This document shows, piece after piece, positions 1 through 64,000 of a DNA stretch of 64,000 nucleotides (its first letter is position 1; each line of letters begins with the position of its first letter). The notes under the pieces were generated by a model. The model saw only the letters and a list, made by a program, of their open reading frames with translations. It ran no database searches and had not been told where the DNA came from. The position numbers were made by a program, and so were the translations under genes. The stretch comes from an uncultured Kiloniellales bacterium. Lineage in GTDB: Bacteria; Pseudomonadota; Alphaproteobacteria; Kiloniellales; JAKSDN01. The stretch is taken from contig CAMYKD010000011.1 of the NCBI GenBank assembly GCA_947258885.1, positions 5,834 through 69,833 on the forward strand, in the 5' to 3' direction.

Positions 1-540
1 GCCGTCGGCGGTGTTGACCACGATCCGGGTGCCGGCCTCGATGTGCGGCGGCACCATGACGCGCACGCCGTTCTCGAGCGTGGCCGGCTTGTAGGAGGAC
101 GAGGCGGTCTGCCCCTTCACGACGGGGTCGGCCTCGACCACCGCCATGGTCACCGACTCGGGCAGCATGACGCCGATCGCTTCGCCCTCGTAGGATTCGA
201 TGGTCACGATCATGCCGTCCTGGAGGAAGCGGACGGGCTCGCCCACCAGGTCGCTGTTCAGCGAAACCTGCTCGTAGGAGCCCTGGTCCATGAAGGTCAG
301 CATGTCGCCCTCGGCGTAGAGGTACTGGTACTCGCTCTGGTCGAGGCGCACCCGCTCGACGTCCTCGCTGGCCCGGAAGCGCTCGTTCAGCTTGGTGCCG
401 TCGCGGATGTCCTTGAGCTCGACCTGCAGGTAGGCGCCGCCCTTGCCCGGCTGGGTGTGCTGGATCTTGACGGCGCGCCACAGGCGGCCCTTGTGCTCGA
501 TCACGTTGCCGGGACGGATGGCGTTGCCGTTGATCTTCAT
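1..540 (-). CDS. efp: Elongation factor P (3' end cut by window edge)
   Basis: Reverse-strand reading from ATG at 540: [85 protein letters not shown]..., the EF-P signature; not in ORF track because the stop lies outside the window. Confidence 0.95.
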
Positions 541-622
541 GGCGCGGAGGTCCGGAGTTTCGAAGTGGTTTGCCGCACTGCTGCGCGCGGAAGCTAGCAG
601 CGCGCCCGGGGGGAGGCAAGCG

Positions 623-1255
623 CTAGCGGTCGGCCTCGGCAAGCCGCGCGGCGAAGGCCTCGACCGCGGCGCCCGGCCCGTCGGGATGCTCCCAGGCGGC
701 CTCCTCCAGGGCGAGGAAATCGGCGCCCGCGCGGGCGAGCTCGGCGGCGTTCTCCAGCGTGACGCCGCCCAGCGCGACGCAGGGCAGGGTCATCAGCGCC
801 TGCCACCAGGAGAGCAAGTCCTTCACCTCGGCCTCGTCGCCTTCGAAGGCGACGTAGTCGGCGCCCGCCTCGCCGGCCAGCATGGCCGCGTGGCGCGAGA
901 CGCCGCAGGCCACGCCGACGATGGCCTCGGGCCCGATCGTCTCGCGCAGCCGGGCGACCGCGGGCTCGCCGCCGCTCAGGTGCAGGCCGTCGGCGCCGCT
1001 CTCCCGGGTGAGCTCGGGCCGGTCCTCGACCAGAAAGGCCACGTCGCGCGCCTGGGCGACGGGCCCGAGCGCCCGCGCCGCGCCGCGCGCCGCCCGGTCG
1101 TCCAGCCCGCCGGTGCGCAGCAGGACGCAGGCCACGTCGCCGGCCTCGAGCGCGGCGGCGAGTTGTTCGGCGAATACGGCCAGAGCCTCTCCCGCGGCGA
1201 GGCCGGACGGGATGACCAGGCAGAGGCGGCACGCGGGGGTCTCGGCTTCAGTCAT
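623..1255 (-). CDS. thiE: Thiamine phosphate synthase family protein
   Basis: [22 protein letters not shown]...[27 protein letters not shown]...[27 protein letters not shown]-barrel ThiE-like motifs. Confidence 0.8.
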
Positions 1256-1267
1256 GGCAGCCTCCCT

Positions 1268-1675
1268 TCACTTCGGCGCCAGCCAGGCGCGGCAGGCAGC
1301 GAGCGGATCGGCCGCGCCGCGCAGGTCGAGCGCCCGAAGCCGGCCGGTCGTCAGCTCCGCGCCGGACTGCTCGGCGATGGCGGCGAGCTTGCGCGCGACC
1401 GCCTTCTTGCCGGTGAAGCGCACGCGCGTAAGCCCCAGGCGCAGCGCCAGGAGCACGTCGCCCGGCCGATCGGCGCAGTCGATCACGGCCTCGAAGGCCG
1501 CCTGCGGCACCTCGACCGCCGCCAGGACGACCACCTCCTGAAACCAGCCCGGTCCGGCGTAGGCCGACGCGCCCGGCGCCGAGGCGAGCGTCACCGGCAC
1601 GCCGAGCGCCGCCGCCGCGGCCAGCGCCGCGCGCGCGTCAGCGAGTGAATGGACGATCACCGCCTGCGCTGCCAT
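1268..1675 (-). CDS. Conserved hypothetical protein
   Basis: ORF 1268..1786 with likely start MAAQAVIVHSLADARAALAAAAALGVPVTLASAPGASAYAGPGWFQE at 1675; paralogous fragment next door supports coding status. Confidence 0.7.
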   Translation of the reverse strand: MAAQAVIVHSLADARAALAAAAALGVPVTLASAPGASAYAGPGWFQEVVVLAAVEVPQAAFEAVIDCADRPGDVLLALRLGLTRVRFTGKKAVARKLAAIAEQSGAELTTGRLRALDLRGAADPLAACRAWLAPK

Positions 1676-1874
1676 GACGCGATCATAGAGACAAAGCCCG
1701 GCCGGCCAAGCAGGCGCTTCGGCCGCGCTGCGGACGATCCATCGCCGGCGCCTGGCCTGCCGGAGGCTCGACCGCCTTTGCTGCAATCATATCGAGAAAA
1801 TCGACGGCGCGGTGAAACTGTCGCTTGCCACGGGGCGAGACCGTCCCGGACGCCACGGAGGGCGCAGGGCGGGA

Positions 1875-2135
1875 GCATGCCGCCCGGCCGCACCGCGCAG
1901 GTCGAGGGCCCGAAGCCGGTCGGTCGTCAGTTCCACGCCCGACTGCTCGGCGATGGCGGCGAGCTTCCGCGCGACTGCAGCCCTGCCGGTGAAGCGCACG
2001 CGCCGGAGGCCCAAGGCTCAACGCCGGGCGCACGCCGCCCGGCCGGTCGGCGCGGTCGATCACCGCCTCGAAGGCCGCACGCGGGACCCCGGCCGCCGCC
2101 AGGGCCGTCATTTCCTGGAACCAGCCCGGCCCAGG
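1875..2135 (-). pseudogene. Frameshifted partial tandem duplicate of the 1268..1675 gene
   Basis: Frames 1683..2111(-) (VPRAAFEAVIDRADRPGGV) and 1787..2014(-) (RRVRFTGRAAVARKLAAIAEQSGVELTTDRLRALDLRGAA) together match the upstream gene VPQAAFEAVIDCADRPGDV...TRVRFTGKKAVARKLAAIAEQSGAELTTGRLRALDLRGAA. Confidence 0.85.
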
Positions 2136-2354
2136 CCGCCCTCACGATCCGCTTGCCGGCAATCGAATTTCAATTGTTAAAGCTGGTAATACAGCGAACG
2201 GCGCATTTGTTATTTGCCACACAAAACCTTGTAGACAGAAACCGACGATATAGTTCACACTATGCGAGTGAAAAGGCGCGGTGAAGGTGCCGCACTATTT
2301 TCGCGCCGGACGGCAAGTCGAGTTGGGGGGCTTGTTTCTAGGGTTCGGGGTGTG

Positions 2355-3623
2355 ATGGCTGGGGCGTTTTCTTTGATCGCGTGTCACGATTGCGGGCTCC
2401 TGCACCGGGAACGGCCGCTGCCCGACGGCGGCGCCGCCAAGTGCACGCGCTGCGGGGCGGTGCTGTACAAGGCGCGGCGCAACAGCCTCGACCGGACCCT
2501 GATGCTGAGCCTGGCGGCGCTGATCTTCTTCGTGCTGGCCAACGTCTATCCCTTCATGACCTTCAAGATGGAGGGGCGGGCGCAGGCGAGCACGCTGATC
2601 ACCGGCGTGATGGAGCTCTACGAGGCCGACCTGTGGCCGCTCGCCGTCGTGGTGTTCTGCGGATCCATCCTCCTGCCGCTGGTCAAGGTGCTCTCCATGC
2701 TCGCCGTGCTGCTGCCGCTGAAGCTCGGCCGGCGGCCGCGTCACCTGGCCGCGGCGTTCAGGCTGGTCGAGATCCTGCAGCCCTGGGCGATGATGGAGGT
2801 CTACCTGCTCGGCGTCTTCGTCGCCTACGTCAAGCTGATCGAGCTGGCGACGATCGAACTGGGCGTCGCGCTCTACTCCTTCGTCGCGCTGATCGTGCTC
2901 CTGGCGGCCGCCGACGCCGCCCTCGACCCGCGCGTCGTGTGGCAGCGCCTGGGAGCCGCGCCGCGCGTCGCGCGGCTGCCGGCCAGGTGGCGCACCACGC
3001 TGGTCGGCTGCCATGCCTGCGATCTGGTCAGCCGGCTGCGCCGGCCGCCGAAGGGCGGCCACATGCACTGCCCGCGCTGCGGCACCGCGCTGCACCGGCG
3101 CAAGACGAACAGCCTCGCCCGCACCTGGGCGCTGGTGCTGACCGCGACCATTCTCTACATCCCGGCCAACCTCTTTCCGATCATGACCGTGATCTCCTTC
3201 GGCAAGGGCGCGCCGGACACCATCCTGAGCGGGGTCAAGCACCTGATCGAAGGCGGCATGTGGCCGCTCGCCCTGCTCGTCTTCTTCGCCAGTATCACCG
3301 TGCCCGTGCTGAAGCTGATCGGGCTCGGCTATCTGCTGATCTCGGTGCAGCGCAAGTCGCAGTGGCGTCCCAGGGACCGGACGCGCCTCTACCGGATCAC
3401 CGAGGCGGTCGGGCGCTGGTCGATGATCGACATCTTCATGATCTCGATCCTGGTGGCGCTGGTGAAGCTCGGCTCGATCGCGACCATCGAGCCGGGCGTC
3501 GGCGCCACCTCCTTCGCCGCCGTGGTCATCATCACCATGATCGCGGCCATGAGCTTCGATCCGAGGCTGATCTGGGACAATATGGAGAGCGAGTATGAGC
3601 GAACGACCCCAAGAGCCGCTTGA
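2355..3623 (+). CDS. pqiA: Paraquat-inducible protein A (two-domain PqiA, intermembrane transport)
   Basis: Two CxxC-type zinc-ribbon + 4TM modules: HDCGLLHRERPLPDGGAAKCTRCGAVLYK and CHACDLVSRLRRPPKGGHMHCPRCGTALHRRK. Confidence 0.92.
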   Translation: MAGAFSLIACHDCGLLHRERPLPDGGAAKCTRCGAVLYKARRNSLDRTLMLSLAALIFFVLANVYPFMTFKMEGRAQASTLITGVMELYEADLWPLAVVVFCGSILLPLVKVLSMLAVLLPLKLGRRPRHLAAAFRLVEILQPWAMMEVYLLGVFVAYVKLIELATIELGVALYSFVALIVLLAAADAALDPRVVWQRLGAAPRVARLPARWRTTLVGCHACDLVSRLRRPPKGGHMHCPRCGTALHRRKTNSLARTWALVLTATILYIPANLFPIMTVISFGKGAPDTILSGVKHLIEGGMWPLALLVFFASITVPVLKLIGLGYLLISVQRKSQWRPRDRTRLYRITEAVGRWSMIDIFMISILVALVKLGSIATIEPGVGATSFAAVVIITMIAAMSFDPRLIWDNMESEYERTTPRAA

Positions 3624-5304
3624 GCGGGACGAGCTGCCCGAGGTGGCGGTCGAGCCGCGCCGCGGCTTTTCCATCGTCTGGCTGATCCCGCTGGTCGCCG
3701 GCGTGATCGCCGTGTGGCTCGGCTACACGACGATCATGGAGAAGGGGCCGACCGTCACAATCACCTTCAAGACGGCCGAGGGCCTCGAGGCCGGCAAGAC
3801 CAAGATCAAGTTCCGCGACGTCGAGGTCGGCCTGGTCGAGAACGTCGCGATCAGCGAGGACACCTCGCACATCGTCGTGACCGCGACCCTCGTCAAGGAC
3901 GCCAAACAGCATCTGACCGATGGTACGCGCTTCTGGGTCGTGCGGCCCCGGCTCGGCGCGGGCGGCGTCTCCGGTCTCAGCACCCTGGTTTCCGGTTCCT
4001 ACATCGGGCTTGAACTCGGGCCCGGGGCCCCAAGACGGGCGTTCACCGGCCTCGAGGTGCCGCCGCCGGTGCTGGCCGACGAAGCGGGCCGCAAGTTCAT
4101 GCTCCAGGCGGACAGTCTCGGCTCGCTGAGCCCCGGGTCGCCGATCTACTACCGTGGCCTGGAGGTCGGCCAAGTGCTCGGCTACGAGCTGGTCGAGCAG
4201 GGCCAGGGCGTTCGGGTCGATATCTTCGTCAAGGAGCCGCATGACCGGCTGGTCCGGGCGAACAGCCGGTTCTGGAACGCCAGCGGCATCGACGTCTCGG
4301 TCGGCGCCGACGGCTTCACCGTCTCGACCGCCTCCGTGGAAGCCCTTCTGGCGGGCGGCGTCTCTTTCGACACTCCGGTCAGCGCGTCGCGCCTCGAACC
4401 GGCAGTGGAAGGCACCAGTTTCAAGTTGTTCGACGACCATGCCAGCGTCAGCGAGGCCTCCTACACCGAGAGGACCCCCTACGTGGCCTACTTCGACGGC
4501 TCCGTAAGAGGTCTGCAGGTCGGCGCGCCGGTCGAATTCCGCGGCATCAGGATCGGATCGGTGACCGACGTGGCGCTCGAGATCAACCGGAAGACCACCT
4601 CCGTTCGCATCCCCGTGACGTTCCAGATCGAGCCGCAGCGGGTGAACGTGCTCGATGTCACAGGGGCGGAGACCCCGGAGAATAGCGATCCCTATGCGGG
4701 CATGGCGCGTCTCGTCGAACGTGGACTGAGGGCCCAGCTGCAAAGCGGCAGCCTGCTCACCGGCCAGCTGCTCGTCGAGCTCGACTTTCATCCGGACAGC
4801 CCGGCGGCGGAATTGAGGACCAAGGGCAGGTATGCCGAGATCCCGACCGTGCCCTCCGACCTGGAGGAGATCAAGCAGTCGGTCGAGCAGGTGCTGGCCA
4901 AGGTCGGCGCCCTGCCTCTCGAAGAGCTGGTCGAAGACCTGCGCAAGACGATTCAGGACGCCGACCGCCTGGTCGCCTCGCCCGAGCTGATGCAGACCGT
5001 CGTGTCGCTGAACCAGACCCTGGCGGATGTCCAGGCCCTGGTGCGCAATGTCGACGGTAAGGTCGTGCCGCTGCTGGCCAGCCTCGAGGACACCTCGCAG
5101 GCGGCCGAGGGCGCCTTGCTGCAGGCCAAGACGACCCTGATCTCGGCGGACGGGTTCGTCGGGGAGAGATCCGAGGTGCGCTACGACCTCTCCCTACTCA
5201 TGAAGGAGCTGACCGAGGCGGCCCGCTCGATCCGCTTCCTGACCGACTATCTCGAGCAACATCCCGAGGCCTTGCTCCGCGGCAAAGCCGGATCGGAGGA
5301 TTGA
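3595..5304 (+). CDS. pqiB: Intermembrane transport protein PqiB (MCE/MlaD domains)
   Basis: RRGFSIVWLIPLVAGVIAVWLGYTTIMEKGPTVTITFKTAEGLEAGKTKIKFRDVEVGLVENV; overlaps pqiA stop. Confidence 0.92.
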   Translation: MSERPQEPLERDELPEVAVEPRRGFSIVWLIPLVAGVIAVWLGYTTIMEKGPTVTITFKTAEGLEAGKTKIKFRDVEVGLVENVAISEDTSHIVVTATLVKDAKQHLTDGTRFWVVRPRLGAGGVSGLSTLVSGSYIGLELGPGAPRRAFTGLEVPPPVLADEAGRKFMLQADSLGSLSPGSPIYYRGLEVGQVLGYELVEQGQGVRVDIFVKEPHDRLVRANSRFWNASGIDVSVGADGFTVSTASVEALLAGGVSFDTPVSASRLEPAVEGTSFKLFDDHASVSEASYTERTPYVAYFDGSVRGLQVGAPVEFRGIRIGSVTDVALEINRKTTSVRIPVTFQIEPQRVNVLDVTGAETPENSDPYAGMARLVERGLRAQLQSGSLLTGQLLVELDFHPDSPAAELRTKGRYAEIPTVPSDLEEIKQSVEQVLAKVGALPLEELVEDLRKTIQDADRLVASPELMQTVVSLNQTLADVQALVRNVDGKVVPLLASLEDTSQAAEGALLQAKTTLISADGFVGERSEVRYDLSLLMKELTEAARSIRFLTDYLEQHPEALLRGKAGSED

Positions 5305-5921
5305 TCATGCCCCGCAACCCATCGCGCCCGGCCGTCCTGGTCCTGGCCGCCGCCCTGCTGGCCCCGGCCGGCTGCGCCCAGACCCAGCCCACCGACTTCT
5401 ACATCCTGTCCAGCCTGCCGCCCTCGGCCGCCGCCAGCCTGGGCGCCGACGCGGACAAGCTGTCGCTGGGCGTCGGCCCCGTGGCCCTGCCGGCCTACCT
5501 GGACCGGCCGCAGGTCGTCGCGCTGGCCAGCTCCAATAAGCTGCAGCTGGCCGAGTTCCACAAATGGGCGGAACCCCTGCAGGACAACTTCTCGCGGGTG
5601 CTGGCCGAGAACCTCTCGATCCTCCTGGGGACCGACCGCGTCGCCAAGCTGCCGCAGCGCCGCGCCACGGCGATCAACTACCAGGTCGCGGTCGAGGTCC
5701 TTCGTTTCGACGCCGACCTCGACGGCACGGCCTCGCTGGTCGCGCGCTGGAACATCCTCGGCAAGGACGGCAAGAAATCGCTGGCCATGCGCAGGTCGAG
5801 CTTCACCGAGACGAGCGAGCCCGCAGGCGACCCCGAGGCGGTGGTCGCCGCGATGAGCCGCGCCGTCGGCGATCTCAGCCGGGAAATCGCCTCGACGCTC
5901 CGGACGCTGGGAACCAAGTGA
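5301..5921 (+). CDS. pqiC: PqiC family lipoprotein (ABC-type transport auxiliary, YmbA-like)
   Basis: Lipobox-like LLAPAGC; TDFYILSSLPPS...LGVGPVALPAYLDRPQVV; 4-bp overlap with pqiB. Confidence 0.85.
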   Translation: MIMPRNPSRPAVLVLAAALLAPAGCAQTQPTDFYILSSLPPSAAASLGADADKLSLGVGPVALPAYLDRPQVVALASSNKLQLAEFHKWAEPLQDNFSRVLAENLSILLGTDRVAKLPQRRATAINYQVAVEVLRFDADLDGTASLVARWNILGKDGKKSLAMRRSSFTETSEPAGDPEAVVAAMSRAVGDLSREIASTLRTLGTK

Positions 5922-5968
5922 CGCCGGTTCCCGCCCGGCGCCCCTCCGGCTCTCAAGACCGCTCTTGA

Positions 5969-6976
5969 TCAGAGCATGGTGCCCAGCAAGACCGCGGTGT
6001 CGCTCATGCGGTTGGAGAAGCCCCATTCGTTGTCGTACCAGGACATAACGCGCACCAGGGTGCCGTCGACCACCTGGGTGCCGTCCAGGTCGAAGACCGA
6101 GCTGGCGGGGCTGTGGTTGAAGTCGACCGAGACCAGCGGCGCGGCGTTGGCCTCGAGGACGCCCTTCAGCTCGCCCGCCGCGGCCTCCCGGATCGCCGCG
6201 TTGATCTCCTCGGCGCTGGTCGCGCGCCCGGCGTCGAACTTCAGGTCGATCAGGCTGACGTTGGGCGCCGGCACGCGCAGGGCTACGCCGTCCAGCTTGC
6301 CCGCCAGCTCCGGCAGCACCAGGCCGACGGCGCGCGCCGCGCCGGTCGAGGTCGGGATGATCGACACGGCGGCCGCGCGGGCGCGCCGCAGGTCCTTGTG
6401 CAGGGTGTCGACCGTGGGCTGGTCGCCGGTGTAGGAGTGGATCGTGGTCATGAAGCCGCGCTCGATGCCGACGGTGCGGTGCAGCACGTGGGCCACGGGC
6501 GCCAGGCAGTTGGTCGTGCAGGACGCGTTCGAGACGACGCTGTGGCTGGGCTCCAGCTTGTCGTGGTTGACGCCGTAGACCACGGTCAGGTCGGCGCCGG
6601 AGGCGGGCGCAGAGACCAGCACCTTCTTGGCGCCGCCCTTGAAGTGCGCCGAGGCCTTGTCCTTGCTGTTGAACAGCCCGGTGCACTCCATCACGATATC
6701 GACGCCGAGGTCGCCCCAGGGCAGCTTGGCCGGGTCGCGCTTGGCCAGCACGCGCACCTCCCGGCCGTCGATCGCGATGGCGTCGTCCTTGGCCTCGACC
6801 TCGCCCGGGAAGCGCCCGTGGACGGAGTCGTATTTCAAGAGGTGCGCGTTGGCCTCGGGCGTGCCGAGGTCGTTGATGGCGACGAACTCGATGTCCGTGC
6901 GCTTGGCTTCCATGGCGGCGCGGAACACCAGCCGCCCGATCCGCCCGAAACCGTTGATGCCGACCCGCAATGCCAT
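5969..6976 (-). CDS. gap: Glyceraldehyde-3-phosphate dehydrogenase (type I)
   Basis: [23 protein letters not shown]...[18 protein letters not shown]...[13 protein letters not shown]. Confidence 0.97.
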
Positions 6977-7013
6977 GTCTTCACTCTCCTCTTCTTAAAA
7001 TTCTTCTCGATGC

Positions 7014-8024
7014 TCAGGCGTAGGTGCCCAGCGTCGCCTGGCCGTTGGCCTGGGCGCGCTCGAACAGGGCCGCCTGGGCGGTTTCCAGGTTCTCCGGCTT
7101 GCCGGCCCAGGCCTTGAGCGGCGCGGCCTGCAGGGCGCGGCCATAGGAGAAGCTGAGTTTCCACGGCGGCCTCTCGCCGAGCTTGTTCATCGCATTGAGG
7201 TGCAGGGTGGCGACCTCGTCGGACTGTCCGCCGGACAGGAAGACGATGCCGGGCACGGCCGCCGGCACCGCGCGCTTGAGGCAGCGGACCGTGCGCTCGG
7301 CGACCTCCTGGACGTCGGCCTGCTCGGGGCAGTCCGTGCCGGAGATCACCATGTTGGGCTTGAGCAGCATGCCCTCCAGCGCGACCTCCTGCACGGCGAG
7401 CTCGTTGAAGACGCTGCGCAGCACCTCCTCGCTCACCAGGTCGCAGACCTCGATATCGTGATCGCCGTCCATCAGGACCTCGGGCTCGACGATCGGTACC
7501 AGGCCGGCCTCCTGGACCAGGGCGGCGTAACGGGCGAGCGCGTGGGCGTTGGCCGTCACGCAGGCGGCGCTCGGTATGTCCTCGCCGATGCGGTAGACCG
7601 CGCGCCACTTGGCGAAGCGCGCGCCGAGCTCGGCATATTCGTTCAGGCGGTCGCGCAGGCCGTCCAGGCCCTCGGTGACGGTTTCCCCCGGAAAGCCGGC
7701 CAGCGGCTTGGCGCCGGTATCGACCTTGATGCCAGGCATGATCCCGGCATCCCGGATGACCTCGACCAGCGACGTGCCGTCGGCGGCGTCCTGACGGATC
7801 GTCTCGTCGAACAGGATGACGCCGCTAATGTGCTCGCCGACGCGCGGCGTCGAGAACAGCATCTCGCGGTAATCGCGGCGGCTGGACTCGGTCGAGTCCA
7901 CGCCGATGCCGTCGAAGCGTTTCTTGATGGTCGGCGCGCTTTCGTCGGCCGCCAGAATTCCCTTGCCGTCGGCGACTAGCGCCTTGGCCGTTTGCTCCAG
8001 TGTCGCTTCCGTCATGGGCTGCAC
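7014..8024 (-). CDS. fba: Class I fructose-bisphosphate aldolase
   Basis: KGILAADESAPTIKKRFDGIGVDSTESSRRDYREMLFSTP...IVEPEVLMDGDHDIEVC...LKPNMVISG. Confidence 0.95.
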   Translation of the reverse strand: MQPMTEATLEQTAKALVADGKGILAADESAPTIKKRFDGIGVDSTESSRRDYREMLFSTPRVGEHISGVILFDETIRQDAADGTSLVEVIRDAGIMPGIKVDTGAKPLAGFPGETVTEGLDGLRDRLNEYAELGARFAKWRAVYRIGEDIPSAACVTANAHALARYAALVQEAGLVPIVEPEVLMDGDHDIEVCDLVSEEVLRSVFNELAVQEVALEGMLLKPNMVISGTDCPEQADVQEVAERTVRCLKRAVPAAVPGIVFLSGGQSDEVATLHLNAMNKLGERPPWKLSFSYGRALQAAPLKAWAGKPENLETAQAALFERAQANGQATLGTYA

Positions 8025-8057
8025 TCCTCCGTCTGCTTCACCCGCCGGCCGGGGCCC

Positions 8058-10094
8058 TCAAAGCCGTTCCTTGACGGCCTGGACGACGGCCTCGGGTGTG
8101 ATGTTGAAGTGTTGGTAGAGGTCTTTTGCGGGGGCCGAGGCGCCGAAGCCGGTCATGCCGACGAAGCCGCCCTGGTCGCCGGTCCAGCGCTCCCAGCCGA
8201 AGCCCACCGCCGCCTCCACCGCGATGCGCAGCGTGCCCGGGCCCAGAACCTCGTCGCGGTAGTGCTGGCTCTGCTCCTCGAACAGCTCCCGGCAGGGCAT
8301 CGACACCACCGCCGCCGAGATCCCCTCGCCGCGCAGCAGGCCCTGCGCCTCCAGCGCCAGAGACACCTCCGAGCCCGTGGCGATCAGCGTCACCTGACGC
8401 TCGCTCTCCGCCGGCGCCAGGATGTAGGCGCCGTGCGCGCAGAGGTTCTCCTCGCTGTGCTCGCCGCGCACCGTCGGCAGGCCCTGGCGGCTCAGCGCCA
8501 GCACCGAGGGCCTGTGCTCCGAGCGCAGCGCCAGCGCCCAGCACTCCGCCGTCTCCACCGTGTCCGCCGGGCGGAACACGTTCAGGTTCGGGATCGCCCG
8601 CAGGCTCGCCAGGTGCTCGACCGGCTGGTGCGTCGGGCCGTCCTCGCCCAGCCCGATCGAGTCGTGCGTCAGCACGTAGACCACCCGCTGGCGCATCAGC
8701 GCCGACAGGCGGATCGCCGGACGGCAGTAGTCCGCGAACACCAGGAACGTGCCGCCGTAGGGGATGAACCCGCCGTGCAGCGCCAGCCCGTTCATCGCCG
8801 CCGCCATCGCGTGCTCGCGCACCCCGTAGTAGACGTAGCCGCCCGAGAAGTCCGAGGCCTCCACCGGCTCCTGGCCGGCGACGCGCGTGTTGTTCGATCC
8901 CGTCAGGTCCGCCGAGCCGCCGAGCAGCTCCGGCAGCGCCTCCGTCACGACCTCCAGAACCTTCTGCGAGGACACCCGCGTCGCCATGGCCGGCCGTTCC
9001 TCGCTCGTCCGCCGCTTGAACGCGTCCAGCCCCGCCTCCCAGCCCGCCGGAAGCAGGCCCATCACACGGCGCTGAAACTCCGCGAGCTCGCCCTTCTCCA
9101 GTCCCGCGACCCGATCGTTCCACGCCGCCGAGGCCGCCGCCCCCTTGGCCCCCGCAGACCGCCAGGCGGCCAGCACCTCCGCCGGCACCTCGAAGGCCGG
9201 ATGCGGCCAGCCCAGCGCGTCGCGCGCGCCCGCAATCTCCTCCGCCCCCAAGGGCGCCCCATGCGTCTGCGACGTCCCCGCCTTGCTCGGCGCCCCGTAG
9301 CCGATCACCGTGCGGCACGCGATCAACGACGGACGCGCGCTCTTGCGCGCCGCCCGCAGCGCCGCCGCGATCGCCTCCGGGTCGTGCCCGTCGATCGCCT
9401 GAACGTCCCAGCCGTAGGCCGCAAAACGCGCACCCTGGTCGTCCGAGACCGAAAGCGTCGTCGGGCCGTCGATCGAGATCCCGTTGTCGTCGAACAGCAC
9501 GATCAGCTTGCCCAGACCCAAATGACCCGCAAGCGACGCCGCCTCGTGGCTGATCCCCTCCATCAGACAGCCGTCGCCCGCGATCGCGTAGGTGTAATGG
9601 TCCACCACGTCGTCGCCGAAGCGCGCGTTCAGCAGACGCTCGCCCAGGGCCATCCCCACCGCGTTCGCCAAACCCTGGCCCAGCGGTCCCGTCGTCGTCT
9701 CCACCCCGGGCGTGTGGCCGTACTCCGGATGTCCCGCCGTCAGGCCCTCCAGCTGCCGGAAGGCCTTCAGCTGCTCCAGCGTCATCTCCTCGTAGCCGGT
9801 CAGGTGCAAAAGCGCATAAAGCAGCATCGAGCCGTGACCCGCGGACAGAACGAAACGGTCCCGGTCCGCCCAGTCCGGACGCGCCGCGTCGAACTTCAGG
9901 AAACGCGTGAACAAAACCGTCGCAACGTCCGCCATCCCCATCGGCATCCCGGGATGACCCGAACGCGCACGCTCGACCGCGTCCATCGCCAAGAAACGAA
10001 CCGCGTTCGCAAGAGTGCCGTGGCCGACTTCGCCCGCGTCGGGGGTGTCGGGTGTCGAGATGGAGGACCCCACTTCGTCCATCGAGTGTTCCAC
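8058..10094 (-). CDS. tkt: Transketolase
   Basis: [33 protein letters not shown]...[22 protein letters not shown]...[21 protein letters not shown]. Confidence 0.97.
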
Positions 10095-10380
10095 CTGTTT
10101 GCGGAGTTTCGTCGAGGAGGATCGCCGCCGGGCGGCATCCCCTCACCGGTGTCCAGGCGCAAAATGCCGCCACAAACCGGGCCCGTCAACCGCGATGTGG
10201 CCGCCCCGGACCCGGAGTCTGGCATCGACATCACCTGTCGCGGGTCGGGGACGCCCGCTTTACGCGCGACGGCATACAACCGCCCGGGCGCGGTTGACCA
10301 TGACGGGCGGCCGCGCCTATTCTCAGCGACCTTTGGAGGGAGGAGTTCCCCCCACGGCACAACCCGAGCAAGGGGAACCC

Positions 10381-10605
10381 ATGTCACGGCTGGACCAAGC
10401 CGCCCGGAGACTGCAATCGGCGCTCGACCGGCTCGACCGGGCCGTTGTCGCGAAGACCGCCCAGGGCGGGACGGCGGACGACGACCTGCGTACCGCGCTC
10501 GAGGGTACGCGGCGGGAGAACGCCCGCCTGCAGGCGGTCGCCGCACAGGCGACGACCCGCCTGGATGCGGCGATCGGCCGCCTCAGAGCCGTTTTGGAGG
10601 ACTGA
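10381..10605 (+). CDS. Small coiled-coil protein (DUF4164-like) preceding zapA
   Basis: ATG at 10381; MSRLDQAARRLQSALDRLDRAVVAKTAQGGTADDDLRTALEGTRRENARLQAVAAQATTRLDAAIGRLRAVLED. Confidence 0.75.
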   Translation: MSRLDQAARRLQSALDRLDRAVVAKTAQGGTADDDLRTALEGTRRENARLQAVAAQATTRLDAAIGRLRAVLED

Positions 10606-10606
10606 C

Positions 10607-10954
10607 ATGGCCGAGGTGAGCCTCACCATCAATGGACGCAGCTACACGGTCGCTTGCGACGACGGTCAGGAGGCCCATCTGCAACACCTGGCCGGGCACA
10701 TCGATCAGCGGGTCGGCGACCTGGTCGAGTCGGTGGGGCAGCTGGGAGAACCGCGGCTCCTGGTCATGGCGAGCCTGCTGATCGCCGACGAGTTGTCCGA
10801 TGCCTACGCCCATATTTCCGAGCTCGAGGACGGCCGGTCGACGCCGACGCCCGAGGCGGCCGCCGATCCAGCCCCAGATCCGGCCGCCGTCGAAGTGCTG
10901 GAAAGCTGCGCCAACCGGTTGGAGGCTATTGCCGACCGGCTGGAAGCGTCTTAG
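10607..10954 (+). CDS. zapA: Cell division protein ZapA
   Basis: MAEVSLTINGRSYTVACDDGQEAHLQHLAGHIDQRVGDLVESVGQLGEPRLLVMASLLIADEL. Confidence 0.92.
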   Translation: MAEVSLTINGRSYTVACDDGQEAHLQHLAGHIDQRVGDLVESVGQLGEPRLLVMASLLIADELSDAYAHISELEDGRSTPTPEAAADPAPDPAAVEVLESCANRLEAIADRLEAS

Positions 10955-10967
10955 ATATCGGCGCAGG

Positions 10968-11128
10968 GGTTCGTGCTGCGAGGTGCGTCAGACCTTTCGA
11001 TCCCTGGGGCCAATACAAACCTCTAGGGAGCTGTCCCTGCCGGGGCCGTGGCCTCGGTACATGGCGCCCACCTGCTTTGGCAGGCCACGGAGGATCCATA
11101 TCGGTCAACGGCCATCGCGGCACGCCCC
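10968..11128 (+). ncRNA. ssrS: 6S RNA (candidate)
   Basis: Lies between zapA and 5-FTHF cyclo-ligase, the canonical ssrS locus; closing stem CGTGCTGCGA (10972-10981) pairs with TCGCGGCACG (11115-11124); internal stems CCGTGGCCT/AGGCCACGG and GATCC/GGATC. Confidence 0.8.
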
Positions 11129-11179
11129 GACCCCGCCGGGAACCTGACAGACCACCGGGCGGGCGGCAGAGGTATCTTG

Positions 11180-11830
11180 GTGACTCCTGATATCGACGAC
11201 GAAAAAGAGCGCCTGCGCGCCGAAGCCAAACGGCGCCGCGCCGCGGCCGCCACGGCGGCCTCCGGGGCCTCCGGGGCCTCTGGAGCCTCCGGGGCCGGCG
11301 AGGCGCTGTGCCGGCGTCTGATCGCCGCACTCGACCAGGGGACGATCCCCCTGGCCCCGGAGGCTGCCGTCTCGGCCTACTGGCCCAAGGGAGACGAGCT
11401 GGACCCGCGCCCCGCCATGGCGGCGCTGGCCGCGCGCGGCCACCCGATCGGCTTGCCCGTCGTGGTCGCCCGGGCGGCGCCGCTGGTGTTCCGGCGCTGG
11501 GCGCCGGGCGACCGGCTGGAGCCCGCGGGTTTCGGTCTTCGCGAGCCGGCCGCGGACCGGCCGGAGGTGACGCCGGCGCTCTTGCTGGTGCCGCTGCTGG
11601 CCTTCGACCGCGCGGGCACGCGTCTCGGCTACGGTGGCGGCTTCTACGACCGGACCCTGGCCCGGCTCCAAAGCGCCGGACGCCCGCTCGCCGTGGGCGT
11701 CGCCTATGCCGGCCAGGAGCTGTCCGAGCTGCCCCGCGGTCCCAGGGACCGGACCCTCGACTGGATCTTGACCGAGGGCGAAACCATAGCGACCGGAGGC
11801 GAGGGCCATGCGGCTGCTGTTCTGCGGTGA
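11180..11830 (+). CDS. 5-formyltetrahydrofolate cyclo-ligase
   Basis: GTG start 11180; ...VSAYWPKGDELDPRPAM...LVPLLAFDRAGTRLGYGGGFYDRTL; YgfA signature. Confidence 0.92.
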   Translation: MTPDIDDEKERLRAEAKRRRAAAATAASGASGASGASGAGEALCRRLIAALDQGTIPLAPEAAVSAYWPKGDELDPRPAMAALAARGHPIGLPVVVARAAPLVFRRWAPGDRLEPAGFGLREPAADRPEVTPALLLVPLLAFDRAGTRLGYGGGFYDRTLARLQSAGRPLAVGVAYAGQELSELPRGPRDRTLDWILTEGETIATGGEGHAAAVLR

Positions 11831-12623
11831 TCTCGTCGGCCGGAGCGGCCGCCAGGCGCTGTTCGATCACCTGCCCGGCCTGCGCGAGCGGCTCGCGGTC
11901 GACTTCGTGATCGCCAACGGCGAGAACGCGGCCGGCGGCTTCGGCATCACCAAGAAGATCTGCCAGGAGATCCTGGCGGCCGGGGTCGACGTGATCTCCG
12001 GCGGCAACCACAGCTGGGACCAGCGCGAGGCGCTGGGCTTCATCGACGGCGAGCCGCGTCTGCTGCGGCCCCAGAACTACCCCGACGGCACGCCCGGGCG
12101 CGGGAGCGGGGTTTTCCCGGCGCCCCGCGGCCGAAAGGTCATGGTGCTCAACGTCATGGGCCGCCTGTTCATGGACCCGCTAGACGACCCCTTTGCCTGC
12201 GTCGAGCGTAGCCTCGCCCGCCAGCGCCTGGGCGGCACGGTCGACGTCATCGTGCTCGACTTCCACGCCGAGGCGACCAGCGAGAAGATGGCCATGGGGC
12301 ACTTCGTCGACGGCCGGGTGAGCCTCTGTGTCGGCACCCATACCCACGTGCCGACCGCCGACACGATGATCCTGCCGGGCGGCACGGCCTATCAGACGGA
12401 CACCGGAATGTGCGGCGACTACGATTCGGTGATCGGCATGGACAAGGCGGTCCCGCTCGCCCGGTTTACGCGCAAGCTGCCGACCGATCGTCTCTCGCCC
12501 GCCTCGGGCGAGGGCACGCTCTGCGCGGTCTACGTGGAAACCGACGACGCCACCGGCCTGGCGCGGCGCATCGAGCCGGTTCGCGCCGGCGGCCGCCTCG
12601 CCGCGACCTCGTTCGAACCGTAA
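11808..12623 (+). CDS. TIGR00282 / YmdB-family metallophosphoesterase
   Basis: MRLLFCGDLVGRSGRQALFDHLP...DFVIANGENAAGGFGITKKICQEILAAGVDVISGGNHSWDQRE...VGTHTHVPTAD. Confidence 0.92.
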   Translation: MRLLFCGDLVGRSGRQALFDHLPGLRERLAVDFVIANGENAAGGFGITKKICQEILAAGVDVISGGNHSWDQREALGFIDGEPRLLRPQNYPDGTPGRGSGVFPAPRGRKVMVLNVMGRLFMDPLDDPFACVERSLARQRLGGTVDVIVLDFHAEATSEKMAMGHFVDGRVSLCVGTHTHVPTADTMILPGGTAYQTDTGMCGDYDSVIGMDKAVPLARFTRKLPTDRLSPASGEGTLCAVYVETDDATGLARRIEPVRAGGRLAATSFEP

Positions 12624-12626
12624 GAC

Positions 12627-12920
12627 CTAGAAGTCCTCGTCGGAATCGGACGAGAGCGTCAGGAAGCGCGCCACCTCGTCGTACAGCAGCTCGGTCTGGC
12701 GGATCACTTCGTCGGCGCTGCCGCCAAGCGTAGCGGCGGCGGCCGCCACGTTCGGGCCTTCGGCCGCGGCGAGCGCGAGGTCGAGCGCTGGCCGCGCGGT
12801 CTGCCGGGTGAAGTCCGACACCAGCTCGGCGGCCCGCTTGATCTGCTGACTGGCACCGGCACCGTCTGCCGGCAGGTCCTTCGGACCGGGAAGCACGGGA
12901 AAGTTGTGCGGCATAGCCAT
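12627..12920 (-). CDS. Hypothetical protein
   Basis: 97-aa ORF between two convergent/divergent core genes; MAMPHNFPVLPGPKDLPADGAGASQQIKRAAELVSDFTRQTARP. Confidence 0.55.
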   Translation of the reverse strand: MAMPHNFPVLPGPKDLPADGAGASQQIKRAAELVSDFTRQTARPALDLALAAAEGPNVAAAAATLGGSADEVIRQTELLYDEVARFLTLSSDSDEDF

Positions 12921-13167
12921 CGCTAGCTTTCCTGGAACGGGGTTGAGCCGGCCCGTATCATGGCCGAACCTTGCTTAAGGGCCGGTAAACGCCGGGCGCG
13001 GTATCGAAAGGCTTCTGCCGGCGGTGAATTCCTGCTAGAAGGCGCCCAAATCTCGCCATAAAGCTGCTCTATCAGGGCAAAGCCGTTGCGCGCTCTGCCC
13101 CAAGATATGGTAGGCTGGCGACAGATAATCATCAGGATCTTGGGTCGGAGTTCGAGATCGGAGGGTC

Positions 13168-13917
13168 ATGGCAGGCCATTCGCAGTTCAAGAACATCATG
13201 TATCGCAAGGGCGCGCAGGACAAAAAACGCGCCAGGCTCTTCGGCCGGCTGATCCGCGAGGTGACGGTCGCGGCGCGCTCGGGCCTGCCCGATCCGGACG
13301 CCAACCCGCGCCTGCGCGCGGCGATTTCCGCGGCGCGGGCGGCCAACATGCCGAAGGACAACATCGAGCGCGCCATCAAGCGCGTCGCCGGCGGCGAAGA
13401 CGACACGAACTACGAGGAAATCCGCTACGAAGGCTACGGTCCGGGCGGCGCGGCGATCATCGTCGAGGCCCTGACCGACAATCGGAACCGGACCGCGTCC
13501 GAGGTGCGCGCGGCGTTCGGCAAGCACGGCGGCTCGCTCGGCGAGACGAACAGCGTCTCCTTCATGTTCGACCGGGTCGGCATGATCGTCTTCGACCCGG
13601 AGGCCGCCGGCGCGGACGAGATGTTCGACGCGGCGGCCGAGGCCGGCGCCGAGAACGTCGAATCAACCGCCGAGGGGCATGAGATCGTCTGTACGCCCGA
13701 CGATTTCTCGGCCGTGCGCGACGCCCTCGCCGAGCGCTTCGGCGATCCGCGGGAGGCGCGCTTGACCTGGAAGCCCCAGTCCGCGGTCACGATCGACGAG
13801 GACGCGGCCGGGAGCCTGCTCAAGCTGCTGGATACGCTGGACGACAACGACGACGTACAGCAGGTCTCGGCGAACTTCGAGATCGCCGACGACGTTCTGG
13901 AACGGTTGACGGCCTGA
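13168..13917 (+). CDS. yebC: YebC/PmpR family transcriptional/translation regulator
   Basis: [37 protein letters not shown]...[27 protein letters not shown]. Confidence 0.96.
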
Positions 13918-13949
13918 CCGGCCGGCCTCGGGCGGACGAGAGAGGGTTG

Positions 13950-14480
13950 ATGCGCGTTATCGGATTGGACCCCGGGCTCCGGCGCACCGGTTGGGGCGTG
14001 ATCGAGTCCGAGGGGACGCGTCTCAGGCACGTGGCGAACGGCGTGGTCACCTCCGACGGGGGTCTCGATCTCGCCCGGCGCCTGGTTCAACTCGACGAGG
14101 GATTGCTCGAGGTGCTGCTTGCGTACCGGCCCGACGAGGCGGCGGTGGAGGCGAGCCTGGTCAACAAGAACGCCGGGTCGACCTTGAAGCTCGGCGTGGC
14201 GCGCGGCGTCGTGCTGCTGACACCCGCCAAGCATGGCCTGCCGGTGGCCGAATACCTGCCGATGATCGTCAAGAAGGCCGTGGTCGGCACGGGGCACGCC
14301 AGCAAGGAGCAGGTGCAGACCATGGTCGGGCACCTCTTGCCCGGCTGCGCGATCGCCAACCCGGACGCGGCCGACGCGCTCGCGGTGGCGATCTGCCACA
14401 GCCATCACGCGGCGACGGGCCGACGTTGGTCCGCCGGCGGCAAAGAGCCCCTGCCGGCCGCGCAAGGGGATCGGCGATGA
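13950..14480 (+). CDS. ruvC: Crossover junction endodeoxyribonuclease RuvC
   Basis: [20 protein letters not shown]...[27 protein letters not shown]...[14 protein letters not shown]. Confidence 0.96.
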
Positions 14481-15091
14481 TCGGCAAACTGACGGGCCAG
14501 GTGGACTCGGTCGGCGAAGACTGGGCTTTGATCGACGTCGCCGGCGTCGGGTATCACGTGTTCTGCTCGCGCCGGAGCCTCGAGCGCCTGCCGCCGGGAA
14601 GCGGCCCGGTTGCTCTGCTGGTCGAAACCCACGTGCGCGAGGACCACATTCACCTCTACGGCTTCATCGATCAGGCCGAGCGGGACTGGTTCCGCCTGCT
14701 TTGCACGGTGCAGGGCGTGGGCGCCAGGATGGCGCTGGCGATCCTTTCGGTGCTGTCGCCGCAGGACCTGATCCAGGCGATCGCCGCTCAGGACAAGGCG
14801 CAACTGACCCGGGCCGGTGGCGTCGGCCCCAAGCTGGCCAGCCGGATTCTCGTCGAACTGAAGGACAAGGCCGGCAACTTGGTGCTCGGTCCGGCGGCGG
14901 CCGCGGTCCCGCCCAACGGCACCGGCGGTGGTCTCGGCCGGGCGGCCGAGGACGCGGTGTCCGCCCTGGTCAACCTCGGCTACGGCCGCAGCGAGTCCTT
15001 TGGCGCCGTGGTCCAGGCGAGCCGCGCCCTGGGCGACAGAGCGCCGCTGGAGGCGCTGATCACGGCGGGCCTGAAGGAGCTTTCGACGTGA
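14477..15091 (+). CDS. ruvA: Holliday junction branch migration protein RuvA
   Basis: [31 protein letters not shown]...[18 protein letters not shown] at 14477 overlaps ruvC stop. Confidence 0.96.
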
Positions 15092-16134
15092 CGGATCCGC
15101 GCGCCGTGGCCCCGGAATTCGGCCAGGAGGACAGCCTCGAACTGACGCTCAGGCCCGCCAGCCTGGACGATTTCATCGGCCAGCGGCAGCTGCGCGAGAA
15201 CCTCGCCGTCTTCGTTCAAGCGGCGCGGGCCCGCGGCGAGGCGATGGACCATGTGCTGTTCTTCGGCCCGCCGGGCCTGGGCAAGACGACCCTGGCGCAG
15301 ATCGTGGCGCGCGAGCTGGGCGTCGGATTTCGCGCCACCTCGGGCCCGGTGATCGCACGCGCCGGGGACTTGGCCGCGATCCTGACCAATCTCCAGCCGC
15401 GCGATGTTCTGTTCATCGACGAGATCCATCGCCTGAACCCGGCGGTCGAGGAGATCCTCTATCCGGCGATGGAGGACTTCCAACTCGACCTGATCATCGG
15501 CGAGGGGCCGGCCGCCCGCTCGGTTCGCATCGACCTGCCGCCCTTCACCCTGGTCGGGGCGACCACGCGCTCGGGCCTGATCACCACCCCCTTGCGCGAG
15601 CGTTTCGGCATCCCCCTGCGCCTCAACTTCTACGAGGCGGAGGAGTTGCAGCAGATCGTCCGGCGCGGGGCCCGGGTCCTGAGCATGGACCTGACGGCGG
15701 AGGGCGCGCACGAGATCGCACGGCGCTCGCGCGGCACGCCCCGCGTGGCGGGGCGCCTGCTGCGCCGCGTGCGCGATTTCGCGGCGGTCGCCGAGGCCGG
15801 GCGGATCGATGCCCGGGCGGCGGACGCCGCGCTCGGCCGTCTGGACGTCGACCAGAAGGGGCTGGACGCCATGGACCGGCGCTATCTGACCTGCATCGCG
15901 GCGAACTACAGTGGCGGGCCGGTCGGCGTGGAGACCCTGTCCGCCGCCCTGTCGGAGCAGCGCGACGTTCTGGAGGAGGTGATAGAGCCCTACCTGATCC
16001 AGCAGGGCCTGCTGCAACGGACGCCGCGCGGCCGCATGCTGACCAGCGGCGGCTACGGCTATCTGGGGCTCGAGCAGCCGCGCGGCCAGGCACAGCTGCC
16101 CTTGTTGGACGACGACCGGGAGGCGGCGCCGTGA
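15088..16134 (+). CDS. ruvB: Holliday junction branch migration DNA helicase RuvB
   Basis: GTG 15088; [58 protein letters not shown]. Confidence 0.97.
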
Positions 16135-16571
16135 CCGGCCTCTCGGGACGCATCGAAGGTGGCGAGCACGTGCTGCCGATCCGGATCTACTACGAGGACA
16201 CCGACGCGGCGGGCATCGTGTACTACGCCAGCTACCTGAGGTTCGCCGAGCGCGGGCGCACCGAAATGTTGCGCCTGGCCGGCGTTCGGCAGAGCGAGAT
16301 TTCCCGGCAGCACGGCGTGGCCTTCGCGGTCCGCGACTGCAAGGCCGACTACCGGCAGCCGGCCCGGCTCGACGATCTGATCGAGGTGCGCTCACGGCTG
16401 ACCGGGCTGCGCGGCGCATCGGCCGATGCCCGGCAGGTGATCAGCCGGGACGGAACGTCGTTGGTGCGGCTCGACGTGCGCATCGCCTGCATCAGGGACG
16501 ACGGCCGTCCGGCGCGGTTTCCCGCCGGTCTGCACGCGGCCCTGGAGAGATATTGTCAAACCCGAGAGTAG
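16131..16571 (+). CDS. ybgC: Tol-Pal system-associated acyl-CoA thioesterase (YbgC)
   Basis: [32 protein letters not shown]; hot-dog thioesterase, start of tol operon. Confidence 0.93.
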
Positions 16572-16580
16572 AGATAATCC

Positions 16581-17309
16581 ATGGAAAACCGAACGGTTGA
16601 CACACTGACCCTAGGCGGGTCGTTGGACCACCAGATGACGGTTTGGGGCCTGTTCCAGGAAGCCGACATCATCGTCCAGGCGGTGATCGTGCTTCTGGTG
16701 CTGGCCTCGTTCTGGAGTTGGGCGGTCATCTTCGAGAAGGTCCTGCGCATCCGCCGCCTCAGGACCCTGGCCGACGACTTCGAGGACAGCTTCTGGTCGG
16801 GCGGCTCGCTGGACGATCTGTACGACGAACTCGACAATCGGCCGCCCGATCCCATGTCCGCCATCTTCGTCTCGGCGATGCGCGAATGGCGGCGTTCGAC
16901 CGCCGGCATCGGCCTCAAGGCCGAGCGCCTGAAGGCCGGCCTCAAGGAGCGGGTCGAGCGGGTCATGGACATCACGCTGGGGCGCGAAATGCAGCGTCTC
17001 GAAAAGCAGATGATCTTCCTGGCCTCGGTCGGCTCCTCGGCGCCCTTCATCGGGCTGTTCGGCACGGTCTGGGGCATCATGAACGCCTTCACCTCGATCG
17101 CCGCGGCCAAGAACACGACCCTGGCGGTCGTCGCGCCGGGCATCGCCGAGGCGCTGTTCGCCACCGCGCTCGGACTGGTGGCGGCAATCCCGGCGGTGAT
17201 CGGGTTCAACAAGCTGTCGACCGACCTGGGGCGCTACTCGGTGCGGCTCGAGGCCTTCTCCGGCGAGTTCACGGCGATTCTATCGCGCCAGCTCGAGGAG
17301 CAGGGATAG
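16581..17309 (+). CDS. tolQ: Tol-Pal protein TolQ
   Basis: ExbB/TolQ family; FLASVGSSAPFIGLFGTVWGIMNAFTSIAAAKNTTLAVVAPGIAEALFATALGLVAAIPAVIGFN. Confidence 0.95.
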   Translation: MENRTVDTLTLGGSLDHQMTVWGLFQEADIIVQAVIVLLVLASFWSWAVIFEKVLRIRRLRTLADDFEDSFWSGGSLDDLYDELDNRPPDPMSAIFVSAMREWRRSTAGIGLKAERLKAGLKERVERVMDITLGREMQRLEKQMIFLASVGSSAPFIGLFGTVWGIMNAFTSIAAAKNTTLAVVAPGIAEALFATALGLVAAIPAVIGFNKLSTDLGRYSVRLEAFSGEFTAILSRQLEEQG

Positions 17310-17311
17310 CC

Positions 17312-17779
17312 ATGGCCGGCCCCTACGCCGCCCGGCGGGGCGGGTCGCGACGCGGCCGCTACCAGCCGATGAGCGAGATCAACGTCACGCCCTTCGTCGA
17401 CGTCATGCTGGTGCTGCTGATCGTGTTCATGGTGACCGCGCCGCTGCTCACGGTCGGCGTGCCGGTCGACCTCCCGGAGGCCAAGGCCAAGGCGCTCTCG
17501 CAGCCGGAGGAGCCGCTCGTCATCTCGATCGATTCGTCCGGCATCGTGTTCATCCAGGAGACCGAGGTCGCGCTCCAGAAGCTGGTGCCGCGCCTGGCGG
17601 CGATCACGGACAACAAGCCCGACACCCGGATCTATCTGCGCGGCGACCGCAAGGTCGACTACGGGCGCATCATGGAGGTCATGGCGCGGGTCAACAGCGC
17701 CGGGTTCACGCGCCTGGCGCTGGTCTCGGAGCTGCCGCGCAAAGGCGCGGGCAAGACCAGGAAGAAGAAGCGGAATTGA
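17312..17779 (+). CDS. tolR: Tol-Pal protein TolR
   Basis: MSEINVTPFVDVMLVLLIVFMVTAPLLTVGVPVDLPEA; ATG at 17312. Confidence 0.95.
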   Translation: MAGPYAARRGGSRRGRYQPMSEINVTPFVDVMLVLLIVFMVTAPLLTVGVPVDLPEAKAKALSQPEEPLVISIDSSGIVFIQETEVALQKLVPRLAAITDNKPDTRIYLRGDRKVDYGRIMEVMARVNSAGFTRLALVSELPRKGAGKTRKKKRN

Positions 17780-17782
17780 CCC

Positions 17783-18632
17783 ATGGGCAAAGGGGTCCTC
17801 CTGTCCGGCACGCTGCACGTAGCGATGATCCTGGTCCTGGTGATCGGATTGCCGTCCTTCGTGTCGGTGCCCGACGTGGCCCCGCCGATCCCGGTCGAGC
17901 TGGTCGAGCTGGACGAGGAGGCGCCGAAGCCGGCGCCCAAGCCGAAGCCCAAGCCCGAGCCCGAAAAACAACCCGAGCCGGAGCCCGAGCCGCAGCAGGC
18001 CGAGATCCCGCCGGCGCCGAAGCCCGAGCCGATCGCCCCCGAACCGGAGCCCGAACCCGAACAGGTCGTGCTGCCCCCCGAGCCCGAGCCCGAGCCAGGC
18101 CGAGCCCGAAAAGGACAAGGAGCTGGCCGAGGCCCCGCCCAAGCCGCCCCGCAAGAAGCCGCAGCTCAAAATCCCGGTCCCGGACCAGCCCCAGGAACCG
18201 GAAGAAAACCGCCTGACCTCGATCCTGCGCAACGTCGAGAAGCTCAAGGAACAGCAGGCGGCCAAGCCGGCGGAGGAACCGGAGCCGAGCGGAGCCCAGG
18301 TCCGGCCCCAGACCAGCCCATTGGAGCAGAGGGAACTGGTGCGAATCGTCACGCAGCACATGTCTCGCTGTTGGCGCATCGAGCCGGGCGCCCGCGACGC
18401 CCAATCCTTGGTGGTCGGGATCAAGGTCCAGATGAACCGGGACGGCTCGGTGCGCGCCGTGAAGATCACCGACAGCAGCCGTATGGCCGCCGACGCCTTC
18501 TACCGCAGCGCGGCGGAAAACGCGCGGCGCGCTATTCTGAGCTGCCAGCCGTTCCCGCTGCCGATCAAGCGCTACGAGGTATGGCAGGAAATGCGTTTCA
18601 CGTTCAATCCGAGCGAGATGTTCGGTGGGTGA
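17783..18632 (+). pseudogene. tolA: TolA, split by an apparent frameshift near 18095 (could be a sequencing error)
   Basis: N-terminal TM anchor and EPEP/KPKP linker in frame 17783; the C-terminal TolA domain (EENRLTSILRNVEKLKEQQAAKP...MEQRELVRIVTQHMSRCWRIEPGARDAQSLVVGIKVQMNRDGSVRAVKI...) is only in the frame of 18321. Confidence 0.88.
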
Positions 18633-18725
18633 CCCCTGGCGTGATGGATGGCAAGCTAGGCGCGGCTTCGGAGACAACGCCGGTCGGGGAGCTAGACAAT
18701 CGAATCGAAACGGGATGAGTGGGAC

Positions 18726-20063
18726 ATGAACAACAGCGCGACTTCCTTCGTATCGGCCGTGGCCCTAGTGCTGGCCGTGGCCCTCGGGTCCGGCGTGCCG
18801 GCGCGCGCCGAGCTCAACGTCGACATCACCCAGGGCTTCGTCGAGCCCCTGCCGGTCGCCATCACGGATTTCTACGCGGAGACCCTCGAGGAATCGAAGA
18901 CCGGTAAGGATTTGGCCGGGGTCATATCGGCCGACCTCGAGCGTTCCGGCCTGTTCCGACCGATCGACCACGGCGCCTTCATTCAGGACGCCGCGAGCCT
19001 GCGCAAGGGCCCGCGCTTCTCGGACTGGCGCCTGATCAACGCCCAGGCTCTGATCCAGGGCAGCGTCGAGATGCAGCCCGACGGTCGTCTGCGCGTCAAT
19101 TTCCGGCTGTGGGACGTCTTCGCGGAACAGCAGATGACCGGTCTGGCGTACTTCACGACACCGTCCAACTGGCGGCGCGTGGCCCATATCGTCGCCGACG
19201 TCATCTACAAGCGCCTGACCGGAGAGGACGGCTATTTCGACACGCGACTCGTCTATGTCGCCGAGAGCGGGCCGCAGAACCGCCGCGTCAAGCGACTCGG
19301 GATCATGGACCAGGACGGCGAGAACCACCGATTCCTGACCGCCGGCAACGAGCTGGTGCTGACCCCGCGATTCTCGCCGACGACCCAGGAGATCACCTAC
19401 CTCTCCTATATCGGCGAGATCCCGCGGGTCTACCTATTCAACCTGAACACCGGCCAGCAGGAGGTGCTGGGCGACTTCCCCGGCATGACCTTTGCGCCGC
19501 GCTTCTCGCCGGACGGCAACAAGGTGATCATGAGCCTGGCGGACAACGGCAACTCCGACATCTTCACCATGGATCTGCGCACGCGGGGCGTGAAGCGGTT
19601 GACCAACCATCCCGCGATCGACACTTCGCCCTCCTATTCACCGGACGGCCGCCGGATTGCGTTCAATTCGGACCGGGGCGGCAGCCAGCAGCTTTACGTC
19701 ATGGATTCGGACGGCGGCAACGTGCGGCGGGTCAGTTTCAATCAGGGCCGCTACGCCACGCCGGTCTGGTCGCCGCGCGGCGATCTGGTCGCCTTCACGC
19801 GCATGTCCAACGGCGAGTTCTATATCGGCGTCATGCGCCCCGACGGCAGCGGGGAACGCATGCTGACCAAGGGGTTTCTGGTCGAGGGTCCGACATGGGC
19901 CCCCAACGGTCGGGTTCTGTCGTATTTTCGACAAACCCCCGCGGACTCCCGCGGACGGGTGACCAGCAAGGTCTATACCATTGATCTGACTGGATTCAAC
20001 GAGCGAGAACTGACCACGCCCATCGATGCGTCCGATCCCGCGTGGTCCCCCTTGATTCCGTAA
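18726..20063 (+). CDS. tolB: Tol-Pal system beta-propeller protein TolB
   Basis: [20 protein letters not shown]...[49 protein letters not shown]. Confidence 0.97.
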
Positions 20064-20239
20064 AGGACGGTCGGTATAGTCCGCAGGCCTTCGCGAGGCA
20101 AGAGGCCTGGAATCGGGGGCTAGTCCAGTTTGTCGCGACCGCCTCTTTTGCCGGAGAAAATTTCCGAATCTAACCTGACTAGGCCCTGGGGACGCTTTGA
20201 GAGGCGACGTCCCGGGGGCAGTCTTGAAGAGGGCAAAAC

Positions 20240-20740
20240 ATGCGCTTTAAGCTTCTGACTTTGTTCGCGGCCGCTCTATTGGTGGCTGCCTGTGAAACGG
20301 CTCCGGAAGAGACAGCCGCGGTCGATACCAGCGGAGTCGTCGAGCAACCTGCGGCTCAGCCGGCCTCGCCCGGTGGGCCCACGCCTGGTTCCCAGGAGGA
20401 TCTGCTGCTTAACGTGGGCGATCGCATCTTCTTTGCGTTCGACCGCAGCGACCTCAACGCCGATTCTCGTGGTACGCTCGAGAAGTTGGCCTCCTGGATG
20501 ACCACCTACCAAAACGTCACCATTACCATCGAGGGTCATTGCGACGAGCGCGGTACGCGCGAGTACAACTTGGCGCTCGGTGAACGGCGCTCCGATGCGG
20601 CACGTGACTATCTTGTCGCGCTGGGCGTTGACGGGGGGCGTGTTACCACGATCAGCTACGGCAAGGAACGGCCGGCCGTGCTCGGATCCAACGAGGATGC
20701 CTGGGCGCAGAACCGCCGGGACGTTTTCGTCGTCAACTGA
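20240..20740 (+). CDS. pal: Peptidoglycan-associated lipoprotein Pal
   Basis: Lipobox LLVAAC; FAFDRSDLNADSRGTLEKLASWM...ITIEGHCDERGTREYNLALGERRSDAARDYLVALGV (OmpA-like). Confidence 0.97.
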   Translation: MRFKLLTLFAAALLVAACETAPEETAAVDTSGVVEQPAAQPASPGGPTPGSQEDLLLNVGDRIFFAFDRSDLNADSRGTLEKLASWMTTYQNVTITIEGHCDERGTREYNLALGERRSDAARDYLVALGVDGGRVTTISYGKERPAVLGSNEDAWAQNRRDVFVVN

Positions 20741-20770
20741 TACGCCTCTCGATCATTTGAGACACAGTGT

Positions 20771-20820
20771 CCGCCCGGGCCCCGCCAAAAGCGGGAGTCC
20801 CGGGCGGCGCTGTTTGGGCG
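20771..20820 (+). terminator. Strong GC-rich hairpin after pal, terminator-like
   Basis: CCGCCCGGGcCCCGCcaaaaGCGGGagtCCCGGGCGG (20771-20807) followed by weak T tract cgctgTTTgggcgTTTg. Confidence 0.55.
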
Positions 20821-20974
20821 TTTGTCCTGTTGCGGGGCCGGGTCGCCCTCGGGGATACTCCCGGGAGGTGCTACTCCGTGAGGCGTCAGGCAACGCGTCA
20901 CATTTTTGCCAAGAATCTTCGCCATGTAGATGCACTGCTGTTCTCCGGGCCGTGCCGTTGCGAAGGGTAAGCCG

Positions 20975-21946
20975 ATGACCCCGCCGATTTACCATTTTCT
21001 CAGTCCGTTCCGTTTGTTGGGACAGACTGGGACCGCGCCGCTGGCCGCGGTGTTCGCCGTCGTTCTTGGGATGCTGGCCGCGATGCCGGCGGTGCAGGCT
21101 CAGGAGACCAACCTGAACAGCCTGCTCAACCGAATCGAACGACTGCAACGCGACCTGAATACACTGCAGCGTCACGTTTACCGGGGCGAAGCACCGCCGG
21201 CCGCTGCTGCGGGCGCCGAGCTTTCCGGGACCCAGGCCGCGCGCGTCGAAGTGCGTCTTTCGCAGTTCGAGACGGAGTTGCGGACGCTGACCGGACAAAT
21301 CGAGGAGCAGTCGTTCCGGATCAATAAGGTGACCGAGCGGCTGGACCGCCTGGTCGAAGACGTCGACGAGCGTCTGCAGCTCCTCGAGACCGGCGTCGCA
21401 CTGCAACCGGCCGAAGGGCAGACGCCGGATACTGCTGCTGGGCAGGCCGGGTCCGAACAACCGGCATGGGACGAGGGCCCGAAGGTGTTGGGCACGATCT
21501 CCGAAGGCGAGCTGGCCGCTGCCGCACCTGGCGGTCAGGAAGGTGGCACGGCACCGGAAGGCACGCCGAAGGGAGACTACGATCACGCGTTCAAACTGCT
21601 CAGCCAAACCGACTATCCGGGCGCGGAGCGCGCGCTGACCGCTTTCCTCGAGCAGTATCCGAGCGATCCGCTGGCCGGCAACGCGAAGTATTGGCTGGGC
21701 GAAACCTATTATGTCCGCGGCCAGTATGCCGAAGCTGCGGTGACCTTCGCCGAAGGGTATCAGACCTATCCCGACAGCGTGAAGGCGCCGGACAACCTGT
21801 TGAAGCTCGGCAAATCGCTGGCGGCGCTCAAGCAGACATCCGATGCGTGCGGCACTTTCAGCGAGTTGCTCAAGCGCTACGGGGGCGCATCGCCGACGAT
21901 ACTGCGGCAAGCCAAGAGCGAGCAGAAACGCCTGGCCTGTCCGTGA
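20975..21946 (+). CDS. cpoB: Tol-Pal system protein YbgF/CpoB
   Basis: Coiled-coil N-terminus LLNRIERLQRDLNTLQRHV plus TPR region DYDHAFKLLSQTDYPGAERALTAFLEQYPSDPLAGNAKYWLGETYYVRGQYAEAAVTFAEGYQTYPDS. Confidence 0.93.
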   Translation: MTPPIYHFLSPFRLLGQTGTAPLAAVFAVVLGMLAAMPAVQAQETNLNSLLNRIERLQRDLNTLQRHVYRGEAPPAAAAGAELSGTQAARVEVRLSQFETELRTLTGQIEEQSFRINKVTERLDRLVEDVDERLQLLETGVALQPAEGQTPDTAAGQAGSEQPAWDEGPKVLGTISEGELAAAAPGGQEGGTAPEGTPKGDYDHAFKLLSQTDYPGAERALTAFLEQYPSDPLAGNAKYWLGETYYVRGQYAEAAVTFAEGYQTYPDSVKAPDNLLKLGKSLAALKQTSDACGTFSELLKRYGGASPTILRQAKSEQKRLACP

Positions 21947-23319
21947 CGGCCGCCGCCGACCGCGGCGTGGGCAGGGCGGCGGAGCCGCCGGTGCCGTCGG
22001 CCGTGGCCCTGACCGAGCGGGACATGACGCGCCTGATGGCGCCCTTCGGCCCCTTCGAACCGGCGCCGCGGATTGCGGTGGGCGTGTCCGGCGGGGCGGA
22101 CAGTATGACGCTCGCCCTGCTTCTCGAGGCCTGGGCGGCGGTGCGGGGCGGCGGCGCGGTGGCCCTGATCGTCGACCACGGCCTGCGCGCCGGCTCCGCG
22201 GCGGAGGCCCGTCAGGTCGCCGGCTGGCTCGCCGCGCTCGGCCTCGAACATCACCTGCTCGCGTGGCGAGGGCCCAAACCCCGGAGCAACCAGCAGGCCG
22301 CCGCCCGAGTCGCACGTTACGCTCTCTTGACCGAATGGTGCCGACGGCACGGGGTGCTGCATCTTGCCACCGGCCATCATCGGGACGACCAGGCCGAGAC
22401 CCTGCTGTTGCGCCTCGGGCGCGGCAGCGGTTTGGACGGCTTGGCCGGCATGCCGGCCGTGAGGGAGCTGGCCGCGTTGCGTCTTCTGCGCCCCCTTCTG
22501 TCCGTCCCCAAGGCACGTCTGGAAGCCACGCTTCGCAAGCGCGGCCATCCCTGGATCGAGGATCCGGGCAATCGGAACCCGGCTTATGTGCGCACCCGGC
22601 TGCGCCGTCTCCGGCCGGAACTCGAGGCTCGGGGCCTGACGGCGCCACGCCTGGCCGCCGCCGCAGGGCATCTGGGCCGGGCCCGCGCGGCCCTGGAGCG
22701 GGCGGTGGCCTCGCTGCTGGCCGGCGCGGTTGCTGTCGACCCGTCCGGGTACGCTTGGCTCGAGCCGGAGCCGCTGGTCGGCGCCGGCCCGGAGACCGGC
22801 CAGCGGGCCCTGGCACGCGTGTTGATGGCTGTCGGTGGCGGCGCCTACGCACCGCGCCTCGAACGTCTCTCGCGCCTGTACGACCGTCTGAGCATGGGCC
22901 TGGGCCGTGGCGCCACCCTGGCAGGCTGCCGCATTCTGCCGCGCCGCGGCCGGCTGCTGATTGTGCGGGAGCCCGCGGCGGCGGCGGTGGTGGCTGTATT
23001 GCCGGGCGCGCAATTGCGCTGGGATGGACGATTTGAGGTGGTGCTGGCGCGGGACGCTGGGGGGGGACGCGGGTCTCTGGTGCTCGGTCCCTTGGGTGAG
23101 GCGGGTCTGGCCGGGATCTCCGAAGACCTCGACCAGGCTCGAGCAGGCGTGATTCCGGCTGCCGCGCGGGCCGGTTTGCCGGCTCTTTCGGACCGCCAGG
23201 GCCTTCTCATGGTGCCGCACCTGGGCTATTGCCGCGTTCCCGAGGAAGCCCCGGCCCTGAAGAAATGCCGGTTCGCGCCGGAAAACGCCCTGACCGGATC
23301 ACGTTTTACAGTTGCTTAG
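21943..23319 (+). CDS. tilS: tRNA(Ile)-lysidine synthetase TilS
   Basis: GTG 21943; RIAVGVSGGADSMTLALLLEAWA...HLATGHHRDDQAETLLLRLGRGSGLDGLAGMP...RPLLSVPKARLEATLRKRGHPWIEDPGNRNPAYVRTRLR. Confidence 0.93.
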   Translation: MTAAADRGVGRAAEPPVPSAVALTERDMTRLMAPFGPFEPAPRIAVGVSGGADSMTLALLLEAWAAVRGGGAVALIVDHGLRAGSAAEARQVAGWLAALGLEHHLLAWRGPKPRSNQQAAARVARYALLTEWCRRHGVLHLATGHHRDDQAETLLLRLGRGSGLDGLAGMPAVRELAALRLLRPLLSVPKARLEATLRKRGHPWIEDPGNRNPAYVRTRLRRLRPELEARGLTAPRLAAAAGHLGRARAALERAVASLLAGAVAVDPSGYAWLEPEPLVGAGPETGQRALARVLMAVGGGAYAPRLERLSRLYDRLSMGLGRGATLAGCRILPRRGRLLIVREPAAAAVVAVLPGAQLRWDGRFEVVLARDAGGGRGSLVLGPLGEAGLAGISEDLDQARAGVIPAAARAGLPALSDRQGLLMVPHLGYCRVPEEAPALKKCRFAPENALTGSRFTVA

Positions 23320-23392
23320 GTCGCGCGGTGCATTATCTCTATGCTAAGCTGAAGCCCTAGGCTTCTGCCATCCGACCGGCGGACGGCCGAGG

Positions 23393-25357
23393 ATGGATCT
23401 GTCACAGGAAGGGATAGCGACTGTGAATTTCAGCCGGAACGCAGCATTGTGGATCTTCGTCGTGCTGCTCGTCCTCTTGCTCTTCAACCTGTTCCAGGGA
23501 ACGGCAACCCGTGGCACGGCGCAGCCGATGGCCTTCTCCGAATTCATCGCCGAGGTCGAGGACGGCCAGGTCCGCGACGTGGTCATCCAGGGCCAGCAGA
23601 TCACCGGCCATTTCAACGACAGCCGGTCGTTCCAGACCTTTGCGCCCGAGGACCCGAACCTGGTGAGCGTTCTCCTGAAGCGCGGCGTTCGCATCGAGGC
23701 GACGGCGGAGGACGACGGCAACGCGCTGCTGTCGATCCTCGTCTCCTGGTTCCCGATGCTCTTGTTGATCGGGGTGTGGATCTTCTTCATGCGCCAGATG
23801 CAGTCGGGCGGCGGCAAGGCGATGGGCTTCGGCAAGAGCCGCGCGCGTCTTCTGACCGAGAAGCTCGGCCGTGTGACCTTCGACGACGTTGCGGGGATCG
23901 ACGAGGCGAAGGTCGAGCTCGAGGAAATCGTCGAGTACCTGCGCGACCCGCAGAAATTCCAGCGCCTGGGCGGCAAGATCCCGAAGGGCTGTCTCTTGGT
24001 CGGCCCGCCGGGCACGGGCAAGACGCTGTTGGCGCGCGCGATCGCCGGCGAGGCGAACGTGCCGTTCTTCACCATCTCGGGCTCGGACTTCGTCGAGATG
24101 TTCGTGGGCGTGGGCGCGTCTCGGGTGCGCGACATGTTCGAGCAGGGCAAAAAGAACGCGCCTTGTATCATCTTCATCGACGAGATCGACGCAGTCGGCC
24201 GGCACCGCGGGGCGGGCCTGGGCGGCGGCAACGACGAGCGCGAGCAGACGCTGAACCAGCTGCTCGTCGAGATGGACGGCTTCGAGGCCAACGAGGGCGT
24301 GATCCTGATCGCCGCGACCAACCGTCCGGACGTGCTCGACCCGGCGCTCTTGAGGCCGGGTCGGTTCGACCGGCAGGTCGTGGTGCCGAACCCGGACATC
24401 CTGGGCCGCGAGAAGATCCTGAAGGTGCACATGCGCAAGGTGCCCTTGGCGCCAGACGTGGACGCGCGGGTGATCGCGCGGGGCACGCCGGGCTTCTCGG
24501 GTGCGGATCTGGCCAACCTGGTGAACGAGGCGGCGCTCTTGGCGGCGCGCTCGGGCAAGCGGGTTGTGACCATGGCGGACTTCGAGGCGGCCAAGGACAA
24601 GGTGATGATGGGCGCGGAGCGGCGCTCGATGGTGATGACCGAGGAGGAAAAGGAGCTGACGGCCTATCACGAGGCGGGTCATGCCCTGGTCGGCCTCTTC
24701 GTTCCGGGCAACGACCCGCTGCACAAGGTGACGATCATCCCGCGCGGCCGGGCGCTCGGCGTGACCATGAACCTGCCGGAGCGCGACCGCTACGGTTTCA
24801 AGAAGACCGAGATCACAGCGAGGCTGGCGATGATGTTCGGCGGTCGCGTGGCCGAGGAGCTGATCTACGGCCCCGAGAACGTGACCACGGGGGCGTCCAG
24901 CGACATCCAGCAGGCGACCAACATGGCGCGGGCCATGGTCACCGAATGGGGCATGAGCGACAAGCTCGGCCGGCTGCGCTACGTCGACAATCAGGAGGAG
25001 ATCTTCCTGGGCCATTCGGTGACGCGCAGCCAGACCATCTCGGGCGAGACGGCGAAGATGATCGACAACGAGGTGCGGCGGATCATCGAGGAGGCGGAAG
25101 CCAAGGCGCGCGAGGTGCTGACCACGCACATGGAGGACCTGCAGAAGGTCACCAAGGCTTTGCTCGAGTACGAGACGCTGTCCGGCAGCGAGGTCAAGTC
25201 CATCCTCAACGACGAGCCGATCGATCGTTCGGATCCTACCGGGACGACCGGCGAGAGCGGCCGGCGCGCCTCGGTGCCCTCCAGCGGCAAGGCCGCCAAG
25301 GGCCCCGGCAAGGACCGTCCCGGCGGCCTGGAGCCCGAACCCCAACCGGGAAGGTGA
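23393..25357 (+). CDS. ftsH: ATP-dependent zinc metalloprotease FtsH
   Basis: [64 protein letters not shown]...[12 protein letters not shown]. Confidence 0.98.
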
Positions 25358-25403
25358 AGCGAATCAAAGCGCAGACCCGGATCTATCCCCCAGCAGCACG
25401 TGA

Positions 25404-26518
25404 TGGGCGCGGATCGACGGACCAAGGGTGAGAGCCTCTACCTCAGGCCCCTGGGTCTGGCGCCTCGGTCCGGAGCGACCGAGGGCTTCGTTCCGCTGGC
25501 CGGCGGGCCGCTCGGCTTTGCCGCCTGCGAGGTGATCCTCCGCTCCGGCCAGGGGACCATCAGCCGCGAGGTCCTGCCCGCGGCGGCCCTGGACGAGACC
25601 CTGCGCGCGCGCGACCCGGCCTTGGCCGAGGCCGCCGGGGTCCGGCTCGAGCGCCTCGGCCGGGCCCGTCCGCCGCTTGCCGGCCTGCCGATGGACCGCC
25701 CGCAGGTGACGGGCGTGGTCAACGTGACGCCGGACAGCTTCTCCGACGGGGGGGACCGCTTCGACCCGGGCCGGGCGGTCGCGGGCGGCCTCGAGATGCT
25801 CGCGGCCGGCGCGGCCTTGCTCGACGTCGGCGGCGAGTCGACGCGGCCGGGGGCCGAGCCGGTGCCCTTGGACGAGGAGCTGCGCCGGATCCTTCCGGTC
25901 GTGCGCGGCCTGGCGGAGCAGGGGGCCGTCGTCTCGATCGATACCCGCCATGCCCGCGTCATGGCGGAGGCGCTCGACGCCGGGGCGGCGGTGATCAACG
26001 ACGTGACGGCGCTGGCCGGCGACCCGGAGAGCCTGGGGCTCGCGGCGCGGGCCGGCGTGCCCGTCGTGCTCATGCACATGCAGGGCGAGCCGCGCAGCAT
26101 GCAGGACGGTCCGGCCTACGACGATGCCGCCCTGGACGTCTTCGACAGCCTGGCCGCGCGCGTGGCGGTCTGCGAGGCGGCCGGGATCGACCGCGCCCGC
26201 ATCGTCGTGGACCCGGGCATAGGCTTCGGCAAGACCGTACGCCACAACCTGGAGATCCTCGAGCAGCTGGCGATCTACCACGGCCTCGGCTGCGCTCTGC
26301 TGCTGGGAGTCAGCCGCAAGGGCTTCATCGCCCGCGTGTCGGGCGAAGTGCCGCCCAAGGCGCGGCTTCCGGGCTCGCTGGCGGCCGCGCTGGCCGGGCT
26401 GGAACGGGGCGTGCAGCTGCTGCGCGTCCACGACGTGGCCGAGACCGTGCAGGCGGTCGCGGTCTGGCGTGCCATCGCTTCGGCCCGGCCGGAAGCAGCC
26501 AGCACGGCGCTGTCGTAG
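25404..26518 (+). CDS. folP: Dihydropteroate synthase
   Basis: VTGVVNVTPDSFSDGGDRFDPGRAVAGGLEMLAAGAALLDVGGESTRPGAEPVPLDEELRRILPVV. Confidence 0.94.
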
Positions 26519-26613
26519 CACCAGGGGCATCTAATGCCGCGACAAAAGGTATGGCCTTCTGCTAGAAGAAGGCCGAGGTCGGGAAGGACGCTGTTATCTG
26601 GAGTCGGTCGAGC

Positions 26614-27960
26614 ATGGCGCGCAAGCTTTTCGGAACGGACGGCGTCCGGGGCAAGGCCAACCGCGAACCGATCACGCCCGAAACCGTGCTGGCCGTGGCC
26701 ATGGCGGCGGGCGCGCAGTTCACCAGGGGCGACCACCGCCATCTGGTCGTGATCGGCAAGGACACGCGGCTGTCCGGCTACATGCTGGAGCCGGCCCTGA
26801 CCGCGGGCTTCGTTTCGGTCGGCATGGACGTGGTGTTGCTCGGCCCCCTGCCGACGCCCGCGGTGGCCATGCTGACCCGTTCGCTGAGGGCGGATCTGGG
26901 TGTCATGATCTCGGCCTCGCACAATCCTTATGCGGACAACGGCATAAAGATCTTCGGACCGGACGGTCACAAGCTGTCCGACGAGGTCGAGCGGGCCATC
27001 GAGGCGCGCATCGTCAAGGGCGTATCGGACGATCTCGCGCCCTCCGCCGAGTTGGGCCGGGCCCGGCGGCTCGACGACGCGCTCGGCCGTTACATCGAGT
27101 TCGTCAAGAGCACATTTCCGCGCCAGCTGCGGCTCGAGGGCCTGAAGATCGTAGTCGACTGCGCCAACGGCGCCGCTTACAAGGTCGCGCCCAAGGTGCT
27201 CTACGAGCTGGGCGCGGACGTGGTCGAAATCGCGGTTGGCCCCGACGGATTCAACATCAACCGCGACTGCGGAGCGACCGCGCCCCGGCACATGCAGGAG
27301 GCGGTTATCCTGCATTGCGCCGACCTGGGCCTCGCCCTGGACGGCGACGCGGACCGCCTGATTTTGTCCGACGAAACGGGACGCCTGGTCGACGGCGACC
27401 AGCTCTTGGCCTTGGTCGCCCGGTCCTGGCAGCAATCCGGGCGCCTCGCCGGCAACGGCATCGTGGGCACCGTCATGTCCAATCTGGGCCTGCAACGCCA
27501 GCTCGAGGCCCTCGGTCTCGATCTGGTTCGCGCGCCCGTGGGCGACCGCTACGTGGTCGAGCATATGCGCAAGCTGGGGTGTAACGTCGGCGGCGAGCAG
27601 TCGGGCCATATCGTCCTCTCCGACTACAGTACGACCGGCGACGGGCTGATTGCCGCCTTGCAGGTGCTTGCCGTGTTGGTCGAGGCTCGGCGGCCGGCTA
27701 GCAAGGTCCTCCAGGTTTTCCAGCCGCTGCCCCAGCTGCTGAGGAATGTCCGGGTCGGCAAGACAGCGCCGCTCGAGGATTCGCGTGTGCGCTCGGCGAT
27801 CGACGAGGGCGAAGCGGCCCTGGGCGGCCAAGGCCGGCTGTTGATCCGCAAGTCGGGCACGGAGCCCGTCATCCGGGTCATGGCCGAGGGCGAGGACGAG
27901 CAGCTCGTGGGCCGCGTGGTCAAGGGTATCGTGGAGACCATCGAACGGGTCGCCGGTTGA
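26614..27960 (+). CDS. glmM: Phosphoglucosamine mutase
   Basis: [23 protein letters not shown]...[22 protein letters not shown]...[17 protein letters not shown]. Confidence 0.97.
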
Positions 27961-27992
27961 GTGCGCAGGACACGGCGAGAAATGGGGGGAGA

Positions 27993-28796
27993 ATGAGCGG
28001 GCGCGTTCTCATCGTTGCCGGATCGGACTCGGGCGGTGGCGCCGGAATCCAGGCGGACATCAAGACGGTCACCGCGTTGGGCGGCTATGCGGCCACGGCG
28101 GTCACGGCCCTGACGGCGCAAAATACCGAGGGTGTCTTCGGCATTGTACCGGTCGACCCGGACTTCATCCGCCAGCAGATGACCCTGGTGCTGGAGGACA
28201 TCGGTGCCGATGCGGTCAAGACCGGCATGTTGCACGACGCCGCCGTGATCGATGCCGTGTCCGACGTTCTCGACGACCTGGACGACCGGATCCCGGTCGT
28301 CGTCGATCCGGTCATGGTGGCCCAGAGCGGCGCCTCCCTGCTCGCATCCGAGGCGGTGCAGACGCTCGTCCGGCGCTTGGCTCTGCGCGCCACGCTCCTG
28401 ACCCCCAACGTGCACGAGGCCGAAAGGCTGACCGGCCTGACGATCGGCTCTGTGACCGACATGAAGCACGCGGCGGGCATGATGCTGACCATCGGCTGCA
28501 AGGCGGTTTTGCTCAAGGGCGGCCACCTGGGCGGCGACACGGTAGTCGACGTGCTGGCCCGCGAGGAGGAGGTCGTGCAGTTCGAGAACCCGCGGATCGA
28601 CACGCCGAACCTGCACGGCACCGGCTGCACCCTGGCCTCGGCGACCGCCACGGGGCTCGCCCAGGGTTTGAGCCTGCACAAGGCCTACAGCCGCGCGCGC
28701 GCCTACCTGCAGGAGGCGATTCGCACCGCTCCGGGCCTGGGCCACGGCAGCGGCCCGCTCAACCACGGCCACACGGTGCGGCCCTTCGACGGTTAG
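27993..28796 (+). CDS. thiD: Bifunctional hydroxymethylpyrimidine kinase/phosphomethylpyrimidine kinase
   Basis: MSGRVLIVAGSDSGGGAGIQADIKTVTALGGYAATAVTALTAQNTEGV...LHGTGCTLASATATGLAQGLSL. Confidence 0.96.
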   Translation: MSGRVLIVAGSDSGGGAGIQADIKTVTALGGYAATAVTALTAQNTEGVFGIVPVDPDFIRQQMTLVLEDIGADAVKTGMLHDAAVIDAVSDVLDDLDDRIPVVVDPVMVAQSGASLLASEAVQTLVRRLALRATLLTPNVHEAERLTGLTIGSVTDMKHAAGMMLTIGCKAVLLKGGHLGGDTVVDVLAREEEVVQFENPRIDTPNLHGTGCTLASATATGLAQGLSLHKAYSRARAYLQEAIRTAPGLGHGSGPLNHGHTVRPFDG

Positions 28797-28838
28797 GCGG
28801 AGACCCGAGGCCCCCAAAGGCTGGATCTGTTTCGCGGC

Positions 28839-29258
28839 CTACTGGTCCACGTCGTCGATGTCCGACTGGCCGGTCATGCGCCGGCGAATGTGCGACCAGG
28901 ATATGCCCACGGCCAGGATCGTGGCGAGGATGACCAGGATCACATAGGTCATGATCTTGGGGCGGTCCGCGTCGAGCAAGCCCACGTCGATCATCACCCA
29001 GACGATCGCGCCGAAGAGAGCCACGGCCAGCGCCAGGCCGATCACGCCGATCGAGCGCCACGTCGCCCGCATGAAGATCACGTAGAGGATCAGCAAGGCC
29101 ACGCCGACGAGCGCCTGGAGGGCCAGATTGTCGGAGCCCGGCGCGGTCACCCAGCGGTAGTACGAGTATTGCGTCGGGTTGAAGGTCGCGAAGACCAAAA
29201 TCAGGGCGACGACCCAGCGGATCAGGAAACCGGTCGCATTGAACGCGGTGCGGGCCAT
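28839..29258 (-). CDS. Four-TM membrane protein (DUF6524-like)
   Basis: MARTAFNATGFLIRWVVALILVFATFNPTQYSYYRWV...; four hydrophobic segments. Confidence 0.7.
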   Translation of the reverse strand: MARTAFNATGFLIRWVVALILVFATFNPTQYSYYRWVTAPGSDNLALQALVGVALLILYVIFMRATWRSIGVIGLALAVALFGAIVWVMIDVGLLDADRPKIMTYVILVILATILAVGISWSHIRRRMTGQSDIDDVDQ

Positions 29259-29464
29259 GGCGTTGCCTCGGAAGTGAACGTGCTCGGAAGGCTTTACCCC
29301 GCCTTGCCGCGGAACGAAAGCGGGAATTCGCCGCGCGAGGCCGGCGCGCCCCGGATTTTCCGGATGCCGGCGGGTGTCGAATTCGTCGCTGTCCGATGCT
29401 AGTATGCGCGACCTTCTGGGAGTTCGGGCGCCGCGGGCGACCCGAAATCGATCGGAGGCGTGTC

Positions 29465-30322
29465 ATGGTCATGAAATCCATTCTTGTCTCTGTCGAGGAG
29501 AGCGATGCGCTGTCCTCGGTCCTGACGACGGCGCTGCTCGCGGCGCAGCGGTTCGGCAGCACGATCGAGGGTCTCTGCCCCAGGTCCGCGATGGGCGCCT
29601 TCGTGGTCGTCGAAGGCATGTCGGCGGCGACTTCGGCCGCCTTGGAGAGCTTCGAAGTCGAGGAGCAGGAGCGCATGCGGCGCGCCCGCGAACTGTTCCG
29701 CAGCTTCATGGAGGATCGGGGCGTTGCTTGGGGCGGCCCGGGAAAATCCTCCAAGGAGGTCTCCGCCGGATGGGTGCCGGAGCTTCCGCCCGGCGATGAG
29801 GCCGTCACCCAGCGCGGCCGGCTCTACGACCTCATCGTAGCCGGCCGCCCGGCGCCCGGGGCGGCCGTGCCCCGAATGAGCACGCTGGAGGCCCTGATCT
29901 TCGAGAGCGGCCGGCCCGTCCTGATCGCCCCGCCCGCGCCGCCCGAAGCGCTCGGCGAGGTGATCGTGGTCGCCTGGAACGGCAGCACGGAAAGCGCCCG
30001 GGCGGTCGCCCTGGCCATGCCCTTCCTGGCCCAGGCCAGGACGGTGCATGTGCTCGCCGTCGAGGGCGGCTCCGTGCCGGGGCCCAACGCCGGAGAGCTG
30101 GCCGAGCATCTCGTCCGCAACGGCCTGCCCGCCGAGGCGACCGGCATCCGGCCGGAGGGCCGGTCGATTGGCGAGGCGATCCTCGAGGAGACCTCCTCGC
30201 TCGGCGCCGACCTGCTGGTCAAGGGCGCCTATACCCACAGCCGGCTGCGCCAGATGATCTTCGGCGGGGCGACCAGCCATATCCTGGCGGAGGCCGGCCT
30301 GCCCGTCCTGATGGCGCACTGA
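29465..30322 (+). CDS. Universal stress protein (tandem Usp domains)
   Basis: MVMKSILVSVEESDALSSVLTTALLAAQRFGSTIEGL...GADLLVKGAYTHSRLRQMIFGGATSHILAEAGLPVLMAH. Confidence 0.88.
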   Translation: MVMKSILVSVEESDALSSVLTTALLAAQRFGSTIEGLCPRSAMGAFVVVEGMSAATSAALESFEVEEQERMRRARELFRSFMEDRGVAWGGPGKSSKEVSAGWVPELPPGDEAVTQRGRLYDLIVAGRPAPGAAVPRMSTLEALIFESGRPVLIAPPAPPEALGEVIVVAWNGSTESARAVALAMPFLAQARTVHVLAVEGGSVPGPNAGELAEHLVRNGLPAEATGIRPEGRSIGEAILEETSSLGADLLVKGAYTHSRLRQMIFGGATSHILAEAGLPVLMAH

Positions 30323-30331
30323 CCTTCGGTA

Positions 30332-31720
30332 TCACACCAGGGGGAAACGGCTTTCGGGGCGGCTCGCCAGAAGGTCCGACAAGACGGCCAGCGCCTTGTC
30401 GACCTGCGCCCGGCTGCGTGCAGCCTGCAAGCAGACGCGCGCGGCGTGAGGCACCTGCTGGCGGCCGACCGCGAAAACCTCGGCCGGGGCGATGCCGACG
30501 CCGCGCGCACGAGCCTCGGCGGCAAAGACCTCGCGCCGCCAGGGCTCGGGCAGCTTGAGCCACAGGTGGAAGGCCTCCGGATGGGTCTCGATCTCCGCGC
30601 CGGCCATCGCGCCGGCCGCGATCGCCTGCCGCGCCTTGGCCTCGGCGCGCTGCCACAGCGCCATGCGCCGGGCCTGGCCGCTGCGGATCAGGCGCGCGGC
30701 CACCTCGGCCATCAGGGGTGAAGCCATCAGAGTGCTGGCCCGCAGGCCGGCGCCGATGGCATCCAGGAGGCGCTTGTCGGCCCTCAGGTAGCCGATGCGC
30801 AGGCCGGGCGCGACGCTCTTCGAAAGACCGGTTACGTAGACCGAGCGCTCCGGCGCGAAGCTCGACAGTGGCGCCGGCGCCCGCCCGGGCAGGAATCCGT
30901 AGACGTCGTCCTCGACGATGGCGACGTCGTGTCTTTCGCAGATTCGCGCGATCTCGCACCGCCGTTCCTCGGGCATGACCGACGCGGTCGGGTTCTGCAG
31001 CGTCGGGATGCAGTAGAGCACCTTCGCCCCGGTCGCCCGGCAGGCGGCGTCCAAGGCCTCGGGCAGCACGCCGTGTTCGTCCAACGGCAGGCCGTGCAGC
31101 CGCAGCTCAAGCAGCGCGGCGATCGACTTGATGCCGTAGTAGGTCAGCTCCTCGGTCAGCACCACGTCGCCCGGCCGGGCGAGGGCCGCCACGGCCAGCA
31201 GCATGCCGTGCTGCGCCCCCGCGGTGACTACGACGTCGTCGGGTGCGGCGGCGAGCCCCCCCGCGCTCATCCAGTGTGCCCCGGCGGCACGGTGCCCGGC
31301 CAACCCCAGACCCATGTCATAGGCCAGAAAGCGCCCAAGCTGACCGTCCGCGCCGATCTCCGCGACGGTATCGGCCACGAGTTGTTGATCCGGGGGGCTG
31401 GGCGGCAGGTTGAAGGACAGGTCGACGAAGCCGCTTTCCGCCTCATCCTTGACCGGCAAGGGCATGTCGGTCGGCACCCGCTCGCGCACGAAGGTGCCGC
31501 GGCCGACCTCGCCGGCGATCAGGCCGCGGCGCTCGGCCTCGCCATAGGCGCGGGTCACGGTGCCCACGGTGACGCCGAGCCGCCAAGCCAACTCGCGGTG
31601 GGTCGGCAGGCGCTCGCGCGCGGCCAGACGGCCCGCGCCAATGTCTTCGGCCAGGGCCTCGGCGATGGCGATGTAACGCGGGCCGCCGTGTCCTTCGAGA
31701 GAGGGGTGCCAAGTTGTCAT
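30332..31720 (-). CDS. MocR-type GntR-HTH/aminotransferase fusion regulator
   Basis: wHTH RYIAIAEALAEDIGAGRLAARERLPTHRELAWRLGVTVGTVTRAYGEAERRGLIAGEVGRGTFV plus aminotransferase fold I: YVTGLSKSVAPGLRIGYL. Confidence 0.93.
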   Translation of the reverse strand: MTTWHPSLEGHGGPRYIAIAEALAEDIGAGRLAARERLPTHRELAWRLGVTVGTVTRAYGEAERRGLIAGEVGRGTFVRERVPTDMPLPVKDEAESGFVDLSFNLPPSPPDQQLVADTVAEIGADGQLGRFLAYDMGLGLAGHRAAGAHWMSAGGLAAAPDDVVVTAGAQHGMLLAVAALARPGDVVLTEELTYYGIKSIAALLELRLHGLPLDEHGVLPEALDAACRATGAKVLYCIPTLQNPTASVMPEERRCEIARICERHDVAIVEDDVYGFLPGRAPAPLSSFAPERSVYVTGLSKSVAPGLRIGYLRADKRLLDAIGAGLRASTLMASPLMAEVAARLIRSGQARRMALWQRAEAKARQAIAAGAMAGAEIETHPEAFHLWLKLPEPWRREVFAAEARARGVGIAPAEVFAVGRQQVPHAARVCLQAARSRAQVDKALAVLSDLLASRPESRFPLV

Positions 31721-31787
31721 GGTGACAATGTAGCTGTTGACGGTCACAATTGGCAAGAATTATCATCATTCTTCGGGATATCAATAT

Positions 31788-31803
31788 ATTGTATTGATAC
31801 AAT
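31788..31803. promoter_or_regulatory. Palindromic candidate operator ATTGTAT-TG-ATACAAT in the MocR/DUF1127 divergent intergenic region
   Basis: Perfect 7-bp arms with 2-nt spacer read directly; second palindrome TGTCA-TGG-TGACA at 31715-31727 over the mocR start. Confidence 0.5.
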
Positions 31804-31815
31804 TAGGAGAGTTCG

Positions 31816-32046
31816 ATGCATACAATTCCTGGGCAGCCCGATTTGCAGGACGGATTGACGGCCCTCGGCCATCGCTGGACTCCGCAGCGCTTGGCGTGGC
31901 GCGCCCTCGAGATCCTGCTGCTCTGGCAGGACCGGGCGACACAGCGCCATGCCCTGGCCACGCTCGACGACCGTCTGCTCGAGGACATGGGTCTCAGTCG
32001 CGGCGTGGCCGCCGCCGAGGCCGCGAAGCCGTTCTGGCGGGCCTAG
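31816..32046 (+). CDS. DUF1127 domain-containing small protein
   Basis: MHTIPGQPDLQD...LEILLLWQDRATQRHALATLDDRLLEDMGLSRGVAAAEAAKPFWRA. Confidence 0.85.
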   Translation: MHTIPGQPDLQDGLTALGHRWTPQRLAWRALEILLLWQDRATQRHALATLDDRLLEDMGLSRGVAAAEAAKPFWRA

Positions 32047-32050
32047 GCTC

Positions 32051-32971
32051 GTGTCGGGCGGATCGGTCCGGTCCGCGGCCGCAGCCCCGGCAGGGGGCCG
32101 CTGGGCGGTGCTCGGCACCGCGCTGCTGGCCGTGACTTTCTGGGGGGCGACGCCGGTCGCCACCAAGCTGGCGGTCTCGGGGTTCGACCCGCTCGCCGTC
32201 GGCCTGCTGCGCACCCTGCTTGCGGGCCTCCTGGCCGTGCCCCTGCTGGCCTTGGCGCGTCTCGCGCCGCCCAAGGCGCCGGCCGGGCGGGCGCTGCTCG
32301 CCGTTTCGGCCCTGGGCGGTTTCGTGCTCTTTCCCTTGCTGTTCAGTCTCGGCCTCGGCCGGACCAGCGCGGCCCACGGCGCGCTGATCCTGGCCGTGTT
32401 GCCGATCTTCACCGGGCTGATCGCCGCCGCGTTGGAGCGCCGCCGGCCCAGGGCGCGCTGGTGGCTGGGCGCCGGCCTGGCCATAGCCGGCACGGTGTGG
32501 CTGATCGCCGGGCGCTTCGGCCTCGCGGGCCCCGGCGCAAGCCTGAGCGGGGACCTGCTGGTGATGGCCTCGGCGCTGGCCGCCTCGACCGGCTACGTCG
32601 CCGGGGCCAGGGCCGCGCGCGACACGGGCACCTGGGCGGTGACCTTCTGGGGCCTCGCCCTGGGCGGCCTCGCCCTGCTGCCGGTGCTGCCCTTCGTGGT
32701 GGCTCCCGCCGAGCTGGTCCAGGCCGAGGCCAGCGTGTGGCTCAGCCTGCTCTACCTGGCGGGCGTTGCGTCGATCCTGGCCTATGCCGCCTGGTACTGG
32801 GCGCTCGGCCAGGGCGACATCGCGCGCACCGGCCTGATCCAGTTCGCCCAGCCGGTAGTCGGCCTGGTCCTGGCCGCGCTTATCCTGCGCGAAGCGTTGA
32901 CCTGGCCGCTGCTCTTGGCCGCCTTCGTCATCATCGGCGGCGTGGCGCTCGCACAAGGCAAACCGTCGTAA
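32051..32971 (+). CDS. DMT superfamily (EamA) transporter
   Basis: GTG 32051; ~10 TM; LLAVTFWGATPVATKLAVSGFDPLAVGLLRTLLAGLLAVPLL...LGRTSAAHGALILAVLPIFTGLIAA. Confidence 0.9.
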   Translation: MSGGSVRSAAAAPAGGRWAVLGTALLAVTFWGATPVATKLAVSGFDPLAVGLLRTLLAGLLAVPLLALARLAPPKAPAGRALLAVSALGGFVLFPLLFSLGLGRTSAAHGALILAVLPIFTGLIAAALERRRPRARWWLGAGLAIAGTVWLIAGRFGLAGPGASLSGDLLVMASALAASTGYVAGARAARDTGTWAVTFWGLALGGLALLPVLPFVVAPAELVQAEASVWLSLLYLAGVASILAYAAWYWALGQGDIARTGLIQFAQPVVGLVLAALILREALTWPLLLAAFVIIGGVALAQGKPS

Positions 32972-32986
32972 CGAAGGAGAAACCCG

Positions 32987-33772
32987 ATGCCCCAGGAACT
33001 GCCGATCTATCAAGTCGACGCCTTCGCGTCCGAGGTCTTTGCCGGTAATCCGGCGGCGGTCTGCCCGCTGGACACCTGGCTGCCGGACGAGGTCATGCAG
33101 GCGGTCGCCGCCGAGAACAACCTGTCCGAGACGGCGTTCATGGTAAGGAACGGCGCGGACTACGATCTGCGCTGGTTCACCCCGGCCGTTGAGGTCGATC
33201 TCTGCGGCCACGCGACCCTGGGCGGCGCCTATGTCGTCGCAACCTATCTGGAGCCGGGCCGGGAACAGATCGTGTTCCATTCGAAGAGCGGGCCGCTCAC
33301 CGTGACCCGCGACGGTGCGCTCTTCACCCTGGACTTTCCGTCCAAGCCGCCCGAGCGGCTCGGCGACCATGCGGCGGCCGAGGCCGCCCTGGGGAGCGCA
33401 GTCGAGGAGCTGTGGCGCGCCGACAAGACCATGGCGGTGCTGGTCGACGAGGCGGCCGTTCTGGCGGCCCGCCCGAACCTGGCCAAGGTGGCTGCCCTGC
33501 CGGGCGACGGCCTGATCGTCACGGCGCTGGGCCGGGAGCACGATTTCGTGTCCCGCTACTTCGCGCCCCATGCCGGCATCCCCGAGGACCCGGTGACCGG
33601 CTCGGCGCACTGCGTGCTGACGCCCTACTGGGCCAGGCGCCTCGACAGGGCACGCTTGAGCGCCCGCCAGGTCTCGGCGCGCGGCGGCGAGCTGGTGGTC
33701 GAGGACCGCGGCGAGCGGGTCTTGATCTCGGGCCGCGTCGCGCCTTATCTCGAGGGGCGCATCCGCGTATAA
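32987..33772 (+). CDS. PhzF family isomerase
   Basis: LPIYQVDAFASEVFAGNPAAVCPLDTWLPDEVMQAVAAENNLSETAFMVR...LRWFTPAVEVDLCGHATLGGAYV...EDPVTGSAHCVLTPYW. Confidence 0.95.
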   Translation: MPQELPIYQVDAFASEVFAGNPAAVCPLDTWLPDEVMQAVAAENNLSETAFMVRNGADYDLRWFTPAVEVDLCGHATLGGAYVVATYLEPGREQIVFHSKSGPLTVTRDGALFTLDFPSKPPERLGDHAAAEAALGSAVEELWRADKTMAVLVDEAAVLAARPNLAKVAALPGDGLIVTALGREHDFVSRYFAPHAGIPEDPVTGSAHCVLTPYWARRLDRARLSARQVSARGGELVVEDRGERVLISGRVAPYLEGRIRV

Positions 33773-33801
33773 AGGGCACACCGCAGAAGCAGGAGGGAAC
33801 G

Positions 33802-34281
33802 ATGGCCCGTGACGTCCATCCGCCTGCGCTGGATCCGCAGTCCGTGCCGTCCCGCCAGGGGTCTTCCTATCCCGAGCCGTTCAAGGGACCGGTCGAGGGA
33901 CGCGGCAAGCGCGCCCTCGGCGAGATCCTTGGCCTCACGAACTACGGCGTCAACCACGTGCGCCTCGCTCCTGGCGCCTGGTCGGCCCAGCGCCACTGGC
34001 ACAGCCACGAGGACGAGTTCGTCTATGTCCTCGAGGGCGAGCTCACCCTGGTCACAGACGCGGGCGAGCAGGCGCTCGCGGCCGGCATGGCGGCCGGTTT
34101 CCCCGCCGGCGTGGCCGACGGCCACCACCTGGTCAACAACAGCGGCCGGTGGGCCGCCTACCTCGAGATCGGCGACCGCTCGGCCGACGACGAGGTGCGG
34201 TATTCCGACATCGACCTGTTCCTGCCGAGCCGGCGGAACGGCCAGGTCTTCACCGACAAGACGGGCACGCCCTACCGATGA
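33802..34281 (+). CDS. Cupin domain protein
   Basis: NHVRLAPGAWSAQRHWHSHEDEFVYVLEGELTLVTDAGEQALAAGMAAGFPAG. Confidence 0.9.
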   Translation: MARDVHPPALDPQSVPSRQGSSYPEPFKGPVEGRGKRALGEILGLTNYGVNHVRLAPGAWSAQRHWHSHEDEFVYVLEGELTLVTDAGEQALAAGMAAGFPAGVADGHHLVNNSGRWAAYLEIGDRSADDEVRYSDIDLFLPSRRNGQVFTDKTGTPYR

Positions 34282-34790
34282 CCGGGCCGGCGGCGCAGGC
34301 GATCTCGATCGACCCGGCGCAAGGACCGGCGGAGATGGCCGCGGTGCGCGAGCTGTTCCTCGAGTACGCGGGATGGCTCGACTTCGACCTCTGCTTCCAA
34401 GGCTTCGAACAGGAGCTGGAGACGCTCCCGGGCAAATACGCGCCGCCGCGTGGCGGGCTCTGGCTCGCCAGGGTGGGCGGAGTCCCGGCCGGTGTCGTGG
34501 GCCTGCGCCCGCTGGACGGGGGTGTCTGCGAGCTGAAGCGGCTCTGGGTCCGGCCGGCCTTCCGCGGCCACGGCCTCGGCCGCCGTCTGACCGAGACCGC
34601 GGTCGCGGCGGCGCAGACCGCCGGCTACGGCACCATGCGGCTGGACACTATCGGCGGGCAGATGCAAGAGGCCCGTGCGCTCTACGAGAGCCTGGGCTTC
34701 CGCGAGACCGAGGCCTATTACCACAACCCGCATCCCGGGGCCGACTACCTGGAACTGGACCTCGACACTCGCGGCGCCGTGGAACGTTAG
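34278..34790 (+). CDS. GNAT family N-acetyltransferase
   Basis: LWLARVGGVPAGVVGLRPLDGGVCELKRLWVRPAFRGHGLGRRLTETAVAAAQTAGYGTMRLDT; ATG overlaps cupin stop. Confidence 0.9.
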   Translation: MTGPAAQAISIDPAQGPAEMAAVRELFLEYAGWLDFDLCFQGFEQELETLPGKYAPPRGGLWLARVGGVPAGVVGLRPLDGGVCELKRLWVRPAFRGHGLGRRLTETAVAAAQTAGYGTMRLDTIGGQMQEARALYESLGFRETEAYYHNPHPGADYLELDLDTRGAVER

Positions 34791-34953
34791 AAGGCGGCGG
34801 AGTTCCGGTCTTTGCCGACGCTCGGAGAGCCTGGCGGCAAGGCTCAAGGCTCGGGCGGCGCAAGACTGCACCCTTGCGTGCCCGAGCCTCTTTGCCTCGA
34901 TTCCGATGCGTGCCTGTCTCGAAGCGGACATCAGGCTCTTCGACGCTTGGTTC

Positions 34954-35796
34954 CTATGCGCTTTGTCCAGAATCTTGCAGGCTGCGCGTACCGAGATCCC
35001 TTTTTTCTTCGACGTTCGCGACGAGCCAAGACAGACCGAGGACGACGAAGGCCACGACGCCGATGATAAGGGCGAGCTTGGAATCGTCCAGGGCCAAGCC
35101 TCCGGGCGCACCGGCGTTCGACTCGCCCGCCAACAGGAAATTCGTGGCGGCCATACCGGTGTAGTGCATCAGGGTGACGGAAAGTCCCATCACCAGCGCC
35201 GTCATCATGCGGTGATCCGGCTTTTCGTTCGCTCTGGCTTCGACGGTGTAGGACATCAGCCGCAGGGCCAGGCACGACAGCAGCACGGCGACAACGATCG
35301 AGGCGCCGAACCAAATCGGATCGTAGCGGATCGCGGTGTCCATGCGCATGGCCGCCATGCCGGTGTAGTGCATGAGGCCAATGCCGGCGCCGAGCACGGT
35401 GCCGCCGAGAACGAGACGCCCGAGGCCCCGGGATTTCCGGCTCACGAAGTTGAAGGCGAAGCCGCTCGCCGCCATGGCGAACACGGCCGACAGGGCTGTG
35501 ATCAGCAGGTCATAGCGCGCGGTCCGGCCATAGCCCATTTCAAGGGCCAGCATGGCCACGAAGTGCATCGTCCAAATACCGGTGCCCATGGCGACCGCGC
35601 CGATCACCAGCCACTTCATCCTGGCCGCGGGATTGGATGCGGCGATAACGCGTTCGACCAGATGAAACGAGGTATAGGATGCGAAGACAACCACCGTATA
35701 AGACAAGAAAACAAGCCAAACGTCGTATGACTGGCCTATGACAGCTGCGTCGCTGTGCTGCTCCATTAGGAAAAATTCCGACAACATCTCATACAT
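34954..35796 (-). CDS. Stand-alone MHYT-domain integral membrane sensor
   Basis: Three MHYT-type motifs: IWTMHFVAMLALEM, GIGLMHYTGMAAMRM, SVTLMHYTGMAATNF; no GGDEF/EAL downstream. Confidence 0.88.
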   Translation of the reverse strand: MYEMLSEFFLMEQHSDAAVIGQSYDVWLVFLSYTVVVFASYTSFHLVERVIAASNPAARMKWLVIGAVAMGTGIWTMHFVAMLALEMGYGRTARYDLLITALSAVFAMAASGFAFNFVSRKSRGLGRLVLGGTVLGAGIGLMHYTGMAAMRMDTAIRYDPIWFGASIVVAVLLSCLALRLMSYTVEARANEKPDHRMMTALVMGLSVTLMHYTGMAATNFLLAGESNAGAPGGLALDDSKLALIIGVVAFVVLGLSWLVANVEEKRDLGTRSLQDSGQSA

Positions 35797-36009
35797 CTCC
35801 CAATACTGTTCAAGGCGGGATCACCGCATCCCTTCGTACGGTAGCCGGTGGCCGCGATGCCGCCTTCTGTGCGTTACCGATGGAGACAGGTTGTCTCGGC
35901 TCTGTGACGTGCTTCCGCCGACGGCAAAAGCACCGGCCGATAACCCAACCTGCCCTTGGCAAGCCTCCATTCGACAAGAGATATGAAATATCGCTGAAAT
36001 TTTACTTAG

Positions 36010-36024
36010 GAATGATTATCATTC
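36010..36024. promoter_or_regulatory. Fur-box-like palindrome GAATGATTATCATTC
   Basis: Perfect 7-1-7 palindrome resembling Fur half-sites (AATGATnATCATT). Confidence 0.45.
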
Positions 36025-36130
36025 ACAGGCCATTTGTGTAGAATATCCACGCTGGGCCAGAGCAGTCTCGAGATTAGCGGACCCGGCGCGCGCGGCCACC
36101 CATGGCGCCATATGCCCTTGGAGGGCCGCC

Positions 36131-37138
36131 TCACGCCGCCGCGACGCGCACCCCGGCGCCCTGCAGCAGCATGATCTTGTTCAGGAGCTTGACGCAGGCG
36201 TAGACCGCCTTGATCGAGGGTGCCGGGATCCCGGTCAAACCGCCCAGCTCGAGCACCGCGCCCATAAGCGCCTCGACCTCGAGCGAGCGGCCCAGCTCGA
36301 CGTCCTGCAGCATCGAGGTCTTGTGGGCGCCGACGCTCTCGGCGCCGGCGATGCGCTTCTCGATGGTGTGCCTGAACGTGATGCCGAGCGCTTCGGCGAT
36401 CGCCTGGGACTCGGCCATCATGGCGGCGGCCAGGTCGCGGGTGTCGCGGAACTGGCAGATCTCGGCCAGGGTCGCGTGGGTCAGCGCGCTGATCGGGTTG
36501 AACGACAGGTTGCCCCAGGCCTTGAGCCAGATCTCGGAGCGGATGTCGTCCAGCACGCGCGAGCGAAAGCCGGCCTCGACCAGCAGGTCGTGGAGCTTCC
36601 GCACGCGCGCGGTCTCGCGGCCGTCGAGCTCGCCGATCGGGAAGCGGTCGCCCTCGACGTGGTGGATGACGCCGGGCTCGGGCACGTCGGCCGCCGGGTA
36701 GACGACGCAGCCGATGATGCGGTCGCCGTCGATGTTCCTGGACAGCAGGCCGGTCGGGTCCAGGCTCTCCAGGCGGTGGCCGTCGTGGGGACCGCCGTGC
36801 TTGTGGAAGTACCACCAGGGAATGCCGTTCTGCACCGTGACGATCACGGTCTCGGGGCCCATGAGGGCCGGGACCTGACGGGCCACCTGCTCCAGGTAGT
36901 GGGCCTTCAAGGCCAGGATCACCAGGTCCTGGGGGCCGGCCTCGGCCAGCTTGTCGGTTGCGGTGACGTTGCGGGCCACCGCCTCGCTGCCGTCCTCCCA
37001 GATCAGCTTGAGGCCGTTCTTTTGGATCGCGGCGAGGTGGGCACCCTGGTCGATCAGGGTGACCTCCTCGCCCGCCAGCGCGAATTTCGCGCCCATTAGG
37101 CCGCCGATCGCCCCGGCCCCGACGATGCAGATCTTCAT
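36131..37138 (-). CDS. 2-dehydropantoate 2-reductase / ketopantoate reductase family (ApbA/PanE)
   Basis: MKICIVGAGAIGGLMGAKFALAGEEVTLIDQGAHLAAIQKNGL...SEIWLKAWGNLSFNPISALT. Confidence 0.9.
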   Translation of the reverse strand: MKICIVGAGAIGGLMGAKFALAGEEVTLIDQGAHLAAIQKNGLKLIWEDGSEAVARNVTATDKLAEAGPQDLVILALKAHYLEQVARQVPALMGPETVIVTVQNGIPWWYFHKHGGPHDGHRLESLDPTGLLSRNIDGDRIIGCVVYPAADVPEPGVIHHVEGDRFPIGELDGRETARVRKLHDLLVEAGFRSRVLDDIRSEIWLKAWGNLSFNPISALTHATLAEICQFRDTRDLAAAMMAESQAIAEALGITFRHTIEKRIAGAESVGAHKTSMLQDVELGRSLEVEALMGAVLELGGLTGIPAPSIKAVYACVKLLNKIMLLQGAGVRVAAA

Positions 37139-37168
37139 GTCCTCACTCCTTGTTCTTCTTGTCCGTGC

Positions 37169-37942
37169 CTACTGCTCGAAAACGTTGGCGAGCGTGCCGA
37201 TGCCTTCGATCGTGACCTCGACGGTATTGCTGGGCTCCTTCATCGAGCCGACGCCGAGCGAGGTGCCGCAGGCGATGACGTCGCCGGGCTCCAGAGTCAG
37301 GTCCTGGGAGATCCGGCTGACCAGCCGTGCCGGCGGACAGATCATGTCGCTCACCGGGTAGTTCTGCCGCTCCTGGCCGTTCAGGACCGTCCGGATCGTC
37401 AAGACCGAAGGGTCCAGCCCGGTCGCGATCGCCGGCCCGAACACGCCGAAGGTGTCGAAGCTCTTGGCCCGCGTCCACTGGGCGAAGGTCGGGTCCTTGT
37501 TGAGCAGGTCGGCGGCGGTCACGTCGTTGATGCAGGTGTAGCCGAAGATGTGGTCGCCGGCCGCGTCCTCCGCTACGGCGCGGCAGGTCCTGCCGATCAC
37601 GATGCCGAGCTCGCCCTCGTAGACGACACGGCCATCGTAGGATTTGGGCCGCCGGATCGTCTCGCCGGTCGCGAGGAACGAGCTGTTGGCCTTGAGGAAG
37701 TAGAGCGGCTCCTCCGGCGGCGTAAGCTCGAGCTTCTTCGCGAGCGCGTGAAAGTTGTTCCACAGCGCGACCATCTTGGTGGGCACGCAGGGCGTCAGCA
37801 ACTTGACGGCGTCCAGCGCCACGGTCTCGGACGTCGCTACGGGCGCGGCGAACATTTCGCCCTCGTAAACGGCTATGCTGCCGTTCTCCAGCGTCCCAAA
37901 ACCGGTTCGTCCCGCGTATTCGAAGCGGATCCAATGCGTCAT
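37169..37942 (-). CDS. Fumarylacetoacetate hydrolase family protein
   Basis: YDGRVVYEGELGIVIGRTCRAVAEDAAGDHIFGYTCINDVTAADLLNKDPTFAQWTRAKSFDTFGVFGPAI...ACGTSLGVGSM. Confidence 0.92.
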   Translation of the reverse strand: MTHWIRFEYAGRTGFGTLENGSIAVYEGEMFAAPVATSETVALDAVKLLTPCVPTKMVALWNNFHALAKKLELTPPEEPLYFLKANSSFLATGETIRRPKSYDGRVVYEGELGIVIGRTCRAVAEDAAGDHIFGYTCINDVTAADLLNKDPTFAQWTRAKSFDTFGVFGPAIATGLDPSVLTIRTVLNGQERQNYPVSDMICPPARLVSRISQDLTLEPGDVIACGTSLGVGSMKEPSNTVEVTIEGIGTLANVFEQ

Positions 37943-38109
37943 GGTGGTCTCCCTGTGCGACAGCCTCGGGGGCCGTCCATCCCCTCTCGGCCGGATTCTG
38001 CGCCATGGCGCGCGCGCTTGCAAGTCTGGGGGCGGAGTTGCAAGTCGGGGCTATGCCGGGGCGCCCCGCCGGGTCATAATCCGGCCGCAAAAGTAGGGGA
38101 GAAGGGGCC

Positions 38110-38565
38110 ATGGGCGAGCGGTATTTCGACGATTTCGAGGTCGGCGAGCGGTTCACCAGCCGCGGCGTCACGCTGAGCGAGTCGCAGATCCTCGACTTCG
38201 CGCTCGCCTACGACCCGCAGCCCTTCCACCTGGACAAGGAGGCGGCCGCGGCCTCGCCCTACGCCGGCCTGATCGCCAGCGGCTTCCAGACGCTGGCGCT
38301 GGGCTTCCGCATGTTCTATCAGGAGAAGGTGGTCAACGCCTGTTCCCTGGGCTCGCCGGGCATGTCGGAGCTGCGCTGGCTGCTGCCGGTGCGCCCGGGC
38401 GACACCCTGCACAGCGAAGCCGAGATCACGGGCAAACGCCCCTCGCGCTCCAAGCCGGACCGCGGCAGCGTCGACATGGCCTTCCAGGTCAGGAACCAGC
38501 ACGGCGAGGCGGTGATGAGCTTTCTGTCCACCATGATCCTCGCCCGCGGGCCGGACGAGACCTGA
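38110..38565 (+). CDS. MaoC family dehydratase
   Basis: YFDDFEVGERFTSRGVTLSESQILDFALAYDPQPFHLDKEAAAASPYAGLIASGFQT. Confidence 0.92.
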   Translation: MGERYFDDFEVGERFTSRGVTLSESQILDFALAYDPQPFHLDKEAAAASPYAGLIASGFQTLALGFRMFYQEKVVNACSLGSPGMSELRWLLPVRPGDTLHSEAEITGKRPSRSKPDRGSVDMAFQVRNQHGEAVMSFLSTMILARGPDET

Positions 38566-38597
38566 GGTGGGAGCGAAGATATGCGCGTGAGCGAGCG

Positions 38598-39233
38598 ATG
38601 AGGCGGTGGATCGTCGTCGGCGGCCTCGCGCTGCTGCTGGCCGCGGCCGCAGCGGTCTACTTCGGCGGCTTCCTTGCGCCGAGCGGCCACACGGACTATG
38701 CCCTGCAGAAGCAGCTGCACGACGCCTCGGGCAAGACGGGCATCATCTGGCATGCCATGCCGGTGGAACAGGCCTATCGGGAGATCCCGCATCAGCGGAC
38801 GCTCTTCCGCGCGAAGCAGGCCAAGGCGTCGCGCGACGAGGCGGATTACCTGGGGGCGCTCTTCGCGCTCACCGACGCGGCCGTGTCCGAGCGGGTGGCC
38901 ACGCAGGGCAAGCTCCAAAGGGGCGAGCCGGTCGAGCCCGGCACGTCCAACTACGACGCCATCCTCTCGGGCATCTTGGCGCTCGACACGCCCGGCCGCC
39001 TGTTGCCGGTCGAGGCCCTGGTCTACCAGGCGATCGCGGAGCAGCGCCGCTACCTCGAGGCGTGGCGCGCGGCGGGCCGGGGCGATTACTTCGATCCGGG
39101 CGACTCGCTGGTCGAAAGCGCCCACAAGAAGCTGGTCGGCGCCCACGACCGCCTGCTCGAGATCTTCGACGACGAGGATCTGCACAACCGCCAGGCCCTC
39201 CACGACCACCTCTCGGCGCTCGACTTCATCTAG
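38598..39233 (+). CDS. Hypothetical secreted/anchored protein
   Basis: N-terminal hydrophobic signal MRRWIVVGGLALLLAAAAAVYFGGFL; no recognised domain. Confidence 0.6.
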   Translation: MRRWIVVGGLALLLAAAAAVYFGGFLAPSGHTDYALQKQLHDASGKTGIIWHAMPVEQAYREIPHQRTLFRAKQAKASRDEADYLGALFALTDAAVSERVATQGKLQRGEPVEPGTSNYDAILSGILALDTPGRLLPVEALVYQAIAEQRRYLEAWRAAGRGDYFDPGDSLVESAHKKLVGAHDRLLEIFDDEDLHNRQALHDHLSALDFI

Positions 39234-39241
39234 GAATTAGG

Positions 39242-39324
39242 AATTGGGGTCAGACTCGATTTACTGCGCATATCTCTTTGAGAATCAGACCGAAGGTGGA
39301 GCTAAATCGAGTCTGACCCCATTT
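39242..39324. mobile_element. Short palindromic element with ~22-bp terminal inverted repeats (REP/MITE-like)
   Basis: AATTGGGGTCAGACTCGATTTA (39242-39263) versus TAAATCGAGTCTGACCCCATTT (39303-39324), one mismatch; internal TCTCtttGAGA. Confidence 0.7.
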
Positions 39325-39379
39325 CCTCGCCGCTCCGGATAGCGCGCTAGATGCAGCGCAGCAATTTCCATGGCCTGCG

Positions 39380-39445
39380 TTGACGCACTGCAACATAATC
39401 CCTAGTATCGCGCCACCGCGGCCGCCGGCATACCGCTGCCGCGGT
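39380..39445 (+). promoter_or_regulatory. Candidate serC promoter and leader hairpin
   Basis: TTGACG (39380) - 17 nt - TAGTAT (39403) then ACCGCGG(39415)...CCGCGGT(39445) stem before the serC start. Confidence 0.4.
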
Positions 39446-39474
39446 CGGGACAGCTCCACGGAGGACCGCGCTCG

Positions 39475-40656
39475 ATGACCCAGCCCGCTCCGGACCAACC
39501 CGCCGTCCGCCCGCGCAACCCCTGTTTTTCCTCGGGGCCCTGCGCCAAGCGGCCGGGCTGGTCGCTGGGCGGGCTCGAGGGCGCCTGCCTCGGCCGGTCG
39601 CACCGCGCCAAGGAGGGCAAGGCTAAGCTCGCCGAGGCGATCGAGCGCTCGCGCGCCCTGCTCGGGATGCCGGACGACACTCGCTTGGCCATCGTGCCGG
39701 CCTCGGACACCGGCGCGGTCGAGATGGCGCTTTGGTCGCTCCTGGGCGCGCGTGGCGTCGACATGCTGGCCTGGGAGAGTTTCGGCCAGGGCTGGGTGAC
39801 CGACGTCGCCAAGCAGCTCGGGCTGGACGACCTGCGGGTGCTGGAGGCGGGCTACGGCGCCTTGCCCGACCTCGGCCGGGTCGATCCGGAGCGCGACGTC
39901 GTCTTCACCTGGAACGGCACGACCTCGGGCGTGCGCGTGCCCGACGGCGACTGGATTTCGGACCAGCGCGGAGGCCTGACGATCTGCGACGCCACCTCGG
40001 CGGTCTTCGCCATGGACCTGCCCTGGGACAAGCTGGATGCCGTCACCTGGTCCTGGCAGAAGGTGCTGGGCGGCGAGGCGGCCCACGGCATGCTGGCGCT
40101 CTCGCCCCGCGCGGTCGCGCGGCTGGAGAGCCACCGGCCGCCCTGGCCGCTGCCCAAGATCTTCCGCATGACCAAGGCGGGCAAACTGAACGAGGGCCTG
40201 TTCCGGGGCGAGACCATCAACACGCCGTCCTTGCTCTGCGTCGAGGACCTTCTGGACGCGCTCGCCTGGGCCGAGGAGATCGGCGGGCTCGCGGCGCTGA
40301 TCGCCCGTTCGGAGGCCAACCTGGCGGCCGTCGCCCGCTGGGTCGAGGCGAGCGACTGGGCCGGCTTCCTGGCCGCGGACCCGGCGACACGGTCCTGCAC
40401 CAGCATCTGCCTCGAGGTCGTCGACCCCTGGTTCCGGTCCCTGGACCCGGCCGCCCAGGCCGCCGCGGCCAAGGCCGTGGCCGCGCGGGTCGCCGAGGCG
40501 GGCGCCGGCTACGACCTGGGGTCCTACCGCGACGCCCCGCCCGGCCTGCGCATCTGGGGCGGCGCGACGGTCGAGCGGGACGACATAGAGGCCCTTCTGC
40601 CCTGGCTGGACTGGGCCTATGCCGAGGTCAAGGCCGGCCAGGCCGCCGCGACATGA
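39475..40656 (+). CDS. serC: Phosphoserine transaminase
   Basis: [57 protein letters not shown]...[24 protein letters not shown]. Confidence 0.95.
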
Positions 40657-40666
40657 GGATTCGACG

Positions 40667-42244
40667 ATGCCCAAGGTGCTGATTTCAGACAAGATGAGCG
40701 CGCTCGCCGCCGAATTGCTGCGCGAACGCGGCGTCGAGGTGGAGGTCGCTCCCGGCCTGCCGCCGGAGGAGCTGGCGGGGAAGATCGCCGACTGCGAGGG
40801 CCTGATCGTGCGCTCGGCCACCAAGGCGACGGCGGAGCTGATCGCCGCGGCCAAGCGCCTCAAGGCGATCGGCCGGGCCGGCATCGGCGTCGACAACGTG
40901 GACATCCAGGCCGCGACCAAGCGCGGCATCGTGGTCATGAACACCCCGGGCGGCAACGCGATCACGACGGCCGAGCACGCGATCGCCCTGCTGCTCGCGC
41001 TGGCCCGCCAGATCCCCGCCGCCGACCGCTCGACCCAGGCCGGCAAGTGGGAGAAGTCGCGTTTCATGGGGGTCGAGTTGACCGGCAAGACCCTCGGGAT
41101 CGTCGGCTGCGGCAACATCGGCTCGATCGTGGCCAACCGGGCGCTCGGCCTGAAGCTGCGCGTGGTCGCCTACGACCCCTATCTCTCGCCTGACCGCGCC
41201 GAGGACCTGAACATCGAGAAGGTCTCGCTGGAGGACCTCCTGGCCAGGTCCGATTTCATCTCGCTGCACGTGCCGCTGAACGATCAGACCCGCGGCATCA
41301 TCGACGCCGCGGCCCTGGCCAAGACCAAGTCCGGCGTCAGGATCGTCAACTGCGCGCGCGGCGGCTTGGTGGTCGAGGCGGACCTCAAGGCGGCCCTGGA
41401 TTCGGGCCACGTCGCGGGCGCGGCCCTCGACGTCTATGCCGAGGAGCCGGCGCGCGACAACCCGCTGTTCGGCTCGGACCTGCTCGTGGCGACGCCGCAC
41501 CTGGGCGCGGCGACCAGCGAGGCGCAGGAGAAGGTGGCCGTGCAGATCGCCGAGCAGATGGCCGATTTCCTCCTGACCGGGGCGGTCTCCAACGCGCTCA
41601 ACATGCCCTCGCTGACCGCCGAGGAGGCGGCCCACCTCAAGCCCTACATGACGCTGGCCGAGCAACTCGGCTCCTTCGCCGGGCAGCTGACCCGCTCCGG
41701 CCTCAAGGGCGTCACCATCGAATACGAGGGCCAGGTCGCGGGGCTGAACACCCGGCCGCTCACCCAGCTCGCACTGGCCGGCCTGCTCGCGCCGATCCTC
41801 GAGTCCGTCAACATGATCAACGCGCCGGTGATCGCGCGCGAGCGCGACATCGATATTCGCGAGATCCGGCACGAGCGGGACTGCGACTACCAGACCCTGA
41901 TCCGCGTCACCGTGCTGACCGAGGCCCAGGAGCGCTCGCTTGCCGGCACGCTGTTCGGGGGCACCAAGCCGCGCCTGGTCGAGATCAAGGGCATCCCCAT
42001 AGAGGCCGAGCTGGGCGCGCATATGCTCTATATCTCCAACGAGGACAAGCCCGGCCTGATCGGCGCGCTGGGCACGACGCTGGGCGACGCCGGGGTCAAC
42101 ATCGCGACCTTCCACCTGGGCCGCGCCGAGGCCGGCGCCGACGCGTTGGCGCTGATCGAGCTTGACGAGGCGATCGCCCCCGAGGTGCTCGCCAAGGTGC
42201 GCACCCTGCCGCATATCAAGCAGGCCGTGCCGCTCAGGTTCTAG
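40667..42244 (+). CDS. serA: Phosphoglycerate dehydrogenase
   Basis: MPKVLISDKMSALAAELLRERGVEVEV...RAGIGVDNVDIQAATKRGIVVMNTPGGNAITTAEHAIALLLALARQIP; ACT domain at C-terminus. Confidence 0.97.
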   Translation: MPKVLISDKMSALAAELLRERGVEVEVAPGLPPEELAGKIADCEGLIVRSATKATAELIAAAKRLKAIGRAGIGVDNVDIQAATKRGIVVMNTPGGNAITTAEHAIALLLALARQIPAADRSTQAGKWEKSRFMGVELTGKTLGIVGCGNIGSIVANRALGLKLRVVAYDPYLSPDRAEDLNIEKVSLEDLLARSDFISLHVPLNDQTRGIIDAAALAKTKSGVRIVNCARGGLVVEADLKAALDSGHVAGAALDVYAEEPARDNPLFGSDLLVATPHLGAATSEAQEKVAVQIAEQMADFLLTGAVSNALNMPSLTAEEAAHLKPYMTLAEQLGSFAGQLTRSGLKGVTIEYEGQVAGLNTRPLTQLALAGLLAPILESVNMINAPVIARERDIDIREIRHERDCDYQTLIRVTVLTEAQERSLAGTLFGGTKPRLVEIKGIPIEAELGAHMLYISNEDKPGLIGALGTTLGDAGVNIATFHLGRAEAGADALALIELDEAIAPEVLAKVRTLPHIKQAVPLRF

Positions 42245-42252
42245 GCTCCGCC

Positions 42253-43176
42253 ATGGACCGCCGGATCTCTTGGGTGGTGCTCTGGCCGCTCCTCCTGTGG
42301 CCCGGATTGGCCGATGCCGGTCCGCTCGACCAGCTGGGCATCGAAGTGCAGACCACGAGGGCCCGGCCGCCGCTTCCGCTGCGGCCCTTCGACCATGCCT
42401 GGCCGCCGGCCAACCTTGTGCCTGACAGCCGGCCGGGCCTGGGTACCCTCGACGTCGCCGAGGCCTGGCTGGTCGAGCCGACGACCCGCTACGGCCACGG
42501 CGTCTTGGGTGACGCGGTCGAGGCGGCCGGCCTGCTGGTGATCCTGCGCGACGGCCGCCGCCTGTCGTACCGGCTCCCGGACGACTCCGTCTTCGAGGAC
42601 CTCCAGCCCCGGGTCGCCGACCTCGACAACGACGGCCGGGAGGAGATCATTGTCGTCCGGTCCAGGCCGGGTGCCGGGGCGGCCCTGGCCGTGTTCCACG
42701 TCGAGGGCGGCAGCCTCAGCCCGCGCGCCGAGACGCCGGCCATCGGCCGTTCCAACCGCTGGCTCAACCCGGTCGGCATCGGCGATTTCGACGGCGACGG
42801 CGGGCCGGAGGTGGCCTATGTCGAGACCCCCCACATCGGCGGGACCCTGCGCATCTGGCAGCTGATCGGGGACCAATTGGCACAGGTCGGCAAGCTGCAT
42901 GGCTTCTCCAACCACGCGATCGGCTCGCGCGAGCTGGGCCTCTCGGCGGTCCTCGACCTGGACGGCGACGGCAGCGACGACCTGCTGCTGCCCGACGCGA
43001 CGCGGCGGAGCCTCAGGCTGGTCTCCTTCGCGCGCCGGCGCTTCACCGAGCTTGGCCGCCTCGAGCACGAGCGGGAGATCGACACCGCTTTCACGGTCGG
43101 CGACCAGGACGGCAACGGCCGCGACGACATCGCCTACGGCCTTGCCGACGGCGCTTGGGTGCTGCTGCTTCGCTAA
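42253..43176 (+). CDS. FG-GAP/VCBS-repeat secreted protein
   Basis: Signal peptide; repeated calcium-loop-like DLDNDGREEIIVV, DFDGDGGPEVAYV, DLDGDGSDDLLLP, DQDGNGRDDIAYG. Confidence 0.8.
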   Translation: MDRRISWVVLWPLLLWPGLADAGPLDQLGIEVQTTRARPPLPLRPFDHAWPPANLVPDSRPGLGTLDVAEAWLVEPTTRYGHGVLGDAVEAAGLLVILRDGRRLSYRLPDDSVFEDLQPRVADLDNDGREEIIVVRSRPGAGAALAVFHVEGGSLSPRAETPAIGRSNRWLNPVGIGDFDGDGGPEVAYVETPHIGGTLRIWQLIGDQLAQVGKLHGFSNHAIGSRELGLSAVLDLDGDGSDDLLLPDATRRSLRLVSFARRRFTELGRLEHEREIDTAFTVGDQDGNGRDDIAYGLADGAWVLLLR

Positions 43177-43201
43177 CCGGAGGTTCCCGAGTCGGCGGTC
43201 T

Positions 43202-43594
43202 TCAACGTCTTGGTGCGGTATGGGCGCGCAGCCATTCCGCCAAGTCCTCTTCGCCGACCTCTCCCGCGGCGACGCCAAGCATGGCTCGCGTCGCCTCCAC
43301 CTTGTCGGCAGTTAGCCGCCGGCCGTTCAGCGCCAGGAAGAGGCCCAGTGCCAGAAAGGCGACTCGCTTGTTGCCGTCGACGAAAGGATGATTACGGGCG
43401 ATACCGACCACATAGGCCGCCGCCAGCCGTTCCAAGTCTGTCGCCGGTTGGTAGGCATGGAGATTCACCGGCCGGGCGAGGGCGGAATCCAGCAATCCGT
43501 TGTCGCGTATGCCCTCTGGTCCGCCGTGTTCGGCGAGAGTCTCGCCATGCAGCAGGATGAGCGCCTGACGGTCGACCCAGACCGGCTCGGTCAT
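43202..43594 (-). CDS. doc: Type II toxin, Doc (death on curing) family Fic fold
   Basis: HGETLAEHGGPEGIRDNGLLDSALARP...VVGIARNHPFVDGNKRVAFLALGLFLALNG. Confidence 0.93.
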   Translation of the reverse strand: MTEPVWVDRQALILLHGETLAEHGGPEGIRDNGLLDSALARPVNLHAYQPATDLERLAAAYVVGIARNHPFVDGNKRVAFLALGLFLALNGRRLTADKVEATRAMLGVAAGEVGEEDLAEWLRAHTAPRR

Positions 43595-43815
43595 TTGGCC
43601 AGGGCGCGAAAGGTCTCGCGATACTCCTTCATAAACCCGCGCCCCAGCTCGAGCTGTTCCTCGACGGCCGGATCATAGGGTGTCAGGAGATAGCCGCTAG
43701 GTGTTTCCGTGACGAACAGCGTGTCGCCGCGGCCGACCTTGAGGCGCGCCAGCATCTCCTTGGGGACGATGGCGCCGGTCGAGGTACCGACCGTGGTGAG
43801 CTTCAGTTTAAGCAT
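43591..43815 (-). CDS. AbrB/MazE-family antitoxin
   Basis: MLKLKLTTVGTSTGAIVPKEMLARLKVGRGDTLFVTETPSGYLLTP; 4-bp overlap with doc. Confidence 0.9.
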   Translation of the reverse strand: MLKLKLTTVGTSTGAIVPKEMLARLKVGRGDTLFVTETPSGYLLTPYDPAVEEQLELGRGFMKEYRETFRALAK

Positions 43816-43836
43816 GACGCATCCGTATTATTATAT

Positions 43837-43848
43837 TTATTATAATAA
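43837..43848. promoter_or_regulatory. AT-rich palindrome TTATTATAATAA upstream of abrB-doc, candidate autoregulatory operator
   Basis: Perfect 12-bp palindrome plus direct repeat TTATTATA at 43828-43835 and 43837-43844. Confidence 0.4.
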
Positions 43849-43867
43849 CCGAAACTGCGGTCGGCCG

Positions 43868-44392
43868 TCAATCCTCGTGTGCGGCCCTAACCCGGCGGGC
43901 CAGTTTGGTCATGCGCTGGACGGCCAGGATCGAGACGAGGACGGCCGCCGTGAAGACGTAGATGCCGGAATGCATGGCGACCTCGCTGATCAGCGAGGCC
44001 TGGATCGCGACGACCAGCAGCGCCACCACGAAGACGTCGAGCATGGACCAGCGGCCGAGCTGCTCGATCCAGCCGAGCGCGCGGCCGAGCAGGGCGCCGC
44101 CGGCGTCCGCCTGGTACCAGAGATAGAGCGCGAGGACCAGCTTGAGCAGCGGGAAGACTACGGAAAACACCACGATGACGGCGAACAGGAAGAGGTCGCC
44201 ATGGCGCCACAGCTCGGCCGCGCCCTGCAGGACCGAGACCCGCTCGGACAGGAACCACAGCTTCTCGACCGTCATGATCGGCAGGGTCCAGCCGAGCACG
44301 AGCAGGATCCCGGCGACCAGGAAGACCCAGCCGAGCAGGCGGTCGGGCCCGCGCGCCCTGGCGGCCAGGGAGTTGGGGTGTGGGCCGGCCAT
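43868..44392 (-). CDS. Single-module paraquat-inducible protein A family membrane protein
   Basis: LPIMTVEKLWFLSERVSVLQGAAELWRHGDLFLFAVIVVFSVVFPLLKLVLALYLW...IEQLGRWSMLDVFVVALLVVAIQ. Confidence 0.85.
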   Translation of the reverse strand: MAGPHPNSLAARARGPDRLLGWVFLVAGILLVLGWTLPIMTVEKLWFLSERVSVLQGAAELWRHGDLFLFAVIVVFSVVFPLLKLVLALYLWYQADAGGALLGRALGWIEQLGRWSMLDVFVVALLVVAIQASLISEVAMHSGIYVFTAAVLVSILAVQRMTKLARRVRAAHED

Positions 44393-44403
44393 TGCGCCCG
44401 CGT

Positions 44404-45228
44404 TCAATCCCGCGCGGCCGTGTGAACGACGCGTTGCGGGAAGGGAATCGTGCAGCCGGCGGCTTCGATGCGTTCCTTGGCCTGGCGGGTCAGGTCGAAC
44501 TTGAGCGCCCAAAAATCGCCGGTGTTCGCCCAGCAGCGCAGGTTGAGATTGACCGAGCTGTCGGCCAGCTCGCTGACCATGACCTGGGGTTCGGGATCCC
44601 CGAGCACGCGGGCGTCGCCCGCCAGCAAGTCGCGAAGCGCACCCAGCGCACGCTCCAGGTCGTCGCCGTAGTCGACCCCGACCGTCAGGTCGAGGCGGCG
44701 GGTCGGCAGGCGGGAGTAGTTGAGGATCGAGCGGCTCCAGATCTGGCTGTTGGGCACCGACCGGTAGATGCCGTCGAAGGTCGTGAACTCGGTGTTGAAC
44801 AGGCCGATCTCCTCGACCGTGCCGGCGATGCCCTCGGCGTCGACGTAGTCGCCGACCTTGAAGGGGCGCAGGAACAGCAGCATCAGCCCGGCGGCGATGT
44901 TGGAGAGCGTGCCCTGCAGGGCCAGACCGACGGCGAGGCCTGCGGTGCCGAGCACCGCCAGGATACTCGCAGTCTGCACGCCGAACTGCGCCAATACCGC
45001 GATGACCACCAAGACCAGGATCATGTAGCGGACCAGGTTCGAGAGTACGCCGCTCACCGTCGCGTCGGCGCGGGGCAGTCGAAGCAGGGCCCGCCGCAGG
45101 GCGCGCCGCGCCCAGCCGGCCAGGATCCAGCCGACGACCAGAAGGATCAGGGCGCCGAGGATATCGAGCGCGTACTGCAGCGCCAGCTCGCCGTACGTTT
45201 CCAAGAGTTTGCTTGCGTCCAGTTCCAT
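44404..45228 (-). CDS. Mechanosensitive ion channel family protein (MscS)
   Basis: [67 protein letters not shown]. Confidence 0.94.
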
Positions 45229-45408
45229 CACACCTCTCCTACACGCCAGAGCCTCGGGGCGGCCACACATTATCCGCCGCCTGCAAGGACCGCCAGCCCC
45301 GACCGGCTTGCCGTAAAGGGCCAAACCGGCTATTTCCCTTGGCGGCCTCCGGGTTTCGCCCAAGGGCCAGAACCAGCCCGGTACTCCGCTGAGAGAGTCA
45401 CGCGCCCG

Positions 45409-46557
45409 ATGAACGACCCCGGCGACACCGCCCTTCTGCCCGCGGGCCTGGAAGACATCCTGTCGCCCCAAGCGGCCCACGAGGCCGGCGTGGTCGAGCG
45501 GCTGATCGCCGCCTTTGCCGGCCAGGGATACGAGCGGGTCAAGCCGCCGCTGCTCGAGTTCGAGGAGACCCTGCTGGCCGGCGCCGGGGCCGCCGTGGCG
45601 CAGCAGACCTTCCGCCTGATGGACCCGGTCAGCCAGCGCATGATGGGCCTGCGGGCCGACATGACGCCGCAGGTGGCGCGGATCGCCGCGACCCGTCTGC
45701 AGCGCGCGCCCAGGCCGCTGCGGCTCTGCTACGGTGGCCAGGTCCTGCGCGTCAGCGGCAGCCAGTTGCGCAGCGAACGGCAGTTCGGCCAAGCCGGCGT
45801 GGAGCTGATCGGCGCGTCGCAGGAGGGGGCCGACGCCGAGGTCGTCCTGCTGGCCGCCGAGGCGCTGGGCGCGGTCGGGGTCGAACGGCTTTCGATCGAC
45901 CTCTGCCTGCCGCCCCTGGTCGGCGCGCTGGCCCGGGAGCTGGGCTTCGACGACGGTCCGGGCCGGGCCCTGCTCCAGGCGCTGGACCGCAAGGACGCCG
46001 CGGCGGTGGACGCGCTGGCCGGGGACCGGGCCTCGCTGTTCCAGGCCCTGTTGCGCGCGGCCGGCCCAGCCGAGGCCGCCCTGGAGGCCCTGACCGCCGT
46101 CGCGCTGCCCGAGCCCGCCTCGGCGGATATCGCCCGCCTCGCGCGCGTCATCGGGCTGATCCGCGCGGCGGCGCCGGAGTTGACGCTGACCGTCGATCCG
46201 GTCGAGCATCGCGGCTTCGAGTACCAGACCGGGGTGAGCTTCACCTTTTTCGCCCAGGGGGTCCGGGGCGAGCTGGGCCGGGGCGGCCGCTATGTAGCGG
46301 AGCCGCCGGGCAATGGACCGGAATTCTCGACCGGATTCACGCTCTACATGGACACGGTGCTGCGCGCGCTGCCCGAGGCCGCGCCGCCGCGCCGGCTCTA
46401 TCTGCCGGTCGGCGGCGACCCGGCGCGAACGCGCGAGCTGCGCGCGGCCGGCTGGATCACCCTGGCCGGCCTCGAGGCGGCGGCCGACCCGAAGGCCGAG
46501 GCGCGGCGCTTGGCCTGTACGCATCTGCTGACCGCCGAAGGTATCGAGGAGCTCTAG
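45409..46557 (+). CDS. hisZ: ATP phosphoribosyltransferase regulatory subunit
   Basis: [48 protein letters not shown]...[26 protein letters not shown]. Confidence 0.93.
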
Positions 46558-46561
46558 GACT

Positions 46562-47854
46562 ATGGCGAACGTCATCGTGGTCGGCTCGCAATGGGGCGAC
46601 GAGGGCAAGGGCAAGATCGTCGACTGGCTGTCCGAACGCGCCGACGTCGTGGTGCGTTTCCAGGGCGGCCACAACGCCGGCCACACGCTCGTGGTCGGCG
46701 GCGTGACCTACAAGCTCTCCCTGCTGCCCTCGGGCGTGGTGCGTTCCGGCAAGATCTCGATCATCGGCAACGGCGTCGTGATCGATCCCTGGGCACTCAT
46801 CGAGGAGATCGCGCGGCTGGGCGAGCTGGGCCTCGAGATCACGCCGGAGACCCTGAAGATCGCCGACAACGCGGCGCTGATCCTGCCGCTGCACGGGAAG
46901 ATCGACCGCGCCCGCGAGGTCGCACGCGGCGCGACCGCGATCGGCACGACCGGGCGCGGCATCGGTCCGGCCTACGAGGACAAGGTCGGCCGCCGGGCGG
47001 TTCGGCTCTGCGATCTGGCCGACCGGGAGGCGCTCGGCCAGCGGGTCGATGCCCTGCTGCTCCACCACAACGCCCTGCTGCGCGGCCTGGGAGAGCCCGA
47101 GTTCGATCGGGCCGAGACGATCCGGGAGCTGGAGGCCGTCGCGCCCAAGGTACTGCCCTTCGCCGACCGGGTCTGGCATCGCTTGGACGAGGCGCACCGG
47201 GCCGGCAGGCGGATCCTCTTCGAGGGCGCCCAAGGCGCCATGCTGGACATCGACCACGGCACCTATCCCTTCGTGACCTCGTCCAATACCGTGGCCGGCC
47301 AGGCCGCAGCCGGCGCCGGCGTGGCGGTCGGCGCACTGGACTACGTGCTCGGCATCACCAAGGCCTACACGACGCGGGTCGGCAGCGGTCCCTTTCCGAG
47401 CGAGCTGGAAGACGAGGTCGGCCAGCGGCTCGGCGAGCGCGGCCACGAGTTCGGCACGGTGACCGGGCGCCGCCGGCGCTGCGGCTGGTTCGACGCGGTC
47501 ATGGTGCGCCAGGCGGTCACCGTGGGCGGCATCGACGGCATCGCGCTGACCAAGCTCGACGTGCTGGACGGTCTCTCCGAGCTCAAGGTCTGCGTCGGCT
47601 ACCGGATCGACGGCGAGACCGTCGATCACCTGCCGGCCCTGGGCGCGCTGCAGGCGGCCGCACAGCCGGTGTACGAGACCCTGGAGGGCTGGCGGGACAG
47701 CACCCGGGGCGCGAGGTCCTGGGCCGACCTGCCGGCCACGGCGGTCAAGTACATCCGGCGCATCGAGGAACTGATCGACGCGCCGGTCGCCCTGCTGTCG
47801 ACCAGCCCCGAACGCGAAGACACGATCCTGGTGTGCGACCCCTTTGCCGGCTAG
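46562..47854 (+). CDS. purA: Adenylosuccinate synthetase
   Basis: [45 protein letters not shown]...[18 protein letters not shown]. Confidence 0.98.
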
Positions 47855-48104
47855 GGGGAGAGGTCCGCGCCGCCCCGGGGCCGTGCGGCGAATATTCCCG
47901 ACGAAGCTGCCTTCGATCACACCAAGTGCTCGAATTCTCGGCTGCCGTTAAGCCGGAGCCGGGGATTCCGGCGCGCAGGCGCATTGGGCGATCCGGCCGC
48001 CCGATCCCGAAGCATTAACCTTCCGTTTGGTCTATTGGGATTAAATAAATCCGCCTATCTGACTGTCGAATGACAGGATCGGACGAGTGCATGGCGAGGA
48101 GGCG

Positions 48105-50144
48105 ATGAGCCGCAGCGAGGCAAGCGAGGGGCAAGCCGGTCAGGGCAGCGGGGGCGTGTCGCTGGGTCCCGACGGGCGTTTCGAGCTGCTGCCCGGCGTG
48201 CGTCTGCCGCGGCTCGACTCACCCCATGCCGAGGCGTATGAGGCGCGTGACATGAGGGAACCGGACCGACCTCATTTTGCACTGATCTGTCGCCGAGAAT
48301 TGCTGCCCAGAGTCGACATTCTCGAACGCGTATCGCGGATCGACCGGAGTTCGATGATCAAGCCCAGACAGTGGGGCGTGGTCGACTGGCACCCGGCCGG
48401 GGGAAGACGTTTCGCGATCGTTTTCGAACAGCCGGGCGGCGGGCGTGTGTTCGGTGGCTCGCCGGGCGAGTTCGCGCCGATGAGGCTGGAAGATATCAGG
48501 CGATCCGTCATAGCTCCGCTGGTGCCCCTGCTACAGGAGTTGTCCGAGCGCGGGATTACCCATCGGGCGATTCGTCCGGATAATCTGTTCTACACCGACG
48601 AAAGCCGCAGCAAAGTAGTTCTCGGCGAGAGCGTTTCCACGCCGCCCGGTCTGGCCCAGAAGGCCGTCTTCGAAACCATCGAAAACGGCATGGCTGAGGC
48701 GTCGGGCCGCGGTCCGGGATACCCGCCCGATGATCTCTATGCGTTCGGCGTGCTTCTGGTCGTCTTGTTGACCGGCGAGATCCCATGCGCCGACATGACA
48801 GATCAGGAGATCGTCGCGGCCAAGCTCAAGCGTGGCTCCTATTCAGCCCTCTGCGGCAGGGCGCGGATCCCGCTTGCCATGCTGGAACCGCTTCGGGGGC
48901 TGTTGTGCGACGATTCGAGCGAGCGTTGGACCACGGGAGATCTAAAATCGTGGCTGGGCGGGCGTCAATTGACACCCAAGCTTCCGGCACTGCCGCCCAA
49001 GGCGACGCGGCCCTTCAGGTTCGCCGGGACCGAGTATCTGGACGCCCGCTCGCTGGCCTACGCCCTGGGCAACGACTGGCCGAATGCGGGGCCCAGCCTA
49101 TACAACGGCAAGATCGCCGATTGGATGCTTCGTAGCCTGGGTAATGAGCCGCGCGCCCAATTGATCGGCAATACGATGCGCCGGCGTCAGTATGCTTCGG
49201 CCGAGGATGGCGGTAGCGACGACCGGACCATTTCGCGCATCTTGATGGCGCTCGATCCCGAGGCGCCGCTTCGCTACAAGGGGCTTGCGGTCAACATCGA
49301 GGGCTTGGGCCCGGCGCTGGCGGCAAACTACCAAAAACCGGAAAAAGTCCAGCTGTTCGTGGAGGTGCTGAGGGGCCGGCTTCCCTTGGCCTGGTTCGAC
49401 GCCCAGCTAGCGAACCGGCCGGAACTCCTGTCCGTCAAGAAACTGATCGAACAAGCGTGCTCTTTCGCAACCCGGGCCCGGGCCGGGTTCGGCATCGAGC
49501 GCTGCCTTTATCAGCTCAATCCCCAGTGGCCCTGCCAGAGTCCTTTGCTGGCACAGGAGTATGTCTGTTATGTCAAAGACTTGCTGCCCGCTCTGGAGCG
49601 TATCGCCGGGCGTGGCATGCCGTCGGAAGAACCGGTCGACAAACACATTGCCGCCTTCTGCGCGGCGCGCACCAGACAGGTACCGGAGCGTCTCCTGAAT
49701 AATCTGGCCGCGGATAGCGCGACCGTCAGGCATATGGCCATGTTGCAGCTCTTGGCGGACGTTCAGAGACGTACGGGTCCGGCCCGACTTCCGGCGTTGA
49801 CCCGCTGGTATGCCAGCCTGCTTGCCCCCGCCATCGATGGATACCGCAACCGGCCGTACCGAAAACAGCTGGCCGACGAGATCGCGCGCTTGGTCGAACA
49901 GGGCGAGCTGGGGCTTCTGAGCGTCCTGTTCGACAATCCGGCCGCGGTCCGGGCCGACGAGCAGGGCTTCGCGGCCGCCCGCGCCCAGTACCGGCAGGCC
50001 GCCAATCGAATCTCCTGGCTGGAGCAGGGGGGGCTGAGTGGGCCGGAAAACGTGCTGCGCGCCAGTCGGCAGGCGGCAAGCATGGTCTCCGCCGTGCTTT
50101 CCGGACTGATGCTTGTCGTGCTGACGGTGTTCTACGCGATGTGA
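48105..50144 (+). CDS. Predicted pseudokinase (Ser/Thr kinase-like domain, helical region, C-terminal TM helix)
   Basis: LLQELSERGITHRAIRPDNLFYTDESRSKVVLGES...PDDLYAFGVLLVVLLTGEIP...; C-terminal MVSAVLSGLMLVVLTVFYAM; start chosen at ATG 48105 behind GAGGAGG. Confidence 0.75.
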   Translation: MSRSEASEGQAGQGSGGVSLGPDGRFELLPGVRLPRLDSPHAEAYEARDMREPDRPHFALICRRELLPRVDILERVSRIDRSSMIKPRQWGVVDWHPAGGRRFAIVFEQPGGGRVFGGSPGEFAPMRLEDIRRSVIAPLVPLLQELSERGITHRAIRPDNLFYTDESRSKVVLGESVSTPPGLAQKAVFETIENGMAEASGRGPGYPPDDLYAFGVLLVVLLTGEIPCADMTDQEIVAAKLKRGSYSALCGRARIPLAMLEPLRGLLCDDSSERWTTGDLKSWLGGRQLTPKLPALPPKATRPFRFAGTEYLDARSLAYALGNDWPNAGPSLYNGKIADWMLRSLGNEPRAQLIGNTMRRRQYASAEDGGSDDRTISRILMALDPEAPLRYKGLAVNIEGLGPALAANYQKPEKVQLFVEVLRGRLPLAWFDAQLANRPELLSVKKLIEQACSFATRARAGFGIERCLYQLNPQWPCQSPLLAQEYVCYVKDLLPALERIAGRGMPSEEPVDKHIAAFCAARTRQVPERLLNNLAADSATVRHMAMLQLLADVQRRTGPARLPALTRWYASLLAPAIDGYRNRPYRKQLADEIARLVEQGELGLLSVLFDNPAAVRADEQGFAAARAQYRQAANRISWLEQGGLSGPENVLRASRQAASMVSAVLSGLMLVVLTVFYAM

Positions 50145-50157
50145 GGAAACGTCCCCG

Positions 50158-50655
50158 ATGGCCGAAGCCGCCAAACGGACCAAAGCCGCTAAAGCGACCG
50201 CCCCCTGGCGGCCCAGAATTCTGTTCTGGACCGTGCTGCTGCCCGTCGCCGGATTGTTCCTGCCGACCTTGACGGTGCTGGCCTTGGCCATGCTGCCGAC
50301 CTTGGGCGCCTATGTGGCCGAACGCAGCCGCGAGAACCACTTGGTCGTCACGGTGGGCCTGATGAACTTCTGCGGCAGCCTGCCGGCGGTGGTGAAGCTC
50401 TGGTCCGGGGGGCAGAGTTTCGCCGCCATCGGACCCGTGCTGCACGATGTCTTCGGCTGGTTGGTCGCCTACAGCGCGGCCGGTATCGGTTGGCTGATCT
50501 ATCTGCTCATGCCGCCCATCGTGGCGTCGTACTGCCGGGTGGCCAGTCAAACCCACGTGCAATTGCTGAAACACGATCAGCGTAAGCTGGTCGAAGTCTG
50601 GGGCGAGGCCGTTACCCAGCCCCCCGAAACGGGCGGCGCCCCGGGGGCCGGGTGA
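50158..50655 (+). CDS. Small integral membrane protein partner of the pseudokinase gene
   Basis: MAEAAKRTKAAKATAPWRPRILFWTVLLPVAGLFLPTLTVLALAMLPTLGAYVAERS...; 13 bp after the kinase-like ORF. Confidence 0.75.
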   Translation: MAEAAKRTKAAKATAPWRPRILFWTVLLPVAGLFLPTLTVLALAMLPTLGAYVAERSRENHLVVTVGLMNFCGSLPAVVKLWSGGQSFAAIGPVLHDVFGWLVAYSAAGIGWLIYLLMPPIVASYCRVASQTHVQLLKHDQRKLVEVWGEAVTQPPETGGAPGAG

Positions 50656-50699
50656 GCCGCGAAAGGCGGTTTCTCGGCGCCGGCCTGTATCCGCTTCCC

Positions 50700-51428
50700 T
50701 CAGGATCCGACCGAGGAGAGCCGTCGGTTCAGCACGATCAAGTAGAGTAGAATGAACAGGTAGAAGTAGAACTCCTGCACCTCGCTGGGCCGGTGGAACG
50801 GATAGACTTGGTAACCCAAGGCATCGAGAATACGCTCGGAAAAGCGGGCGAATTCGGCCAGCAGGGCGGTCGGCAGGCAGAGCTGCGGCGGCAGGATGAC
50901 GGCCCACGGCAGGCGACGGATGCGCGGCCGCCGGAGCGCGGCGAGCGGCACCACGATGCCGCCCAGGATCACGCCGATCTCGAGCAACGTGCGCGGCTTC
51001 TGGTCCAGCCAGGAGCTCACGTTGTGCAGGTTGGTCTCGCCCTGGTCGTTGACCGTCGACCAGTAGTCCGGTGTCTGCCAGTCGAAATAGTGCTGTCCCC
51101 AGCTCGCTTCCTCGCCGGCGATGTAGAAGCTGGCAACCGCCGCGAGCGCGATCCAGGCGGCGAGCAGGCGATGGCCCCTGACCCGGGGCAGCAGCAGGGT
51201 CCTGAGGGCGACTCCGCAGGCGCCGAGCGCCAAAAGCAGCTGGGACAGCTCCAGCAAGCCGCGCTCCCCGCCGATCCGGCGGAGGTAGAATTCCGGCGCC
51301 GCGTGAGCCGTCAGCGACAGGATCGCGGCGGCGGCGAGCGGAAGCACGAGCCACCACCAGGGCGAAAGCCGATCCGCTTGACCGCCGGCAGACCTATCGA
51401 TCGTATCGCTTTGCCGGGTCGGGTTCAT
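50700..51428 (-). CDS. Hypothetical integral membrane protein
   Basis: ATG at 51428; multiple TM segments, SFYIAGEEASWGQHYFDWQTPDYWSTVNDQGETNLHN. Confidence 0.75.
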   Translation of the reverse strand: MNPTRQSDTIDRSAGGQADRLSPWWWLVLPLAAAAILSLTAHAAPEFYLRRIGGERGLLELSQLLLALGACGVALRTLLLPRVRGHRLLAAWIALAAVASFYIAGEEASWGQHYFDWQTPDYWSTVNDQGETNLHNVSSWLDQKPRTLLEIGVILGGIVVPLAALRRPRIRRLPWAVILPPQLCLPTALLAEFARFSERILDALGYQVYPFHRPSEVQEFYFYLFILLYLIVLNRRLSSVGS

Positions 51429-51595
51429 CGCTCGATCGCCGGTCTGCCGGCCGGTTCGGTTTGGGGTCGCTCGTACCTTTTGCGCCCGACCTCGGGCCTT
51501 GGTCAAGGGCGGCACGGGACGCCGGCCGCCGTTCCACCGCCCGCCGAGGCTCCCGTCAGCGCCGCCGGGTCGGCTGCCGGCCGCGGACCATGGCT

Positions 51596-52480
51596 TCAGT
51601 TGCTGGCGAGGCGTTCCTTGATCGCCGCGTTGCGGATCGCTTTCTGCAGCTTTTCGAATGCGCGCACTTCGATCTGGCGCACGCGCTCGCGGCTGATGCC
51701 GTACTCCTGGCTCAGCTCCTCGAGCGTGGTCGGGTTCTCCTTGAGCCGGCGCTCCTGTAGGATGTGACGCTCGCGCTCGTTGAGCGTCTCCATCGACTTG
51801 ACCAGCAGCGCCCGGCGCTTGGCGAGTTCCTCGCTGTTGGCCAGCAGGGTCTCCTGGCTTTCGGTCTCGTCGACCAGCCAGTCCTGCCACTCGCCGTCGC
51901 CGTCGATCCTGAGCGGCGCGTTCAGCGAGTGATCGGGCGCGGCCAGTCGCCGGTTCATCTGCACCACGTCGTCCTCGGGGACATTCAGGGTCTCGGCGAT
52001 CTTGCTGACCTGCTCGGGATGCAGGTCGCCTTCCTCGATCGCGCGCATCTGGCCTTTCAGCTTGCGCAGGTTGAAGAAAAGCTTCTTCTGTGCCGCCGTG
52101 GTGCCCATCTTGACCAGCGACCAGGAGTGCAGGATGTACTCCTGGATCGAGGCGCGGATCCACCACATGGCGTAGGTCGCCAGACGAAAGCCGCGCTCCG
52201 GGTCGAAACGCTTGACCGCCTGCATCATGCCGACGTTGCCCTCGGAGATCAGCTCGGACAGCGGCAGGCCGTAGCCGCGGTAGCCCATGGCGATCTTGGC
52301 GACCAGGCGCAGATGGCTGGTGACCAGCTTGTGCGCGGCCTCGACATCGTCATGCTCGCGCCAGCTCTTGGCCAGCATGTATTCTTGGTCATACTCCAGC
52401 ATGGGGAACTTGCGGATTTCCTGAAGGTAACGGGACAGGTTGCCTTCAGAACCCAGGACTGGGACTTTGGGAGCGGCCAT
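51596..52480 (-). CDS. rpoH: RNA polymerase sigma-32 factor RpoH
   Basis: NLSRYLQEIRKFPMLEYDQEYMLAKSWREH...GLPLSELISEGNVGMMQAVKRFDPERGFRLATYAMWWIRASIQEYILHSWSLVKMGTTAAQKKLFFNLRK. Confidence 0.97.
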   Translation of the reverse strand: MAAPKVPVLGSEGNLSRYLQEIRKFPMLEYDQEYMLAKSWREHDDVEAAHKLVTSHLRLVAKIAMGYRGYGLPLSELISEGNVGMMQAVKRFDPERGFRLATYAMWWIRASIQEYILHSWSLVKMGTTAAQKKLFFNLRKLKGQMRAIEEGDLHPEQVSKIAETLNVPEDDVVQMNRRLAAPDHSLNAPLRIDGDGEWQDWLVDETESQETLLANSEELAKRRALLVKSMETLNERERHILQERRLKENPTTLEELSQEYGISRERVRQIEVRAFEKLQKAIRNAAIKERLASN

Positions 52481-52673
52481 CTAGGGAACTCTCCGTCTTA
52501 CGTTGGTGCGATACGGCGCCCAGACACGCAGGGCCAGCTTGCGCCTTTCCGTCGGGCTACAGCAGTCTTTCCGACGCGCGAAACGGGCGGTCGCAAACGG
52601 CTGCTGCCGCTTCGGCGCCCTGGCCCCCTCGCTGTTCTGAAATCCGGACTGCTTCACTCCGGTTTCCCCCATC

Positions 52674-53657
52674 TTATAACTTTTCCAAAGAATATATCAA
52701 GCTCTTTATATCCGGCGGCAAATCGCTCTCGAACCTCAGGTCTTCCGCGGTTGCCGGGTGGCGGAACCCCAAGGTCCGGGCGTGCAGCGCCTGGCGCGAC
52801 ACGGCTTCGACGGCGGCGCGCGCCCGCTCCGGCAGCCGGCCGAGGCGCCGGGCGCCTTGCCGGCCATAGACCCGGTCGCCGATCAGTGGGTGGCCGATGT
52901 GACTCAGGTGGACCCGGATCTGGTGCGTCCGGCCGGTCAGCAGCCGGCAGTCGAGCAGGCCGACGGCGCCGTCGGCGAAGCTGCGCCGCAGTCGGTAGCG
53001 GGTCTCGGCCGGCCGGCCGCCGCGCGTCAGCACGGCCATCTTCTTGCGGTTCCGCGGGCTGCGGCCGATGTTGCCCGCGATCGTGCCCGCGGCGGGCGCG
53101 GGCAGGCCCCAGACCACGGCGCTGTACGCCCGCTCGACGCTGCGCCGGGCGAACTGCTCGACCAGGCCCTTGTGGGCGGCGTCGGTCTTGGCGGCCACGA
53201 TCAGACCGCTGGTGTCCTTGTCCAGACGGTGCGCGATGCCTGGACGGCGCACCCCGCCGATGCCGGCCAGCGACCGGCCGCAGTGGGCGATCAGCGCGTT
53301 GACCAGGGTCCGGTCGGGATTGCCCGGGGCCGGATGGACCACCATGCCGGCGGCTTTGTCGATCACGATGATATGACTGTCCTCGTAGACGACGTCGAGA
53401 GCGAGGGCTTGGCCTTCGGGTTCAGCATCTACAGTCTCGGGGATGACTATGGCGAAAGTTTGGCCGGGTTTGACCCTGGTCGAGGGCTCGGTTATCGTCG
53501 CGCCGCCCGCGCCGACCATGCCGGCCTCGATCAGGCCCTTGAGGCGCGAGCGCGACAGTCCGTCGAGGCGAGCGGCCAGCAGGCGGTCGAGCCGTTGGCC
53601 GGCCTCGGCCGCGCCGACGGTCACCTCGCGGCGGTCTGGGTCCGGATCGGGTCGCAT
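52674..53657 (-). CDS. rluD: RluA/RluD family 23S rRNA pseudouridine synthase
   Basis: VVYEDSHIIVIDKAAGMVVHPAPGN...RRPGIAHRLDKDTSGLIVAAKTDAAHKGLVEQF...LLTGRTHQIRVHLSHIGHPLIGD; S4 domain at N-terminus. Confidence 0.95.
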   Translation of the reverse strand: MRPDPDPDRREVTVGAAEAGQRLDRLLAARLDGLSRSRLKGLIEAGMVGAGGATITEPSTRVKPGQTFAIVIPETVDAEPEGQALALDVVYEDSHIIVIDKAAGMVVHPAPGNPDRTLVNALIAHCGRSLAGIGGVRRPGIAHRLDKDTSGLIVAAKTDAAHKGLVEQFARRSVERAYSAVVWGLPAPAAGTIAGNIGRSPRNRKKMAVLTRGGRPAETRYRLRRSFADGAVGLLDCRLLTGRTHQIRVHLSHIGHPLIGDRVYGRQGARRLGRLPERARAAVEAVSRQALHARTLGFRHPATAEDLRFESDLPPDIKSLIYSLEKL

Positions 53658-53690
53658 GTCGCTTTCTGGTCTAAATAGGGAGTGCGGCCC

Positions 53691-53987
53691 GTGCAAGCTT
53701 TGAAGGCGCTGGTCATCGGGATGGGGGTCGCGATCCTCGCTATTGTCGCGGTGATCATCGTCACTCTCGTCCAGCGCATGAACGGCGATCCGGCGCAGTC
53801 CGCGGGCTTTGGCGAGGTCTCCGTGGCCGTGCCGGTGGGCTGCGCGCTGGGCCAGGCCGAGGCCGCCGATGGGCGCCTGATCCTGCGTCTCGAGGGGCCG
53901 CCGGAGCGGGGCTGCCAGCAGGCCGTGGTCGTCGACCTGGAGAGCGGCCAGGTGCTCGGCCGGGTCACCGCGACGCCGGGACCCTGA
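53691..53987 (+). CDS. Small membrane-anchored protein (DUF6476-like)
   Basis: VQALKALVIGMGVAILAIVAVIIVTLVQRMNGD...; GTG start, single TM; divergent from rluD. Confidence 0.65.
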   Translation: MQALKALVIGMGVAILAIVAVIIVTLVQRMNGDPAQSAGFGEVSVAVPVGCALGQAEAADGRLILRLEGPPERGCQQAVVVDLESGQVLGRVTATPGP

Positions 53988-54032
53988 CGGGTGGCCGGTC
54001 CTTGGCGCCCGCGAGACGGATAGCAACGGTTC

Positions 54033-54100
54033 CACCACCAAGACACGAAGACACGAAGGAGGGTTCGAAAGTCTTTGTATCTTGGTGTCTTTGTGGTGAA
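54033..54100. repeat. Imperfect inverted repeat (CCACCAAGACACGAAGACACGAAG ... CTTTGTATCTTGGTGTCTTTGTGGT)
   Basis: ~25-bp arms with about four mismatches read directly upstream of the aldolase gene. Confidence 0.65.
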
Positions 54101-54135
54101 GACTCGGCCCTCGGAACGGGGCGGGAAGGGAGACC

Positions 54136-55188
54136 ATGACCAACTTCTGCTCGGACAACACGGCGGGCGCCAGCCCGCAGATCCTGGAGGCCCTGGCGCG
54201 GGAGGCCGCGGGCAAGGTCATGCCCTACGGCAACGACGACCTGACCCGCCGGGTCGAGGCCCGCCTGCGGGAGGTCTTCGAGACCGACTGCGCGGTCTTT
54301 CCGGTGGCGACCGGTACCGCGGCCAACGTACTCGGCCTGTCCGTGATGACGCCGCCCTACGGCGCGGTCTATTGCCACAAGGATTCGCACATCAACGTCG
54401 ACGAATGCGGCGCGCCCGAGTTCTTCACCGGCGGCGCCAAGCTGGTGACCCTGGACGGCGCCCACGGCAAGCTGACGCCCGAGATCCTGACCGGCGCGAT
54501 TGGCGGCGTCGGCGACGTGCACCACGTCCAGCCGGCGGCGGTCAGCCTGGCCCAGGCGACCGAATCCGGCACGCTCTATACGCCGGAGGAGGTCGCGGCG
54601 ATCGGCGATCTGGCGCGGCAACGCGGCCTCGGCCTGCAGATGGACGGCGCCCGCTTCGCCAACGCGCTGGTCGCGCTCGGCTGCCGCCCGGCCGAGATCA
54701 CCTGGAAAGCCGGGGTCGACGCGCTGGCCTTCGGCGCCACCAAGAACGGCGCGCTGGCCGCGGAGGCGGTCGTGCTGTTCAAGCCGGAGCTGGCCCGGAC
54801 CTTCGCCTACCGGCGCAAGCGCGGCGGCCACCTGTTCTCCAAGATGCGGTTCCTGTCGGCCCAGCTGGACGCCTATCTGGCGGACGGCCTCTGGCTCGCC
54901 AACGCGCGCCACGCCAACGCCCAGGCCGCCCGCCTGGCCGAAGGCCTGGCCGGCCTGCCCGGGGCACGCCTGCTGCATCCGGTCGAGGCCAACGAAATCT
55001 TCGCGGTCTTGCCCGAGCCGGTCATCGAGGGCCTCTTCGCCGCGGGCTTCCAGTTCTACCGCTGGGCTGCCGGGGGCGAAAATGCCGTGCGCCTGGTCGC
55101 CGCCTTCGACACGGCGCCCGAGGACGTGGAGGCCTTCCTGGCCGCCGCCCGGCGGCTGGCCGGCGCGGCGGTGCCGGAAACCGCCTGA
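54136..55188 (+). CDS. Threonine aldolase / beta-eliminating lyase family
   Basis: MTNFCSDNTAGASPQILEALAREAAGKVMPYGNDDLTRRVEARLREVFETDCAVFPVATGTAANVLGLS...HINVDECGAPEFFTGGAKL. Confidence 0.92.
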   Translation: MTNFCSDNTAGASPQILEALAREAAGKVMPYGNDDLTRRVEARLREVFETDCAVFPVATGTAANVLGLSVMTPPYGAVYCHKDSHINVDECGAPEFFTGGAKLVTLDGAHGKLTPEILTGAIGGVGDVHHVQPAAVSLAQATESGTLYTPEEVAAIGDLARQRGLGLQMDGARFANALVALGCRPAEITWKAGVDALAFGATKNGALAAEAVVLFKPELARTFAYRRKRGGHLFSKMRFLSAQLDAYLADGLWLANARHANAQAARLAEGLAGLPGARLLHPVEANEIFAVLPEPVIEGLFAAGFQFYRWAAGGENAVRLVAAFDTAPEDVEAFLAAARRLAGAAVPETA

Positions 55189-55271
55189 GGCGGCGAGCCC
55201 CCGGAACCGCCACGAGGCCCTTGTATCCGGCCGCGCGATTGGCTACATCAATGGCCCGCGCGCGGCCACCT

Positions 55272-55347
55272 GTCCCCTTCGTCTAGTGGCCTAGGACATC
55301 GCCCTCTCACGGCGAAAACAGGGGTTCGACTCCCCTAGGGGACGCCA
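55272..55347 (+). tRNA. tRNA-Glu (anticodon CTC), CCA encoded
   Basis: GTCCCCTTCGTCTAGTGGCCTAGGACATCGCCCTCTCACGGCGAAAACAGGGGTTCGACTCCCCTAGGGGACGCCA; acceptor, anticodon (TCGCC-CTCTCAC-GGCGA) and T stems all pair. Confidence 0.97.
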
Positions 55348-55488
55348 AATTGTCTTGGCCTTCTGCCCGCGGATCTCTCATCGGGCGCGTGTTCCACTTC
55401 AAAAAGCTGGATATATCACGAACATCGACGCCGCCAGGGTCGGTCTATGGCGCTCGAAATTCTCGGTTCCAGGGGCCGACGCCTCGCC

Positions 55489-55890
55489 TCATAGGCAAGG
55501 CGTGATGTCCGTCCGCGCAAAGTCGTCGCCCTTGAACAGCATGGGCTCGCCGCTGTCCTTGGCGAGCGCATAGGAAAAGCAGTCTCCGTAGTTGAGGCCC
55601 GCGACGTTCATGCCCTTGCCGTAGCGCAGGTAGGCGTCGCGGGCCAGTTCCACCTGCGCCGCAGTGACGGATTCGATCGTCAGGTCCAGGTCTCGTATGA
55701 CGCCGTCCAGGATGGTCAGTGCGTGTCGAGCGCTATTCGGACCGGCTCGGCGAGCCACCACGATGGATGCCTCTATCGCCGATGCCGCGGAGAGGAGCCG
55801 GGCACTCTCTTGCTCGATCGCCTGTTCGAGCCGTTCGTGACCGGGCTCGCTATAGATGATCGCGATCAAGGCCGAGGTATCGACCACCAT
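55489..55890 (-). CDS. vapC: VapC-family PIN-domain toxin
   Basis: MVVDTSALIAIIYSEPGHERLEQAIE...RYGKGMNVAGLNYGDCFSYALAKDSGEPMLFKGDDFARTDI. Confidence 0.95.
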   Translation of the reverse strand: MVVDTSALIAIIYSEPGHERLEQAIEQESARLLSAASAIEASIVVARRAGPNSARHALTILDGVIRDLDLTIESVTAAQVELARDAYLRYGKGMNVAGLNYGDCFSYALAKDSGEPMLFKGDDFARTDITPCL

Positions 55891-56285
55891 CAGCGCGGAA
55901 GCCCGGCCTCGTCATACTCCAGAAGCTCGTCCGCGCTTCGATCGTCCGCGACAGGTAGTCGCGAAATTTCTCTCTGTTTTTCTCTCAACAGCGTCCGGTC
56001 GATCTTCTTGCCGCCTTGTCGTTGTGCCCGCTCAAGCAAATTGCGCAACACGGACGCCGCGGGCGGCTTGGCCGCGGCGATCGCCTCGAGGTCCTCGGCG
56101 CTCAGGTCCTCGACCCGCAGGACATCGCGATCGCGACGCTTGAGGCGGCCGTATTCGTCAGCGGAAAGAACCACGATCTTGTCCCGGCCGTTACGGGTGA
56201 CGGTCAAGGGTTCGCGCAGGGCCAAATCCTGGTAGAGACCGACTTTCTTCTGGAACTCGGTCGACGATACGCGGCGCACAGGCAT
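55890..56285 (-). CDS. Phd/YefM-like antitoxin
   Basis: MPVRRVSSTEFQKKVGLYQDLALREPLTVTRNGRDKIVVLSADEYGRLKRRDRD; overlaps vapC start by 1 nt. Confidence 0.88.
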   Translation of the reverse strand: MPVRRVSSTEFQKKVGLYQDLALREPLTVTRNGRDKIVVLSADEYGRLKRRDRDVLRVEDLSAEDLEAIAAAKPPAASVLRNLLERAQRQGGKKIDRTLLREKQREISRLPVADDRSADELLEYDEAGLPR

Positions 56286-56294
56286 CCCCGTTGT

Positions 56295-56313
56295 ATTAAG
56301 GATTACACTTAAT
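56295..56313. promoter_or_regulatory. Palindrome ATTAAG-GATTACA-CTTAAT 10 bp upstream of the antitoxin start, candidate TA operator
   Basis: Perfect 6-bp arms read directly in AT-rich promoter region. Confidence 0.45.
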
Positions 56314-56523
56314 ATACGTATTATCCGGATATTTGTCAAGATCGTAGCTATCTATGGCAGGTGGCTTCTGGTGTCGGAATGGCCGCTGCCGCGCACCAAC
56401 GGCACCACTAGCACCCAGTACTCATTTTCATCCCCTATGGTACGCCGGATCCGCTCAAACTCCGAATTTCAAAGGACAAGTGCCCGCTCTTACGCGTCCC
56501 GGCGTAGCGACGCAGCCTCTCTC

Positions 56524-59394
56524 TCAAGGCGTCGCGGCGCACTCGATCGAGGAGCCGACGCGCGCGAGGACTCCTTCGGCGGAGTCGATGAGAGCGGCAA
56601 TGTGCACGGCCGCCGACTCCTCGTCTGGGCCGGAGGCCTGGATCGAGGCCACGGCGGCGACGGTTTCGCCACCCAGCAGACCCTTGGCGACGAGATCCTC
56701 CGTGCGTTCAGACAACGATGCGGCCGGCTCGGCATCGCCCGCCCCGTTTCCGGTGCTCAACACGGCCATAGAGGTCACGGCCGCCGTGACCGCGTCCTGG
56801 AGCGGCGCCCGGGCCTCGACCGCGAATCCGCCGCCGGCCAGGAGCGCCGCCATGCGCAGCTTCCGTTCCGCATCGCTGTAGAGCGTGCGGGCATGCGCCA
56901 GCCGCTGCTGGTGACGTTCGGCGGTGTCGTCGAGGGAAGGCGCGCGGTGCAGCTGCCGCCGCTCGCCGGCGAAGCTCACGATGCCGGCTTCGGCCAGCCG
57001 CTTGAGCGCGGCAAAGCCGGCGCGGTCCAGGACCTCGATGCGCGGCGCGGCAAGGCCGGGGTCGCCGTCCGGCGCGCCGGGCGCGCGCGCCAGCCGCTCG
57101 ATCTCCTGTGCCGCGGTTCCGGGCGCGCCGTCGATGACCGCCAGCACGCTCTCCCGGCCGTTGGCGTCGCTGTGCGCCTCGAGCAGCAGCAGGCCGTCGC
57201 CGTGCCGCGCGACGAGGTCCGCGTGCAGCCGTTCGGCGAAGGTCTCGCGGCCGGCCGGCGGTGCGTCGCCCGTCCCGGTCGCCATCGCCGCCTCCAGGCG
57301 TTCGATGAAGGCCTTGCGGCCCGAGGGCATGCGCAGCGCCTTCAGATCGCCCCGGCCGTCGAGCACGCCCTCGGCCAAGTCCTGCTTCTGCGACAGGAGA
57401 TGCAGGATCCGGTGCTCGATCGAGTCCTCCGTGACCAAGTTGATGACGCTGACCGCTCGGCGCTGGTGCTTGCGCCACGCGCGCGCGATGCGCTGCTCGA
57501 GCTTTGCCGGGTTCCAGGGGAGGTCGAGGTTGATCACCACGTTGGCCGCCTGCAGGTTGAGGCCGACGCTGCCCGAGTCGCTCGACAGCAACAGGCGGCA
57601 GTCCGGGTCGTCCTTGAACCGTCTGATCTCGGCACGGCGTCGCGCCTGCGGCACGGCGCCGGTGTGCCAGGCCGTCTCCAGGTCCATTTCGCGCGCCAGC
57701 TCGCCGACCAGTTCGAGCATGCGCACCCACTCGGAGAAGACGATGACCTTGCATTGGGGCTCGGCCAGGAAGTCGGCCAAGATGCCCTCCAGCTCCTCCA
57801 GCTTTGGGCAGTCCCGGCAGTCTTGATCGAGGATGTAGGGCGTGTCGCAAGTCATACGCATGCAGGCGAGCCATTTCTGCAGCCGGTCGAATTCCTCCTT
57901 GGTGAGGCTGCGCCGGCGCGCGACGGCCAGCAGGCGGGCGGCCCGCGCCTCGTAGTCCTGGTAGCGCAGGCGCTGTTCGCCCGTCATGGCGACGAAGTAG
58001 TTGGTCACGGTCCTCGCCGGGAGCTGGTCCTCGATCTCGCTCTTGCGCCGGCGCAGCATGACCGGCCCGAGGCGCCGATGCAGCTCTTCCAGGTTGCGGT
58101 AGTCGACCGGACGTCCGCGCTCGTCGAGCTCGTAAAAGTCGCGGTTGAAGCGGAACAGCGGTCCAAGCAACCCCGGGTCCAGGTACTGCACGATCGAGTA
58201 GACTTCGTCGATGCGGTTCTCCAGCGGCGTGCCGGTGAGCACGAAGGCGTAAGGGCTCTTGAGGCCCTTGACGGCGCGCGCCGTCTTGGTCTGCCAGTTC
58301 TTGATGCGCTGTGCCTCGTCGAGGATCACGACGTCCGGCTCGAGTATGCCGTTGATGTCGGGACCGTCCGGGATAACCTGCTCGTAGTTGCCCAGGTTGA
58401 AGAACGCGGGGTCCCGGTAGGCTTGCAGCCGCTTGGCGCGACCGCCCTCGACGATCCGCGCCGACAGGTCGGTGAAGCGGGCGATTTGCTCCTGCCACTC
58501 GGCCTTGAGCGAGGCCGGGCAGACCACCAGGACACGGGCGATTCCACGCCTGCGGCGCAGCAACTCGCAGGCGGCGATCGCCTGCACCGTCTTCCCCAGG
58601 CCCATCTCGTCCGCCAACAGCGCGCGCTCGCCGAAGGCCAGGTGCAGCATTCCGTCGCGCTGATAGGGGAGCAGGGGATGGCGCAACAACTCGAGCTCGA
58701 CTCGGCTGTGAGCCGCCTCGGCGACGTAACGCTCGCGCTCGTGCCGTCGCGCGACCCGCCCGCGCTCATCCTCCAGCCAGTCCTCCAGATGCCGTGAAAG
58801 CCGTATCAGGTCGCGCAGATCCTCGGGCAGCGCCGCGATGGCATCGCGCAAGGCCGGCAGGGCGACGAGCGCATCGCCGAGAAGGACATCCTCGTCCGAG
58901 AAAAAGCTCGTCAGGACCTCGCGAAAAGGTCCTGCCCGCTCTGTCGCCGGCCAGAGGATGCGCACACGGGCTTCGCCGTGCCGGCGGAGATAGACTTCTG
59001 CCCGCGGGCTGCCAAGTCGGGCCGCGCGATCGAACAGCCGCGCCCGTCCCCGGCGCAGGGTAAAGAGGGCGCCCTCGATGTGCTTGCACGTGCCGAGGCC
59101 GTTGACCCTGTGGTCGATGCAGCCGCAGGAGTTGTCGAGCGAGGCCAGCGAGCGGATCTCGACGTCGTAGCGAGAGCCGCTTGCGGAGCGCACGCGGAAG
59201 GTCCCGAAGAACTCCCGGTCCGGCTCCCGCGCCTCGACCTCGATGACCTCGGCCCGCCCGCGCCAGCGGCGGCGCTCGACCTCCTCCTGGTCCGTCGTGT
59301 TCCAACCGAGGAAACTGGGCGGGCGGGCGATGACCCGCCGCGCCCGGCGCTTGCCACCACGCATTGCGCCTGCCATGCGTTGCTTTCCGGACAA
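56524..59394 (-). CDS. SWIM-zinc-finger SNF2 family helicase
   Basis: SWIM-like SCGCIDHRVNGLGTCKHIEGA; LLPYQRDGMLHLAFGERALLADEMGLGKTVQAIAACELL; VVILDEAQRIKN; LTGTPLENRIDEVYSIVQYL; LLLSSDSGSVGLNLQAANVVINLDLPWNPAKLEQRIARAWR. Confidence 0.93.
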   Translation of the reverse strand: MSGKQRMAGAMRGGKRRARRVIARPPSFLGWNTTDQEEVERRRWRGRAEVIEVEAREPDREFFGTFRVRSASGSRYDVEIRSLASLDNSCGCIDHRVNGLGTCKHIEGALFTLRRGRARLFDRAARLGSPRAEVYLRRHGEARVRILWPATERAGPFREVLTSFFSDEDVLLGDALVALPALRDAIAALPEDLRDLIRLSRHLEDWLEDERGRVARRHERERYVAEAAHSRVELELLRHPLLPYQRDGMLHLAFGERALLADEMGLGKTVQAIAACELLRRRRGIARVLVVCPASLKAEWQEQIARFTDLSARIVEGGRAKRLQAYRDPAFFNLGNYEQVIPDGPDINGILEPDVVILDEAQRIKNWQTKTARAVKGLKSPYAFVLTGTPLENRIDEVYSIVQYLDPGLLGPLFRFNRDFYELDERGRPVDYRNLEELHRRLGPVMLRRRKSEIEDQLPARTVTNYFVAMTGEQRLRYQDYEARAARLLAVARRRSLTKEEFDRLQKWLACMRMTCDTPYILDQDCRDCPKLEELEGILADFLAEPQCKVIVFSEWVRMLELVGELAREMDLETAWHTGAVPQARRRAEIRRFKDDPDCRLLLSSDSGSVGLNLQAANVVINLDLPWNPAKLEQRIARAWRKHQRRAVSVINLVTEDSIEHRILHLLSQKQDLAEGVLDGRGDLKALRMPSGRKAFIERLEAAMATGTGDAPPAGRETFAERLHADLVARHGDGLLLLEAHSDANGRESVLAVIDGAPGTAAQEIERLARAPGAPDGDPGLAAPRIEVLDRAGFAALKRLAEAGIVSFAGERRQLHRAPSLDDTAERHQQRLAHARTLYSDAERKLRMAALLAGGGFAVEARAPLQDAVTAAVTSMAVLSTGNGAGDAEPAASLSERTEDLVAKGLLGGETVAAVASIQASGPDEESAAVHIAALIDSAEGVLARVGSSIECAATP

Positions 59395-60014
59395 TGCGAC
59401 GACTCCCCTGAAAGGCCTTCGACCGAGGAACCATGTGCGGCGTCTGTCGAATCAGCCGGCACATGACATCCCAATATGTAGTAGGTGCCTGCCAGGATCA
59501 ACCGCCATATGTGCCGATTTGATCCTTAGAAGCCGAAATTCGACCTTGCGCTGGAGCAACCCCCGGGCACATCGGGGCTACGTTCCGGTGGCGAACGCGT
59601 TGTCGAGCGCCGCGTCCTGCCCCGCGACGCAGAGCCACATCCAACGGTGTCGATGCGGCTTCGGAGATTCGGGTTGCACAAAAGTCTTGCCGAGGCCCGC
59701 ATCAAGGCCTCGATGAAGCCGTGGCGTGGAGGCACCGGGCCGAGAATTCGCCAGCAGGACCGGATGTCCTTTGCGCGTCCATCCTGCGCAGCGGCCGGCG
59801 GACGTGGCGAAGGCTCTTGCACTTGGAATCCCGGAGCGTTTTGGATTGCCGGCCTGGGCGGGCGATGCTTGGCCGGTCGCGTCCGTGCGTGGGCGCCAGG
59901 GCTTCCGCGCGGCTTGTGCGAAAACTCACAGCCCTCCGCGTGGCGCCGGGCTAGACCATGGAGGGGGAGACCGCCGGTTCGTGTCCGTGACACGCCGGCG
60001 CTTGGGGATTCGAA

Positions 60015-60379
60015 ATGGATTACGTGGTCAACAGGGTGGATCACTACCGGGTCCGGCATCATGGGACGAGCGCCTACGGACCGCAGGACCTAAAGGCGTG
60101 GCTCAGTCTCGCTTCTACCGGCCCGAGGCGCTGGAGTCCCGGCAGGACTGGATCGACCCGCTCGGCCGCCCGCAAGGCCACATGCCGATCGACGAGCTCG
60201 CCGCCGTGCTGGACATGCTGCGCAACGAACGGCCGGTCTATCTTCACTGGTCGGAGGCCTGGCGGCAGACCTGGCTGGATACCCGCGCCGAGCCGGTCCG
60301 CGAGGCGGCGGTGTCGGACCCCGCCCGTCCGGCCGACCAAACCGTGTTGCCGTTTTCCGTGCGCCCCAGGAAACCGTAA
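60015..60379 (+). pseudogene. Small hypothetical gene, apparently frameshifted near 60100
   Basis: N-terminal [31 protein letters not shown] in frame 60015; protein-like continuation [65 protein letters not shown] in the frame of 59726. Confidence 0.5.
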
Positions 60380-60495
60380 GCCGAAGATTCGTGCTGCGCC
60401 GGCGGCCCGCGCCCGGTAGTGTGGCGCGGGCGGGCCGCTCCGGCGTATCGACGCCGGGCGCCCGCCCGTTCCGATCGACCAGCAAAGAGGCCGGC

Positions 60496-61182
60496 ATGAC
60501 CTACGTGGTTCCCTTTCCCGAGGCTCCCTCGCTCGACGTCGTCGGCGAGGGCGGGCGCTTTCCCGTGCGCCGCATCTTCTGCGTCGGCCGCAACTACGCG
60601 GCCCATGCGCGCGAGATGGGCAAGGACCCGGACCGCGAGCCGCCGTTCTTCTTCATGAAGCCGGCCGAGGCCATCGTGCCGAGCGGCGCCAAGCTCCCCT
60701 ATCCCCCCTTCACCCGGGATCTCCATCACGAGATCGAGCTGGTGGCGGCGATCGGCCGGGAGGGCGCGGAGATCGCGGAAAGCGCGGCGCTCGATTACGT
60801 CTACGGCTATGCCGTGGGGATCGACCTGACCTGCCGCGACCTGCAGGCCGAGGCGAAAAAGATGGGCCGCCCCTGGGAGGTCGCCAAGGGCTTCGACCGC
60901 TCCGCGCCCTGCGGCGCGGTCCAACCGGCCAGCGCCATCGGCCATCCCGCGTCCGGGCCGATCTGGCTCAGGGTCGGCGACGAGCCGAAGCAATCCGGCG
61001 ACCTGGCGGAGCTGATCTGGCCGGTGCCGGCGCTGATCTCGATCCTGTCGCGCACCTTCCGGCTGCTGCCGGGCGACCTGATCTTCACCGGGACCCCGGC
61101 GGGCGTCGGACCGCTCGCCCGCGGCGACCGCGTGACCGGCGGTGTCGAGGGCGTCGGAACGGTCGAGATCGAGATCGTGTGA
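60496..61182 (+). CDS. Fumarylacetoacetate hydrolase family protein
   Basis: [67 protein letters not shown]...[15 protein letters not shown]. Confidence 0.95.
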
Positions 61183-61290
61183 GGCGTCCTCGCCCGCGGT
61201 CGCGCCGCTGTTCGAGATTGCGGCCGCACCGCTGCCGCTGCCGCATCTGAACCGAGAGACGCCGCGGGTAGAGTCGACGGCGCCTGCCGG

Positions 61291-61734
61291 CAACGAGATC
61301 ATGGGGCCGACGCTCTACGGCGAGGCGCTCAGGTCCATGAAGGCGCCCGGCACGGCCTACGACAACCCGCTCCTGGGCAAGGACCCGCAGTCGGCGCACA
61401 TGAAGGACTACTACAACGGTCCCAACGACAGTCGCGGCGTGCCATCAACAGCGGAATCGTGAACCGGGCGTTCTATCTCGCCGCCACGGACCAGATCGGT
61501 ACCCAGGACGCCGCCAAAATCTGGTATCATGCGCTGCAGAACCTGTGGCCGACGGCGGACTTCAACGACGCCGTGGAGGTCATCGTCGAGTCCGCGGGGA
61601 CCCTGGTCGGAGACGGCGTCGTGCCCGAGGGCACGACCCAGACCGTGCGCCTGGCCTTCAAGGACGTCGGGCTGCCGACCCGACCCGGAGCCCGGCCCCG
61701 CCGGTATCGCGCAGGTCGAACGCGGCCCAGGTAG
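61291..61734 (+). pseudogene. C-terminal remnant of an M4 (thermolysin/protealysin-like) metallopeptidase, N-truncated and frameshifted
   Basis: GNEIMGPTLYGEALRSMKAPGTAYDNPLLGKDPQSAHMKDYYNGPNDSRGV | INSGIVNRAFYLAATDQIGTQDAAKIWYHALQNLWPTADFNDAVEVIVESAGTL; frame change at ~61442 where GTG CAC ATC AAC would be expected. Confidence 0.85.
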
Positions 61735-61774
61735 GCCCGGCCTGCGGGCGGCAACGCGGGGAAGGGATCAGGCG

Positions 61775-62245
61775 ATGTACATCGAGGTCGAATTTTCCGG
61801 CGGCTACGGCAGCCTCTTCGCCGCCAAGCCGCTCGGCTATCGTGCCGACACGGAGGAACTGCCCGAAGAGCTGCGCGACAGGTTGCTCAAGCTGATCCGC
61901 GAGTCCGGCATCCTGGAGCTGGAACCCGCGCCGCAAGCCGGCGGCCCCGGCCCGCAGCGCGACGTCTTCACCGACAGCCTGATCCTCGGCGAGGGGGCCG
62001 AGGCGAAAGCCTTCGCCTTCGACGATGCCAGCGCACCGCCCGCCGTGCGGCCCCTTCCGAACGCTTTGCGCGAGCTCGCCATGGCGGAGCGGCTGCCCGG
62101 TGAGGCGCCCGCCACGGCGCACCGCGATGGTCCTTGGCGAAGCCGCCGCGACTCCCGGCCCGCTCATTGCCGAGACGCTTTCCGCCGCCTTGCCGCCGAG
62201 AGGTTCAGCAGCTCGACCAGAACGGAGAAGGCGATCGCGAAATAG
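61775..62245 (+). CDS. Emfourin-like M4 peptidase inhibitor
   Basis: MYIEVEFSGGYGSLFAAKPLGYRADTEELPEELRDRLLKLIRESGILELEP...DVFTDSLILGEGAEAKAFAFDDASAPPAVRPLPNALRELAM; immediately downstream of the M4 peptidase remnant. Confidence 0.7.
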   Translation: MYIEVEFSGGYGSLFAAKPLGYRADTEELPEELRDRLLKLIRESGILELEPAPQAGGPGPQRDVFTDSLILGEGAEAKAFAFDDASAPPAVRPLPNALRELAMAERLPGEAPATAHRDGPWRSRRDSRPAHCRDAFRRLAAERFSSSTRTEKAIAK

Positions 62246-62889
62246 AGGTAGCCGCGCGGGATGTGGAAATGCAGCCCGTCGGCCACCAGGGCGATCCCGA
62301 TCAGCAGCAGGAAGCTGAGCGCCAGCATCTTGGTCGTGGGGTGGCGCGAGATGAACCCGCTGACCGCCGCGGCGGCGAAGAACATGACCGCGACGGCGAT
62401 GATCACCGCGGTGATCATGATCGGAAGATGCCTGGTCATGCCGACCGCCGTGATGATCGAGTCGAGCGAGAAGATCAGGTCGAGCAGCATGATCTGGGCG
62501 ATCACCAGCCCGAAGCTCCCCTGCGCCGGGCCCTGATCCGCCTCATGATCCTCGCCCTCGACGCTGCGGTGGATCTCCAGCGTCGCCTTGACGAGAAGAA
62601 AGAGGCCGCCGGCGAGCAGGATCAGATCGCGCCAGGACAGGGCGAAGTCGAACACCGTGATGGCCGGGGCGGTAAGCCCAATGATCCAGGCGATGGCGGC
62701 AAGCAGGGCGAGACGCATCACCAGGGCCGCGCCGAGCCCGATCGCCCGCGCCTTGGCCCGCTGTTCGGCCGGCAAGCGCTCGGCCACTAGGGAGATGAAG
62801 ATGACGTTGTCGATCCCGAGCACGATCTCGAGCGCGGTCAAGGTGAGCAGCGCGCCCCAGATCTGAGGATCCGTCAACCAGTCCAACAT
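62164..62889 (-). CDS. TerC family integral membrane protein
   Basis: MLDWLTDPQIWGALLTLTALEIVLGIDNVIFISLVAERLPAEQRAKARAIGLGAALVMRL...IMLLDLIFSLDSIITAVGM. Confidence 0.95.
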   Translation of the reverse strand: MLDWLTDPQIWGALLTLTALEIVLGIDNVIFISLVAERLPAEQRAKARAIGLGAALVMRLALLAAIAWIIGLTAPAITVFDFALSWRDLILLAGGLFLLVKATLEIHRSVEGEDHEADQGPAQGSFGLVIAQIMLLDLIFSLDSIITAVGMTRHLPIMITAVIIAVAVMFFAAAAVSGFISRHPTTKMLALSFLLLIGIALVADGLHFHIPRGYLYFAIAFSVLVELLNLSAARRRKASRQ

Positions 62890-63297
62890 GCGAGCCTCCC
62901 CGATGCTGTTTGTTTCAGGCCGTTCCACGGCCGGCAGGAATATCTAGCCGCTTCCGTGCTCGCGCACGAGCGTCATGACGGCTGGTCGCAGTCGGCGCGC
63001 GGCTCCTGCCACAGCTGCGCAGAGCTGCCTGCACGCGAAAGGCGCTCGACTCGGGCGGCCGGCGTCCTTGACACGGGTATTCTCTGAAACGATGGTAAAT
63101 TGCAGGTCGCGCACGCTATCGCCGGACAACGAACAGATCACGGCGCGGCGATCGCTTTCCAAGACCGGTTGATGCAGGGGCGAAGGACCGCAGCCGTGAA
63201 GAGGTACATTTCCTTCCCGCGAGTCGAAGGCGCCGGCGCCTTCGGCGCCATAGACCGGGAGCTCCAGGCCTACCAGGGAGCGCCGTGAGTGCCGTCC

Positions 63298-64000
63298 ATG
63301 GAGGAACCGCGATTTGCAGAGGGCCTGGGTGCCATCGCGGCCGACTTCGAGGGTTTCCTGGTCGACCAGTGGGGCGTGCTGCACGACGGTGCCGCGGCCT
63401 ATCCGGGCGCGCGCGAGTGCCTCGCGCGGCTGGCTGCGCTCGGCAAGCGGGTCGTGGTGCTGTCCAACTCGGGCCGGCGCGCCGCGCCCAACGCCGCGCT
63501 GCTGACCGAGATCGGCTTTTCGGCCGCGGACTATACCGCGATGGTCTCCTCGGGCGAGGTCGTCTGGCAGGCCTTCCGGGGCCGGATGGACCCCTATTTC
63601 GCCGGGCTCGGCCGGCGCTGCCTGCTGTTCAGCCGCCATGACGACCGCTCGGTCGTGGCAGGGCTCGACCTGGAGCTCGTCGCGACGGCCGGGCAGGCCG
63701 ACTTCATCCTGGTCAGCGGCTCGGAGGCGCCGGAGAAGACCTTGGCCGACTACGAGCCCTTCTTGGAGGACGGCGTCCGGCGCGGTCTACCCCTGGTCTG
63801 CGCCAACGCGGACTTGGTCCGCGTGTCCCCGGCGGGGCTGCTGCTCGGTCCCGGGTCGATCGCGCGTCGATACGAAGAACTGGGCGGCCGGGTCCGGTGG
63901 ATCGGCAAACCGAATCCGGAAATCTATGTCGCGGCCTTGGCGGCGCTGGGCGATCTGCCGCCGGGGCGGGTCGCGGCCGTCGGCGACTCGCTGGATCACG
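63298..64000 (+). CDS. TIGR01459-like HAD-type hydrolase (3' end cut by window edge)
   Basis: MEEPRFAEGLGAIAADFEGFLVDQWGVLHDGAAAYPGARECLARLAALGKRVVVLSNSGRR...IGKPNPEIYVAALAALGDLPPGRVAAVGDSLDH; no stop in window so absent from ORF track. Confidence 0.92.
   Translation, partial: MEEPRFAEGLGAIAADFEGFLVDQWGVLHDGAAAYPGARECLARLAALGKRVVVLSNSGRRAAPNAALLTEIGFSAADYTAMVSSGEVVWQAFRGRMDPYFAGLGRRCLLFSRHDDRSVVAGLDLELVATAGQADFILVSGSEAPEKTLADYEPFLEDGVRRGLPLVCANADLVRVSPAGLLLGPGSIARRYEELGGRVRWIGKPNPEIYVAALAALGDLPPGRVAAVGDSLDH

Follow-up and report, generated by a model that had tools for sequence, protein, structure and literature searches.

A tail-anchored pseudokinase family of the Alphaproteobacteria and its small membrane protein partner: a candidate membrane scaffold

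Introduction

What might a protein with the fold of a kinase, but with none of a kinase's catalytic residues, do at the bacterial membrane beside a small membrane protein encoded directly downstream? This question is raised by two adjacent genes, here termed PK and MP, in a window of 64,000 nucleotides; the contig to which it belongs comes from the 4.9 Mb draft assembly of an alphaproteobacterium (G000). Public annotation lists the PK product as a 'serine/threonine protein kinase' and the MP product as hypothetical. A preliminary description of the locus, made from its sequence, had proposed instead that PK is a catalytically dead, membrane-anchored pseudokinase and that the two proteins operate together through binding rather than phosphotransfer.

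Results

Locus organization and genomic context

The PK gene (48105-50144, plus strand) encodes 679 amino acids. An AGGAGG ribosome-binding site (48097-48102, plus strand) lies directly upstream of the ATG at 48105, and we therefore preferred this start codon over the GTG at 48087. The MP gene (50158-50655, plus strand; 165 amino acids) begins 13 bp past the PK stop codon. Both genes are under purifying selection, with dN/dS values of 0.14-0.24 among the near relatives compared, and a promoter and terminator scan returned nothing above chance.

The commonest gene order across homologous loci is hisZ - purA - PK - MP, convergent with rpoH and rluD, and these four genes are the recurrent neighbors of PK. 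Their identities derive from Pfam (purA), Azospirillum annotation (hisZ and rpoH) and sequence reading (rluD). In the window, purA (46562-47854, plus strand) and rpoH (51596-52480, minus strand) provide context and stand outside the pair. Because PK and MP are also found together at loci without hisZ, purA, rpoH or rluD, vertical inheritance accounts better than function for this synteny.

Several other features of the surroundings can be recorded. A multi-TM protein is encoded between MP and rpoH (about 50700-51430, minus strand) and occupies the same place in several relatives. An MscS-like mechanosensitive channel sequence (44404-45255, minus strand), forming the C-terminal part of ORF 44404-46686, lies just upstream of hisZ, and two small genes at 55489-56339 (minus strand) resemble a VapC-type PIN toxin and its antitoxin. 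In three relatives (L153, L154 and L155), TadE/TadF/TadG-like pilus genes follow the pair in the same direction.

A kinase-like fold without catalytic residues

The AlphaFold2 model of PK (mean pLDDT 89.5, pTM 0.84) presents a bilobal protein kinase-like fold. Foldseek comparison of this model against the PDB yielded 1790 matches at E<=0.001, of which the best 50 are canonical kinases throughout; the top matches listed are headed by WNK1 and WNK3 and include Mycobacterium tuberculosis PknB kinase domains, with E-values of about 1e-8 and TM-scores on target of 0.7-0.76 for the WNK and PknB matches. Searching the PDB with a profile built from 43 family members gave matches to titin and MAPKAP kinases at 1e-9, PF00069 scored 21.5 bits on the PK sequence, under its cut-off of 31.7, and a BFVD fold search retrieved generic viral kinases only. 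The structural predictions hence bear out the kinase-like fold that had been proposed.

The kinase-like domain (residues about 25-284; 48177-48956, plus strand) lacks a Gly-rich loop and reads FALIC at the beta3 position, with Cys in place of Lys. It is followed by a post-kinase domain (residues 285-400; 48957-49304, plus strand), which also occurs in DLHK-like kinase-helicases and in a single transmembrane kinase with intact motifs, and by an all-helical C-terminal region (49305-50024, plus strand) without a Pfam family, on which Pfam searches gave scattered chance-level matches only. The helix pattern of this region, together with weak matches to armadillo and designed-repeat profiles, suggests but does not prove that it is an alpha-solenoid, as it probably is. 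As anticipated in the preliminary description, the model shows a long helical region (residues about 285-640 are mostly helix, some 355 residues after the kinase domain) and then a single C-terminal transmembrane helix (residues about 655-678; 50067-50138, plus strand). Both the model and the hydrophobicity of homologues, 124 of 133 of which carry a hydrophobic segment at the C-terminus, identify this helix as a predicted tail anchor.

All the motifs on which the pseudokinase assignment had been based, GITHRAIRPDNLFY, KVVLGES and FALICRREL, are present in the PK ORF. The catalytic loop, THRAIRPDNLF (48558-48590, plus strand), has Ala for the HRD Asp, and the DFG-equivalent segment, VVLGESVS (48615-48638, plus strand), has Gly174 for Asp, so that VAIK Lys, HRD Asp and DFG Asp, the three hallmarks of a catalytic Hanks-type Ser/Thr kinase, are all absent from the window protein. 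An alignment of 133 PK members, including a few near-duplicates, extends this loss to the entire family. The VAIK Lys position is occupied by Cys, Ala or another residue and by Lys in no member; the HRD Asp position holds Ala (72), Ser (21), Gly (15), Asn (9) or others, and Asp once; the DFG Asp position holds Gly in 126 members and Asp in three. At the aligned positions, 129 members have zero of the three catalytic residues, the other four have one each, and no member has two together. A search of the 133 homologues for an alternative intact Lys/Asp/Asp set found none. The aligned members also lack a Gly-rich loop and any conserved Lys elsewhere in the N-lobe, which speaks against a relocated lysine of the WNK kind.

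A tree built from the C-lobe and the post-kinase domain groups the PK family in a single clade (support 100/99) in which the sole member reading HGD (L126) is nested, indicating that the catalytic loss is ancestral. PK is a pseudokinase by its degraded catalytic triad, and the 'serine/threonine protein kinase' label is misleading.

Residual conservation and the case for nucleotide use

Conservation along PK is highest at residues 460-482, GxGxERxLYxxNxxWPCxSPL, where it amounts to 2.6 bits (C-lobe 2.1, N-lobe 1.6), and is thus strongest outside the ATP pocket. The most conserved stretch, GFGIERCLYQLNPQWPCQS, spans residues 461-479 (49485-49541, plus strand). Several positions near the active site are nonetheless retained: Asn160 (127/133), an acidic residue, Glu or Asp, at position 175, one position past the DFG Asp site (116/133), Arg157 (109/133) and also Arg69. 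Judging from the alignment, these positions might point to some remaining capacity to bind a ligand or to atypical chemistry.

Such chemistry would make PK an atypical nucleotide-dependent enzyme or a nucleotide sensor, in the manner of AMPylation by SelO, glutamylation by SidJ or the metal-independent ATP binding predicted for DLHK and ULK4, with MP as its regulator or substrate. The family-wide retention of the four positions above is compatible with this, as is the prediction that DLHK relatives with the same catalytic-loop Arg bind ATP without a beta3 Lys (PMC12599244). However, SelO and SidJ keep the Lys and Asp that are absent from PK, the Gly-rich loop and a conserved N-lobe Lys are missing, and conservation is weaker in the N-lobe than in the C-terminal motif. 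We therefore regard a nucleotide-dependent role as unlikely, though worth bearing in mind.

A small membrane protein as obligate partner

The MP model (pLDDT 88.8) consists of transmembrane helices and a long C-terminal helix, in agreement with the multi-TM protein described 13 bp downstream of PK. The model and positive-inside counts favor four transmembrane helices with both ends inside, which is probably the topology of the protein. Beyond the initial Met, the only invariant residues are P47, N70, L144, W148 and G149, the last three of which lie in the C-terminal helix (50518-50604, plus strand), where they define a WG motif; this helix is probably cytoplasmic. Searches with MP gave nothing significant against PDB folds (best E-value 0.64), chance-level scattered matches in Pfam and no match among the defence families of PADLOC, and PHROGs contained no match to either PK or MP.

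HMM searches place MP directly downstream of 120 of the 133 PKs. Among the remaining 13, five have directly behind them a diverged MP-like ORF that is of the usual length and contains TM segments and the WG motif at its end, and three are artefacts (a fused ORF, a contig end and a broken gene); the genuine PKs without an adjacent MP are two second copies (L111 and L116) plus L042, L160 and L176. The gap between the two genes has a median of 10 bp, with overlap in 29 of 112 cases, and in three genomes PK-MP-PK-MP tandem arrays (L104, L105 and L106) show that the pair has been duplicated as a unit.

The two genes also co-occur at the genome level. Among 387 evenly sampled alphaproteobacterial genomes, 131, about a third, gave strong PK matches (E<1e-20), and MP is present in 130 of these, as established by comparing the lists by hand. 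The exception (G415) has a weak and probably partial PK match in an assembly of about 770 contigs, and in two genomes (G326 and G256) MP is not adjacent to PK but is kept on another contig. A strong MP match without PK occurred in none of the 387 genomes. A survey of co-conservation had been suggested for the Rhodospirillales; the range of the two genes in the Alphaproteobacteria proves far wider.

We next consider the evolutionary coupling of the two proteins. A mirror-tree analysis of 50 loci, from which PurA and RpoH distances were removed, gave a PK-MP partial correlation of 0.64, with a bootstrap range of 0.47-0.71, compared to 0.11 for MP-PurA and 0.15 for MP-RpoH. Since purA is also a neighbor, linkage alone fails to explain the PK-MP value, and the two genes stay paired where purA/rpoH synteny is lost. 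Co-evolution of PK and MP goes further than species history and neighborhood would explain, and together with their co-occurrence it supports a two-gene module. One-to-one pairing is not absolute, as evidenced by the two second PK copies without an adjacent MP and by stand-alone MPs (L195-L200): two genomes of the same genus (G076 and G197) each carry three extra MP paralogues, with no PK beside them and in differing neighborhoods. MP may accordingly have a PK-independent role, or several MPs may share one PK.

Given that neither an intact triad elsewhere in PK nor a lack of co-occurrence was found, a membrane pair acting by binding is the best-supported reading, and its mechanism may be that of a scaffold or of a signalling module. 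The genomic context could instead suggest that the pair regulates purine or histidine metabolism as the tail of a hisZ-purA operon, purA lying upstream of PK in about 74 loci, usually with hisZ before it. Yet purA and PK lie a median of 130 bp apart, a long gap next to the 10 bp that separate PK from MP, the pair has parted from purA in many lineages, and the co-evolution of MP with PurA is slight, all of which makes such a metabolic role quite improbable.

Distribution and origin of the family

The closest named relatives are MAGs labelled Kiloniellales and Rhodospirillales, and a pattern-based contig scan, which reaches close relatives only, retrieved three loci. More distant copies reside on Azospirillum plasmid records, and the pair is present in genomes of 1.4-2 Mb as well as in genomes of 8 Mb. 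Taxonomic spread is stated here by kinship; within a 398-genome sample of the phylum that includes Alphaproteobacteria, no full-length PK was detected outside this class.

Profile matches outside the family that reach into the post-kinase domain are of two kinds. The first are kinase-helicase-nuclease proteins (L190-L194) of about 2100 amino acids with DUF4011, AAA_11/12 and MTES_1575 domains and the motifs HRDLRP and GFG, which we putatively label DLHK pseudokinases from their motif and architecture. The second is a single 879-amino acid membrane kinase (L189:3657-6296, genome G460) with intact VILK, HRD and DFG motifs, which is apparently active. The post-kinase domain was found nowhere beyond PK, the DLHK-like proteins and this kinase in 299 genomes, suggesting that PK probably descends from that kinase lineage, with the L189 kinase as a possible living relative of its ancestor. 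The DLHK-like proteins form a clade separate from PK in the tree, which, due to long branches, cannot firmly place PK relative to DLHK.

The sole canonical Ser/Thr kinase of the window's own genome (L227:1447-3174, contig C64) has a C-terminal HAMP-like segment and a PP2C-like phosphatase gene just upstream. Many eukaryotic pseudokinases allosterically regulate a canonical kinase, and this kinase would offer PK a target of that sort. Among 30 PK genomes searched with PF00069, on the other hand, nine gave no hit, and in most of the others the hits are confined to PK itself or to a short stretch of a roughly 500-amino acid ORF, which from its length and score may be UbiB; moreover, no kinase gene recurs near PK. 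Because most PK genomes searched are without a canonical Ser/Thr kinase, a kinase partner is very unlikely in general, and we reject it, as largely refuted, for the general role of PK. An anti-phage defence module is scarcely credible and was rejected on synteny and scores: the kinase domain does score against PADLOC PD-T4-6 (1e-7) and mad6 (5e-7) and NCBIfam MAD6 (8e-7), but the MAD6 match attains 28 bits against a family cut-off of 460, the PD-T4-6 matches are weak and partial to a model without a curated cut-off, all are confined to the generic C-lobe, MP matches no defence family, and the pair usually occurs once per genome, in synteny with housekeeping genes.

Discussion

A putative scaffold at the inner membrane

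The reading that we favor, with reasonable though far from complete confidence, is that PK represents an undescribed alphaproteobacterial pseudokinase family whose members serve, by binding, as scaffolds tail-anchored in the inner membrane, with MP as obligate partner. PK would be located on the cytosolic side of the inner membrane, its soluble part in the cytosol, and would be bound to MP in an obligate complex by way of its tail anchor, the cytoplasmic WG helix of MP, or both. With four transmembrane helices and both ends inside, MP would place the WG helix where the cytosolic part of PK is, making this helix, on the predicted topology, the likeliest contact between the two proteins. The kinase fold and the nearly invariant motif at residues 461-479 may then provide the surfaces on which a cytosolic client docks and is kept at MP; phosphotransfer would play no part.

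In its broadest form, to which we assign about even chances, this proposal envisages a class-wide, unrecognised alphaproteobacterial membrane complex, in which a dedicated membrane protein of four helices is the docking partner of a structural receptor, itself a dead kinase fold joined to a helical solenoid, even in small genomes without the usual protein kinases. Such a receptor would have arisen from a DLHK-like or transmembrane kinase and would operate with no kinase partner.

Comparison with known pseudokinases

Seven bacterial pseudokinase families have been annotated, their functions being given as unknown (PMC12599244, a 2025 review). PK appears to fit none of them, being set apart by motif, and our literature search, in which subscription papers were thinly covered, returned no description of the family, its locus or a name for it.

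The nearest known relative is DLHK (O'Boyle et al. 2025, PMC12599244), which, like PK, has no beta3 Lys, has Gly at the DFG Asp position and carries a catalytic-loop Arg (HRDLR in DLHK, HRAIR in PK). The two also share the post-kinase domain, with profile matches down to 5e-19 across kinase and post-kinase regions. DLHK, however, keeps the HRD Asp, carries helicase and DNA2-type nuclease domains and has no transmembrane segment, whereas PK has lost the HRD Asp (Asp in 1/133), has no helicase, is tail-anchored and is paired with MP. EssB/YukC of type VIIb secretion is likewise membrane-anchored with all three motifs degraded, and works as a scaffold (PMC12599244). In contrast to EssB/YukC, which belongs to a different phylum, PK still has a long activation segment as well as the Asn of the catalytic loop, carries its anchor at the very C-terminal end, after a helical region, and has no secretion genes recurring nearby that would mark a type VII locus. 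GLW pseudokinases have GLW at the HRD position and poly-Leu at the site of the VAIK Lys, unlike the HR[A/S/G]-I-R-x-x-N and ALVC of PK.

Outside these families, the L189 kinase shares with PK the C-lobe, the post-kinase domain and the following helical region (profile positions 132-446, E-value 5e-22), as well as terminal hydrophobic segments, but it keeps VILK, HRD and DFG and has no MP gene at its locus. Set against these systems, PK and MP stand out as a new candidate pseudokinase family with a dedicated membrane partner and as a good candidate for a non-enzymatic membrane scaffold. With an obligate partner genetically identified, an ancestral catalytic loss and a wide spread, they make a kinase-independent role of a bacterial pseudokinase directly testable.
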